This document shows positions 1 through 11,463 of a stretch of 11,463 bases of DNA, piece by piece. This DNA comes from Fibrobacterota bacterium. Its GTDB lineage: Bacteria; Fibrobacterota; Chitinivibrionia; Chitinivibrionales; JANQEN01. The stretch spans positions 1 to 11,463 of the forward strand of contig JAUXBV010000046.1 of the NCBI GenBank assembly GCA_030619215.1, written 5' to 3'. The notes under the pieces are model-generated. The model was given only the letters and a program-made list of their open reading frames with translations. It was not told where the DNA came from and did no database searches. The position numbers were made by a program, and so were the translations under genes. Within the stretch, counting starts at the first letter, position 1. Every line of letters starts with the position of its first letter.

Positions 1-44
1 CCTTGTGCTTTAGTATATCATATAATTATGTGGATTTTTTCCCA

Positions 45-1568
45 TTATCTAATTATGGAAACCTGCCTGACCATCTCTCTATTGGCAAAGGAAAGCTTAA
101 CAAAATAAACACCGCTTGACAAAAAATTAGCATTGAAATGTATGGTATTTGAATTTGTCCCTTGAAGGTGAAACGATTCACTATGTTCTGCAACGATTTT
201 TCCCTGTGAGTTAACACATGAAAGAGTAACTTCTGCAGGGCGCAGAATGTTAAATGATACGGTTATGGTATTTGTTGAGGGAGAATATTTTGTGTAGAGG
301 TTGATTTCATTTTTACAGCTTTTGTCTATATGGATCGTGCCAATATTCGGCTCACCCGGCTTCCACCAGTTCCCGGAGATAAAAAGTATGCCAAGCAGTT
401 GCAGGGTACCAGAGTAATAGCCGCTGTAGTAATGGTAATCCTTCATCATATCCCAGCCGTCGTTCAGGTACTCCTGATATCTTTCATCAACCACACATCC
501 TGAAATGAAGGGTGCAAGGAAGGAGCCCCAGGGATCGCCGGAAGTATTGATGCCAACACCTTCAAGGGTATACCCGTTCTCGATATTACGCGGATCGTTA
601 TTTGTTGCGCTGACAAGCCAGTCAAGCATTTTAGTAAGCACGGATTTTGCTTCGGCAGTTTCATAGTGTGCGTAATCAAGAGCAACCCGTAAGGGAACAC
701 GGCAGGCGTTGTTGTAATAATGGCCGTCATGCTCACCTTCAAGGAAATTGGGGGATGCAGGCTCCGGATTCTGGCCAACGACAAAGTCGGGAACCAGCCC
801 TGTGGTGCTGTTACTTACTGCGGTAAAAACATCGTAGATGATAGAAGCTGCCTGGCTCCAGAAATTATCACCCGTTACATCGTAAAATGCATTCAGGTGC
901 CCGCCCATCCAGTCAGAGGAGCGTGTGCTCCACTCATTGGAATCCCATGAGCCAAGAAGCACCCGTTTACTCTGCTGGCCCATCTCTTCACTTTTTATTG
1001 CGGCGATCATCTTCTTTGCTTCGCCCAGGTAATTGATGGCGCCGTCAGATCCCCACTGGTCATGGGCAAGAAGAAGCGAGTATGCCATATCAAGGTCGCC
1101 GTCTGTTGCGGTGGCACTCTTTGCATCAAGTTCAAAATCGTCACCGCCCCGGATTTCCCATGACATAAGGTCATCATGAACTTCGCATGGGTGGTCACGG
1201 AAGACTTTATACATTCCATCGAAACAATTCCTGGCGTCAGCGTCTTTCCCGCCCATTAGCGCGAAGATAATCATGCCGTAGCCGTGAGCTTCCGATATGG
1301 TGACCGCGTCGCCGCTGGTGCCGGTTCCGCCGCCGGTATAGAGATAGTAGCCGCCTGTTGTGCTTCCCGCCTGTTTAATGTGGTCCCTTTTCCATTTTGT
1401 GTAATATTCAGCAACAGCATTATCCAATGCCTGCTGGGTGACGTGGTTCGGTTTTATACAATTCGGGTAGGTAATATGCCGGGGGTAAGGCCGGTTTTGC
1501 CCGTAAATACTTATTGTAACCTGGAAGAAAAGTACACATACAAGGATTAAACTGCTATTTTTTTTCAT
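45..1568 (-). CDS. Secreted GH8 glycoside hydrolase with C-terminal sorting domain (GH8 paralogue 1, Asn at usual base position)
   Basis: This 507-residue inverting beta-glycanase of family GH8 probably acts on beta-1,4 or mixed-linkage glucan, xylan or chitosan outside the cell. Residues 1-23 form a signal peptide. The GH8 (alpha/alpha)6 barrel covers about 25-405. The general acid is expected at Glu93 in ISEAHGYGM, and the family signature ATATDGDLDMAY (residues 152-163) contains the conserved substrate-distorting Asp. The usual catalytic base Asp is Asn287 in YNNACR. An acidic insertion just before it (LEGEHDG, 276-282) may supply a different base, as in the GH8 subfamily that includes Bacillus K17 chitosanase; that assignment is from memory and tentative. 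Residues 430-507 form a beta-rich T9SS-like tail ending in SSGVYFVKLS. A GGGAG site lies 5 nt before the ATG. The gene has its own promoter and operator and is not co-transcribed tightly with the next GH8 gene, 162 bp upstream. The family call is firm; the exact substrate is unknown. Confidence 0.95.
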   Translation of the reverse strand: MKKNSSLILVCVLFFQVTISIYGQNRPYPRHITYPNCIKPNHVTQQALDNAVAEYYTKWKRDHIKQAGSTTGGYYLYTGGGTGTSGDAVTISEAHGYGMIIFALMGGKDADARNCFDGMYKVFRDHPCEVHDDLMSWEIRGGDDFELDAKSATATDGDLDMAYSLLLAHDQWGSDGAINYLGEAKKMIAAIKSEEMGQQSKRVLLGSWDSNEWSTRSSDWMGGHLNAFYDVTGDNFWSQAASIIYDVFTAVSNSTTGLVPDFVVGQNPEPASPNFLEGEHDGHYYNNACRVPLRVALDYAHYETAEAKSVLTKMLDWLVSATNNDPRNIENGYTLEGVGINTSGDPWGSFLAPFISGCVVDERYQEYLNDGWDMMKDYHYYSGYYSGTLQLLGILFISGNWWKPGEPNIGTIHIDKSCKNEINLYTKYSPSTNTITVSFNILRPAEVTLSCVNSQGKIVAEHSESFHLQGTNSNTIHFNANFLSSGVYFVKLSFANREMVRQVSIIR

Positions 1569-1632
1569 GAAAGCTCCCGGTATTTAAGATAATGGAGCTG
1601 CTTCGTGGTGATTTTTAATGGCCTTAATATTA

Positions 1633-1661
1633 ATTATACCCCTCTTCTACTTAACTTACTA
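1633..1661 (-). promoter_or_regulatory. Predicted promoter of GH8 paralogue 1
   Basis: On the minus strand a perfect TATAAT (1633-1638) is preceded, after a 17-nt spacer, by a poor -35 match TAGTAA (1656-1661). A good -10 with a weak -35 fits an activator-dependent promoter. The 31-bp direct-repeat element (1678-1708) sits 16 bp upstream of the -35. No transcript data; prediction from sequence only. Confidence 0.5.
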
Positions 1662-1677
1662 TATTTTAGAATCTTTT

Positions 1678-1708
1678 CTTTGCAGAATTTGGTTGATTGG
1701 TTTGCAGA
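1678..1708. promoter_or_regulatory. Shared 31-bp direct-repeat element, copy C (predicted AraC-type operator)
   Basis: On the plus strand this reads CTTTGCAGA-N14-GTTTGCAGA, that is, TTTGCA at 1679-1684 and 1701-1706 with a 22-bp period. The same element at the same length occurs upstream of GH8 paralogue 2 (3340-3370) and of the CBM gene (8121-8151). Its gene-proximal end is 109 bp from the GH8 start codon. Direct repeats about two helical turns apart are typical targets of AraC-family dimers, and one such regulator is encoded in the locus. Binding itself is inferred. Confidence 0.7.
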
Positions 1709-1730
1709 AATAACAAATGTATTTCAATTT

Positions 1731-3254
1731 TTAGTTAATAACACTGAATTTCTTATTTACACTGTTTTCTGAAGTCACAAGACTCACAATATAAGCACCA
1801 TTAGATAAAGAAATGTTATTAATTGAAGCAGTTATGGTGTGGTTACCGCGGTTCTGATACTCATTGGCAAGAAGCTGGACTAATTTACCGCTAAGCGTAT
1901 ATATCCCTATTCTAATTACACTACTTTTTGATAAAGAGTAAGAAATGGTGAATGATTTATTATCGCCATTCGGTATAATTTTTAGTCGTTTATCAGCAAG
2001 TAAATTATTATAATTTTCTTTGTCAATCTCAGTATACGGCTCAGGCTTCCACCAGTTACCGGAAAGAATAAGCATACAGAGCAGGTTAATGCTGTCTTCA
2101 TAATATTCCTCTTTTTCCATTTTTATCTCATTCCAGCCTTTATTTAAAAAATCTTGGCTGGTTGAGCTTTTATCAGCTATGCAGGCAACAAGAAAGGGCG
2201 AAGTGAATGCTGTTGAGTTAAAGTCACCGATGGGTGTGCCGTTGAGCTGGTATTCGGCCATAATGTTTTTAGGGTCCCCGCTCGTTTCATCGATGAGCCA
2301 GTTTGCGATTTTGTTACATACGGATTTTGCTGAGGATGTCCCATGGTGTGCAAAATCTGCGCCGATTCTCCAGGGAAAACGGCAGGCGTCGTAGGAATAG
2401 TGGGTTTTACCGGAATAAGAATAGGGCGCCGGAGTCTGGCCGTCAATAAAATCCGGTACCAGTCCGGTCTGCGATGAATAGCTCGATGAAAGCTGGTTAT
2501 ATGTTGAGTATACCGTAGTTGCAACACTGTTCCAGAAGGAGTCGCCGGTGACTTCATAGTAGGTGCGGAAGTGGCCTGCCATCCAATCCGAACAGCGTGA
2601 CTGCAGGCGCTGCGGGTGAGAAGACCAGTCACTGTTATCACAGATCATGACCCGCTTGCTATCGGGATTTATCTCATACCGCTTAATAGCATCAATGACC
2701 GCTTTTGCTTCCTGAAGGTAATTTATTGAACCGTTGGAGCCCCACTGGTAATGCGCGAGTACAAATGCATAGGCAATGTCAAGATCGCCGTCTGTTGCAG
2801 AATAATCCTGATAAGAAGTTTCGCCTCCGCTGCCATCCGAAAGAACCTGCCAGGACATTAAATTATTGCTGCTTCGGCAGGGGTGTGCTTTTAAGAATCT
2901 ATACATGCCGTCGAAATATTTCTTTGCATCCGGCTCTGCATAACTGCCGGTACCTGCCATGAGTGCAAAAACAATCATTCCATAACCCTGGGCTTCCGAA
3001 ACGGTTACTGTGCCGGGACCGCCCGTTCCCTGGGCGTAAATATAATAACCTCCGGTTGTACTCCCCGAAGGTTTCAAATAGGTGTCTCTCCAGTATTTAT
3101 AAAATTCGGAAATATAGTAGGCCATATTTTCAGGGTTAACCTCGGGTTTAATACAATCATTAAAATCCATGCTCTGGGGAAACGGGCGGTTTTGTGCATT
3201 GAGGCAGCTGACAATCATCAAGGTCAGCGCAGATATTTGAAGAAATTTCTTCAT
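1731..3254 (-). CDS. Secreted GH8 glycoside hydrolase with C-terminal sorting domain (GH8 paralogue 2, canonical catalytic residues)
   Basis: This 507-residue secreted inverting endo-beta-glycanase of family GH8 is a diverged paralogue of the GH8 protein at 45-1568. Residues 1-20 are a signal peptide (cleavage likely after LNA). The GH8 barrel spans about 22-405. The general acid is predicted as Glu87 in VSEAQGYGM, the signature SATDGDLDIAYA lies at 152-163, and the general base is predicted as Asp289 in YDACRFPWRIGAD, the position of Asp278 in Clostridium CelA. Residues 430-507 form a FlgD/T9SS-type tail with GKLVQ and SNGAYIVSL, expected to direct export across the outer membrane or surface attachment. 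AAGGAG lies 5 nt before the ATG. The direct-repeat element at 3340-3370 is 85 bp upstream, and a possible -10 (TACTAT, 3297-3302) lies between, without a recognisable -35. A 183-bp gap separates it from the GH9 gene. Endoglucanase, lichenase and xylanase are all possible. Confidence 0.95.
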   Translation of the reverse strand: MKKFLQISALTLMIVSCLNAQNRPFPQSMDFNDCIKPEVNPENMAYYISEFYKYWRDTYLKPSGSTTGGYYIYAQGTGGPGTVTVSEAQGYGMIVFALMAGTGSYAEPDAKKYFDGMYRFLKAHPCRSSNNLMSWQVLSDGSGGETSYQDYSATDGDLDIAYAFVLAHYQWGSNGSINYLQEAKAVIDAIKRYEINPDSKRVMICDNSDWSSHPQRLQSRCSDWMAGHFRTYYEVTGDSFWNSVATTVYSTYNQLSSSYSSQTGLVPDFIDGQTPAPYSYSGKTHYSYDACRFPWRIGADFAHHGTSSAKSVCNKIANWLIDETSGDPKNIMAEYQLNGTPIGDFNSTAFTSPFLVACIADKSSTSQDFLNKGWNEIKMEKEEYYEDSINLLCMLILSGNWWKPEPYTEIDKENYNNLLADKRLKIIPNGDNKSFTISYSLSKSSVIRIGIYTLSGKLVQLLANEYQNRGNHTITASINNISLSNGAYIVSLVTSENSVNKKFSVIN

Positions 3255-3339
3255 TTTCTCTCCTTATTCGGGCATGGTAATAAACATGGTCGTTCGATAG
3301 TAACACATATACTAAGTTACTCCATTTGACTGTATTTTT

Positions 3340-3370
3340 CTTTGCAAAAAGCAGTGGTTTATTTTGCAGA
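3340..3370. promoter_or_regulatory. Shared 31-bp direct-repeat element, copy B (predicted AraC-type operator)
   Basis: The plus strand carries TTTGCA at 3341-3346 and 3363-3368, a 22-bp period. Copy B matches copy A (8121-8151) at 27 of 31 positions, including CTTTGCAAAAAGCA at the left and TTTGCAGA at the right. Sequence outside the element is not conserved, which suggests selection on the element itself. It lies in the 183-bp gap between the GH9 stop codon and the GH8 paralogue 2 start. No convincing terminator hairpin is visible in that gap, so read-through from the GH9 gene is possible. Confidence 0.72.
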
Positions 3371-3437
3371 TTTAGCATGGAAATTCGAAAAAGGCGATTT
3401 AACCTTTGAACGGGGAACCCTGAACCTTTGTGAACTG

Positions 3438-6400
3438 TTAATCTTTATATAATCTTGAAGCCAGCGCAAGCATAAAAATCCCGTCAGCAACGCCACTAAT
3501 CGTGGTTTCCATGCACATATAATCTTTATTGTGGTCGTAAAAAACGCCCTTCTCCGTATTGAATTTATGTGTCGGCTGTGCATTGGGGTCATAGGAGAAC
3601 CAGTTCTTATTCTTTTCCCAGTCCCGCTTCTCACCGGGGCCTTCGGATATTGCGCCGGTCGGGAACAGGCCGCTTTGAAGGGTATATACCTGTGAAAAGG
3701 GGTGCCGAATCGTGTACGGCAGCTCTTTGGTAGCTACAAAACAGATTCCCCAGTTATTAAAGCCCAGGGTATAGTCGAGCATGTCCCTTGCAATACTCTC
3801 ATATTTCCTGTCCCCGGTGCGCATCTGAAATTCCATGGCAGCCGCTGCAATGCCGATATAGCAGTAAAGGCCTCCCCACACATATTTCTGCGGCAATCCC
3901 CAAATATTCCCGCGTTTCTTTGAATTCTTTAAAAAACCGTCAAGGTCTACCCGCAGGTCATTTTTCACAACCGAGTAATTTTCCATGAAGCAGAGGTGTG
4001 CCGGCATGTTCACACTTTCCCATGCACGCCAGCCTGCAGAACGGGCTTTATCGGAATATTTTTTTGCAGCATCGTAATATTTCTTATCCCCGGTTAACCT
4101 GTACAGCTCTGCAGCAGCAAGCTCCATATTGTCGTTTTTTGATTCGTCACCGTAGAAGTCATATAATCCTAAGGTATCAACAAACCAGGCCGGTGCAACT
4201 GCGTCTTTAGATTCGGCCCTTCTGAATATGAGCTCCGCCATATCCCTGTACCGTTTTGCATCTTCCTTTTTGCCAAGTTTGCCAAAGATGCCGCTTCCGA
4301 CAGCCAGGGCAGCGGATGCATACCCCATCTGTGTCGGCGACAATGCGGAAATGCAGGGCCGCCTGCCGTCCAGCTTGTCATTGTGGGGCAGCCTTAAACC
4401 GACATTGTGATCGTCAAGCCCGCCGACCATGATAATAAACTCGTTGGAATCAGGCATACACCGCATGAGAAACTCAAGACCCCATTTAGCTTCATCCAGT
4501 ATGTCAACCAGGCCGGTTTTGCTTAGTTTTTTTGCAAAAATATCGGGATTTACCTCATAAGCCCTGAGAAGAAAATATGCGGTATAACCAACGGTTAATG
4601 AGAATTTCAGATAGTCACCGGCATCATGCCAGCCGCCGAATCCGCTTATCTTCTTTTTATCGGGGTCGATAGTCCACTTATTATTCCGAATACCTGCTCT
4701 CCTGTGTATAACACAGGCACTATCCCCCAGATGGCATACTTTATGATCAACACAGTCTTCTGAGCCGCAGCGGGCAGCTCTCATCCAGCGAAGCGGTTTT
4801 TCAAGGATCCAGCTGTAAGGGTCGTTTTTTATAATAAATTTCGCTTTTTTTGCACCCTTGGTTTCAAAGGTATATTTCCCCTCTTCCTTAAGCGTGGAAA
4901 AGTCCACGATATAGTTAAACGGCATCGGGGTATGCTGCCCCCTGCCATAAACACTTGCCCCGAAGCTCCCCGACTGTACCTTTTTTGTCTTCCCTTTCTT
5001 GGTAGCTTTCATTATAGCCCATGTCCGGCCTTTGATATCCTCCCCGGCCATCACAATAATTCTCTTTTTCCTGGAAGGGTTATACCCCAAATGGTTATAC
5101 CGCAGGTGTACCTCTTTATCATCGGTGACCTTTTCAGCTTTTACTAGCCGGGGCCTCTCCTTTTCCTTCACACCGGCGTCGCCGTATATCCTGGTTGCAA
5201 GGCTCAGAAGAAATATGCAATCAGCAACACCATAGGTGTTTGCCCGCATACACATGTAGTCATCGCTGTGGTCAAAGAATTTGATTTTACCGGTGTTGAA
5301 TTTGTAGGTCTTCTGTTTTTTGGGGTCAAAGTAACACCAGCTGGCCTCATCATCATGTGTTTTTACATCAAGCGGCCCGACAGCGATACCGCCTTCCGGG
5401 AACAGGCCGGTTTGCAGCATGTAAATTTGTGAGTAATAATTTTTCACACATTTTTTTATTGACGGCATAGAGACAAAGCTTAATCCCCAGTTGTTTGTAC
5501 CGAACACATAATCCAGCATGTAAAGCGCATCTTTCTCATACTTTTTATCCGTTGCTGCCATTTGATAAAGCAGCGAAGCTGCGGCAACCTCAATGGTTGC
5601 ATAAATATGGTACAGGGAATAATCCTGGGGCGAGCTCCATATATTACCGCTGCCGGAGGCTTTGCTGTTAAATGAATTCAGATCGTCAAGAAGATATTTT
5701 TTCGAATCCGGCACTTTATCCATCAGTCGCTGGTGGGCATACAGGTGCGCTGAGCTGTAAGCAGCCCACCATGAATTTTTTGCAAGCCCGGCAAACTTTT
5801 TTGCGTGAGTGAGATATTTCCGGTCGTTTGTTAAACGGAAGAGCTCCGCTGCCGCAAGAAGCAGATTATCATACTGTTTATCATCTTCATATAATGCCCA
5901 CTCCTTCTCAAGCCAGGCCGGGGCCTTGGCTGCTTTGGAAACCGCTTTATTAAAGATTTTAACGGCCATTGCCTTATACTTCTCAGCATCTTTCTTTTTG
6001 CCTTCCTTGGCAAACACCGCACTTCCCAGGGCTAGTGCAGCAGCAGTGTTGCCCATCTGGTTCGGCGAGAAGATGGAATAGGCAGGCCGCTTACCATCGA
6101 GCGGATCTTCATGCGGAAGCAGGGTCCCCCGTTCATTATCTGCAAAGTCGCCGACCTCGATGATAAACTCGTTATCATCCGGCATGGTTTTACACAGGTA
6201 GTCGCATCCCCATTTCGCTTCGTCAAGCAGGTCGTTCAGGCCGGTTTTGCTGTACTTTTTTGTAAACAGCGCAGGATTTACCTCATAGGCACGCAGGAGT
6301 GAGTAGGTTGTCAATGCGGCAGTAAGGGTATATTTGGTGTAGACATACCCGTCATACCAGCCGCCCAGCATATTAACCTTTTTCCCCTTGGCATCTTCGG

Positions 6401-6893
6401 CCCAATCGTCAGTGTTGTTATCACCTTTTCTGCGGTATACATAGCAGGACGAATCTCCGAAGTGGGCCGGTTTCCGATCAAGCACATCCTTTGAGCCTGC
6501 ACGGGCAGCGCGCAGCCAGCGCAGATTGCTTTGTGCAACAGAAGCATACGGGTTCCGGGAGACAGTGATTTTAAAGGCTTTTATGCCCTCCATCTTAAAA
6601 GTAAAGGTGCCTTCCGTGGTAAGGGCTGAGACATCTATTTCATGGTTGTAGGCAAACGGTGTATGGTCATTTTTACCGCATACGCTTTTCCCCGCTGTTC
6701 CTGCGAGCGCGCTTTTGCCGCTTTGATCTTTCAGCTCCCATTTCTTGCCCGCACAATCATCATCCGACATGATAACGATTCTTTTTACGGCCTTGGGAAA
6801 GTAGCCGACAAGGTTGTACCGGGCATACCGTTTGGCATGACACATTGATAAGGCTAATAAAATCAAAAGGAATACATGCATTGTTCGTCTCAT
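3438..6893 (-). CDS. Secreted tandem GH9 protein: N-terminal GH9 pseudoenzyme module fused to a canonical GH9 module
   Basis: This 1151-residue exported protein contains two homologous halves. Residues 1-20 are a signal peptide (cleavage after MCHA; no proper lipobox). Half 1 has an Ig-like CelD_N domain (about 22-113) and a GH9 (alpha/alpha)6 domain (about 115-571). After a charged linker (572-595), half 2 has CelD_N (596-690) and GH9 (692-1149). Half 2 keeps the GH9 motif GGWHDAGDYLK (Asp757, Asp760 as base pair), HPFSQ with His1064, and the acid Glu1129 in DYMCMETT. In half 1 the same sites read GGWYDGYVYTK (second Asp replaced by Val184), NYYSQ (Asn485) and DYMCMRAN (Arg550), so half 1 should not hydrolyse. 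Half 2 is a likely endoglucanase or related beta-glycanase. Unlike its neighbours it has no C-terminal sorting domain; it ends at SRLYKD right after the catalytic fold. AGAGG lies 5 nt before the ATG. It starts 18 bp after the CBM gene, which indicates an operon. Confidence 0.94.
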   Translation of the reverse strand: MRRTMHVFLLILLALSMCHAKRYARYNLVGYFPKAVKRIVIMSDDDCAGKKWELKDQSGKSALAGTAGKSVCGKNDHTPFAYNHEIDVSALTTEGTFTFKMEGIKAFKITVSRNPYASVAQSNLRWLRAARAGSKDVLDRKPAHFGDSSCYVYRRKGDNNTDDWAEDAKGKKVNMLGGWYDGYVYTKYTLTAALTTYSLLRAYEVNPALFTKKYSKTGLNDLLDEAKWGCDYLCKTMPDDNEFIIEVGDFADNERGTLLPHEDPLDGKRPAYSIFSPNQMGNTAAALALGSAVFAKEGKKKDAEKYKAMAVKIFNKAVSKAAKAPAWLEKEWALYEDDKQYDNLLLAAAELFRLTNDRKYLTHAKKFAGLAKNSWWAAYSSAHLYAHQRLMDKVPDSKKYLLDDLNSFNSKASGSGNIWSSPQDYSLYHIYATIEVAAASLLYQMAATDKKYEKDALYMLDYVFGTNNWGLSFVSMPSIKKCVKNYYSQIYMLQTGLFPEGGIAVGPLDVKTHDDEASWCYFDPKKQKTYKFNTGKIKFFDHSDDYMCMRANTYGVADCIFLLSLATRIYGDAGVKEKERPRLVKAEKVTDDKEVHLRYNHLGYNPSRKKRIIVMAGEDIKGRTWAIMKATKKGKTKKVQSGSFGASVYGRGQHTPMPFNYIVDFSTLKEEGKYTFETKGAKKAKFIIKNDPYSWILEKPLRWMRAARCGSEDCVDHKVCHLGDSACVIHRRAGIRNNKWTIDPDKKKISGFGGWHDAGDYLKFSLTVGYTAYFLLRAYEVNPDIFAKKLSKTGLVDILDEAKWGLEFLMRCMPDSNEFIIMVGGLDDHNVGLRLPHNDKLDGRRPCISALSPTQMGYASAALAVGSGIFGKLGKKEDAKRYRDMAELIFRRAESKDAVAPAWFVDTLGLYDFYGDESKNDNMELAAAELYRLTGDKKYYDAAKKYSDKARSAGWRAWESVNMPAHLCFMENYSVVKNDLRVDLDGFLKNSKKRGNIWGLPQKYVWGGLYCYIGIAAAAMEFQMRTGDRKYESIARDMLDYTLGFNNWGICFVATKELPYTIRHPFSQVYTLQSGLFPTGAISEGPGEKRDWEKNKNWFSYDPNAQPTHKFNTEKGVFYDHNKDYMCMETTISGVADGIFMLALASRLYKD

Positions 6894-6911
6894 AATTACC
6901 TCTGTAAAAAA

Positions 6912-7997
6912 TTATTTAATAAAACTAAATTTCCTGATTGTTGAAAAATCACCTATCTTCAAGGTAATAAAATAAACCCCGCTTGTTATCGCCCTTGTAT
7001 TAAAATCAGCAACTAACTGTTTTTTCCCTTTCTCCTGTCTCTCATTCACCAATTCAGAAATGACTTTCCCTTTTGCATCATACATGGCAAGGTATACATC
7101 ACTGCTCTTCTTTAAATTATATGAGATGGTGATATTTTTTTGATACTGATTCGGCATGAGATTAATGTTCATCTCTGCATTATTCTGAGGAAAATGGATG
7201 ATCGCCACATTCGTATCATGTTCAAATCCAAAGGTAGCCTCGTATTCAAGACCTTTTAAAACAATATCATCAACCCAGAGATTTACACTGTCATTGGTGG
7301 CAGAGTCCTCATCCGGAATCGCCTGAATAGCAAAACCTTTTACTGCTGCTTTACCATGGTCCCACGTCCAGGAACTGTCATACGCCGGTGAATACCGGTC
7401 CGGATCAAGAAGCGGGGCGGGGATCGCCTGTTCTTTCCAGTCGGAATAGGTACTGTCCATGGTAATATCAAAACCATAGTATCCCCACCCAACCTGAACA
7501 CCATTTGAGTCAACCATTTCATAAACATCCTTTGTCTGAAATAATACGCGTATCTTGCCTGAGCCTTTCAATCTCATGGTAATCTCAGTCAGGTCAGTGA
7601 AATCAAAATAATCCAGGCTGTCTTTTATAAGATCGCAGTAAATACCGGCATAGGGCCATTCTACCTTAAAATCTGCTGTGCTGAGATGGGTTTTATAGAA
7701 TATATGCAGGGCGCCGTTTTCAACCATTGTGGCACTATTATTTTCCGTCAGCTCCTCATGTTTTCCATTGGTAATCTTAGTCCCCAAATCGTCTAAATAG
7801 GGGCTCCACCAGCCGTTTCCCGTGTCAACACTGCCCCAAATGCCTGTAATTGAATAGCCATAAGCCTCACCAACATAACACTGCTCAGGATTATCCGCAT
7901 AGAAAACCTCAAAGTCGTCGAGTTTTACATCACCGAAGCTCTGAGAGGCAAAACAGAGAATGCACGCTAAAGCCGAAATGTTTTTAAATAGTTTCAT
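6912..7997 (-). CDS. Secreted CBM11-like carbohydrate-binding protein with C-terminal sorting domain
   Basis: The protein is 361 residues long if translation begins at the ATG at 7997. An upstream in-frame ATG at 8090 would add 31 residues before the signal peptide, but the inner start has AGGAG 8 nt upstream and gives a clean signal peptide (1-22, ...SQSFG). Residues 24-248 resemble CBM11/CIA30-type beta-sandwich domains: VKLDDFEVFY at the start, PYAGIYCDLI (115-124), FDFTDLTEITMRLKGSG (131-147) and the closing strand NLWVDDIVLKG (239-249). No catalytic domain follows. Residues 285-361 form a T9SS-like tail with ISYNLKKSSDVYLAMYD and SGVYFITLK. The likely role is binding beta-glucan at the cell surface or delivering substrate to the GH9 protein encoded 18 bp downstream; this is inferred. 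Its domain resembles the periplasmic part of the divergently encoded AraC-type regulator. The CBM11 assignment rests on pattern recognition; a related jelly-roll family is possible. Confidence 0.83.
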   Translation of the reverse strand: MKLFKNISALACILCFASQSFGDVKLDDFEVFYADNPEQCYVGEAYGYSITGIWGSVDTGNGWWSPYLDDLGTKITNGKHEELTENNSATMVENGALHIFYKTHLSTADFKVEWPYAGIYCDLIKDSLDYFDFTDLTEITMRLKGSGKIRVLFQTKDVYEMVDSNGVQVGWGYYGFDITMDSTYSDWKEQAIPAPLLDPDRYSPAYDSSWTWDHGKAAVKGFAIQAIPDEDSATNDSVNLWVDDIVLKGLEYEATFGFEHDTNVAIIHFPQNNAEMNINLMPNQYQKNITISYNLKKSSDVYLAMYDAKGKVISELVNERQEKGKKQLVADFNTRAITSGVYFITLKIGDFSTIRKFSFIK

Positions 7998-8005
7998 ACC
8001 ATTAA

Positions 8006-8010
8006 CTCCT
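8006..8010 (-). promoter_or_regulatory. Ribosome binding site choosing the CBM gene start
   Basis: AGGAG on the minus strand lies 8 nt before the ATG at 7997 and directly before a good signal peptide. The alternative in-frame ATG at 8090 would place a signal peptide 31 residues inside the protein, so 7997 is preferred. Confidence 0.75.
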
Positions 8011-8120
8011 GTTTGATGAGTTGAAAGACAAGTATATGATACCTTTCCGGTTGGAAATATTTCTCCATAAGTATTGACTGTTGAATCCATTAATAAGATA
8101 GTGAATTAATGTTTGCTAAT

Positions 8121-8151
8121 CTTTGCAAAAAGCATTGTATTAATTTGCAGA
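8121..8151. promoter_or_regulatory. Shared 31-bp direct-repeat element, copy A (predicted AraC-type operator)
   Basis: TTTGCA occurs at 8122-8127 and 8144-8149 on the plus strand with a 22-bp period, identical in spacing to copies at 1678-1708 and 3340-3370. It lies 123 bp upstream of the CBM gene start and 318 bp upstream of the regulator gene, so it could serve the CBM-GH9 operon and possibly the regulator too. A further near half-site, TTTGCT (8112-8117), sits 10 bp, one helical turn, closer to the CBM gene. Confidence 0.72.
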
Positions 8152-8469
8152 ACTATGAGAATTGAAAAATGTAAGTGGTGTAAAGGAATTACTTTTTGAT
8201 TTTTAATTAGCCACTCCCCCTCTTAAGAAAGGCTTAGGATAAATCCTATTAATAACACTATTAATCATCCTGCTGAAGTATTAAGGGCTCGAAATACGGA
8301 AAAAATAAAGATTAAAAAATTTTATTGAGTAAAAAGAAAGAATTATATCATAGTACTTTGTAAAATTGTTATTTTTTATTGATATTTTTCTTTTCATAAA
8401 TAGGCATTGTATATTTTGAAACAGAAAATAGTCAACTATATGAACACATTCTCTCTTAAATAAATAATA
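8152..8469. other. AT-rich divergent intergenic region before the regulator gene
   Basis: No credible gene is visible in these 318 bp. The sequence is strongly AT-rich from about 8290 onward. It holds a small perfect inverted repeat, TAGGAT-AA-ATCCTA (8235-8248), closely followed by ATTAAT-AACACT-ATTAAT (8248-8265). The regulator promoter should lie here, but no single -35/-10 pair stands out from the AT-rich background. No full copy of the TTTGCA direct repeat is found next to the regulator start. Confidence 0.6.
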
Positions 8470-9594
8470 ATGAAAAAACTTCACGCCATAGTTCTCTCTC
8501 TTCATAAAAAGCAATTGCTGGCTATTATCCCTCTACTGGTATGTTTACTTGCTTTTATTTTGATCAGGATAAATAAAACGCTGACTATTTTCCCTGATAA
8601 GGAAAATGTGTATGGTATGCACACTTACTGCGATGGAAGTGAAGGGGGCAGCACAAAAATTACCGATCCACAAATAAACGGTAACCGGATTACTTTTGAA
8701 TATACGTTGAAAAAAGACAACCCCTATCCGTATGCCGGCCTGTTTATATCATTGCTGGTTGACAGCACATTTCTTGACATATCCAAATATGACTATTTAT
8801 CCCTTGAGCTTGAGTCTGAAAACGCACAGGGATTTGCTATATACCTGAAAGCATTTATTGACGGATTTACCAAACTTGACCAGTACTTTACTCATGAGTT
8901 CCTCATGAAGGAAATCTCGGTCGACAGTATTTCGTCGAGTTATAGAATTAACCTGGACGAATTTATTCATCCTGCCTGGTGGCTTGAACAGAGAGAGACT
9001 CCTGATTCAAAAATTAAAAAGCCCCACTTTTCAAAAATGATCAGTATGCAAATACAGAACGGGCTCTTTACTCCGTTTGACTCACCAGTAAAAATCACTG
9101 TCCGCAAAATTGCTTTTACTAAAAATACGACACTGAGCAGTACTATAATCTGGCTGTGTATTATCTCCTATTTTGTTATCTACCTGGTTATCTTCCTGAT
9201 AATACAGCGGAAAAATAAAGTGATCTCCTACAAGGAGCTTAAGGTTGAGAACGATGCTGATGAGGATATAAAGAGGATTATGAATACGGTCGCAAAGAAT
9301 TATGCTGACCCTGAGTTTACTGTAGAGAAACTTGCCCGTGAAGCCGGTGTTTCTGCGTCAAAGGTCCCGGGTATGCTGAAAAAACGTTTCAATCTCAACT
9401 TCAAGCAGTACCTCAATACGATACGAATCAATGAGGCTAAACGCCTATTGCGTGAAACGGACAAGCATATTACATCCTGTGCGTTTACAGTCGGCTATAA
9501 TAATATTCCCCACTTTAACAGAACCTTCAAACAGTTTGAAGGAATGTCCCCGAAAGAGTACCGGAAAAAGCAGCAGGAAGAGAAGAAAGATTAG
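8470..9594 (+). CDS. Membrane-tethered AraC-family transcriptional regulator with CBM-like periplasmic sensor
   Basis: This 374-residue protein is a predicted one-component transmembrane regulator. Residues about 15-33 form membrane helix 1 after a short basic N-terminus; 40-218 are predicted periplasmic; 225-246 form membrane helix 2; 263-366 are the cytoplasmic AraC DNA-binding domain with two helix-turn-helix units (FTVEKLAREAGVSASKV and HITSCAFTVGYNN) and the family ending HFNRTFKQFEGMSPKEYR. The periplasmic part contains YPYAGLFISLLVDS and DISKYDYLSLELES, close in pattern to PYAGIYCDLIKDS and DFTDLTEITMRLKG of the CBM protein encoded divergently, so it probably senses a similar glycan. 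It is the likely activator at the three TTTGCA direct-repeat elements. The ATG at 8470 follows an in-frame stop at 8461 and is the only start that keeps helix 1; no clear Shine-Dalgarno sequence precedes it. The regulator type is certain; ligand and targets are inferred. Confidence 0.93.
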   Translation: MKKLHAIVLSLHKKQLLAIIPLLVCLLAFILIRINKTLTIFPDKENVYGMHTYCDGSEGGSTKITDPQINGNRITFEYTLKKDNPYPYAGLFISLLVDSTFLDISKYDYLSLELESENAQGFAIYLKAFIDGFTKLDQYFTHEFLMKEISVDSISSSYRINLDEFIHPAWWLEQRETPDSKIKKPHFSKMISMQIQNGLFTPFDSPVKITVRKIAFTKNTTLSSTIIWLCIISYFVIYLVIFLIIQRKNKVISYKELKVENDADEDIKRIMNTVAKNYADPEFTVEKLAREAGVSASKVPGMLKKRFNLNFKQYLNTIRINEAKRLLRETDKHITSCAFTVGYNNIPHFNRTFKQFEGMSPKEYRKKQQEEKKD

Positions 9595-9612
9595 ATATCA
9601 ATTTTTCTTATT

Positions 9613-9792
9613 ATGATCAATGCAGCGCAGCATGTTAATGATCTGCGAACTCCGCCGGGTAACAGGCTTGAGGCTTTAAAGGGGGACTTACCCGGATTTC
9701 ATAGTATCCGTATAAATAATCAATACAGAGTTATCTTCAAAATGCAAGGGTCAAATGCCGAGAAAGTGCAAATTGTTGACTATCACCGTTAG
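9613..9792 (+). pseudogene. higB: 5'-truncated HigB toxin remnant
   Basis: The 59-codon stretch from ATG 9613 matches the C-terminal two thirds of HigB/RelE-type mRNA interferases: NAAQHVNDLRTPPGNRLE, ALKGDLPGFHSIRINNQYRV and the terminal VQIVDYHR. A full HigB is about 90-95 residues, so roughly the first 33-36, including the N-terminal helices, are missing. Upstream, the frame runs straight into the stop codon of the AraC-type regulator (9592-9594), so no missing exon or frameshifted N-terminus is present. There is no Shine-Dalgarno site before ATG 9613. The residues used for RNA cleavage in HigB toxins (Lys, Arg and the C-terminal Asp-Tyr-His) are still there, but the fold should be incomplete. 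A short expressed product cannot be excluded. It ends 21 bp before the higA start, the usual higBA order. Confidence 0.85.
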
Positions 9793-9813
9793 TAGCTGTA
9801 AGGGAGCTTAATT

Positions 9814-10086
9814 ATGATACCAAAAAACAGACCTCCGTCGCATCCGGGTGAAATTCTTATGCGCGAGTTTCTTGAGCCCATGTCCATAACGCAAAGCGAG
9901 CTGGCCAGAAGAATTAAAGTACCTATTCAAAGGATAAATACCCTAATTAACAGTAAGCGTGGCATAAGCGCTGAAACGGCACTGCTGCTGGCAAAGGAGT
10001 TTGGAACAACGCCTGAATTCTGGATGAATCTACAAAGCATTTACGACATTTATTTTGCAGCGCAAAAATTGAAAAAAGCTGCTTAA
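9814..10086 (+). CDS. higA: HigA-family antitoxin / transcriptional repressor
   Basis: This 90-residue protein is of the normal length for HigA, the DNA-binding antitoxin of type II HigBA modules. It begins with the family motif NRPPSHPGEILMREFLEP (residues 5-22) and contains an HTH_3/Xre helix-turn-helix at about 25-79 (ITQSELARRIKVPIQRIN, then GISAETALLLAKEFGTTPEFWMNLQ). AGGGAG lies 7 nt before the ATG. HigA normally neutralises HigB and represses its own operon through an upstream palindrome. Here the partner toxin is truncated, so the gene is an orphan antitoxin that may persist as a regulator or protect against related toxins. The reading frame is intact. Confidence 0.93.
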   Translation: MIPKNRPPSHPGEILMREFLEPMSITQSELARRIKVPIQRINTLINSKRGISAETALLLAKEFGTTPEFWMNLQSIYDIYFAAQKLKKAA

Positions 10087-10133
10087 ACAGTGATTGACGA
10101 ATAGGTAATAACAATTAATTTCAATATTATATT

Positions 10134-10139
10134 GAGAGA
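10134..10139 (+). promoter_or_regulatory. Ribosome binding site supporting a TTG start of the GH2 gene
   Basis: GAGAGA lies 5 nt before TTG at 10145. The frame is closed by TGA at 10133-10135 and no ATG occurs before residue 63, deep in the conserved N-terminal domain. TTG at 10145 therefore gives the best start and preserves the family N-terminus KNWLLQSSEKISADG. Confidence 0.6.
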
Positions 10140-10144
10140 ATAGA

Positions 10145-11463
10145 TTGAAATATCAACACCTTTTGAAAAACTGGCTCCTGCAATCATCTGAGAAAATATC
10201 TGCTGATGGAGAAAAAATAACCAGCGTAAACTTTCCCCTTAAGGAGTGGTACACTGTTACTGTTCCGGGAACTGTGGTAAGCGGACTGGTTGAAAACAGG
10301 GTATATGACGACCCATACTTTGGCCTTAACATGCAGTCCATTCCCGGATACAAACACGGCAAAACAACCCATTTCTCTTTTCACCCCATGCCGGACGGCA
10401 GCCCGTTTCGTAAACCATGGTGGTATCGTAATGAGTTTACTCCTGAAAACTCGTTTGCCAATAAGAGTGCATGGCTGCTGGTAAAAGGTATTAATTATAA
10501 AGCAAACATCTGGCTTAACGGTAAACAGGTTGCCGGCGCCGATACAATTACCGGATCCTTTCGCAGATTCGATATTGATATTACAAATCTTATTCGGCCC
10601 GGTAAAAAAAATGTGTTGGCAATTGAGGTTTTCCCGCCCAAACCTGATGATCTCTGTATAACCTTTATTGACTGGAGCCCGACTCCCCCTGATGATTCAA
10701 TGGGAATCTGGCAGCCTGTCTCAGTTTATGCTACCGGCCCTGTTGCAATAAAACATCCCTTTGTCAGGAGTAAACTTGACGTTAAAACGCTCGATGCAGC
10801 AGAATTGTTCATCAGCGCGGAATTGATTAATACAAGCGACATGCAAATAACCGGTATTCTTGAATGTAAAATTGAAAAGATCTCTTTTTCAAAAGAGGTT
10901 ACCCTGAACCCGGGTGAGAAAAAAGAGATTCCTGTTACTACGGAAGATTTCCCACAATTAACAATTAAGAAACCACGGGTATGGTGGCCGTACCAGCTCG
11001 GCTCTCCTGAGTTGTATTCATTAGAGCTGCAATTCATTATTGATAAAGAAGTGTCAGACTTCAGTGCCGTTACGTTTGGAATACGGGACATTCAATCACG
11101 CATCAACGAACACGGCGCTCGTCAGTATACCATAAACGGGCAGGATATATTAATTCGCGGCAGCGCCTGGACACCGGATCTCATGCTCAGGCAGCCTGAG
11201 AAGCGCGACGATACTGATATTGCCTATTTAAAAAACATGAACCTGAACGCATTCAGGCTGGAGGGAAAACTGGCATCGGATTACTTCTGGGACAGGTGCG
11301 ACCAGGAAGGCATTCTGGTGCTCGCAGGCTGGCCGTGTTGCACGCACTGGGAAAAGTGGGATAAGTGGAAACCCTGTGATATGGATATAGCCCGGGAATC
11401 CCTGCGCTCACAAATTAAAAGGCTGCGTAATCATCCCGGCTTTGTTGCCTGGCTCTATGGCAG
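10145..11463 (+). CDS. GH2 exo-beta-glucosaminidase / mannosylglycoprotein beta-mannosidase-like enzyme (3' end beyond window)
   Basis: The first 439 residues are present of a GH2 retaining exo-glycosidase whose full length is usually about 850-900. Residues 1-200 form the jelly-roll sugar-binding domain, with WYTVTVPGTVVSGLVEN (35-51), DPYFGLNMQSIPG, PWWYRNEF and the group-specific DWSPTPPDDSMGIW (176-189). An Ig-like domain covers about 200-315. The TIM barrel starts near 320 and includes RGSAWTPDLMLR, NAFRLEGK, the double-Cys AGWPCCTHWEKW (394-405) and RLRNHPGFVAWLYG at the window end. These motifs match CsxA-type exo-beta-D-glucosaminidases and plant endo-beta-mannosidases better than LacZ-type galactosidases. 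The catalytic acid and nucleophile lie beyond the window. No signal peptide is seen, so it acts in the cytoplasm on imported oligosaccharides or glycoprotein-type glycans. It starts 58 bp after higA and has no copy of the TTTGCA operator. Confidence 0.88.
   Translation, partial: MKYQHLLKNWLLQSSEKISADGEKITSVNFPLKEWYTVTVPGTVVSGLVENRVYDDPYFGLNMQSIPGYKHGKTTHFSFHPMPDGSPFRKPWWYRNEFTPENSFANKSAWLLVKGINYKANIWLNGKQVAGADTITGSFRRFDIDITNLIRPGKKNVLAIEVFPPKPDDLCITFIDWSPTPPDDSMGIWQPVSVYATGPVAIKHPFVRSKLDVKTLDAAELFISAELINTSDMQITGILECKIEKISFSKEVTLNPGEKKEIPVTTEDFPQLTIKKPRVWWPYQLGSPELYSLELQFIIDKEVSDFSAVTFGIRDIQSRINEHGARQYTINGQDILIRGSAWTPDLMLRQPEKRDDTDIAYLKNMNLNAFRLEGKLASDYFWDRCDQEGILVLAGWPCCTHWEKWDKWKPCDMDIARESLRSQIKRLRNHPGFVAWLYG

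Follow-up and report, generated by a model that had tools for sequence, protein, structure and literature searches.

The question raised by the window (the whole 11,463-nucleotide stretch of DNA analysed here) is why a gene for a two-module GH9 protein should keep a first module that lacks two of the three catalytic residues expected of a GH9 enzyme. The 1151-residue product consists, in order, of a signal peptide recognised by eye, a first CelD_N-GH9 unit (half 1), a linker and a second CelD_N-GH9 unit (half 2), and Pfam places PF00759 and PF02927 in two stretches each (Table 1). PF00759 scores 146.2 bits on half 1 and 189.6 bits on half 2 against a curated cut-off of 27.7, and the NCBIfam match, to CelK, lies far below its cut-off. 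The (alpha/alpha)6 barrel with its CelD_N domain is present, and structure prediction gives half 1 an intact GH9 fold (pLDDT 94.5). Together with a reading frame free of stops, this supports an earlier sequence-only reading of the locus, which had held the half-1 fold to be intact; the range it gave for the module, 5181-6830, located half 1 correctly but trimmed its ends. An AlphaFold model of the tandem (pTM 0.68) has a linker of pLDDT below 50 and no confident docking of the modules, and so leaves their mutual placement unfixed. A Pfam search found no T9SS C-terminal domain (PF18962) in the tandem protein; in the 392-residue upstream product, the T9SS domain aside, it found no domain at E <= 0.001.

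Table 1. Coordinates in the window of the tandem GH9 gene, its modules, diagnostic codons and neighbours
Feature	Coordinates	Strand	Basis or remark
Second downstream GH8 with T9SS tail	45..1568	(-)	ORF and Pfam
GH8 with T9SS tail downstream of the tandem, probably in one operon with it	1731..3254	(-)	ORF and Pfam
Tandem GH9 gene, 1151 aa	3438..6893	(-)	ORF without internal stop
Half 2, intact partner GH9 module	3438..5135	(-)	Pfam GH9 E 1.6e-55; D757, D760, H829, W1006, E1129
Linker joining the modules, residues 579-592	5118..5159	(-)	predicted disordered, AF2 pLDDT <50
Half 1, pseudo-GH9 module, residues 1-575	about 5169..6893	(-)	
Codon 550, CGG, Arg where the catalytic acid Glu is expected	5244..5246	(-)	
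Codon 427, Leu where relatives conserve Trp (half 2 Trp1006)	5613..5615	(-)	
Codon 253, Asn where relatives conserve His (half 2 His829)	6135..6137	(-)	
Codon 184, GTC, Val where the catalytic base Asp is expected	6342..6344	(-)	
Codon 181, GAC, Asp, single catalytic-dyad residue retained	6351..6353	(-)	
392-aa gene, 18 bases upstream of the tandem	6912..8090	(-)	T9SS sorting domain
Divergent AraC-type regulator	8470..9594	(+)	apparent membrane segments

Alignment confirmed the contrast between the modules that had been drawn by eye. Half 2 carries the full catalytic set, namely the Asp dyad D757/D760 and the Glu acid E1129, and half 1, by both codons and alignment, lacks the residues of an active GH9, with Val184 as base, Arg550 as acid and Asp181 alone retained. 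A further substitution proposed at that stage, of a substrate-site His by Asn485, did not survive comparison with relatives: the column is Asn in 29 of 51 sequences outside the half-1 clade described below and His in 10, and Asn485 is therefore not diagnostic of loss. A profile alignment to CbhA (1ut9) pairs Asn485 with the Asn of the N-P-H-D-R stretch, whose His and Arg, which we take to be the substrate-site pair, are replaced in half 1 by Tyr487 and Gln489 and in half 2 by Phe1066 and Gln1068, so that neither half has them. Among the same 51 relatives the His column holds Y, F or N in every case and the Arg column something other than Arg in 50. A conserved His that is truly missing from half 1 is that of the His829 column, occupied there by Asn253.

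These losses are a property of a whole clade. Homologues came from protein-database searches in which scoring was confined to the 7992 and 7999 candidates with the most shared words, the second of which contributed the best 120 of 141, and from a genome search for matches at E <= 1e-40 with at most 8 candidates scored per genome. A tree of 58 of 147 sequences, hand-picked to span groups, plus 15 loci (loci L044-L046 were left out, as were P0021 and P0022, identical to half 1 of genomes G016 and G018) places half 1 in a single clade of 22 sequences with support of 100/99, whose sister group is formed by 18 partner sequences that are intact. In the main alignment of 73 sequences, comprising these 22 and 51 others, the dyad columns are Asp/Asp in all 51 non-clade sequences and the acid column is Glu in 50, the exception (P0063) lying on a 2170-base contig, whereas no clade member has all three catalytic residues together. 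A broader alignment, made with less care from 147 sequences and for which P0045, P0074 and P0131 (<450 aa) among 132 single database proteins were set aside, agrees: Asp, Asp, His, Trp and Glu are all present in 118 of 123 non-clade sequences (the exceptions being P0020, P0057 with a gap, P0063, P0106 and P0118), and the dyad and Glu occur together in none of 24 clade sequences. Comparable residue losses beyond the clade are rare yet real, as in P0106, with Asn as base, and P0118, without the Trp. The window makes up one whole 11.5-kb contig in a draft assembly, and mis-joined genes or misaligned motifs might in principle produce such a pattern; the same fusion in three other database proteins, separate-gene relatives with the same kind of losses, and a motif context that aligns clearly save for a one-residue insertion in G012 refute an artefact and leave it a negligible probability.

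Catalytic residues lost from a fold that is kept by prediction, and retained across lineages, are the marks of a pseudoenzyme, and half 1 would accordingly be expected to lack hydrolase activity. Residual activity in some clade members is possible because the acid column is Asp in 8 of 22 and Glu in one (P0024); the base column is Asp in 4 of 22. The Asp residues in the acid column, and the full retention of the predicted fold, also speak for a chemistry that is altered rather than lost, with another acid/base pair or a non-hydrolytic reaction. We consider this improbable: seven columns that are at least 90% conserved in the clade and differ from the partners (S148, Y180, T189, A193, Y232, L497 and W519) include no acidic residue, and five simply equal the outgroup majority, while 7 residue types occur in the acid column and 9 in the base column, a pattern expected without a selected chemistry.

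The substitutions extend to other conserved positions, which bears on the earlier suggestion that half 1 binds glucan or acts as an internal CBM. As a pseudo-glycosidase lectin, half 1 would bind glucan or oligosaccharide and feed or target half 2, and this has some appeal since glycan-binding pseudo-glycosidases are a known outcome and one of the tandem CE4-related domains of PgaB is inactive and binds glycan (PMC7828330), and since many GH9 residues are retained in the clade, such as Tyr185 (19/22), Lys187 (21/22) and Trp419 (21/22). Against it, the His829 and Trp1006 columns, each invariant in the 51 non-clade relatives, are conserved in none of the 22 clade members, and two further putative cleft residues persist only in part (Trp958 in 13 of 22 and Arg834 in 11 of 22, with Tyr379 and Leu258 in half 1 of the window). 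The idea of binding in the old cleft is weakened because conserved positions other than the three catalytic ones have changed as well; the ancestral cleft seems not to have been preserved for binding, which would probably demand a new site, and such a site is possible. We therefore rate the lectin interpretation as a possibility of rather low probability.

Half 1 is under purifying selection, as had been supposed from its uninterrupted frame. No half-1 copy in six genomes contains a stop, and the copies are 59-78% identical, whereas sequences simulated under neutrality average 26-30 stops and an identity of 15-17%, so that the neutrality named at the outset as a check on this claim was not seen. 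Omega is 0.30 for half 1 and 0.20 for half 2, values to be read in the light of synonymous sites that are saturated in most pairs (of 30 module pairs, 26 gave no NG86 dS value and two others were close to saturation). For the G018/G007 pair the ratio of second-position to four-fold change is 0.60 in half 1 and 0.38 in half 2, and mean column entropy is 1.52 versus 1.16 bits (22 and 18 rows). Half 1 thus evolves faster than half 2, indicating somewhat relaxed selection, and this is what a decaying remnant outside selection would also show. The stop counts and the simulation, however, largely refute decay, as does second-position constraint for G020/G016, which equals that of half 2; the gene is moreover kept in two families of the window's order, and we regard decay as very unlikely. 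Maintenance by selection is also in keeping with the clade-wide catalytic loss, the predicted fold and the constant pairing described next.

Among 167 genomes from the phylum of the window, six carry the pair, and its members are adjacent in all six, as two genes with 12-17 bases between them in five and as a fusion in the window. Two of the genomes, G000 (68.6%) and G020 (69%), are incomplete; G001 (90% complete), the sole further representative of the window's family that these searches covered, gave no matches. Three further fused proteins (P0002-P0004) were found among the matches scored in the database, at 82, 73 and 74% identity over query residues 20-570. Constant pairing or fusion with an active paralogue, as expected of a dedicated dead subunit, is therefore seen in six of six genomes and three fused database proteins, with 13 further clade proteins lacking genomic context. 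Among these 13 (P0023-P0033, P0036 and P0049), P0025 is assigned to a contig of 4425 bases, as is the partner-type P0034, and the two may share it. That the dead clade is paired with its intact sister wherever neighbours are visible suggests a kept helper role and not decay. The homologues include proteins from organisms named as a Chitinivibrionales bacterium (P0036), a Chitinispirillales bacterium (P0058) and a Fibrobacterota bacterium (P0012). A search of genome contigs with half 1 found no relatives. In a contig search with the half-2 alignment, the 80 best among 522 relatives carried titles of other phyla or of unnamed bacteria and were 23-32% identical, none at clade-level identity; viral contigs yielded three matches, all of them partial and distant.

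A divergent AraC-type regulator adjoins the pair in four of the six genomes, with homologues of the window's regulator in G016 (34% identity), G012 (37%) and G020 (25% over the N-terminal part, the gene being cut by the contig end). It is conceivable, though we think it rather unlikely, that the dead GH9 is dedicated to a periplasmic GH9 as its obligate subunit, allosteric or sensing in function, reporting or controlling glycan breakdown, possibly with the membrane-bound AraC-type regulator, and that fusion made the heterodimer one chain. If true, GH9 would have a conserved pairing of pseudoenzyme and enzyme, of which we found no description in the literature searched. The more general suggestion that half 1 may regulate half 2 fits the pairing and fusion.

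What has been computed is residue loss, a single origin, a predicted intact fold, selection, adjacency and fusion. The explanation we favour, and hold to be probable, is that half 1, a dead GH9 paralogue, is a partner dedicated to the adjoining intact GH9 and takes no part in catalysis itself. An ancestral GH9 would have duplicated once in the wider lineage of the window; one duplicate would have lost the base, the acid and the conserved His and Trp while retaining the fold, both copies would have remained adjacent as a two-gene operon with the pseudo copy first, and in the window's lineage the pair would have merged into one polypeptide. We posit that half 1 physically works with half 2, and that its role would be structural, regulatory or one of binding through a newly arisen site; stabilising or steering the intact enzyme is the most likely task. 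The pair is perhaps located in the periplasm, since the tandem, unlike its GH8 neighbours, has no T9SS tail. Because fused and separate versions of these dead-plus-live couples both exist, the role of the dead module is directly testable, and they offer a natural experiment on the service of a dead glycosidase to its live twin. Two dead-clade members (P0027 and P0030) carry the source name 'endoglucanase', and annotation-based GH9 counts can therefore include dead copies.

The nearest known systems are GH9 endoglucanases bearing an Ig-like domain at the N terminus (A. acidocaldarius CelA/Cel9A, 3gzk; CelD, 1clc; a metagenomic enzyme, 3x17; CbhA, 1ut9). Half 1 differs from the Ig-domain endoglucanases in lacking the base, the acid and the conserved His and Trp, and both halves differ from CbhA in lacking the His and Arg of its N-P-H-D-R stretch. 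Within the family, the coconut rhinoceros beetle has an endogenous GH9 for which assays showed no activity (PMC10981690); it is a single insect gene for which the cited part of that source mentions no conserved inactive clade or active partner. Leaf beetle GH28 pseudoenzymes are, like half 1, inactive glycoside hydrolase paralogues arising from duplication, and serve the same digestive pathway as the active ones, but they are animal genes of another family, and the abstract makes no mention of fusion or operon pairing (PMC6549527). PgaB, with tandem CE4-related domains of which the C-terminal one is inactive and glycan-binding, resembles the tandem GH9 in joining active and inactive carbohydrate-active modules in one protein, and differs in enzyme class and in the position of the inactive module, which is C-terminal there and N-terminal here (PMC7828330).

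The two halves of the tandem protein differ at the residues required for catalysis: by alignment, half 2 has an intact dyad (Asp757/Asp760 in WHDAGD) and acid (Glu1129 in DYMCMETT), whereas half 1 carries Asp181/Val184 in WYDGYV and Arg550 in DYMCMRAN at these positions. A codon check and the alignment thus bear out the dyad and acid coordinates on which the sequence-only reading had called half 1 a pseudoenzyme. Its additional argument, that a substrate-site His has become Asn485 in half 1, does not hold, as 29 of the 51 non-clade relatives (the rest of a 73-sequence alignment) have Asn at this column and 10 have His, and the half 2 of one further fused protein (P0004) also has Asn. In CbhA the aligned residue is the Asn of N-P-H-D-R, a stretch whose His and Arg are replaced by Tyr487/Gln489 (half 1) and Phe1066/Gln1068 (half 2); because both halves differ from CbhA there, the column is uninformative on half 1 being dead. 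This His and Arg are mostly absent in the whole GH9 group, intact members included, and the substrate of half 2 itself may be unusual. Half 1 has further losses at the half-2 His829 and Trp1006 columns, where it carries Asn253 and Leu427, respectively.

A maximum-likelihood tree built from 73 sequences after removal of the catalytic columns places the 22 half-1-type sequences in a single clade (bootstrap 100/SH-aLRT 99) with a sister group of 18 intact sequences that includes all nine half 2s (96/93), and the two clades are jointly supported at 100/98. The same groups were recovered by a faster tree on 73 sequences that overlap in part with the first set. Branching is similar in both clades (the window group; genomes G016 with G020; G018 with G007), consistent with joint inheritance of the pair, although the two halves order the window and two other fused proteins (P0002, P0004) differently within the window group.

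None of the 22 half-1 clade members combines Asp, Asp and Glu. The acid column contains D (8), G (5), R (3), S (3), A (1), N (1) and E (1), requiring three changes between Glu and other residues on the tree, and the sole Glu-bearing member, database protein P0024, has a Val/Asn dyad; the base column contains nine residue types, with D in four members. Nine of 63 reference columns with at least 95% conservation among the 51 non-clade sequences are retained in no more than half of the clade (H829, W1006, E1129, A758, D760, L766, F764, D757 and R834; half-2 numbering), and 49 of the other 54 in >80% of clade rows. The nine include the three catalytic residues as well as A758, F764 and L766, which lie inside or just past the dyad motif, so that loss, as read from these columns, clusters at the catalytic centre. 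Using 33 outgroup sequences as an alternative reference (54 columns), 8 columns are retained in less than half of rows in the half-1 clade and 4 in the intact partners, which have therefore diverged too, at no catalytic column. Column comparison of the clade alignment found no new conserved acidic residue within the half-1 clade. A 147-sequence set has 123 non-clade sequences, of which 118 retain the full set of Asp, Asp, His, Trp and Glu. Outside the dead clade, P0106 has Asn aligned at the base and P0118 Ala at the Trp1006 column; these may be additional impaired GH9s or may be misaligned.

Three more fused proteins emerged from a protein search with residues 20–570, with identities of 82, 73 and 74% across this stretch, giving four known fused forms; the gene neighbourhood was seen in six genomes. 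Among 60 related genomes, all five listed from another family of the order carry both modules as adjoining separate genes, the half-1-type gene first, with intergenic gaps of 15, 14, 12, 17 and 14 bases and, by eye, apparently a signal sequence on each gene; in the one further genome belonging to the window's family (G001) there was no match. Across 167 genomes of the phylum (half-1 profile, E <= 1e-40), half-1-type and partner-type genes occur in six and are adjacent in all six, and the best matches in 14 other genomes with a hit fall outside both clades in the tree. Profile searching of the protein database added, among the matches listed, another 13 distinct proteins of half-1 type, plus two that are identical to genome copies. 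By eye, the active partner resembles a lipoprotein in one branch of the separate genes (L041, L043, P0058, P0060, P0061) and, among the genomes, in G018 and G007; the dead copy in these two genomes apparently has an ordinary signal peptide.

Adjacency in every carrier genome, an old common origin and fusion point to a functional partnership in which half 1 would accompany half 2 as its non-catalytic subunit. Conversion of a homodimeric ancestor to a live/dead heterodimer would be a simple explanation of all three, and VC0615, a GH9, is described as forming homodimers in the crystal (PMC6096475). A model of the tandem protein (pTM 0.68) has both modules folded and a low-confidence linker (579–592), and is compatible with docked and undocked modules alike. 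Alternatively, half 1 may bind glycan, as documented for other pseudo-glycosidases (PMC7828330), although it lacks two residues invariant in relatives (the His829 and Trp1006 columns), both presumed to lie in the cleft. Inactivity, binding and partnership of half 1 are throughout sequence-based readings.

A Pfam search found no T9SS tail on the tandem protein, which suggests that it acts in the periplasm, perhaps on oligosaccharides. The product encoded just upstream has no recognised Pfam domain ahead of its T9SS tail and might bind glycan. The two GH8 genes adjoin each other, perhaps through local duplication. Four of the six genomes have a divergent AraC-type regulator next to the GH9 pair; it apparently has an extracytoplasmic region flanked by two hydrophobic stretches and may sense the glycan handled by the pair. 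In G018 and G007, no such ORF was seen in the examined surroundings of the pair.

Features of the window and regulator homologues at related loci (L0xx)
Feature	Position	Strand	Remark
Second GH8 gene with T9SS tail	45-1568	-	after tandem gene
GH8 gene with T9SS tail	1731-3254	-	after tandem gene
Tandem GH9 gene, 1151 residues	3438-6893	-	ORF and Pfam; (CelD_N Ig-like domain + GH9 domain) x2
Half 2 stretch at CbhA N-P-H-D-R, residues 1064-1068	3690-3704	-	alignment to CbhA
Signal peptide of tandem protein	N-terminus	-	by eye
T9SS-tailed protein, 392 aa	6912-8090	-	18 bases upstream of tandem GH9 gene
AraC-type regulator, divergent	8470-9594	+	apparent membrane segments; homologues beside pair in other genomes
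HigA-like XRE-family antitoxin ORF	9814-10086	+	identity by eye from sequence
GH2-like gene start, 439-aa open frame	10145-11461	+	leaves contig end; identity by eye
AraC-type regulator homologue (G016)	L040:6759-7943		34% identity to window regulator
AraC-type regulator homologue (G012)	L042:2136-3332		37% identity to window regulator
AraC-type regulator homologue (G020)	L039:5483-6199		25% identity, N-terminal part

Among the listed literature matches on GH9 pseudoenzymes and on inactive or tandem GH9s, none was seen to describe an inactive GH9 clade conserved in bacteria; they cover subscription journals sparsely and are weak evidence of absence. An insect GH9 has been reported as lacking activity in assays (PMC10981690). 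It is already known that inactive carbohydrate-active enzymes can be retained for a purpose; described examples are beetle GH28 (PMC6549527) and, in PMC7828330, pseudo-glycosidase lectins as well as the tandem PgaB. What appears new here is a putative GH9 pseudoenzyme paired with its active sister and, in one lineage, fused to it.
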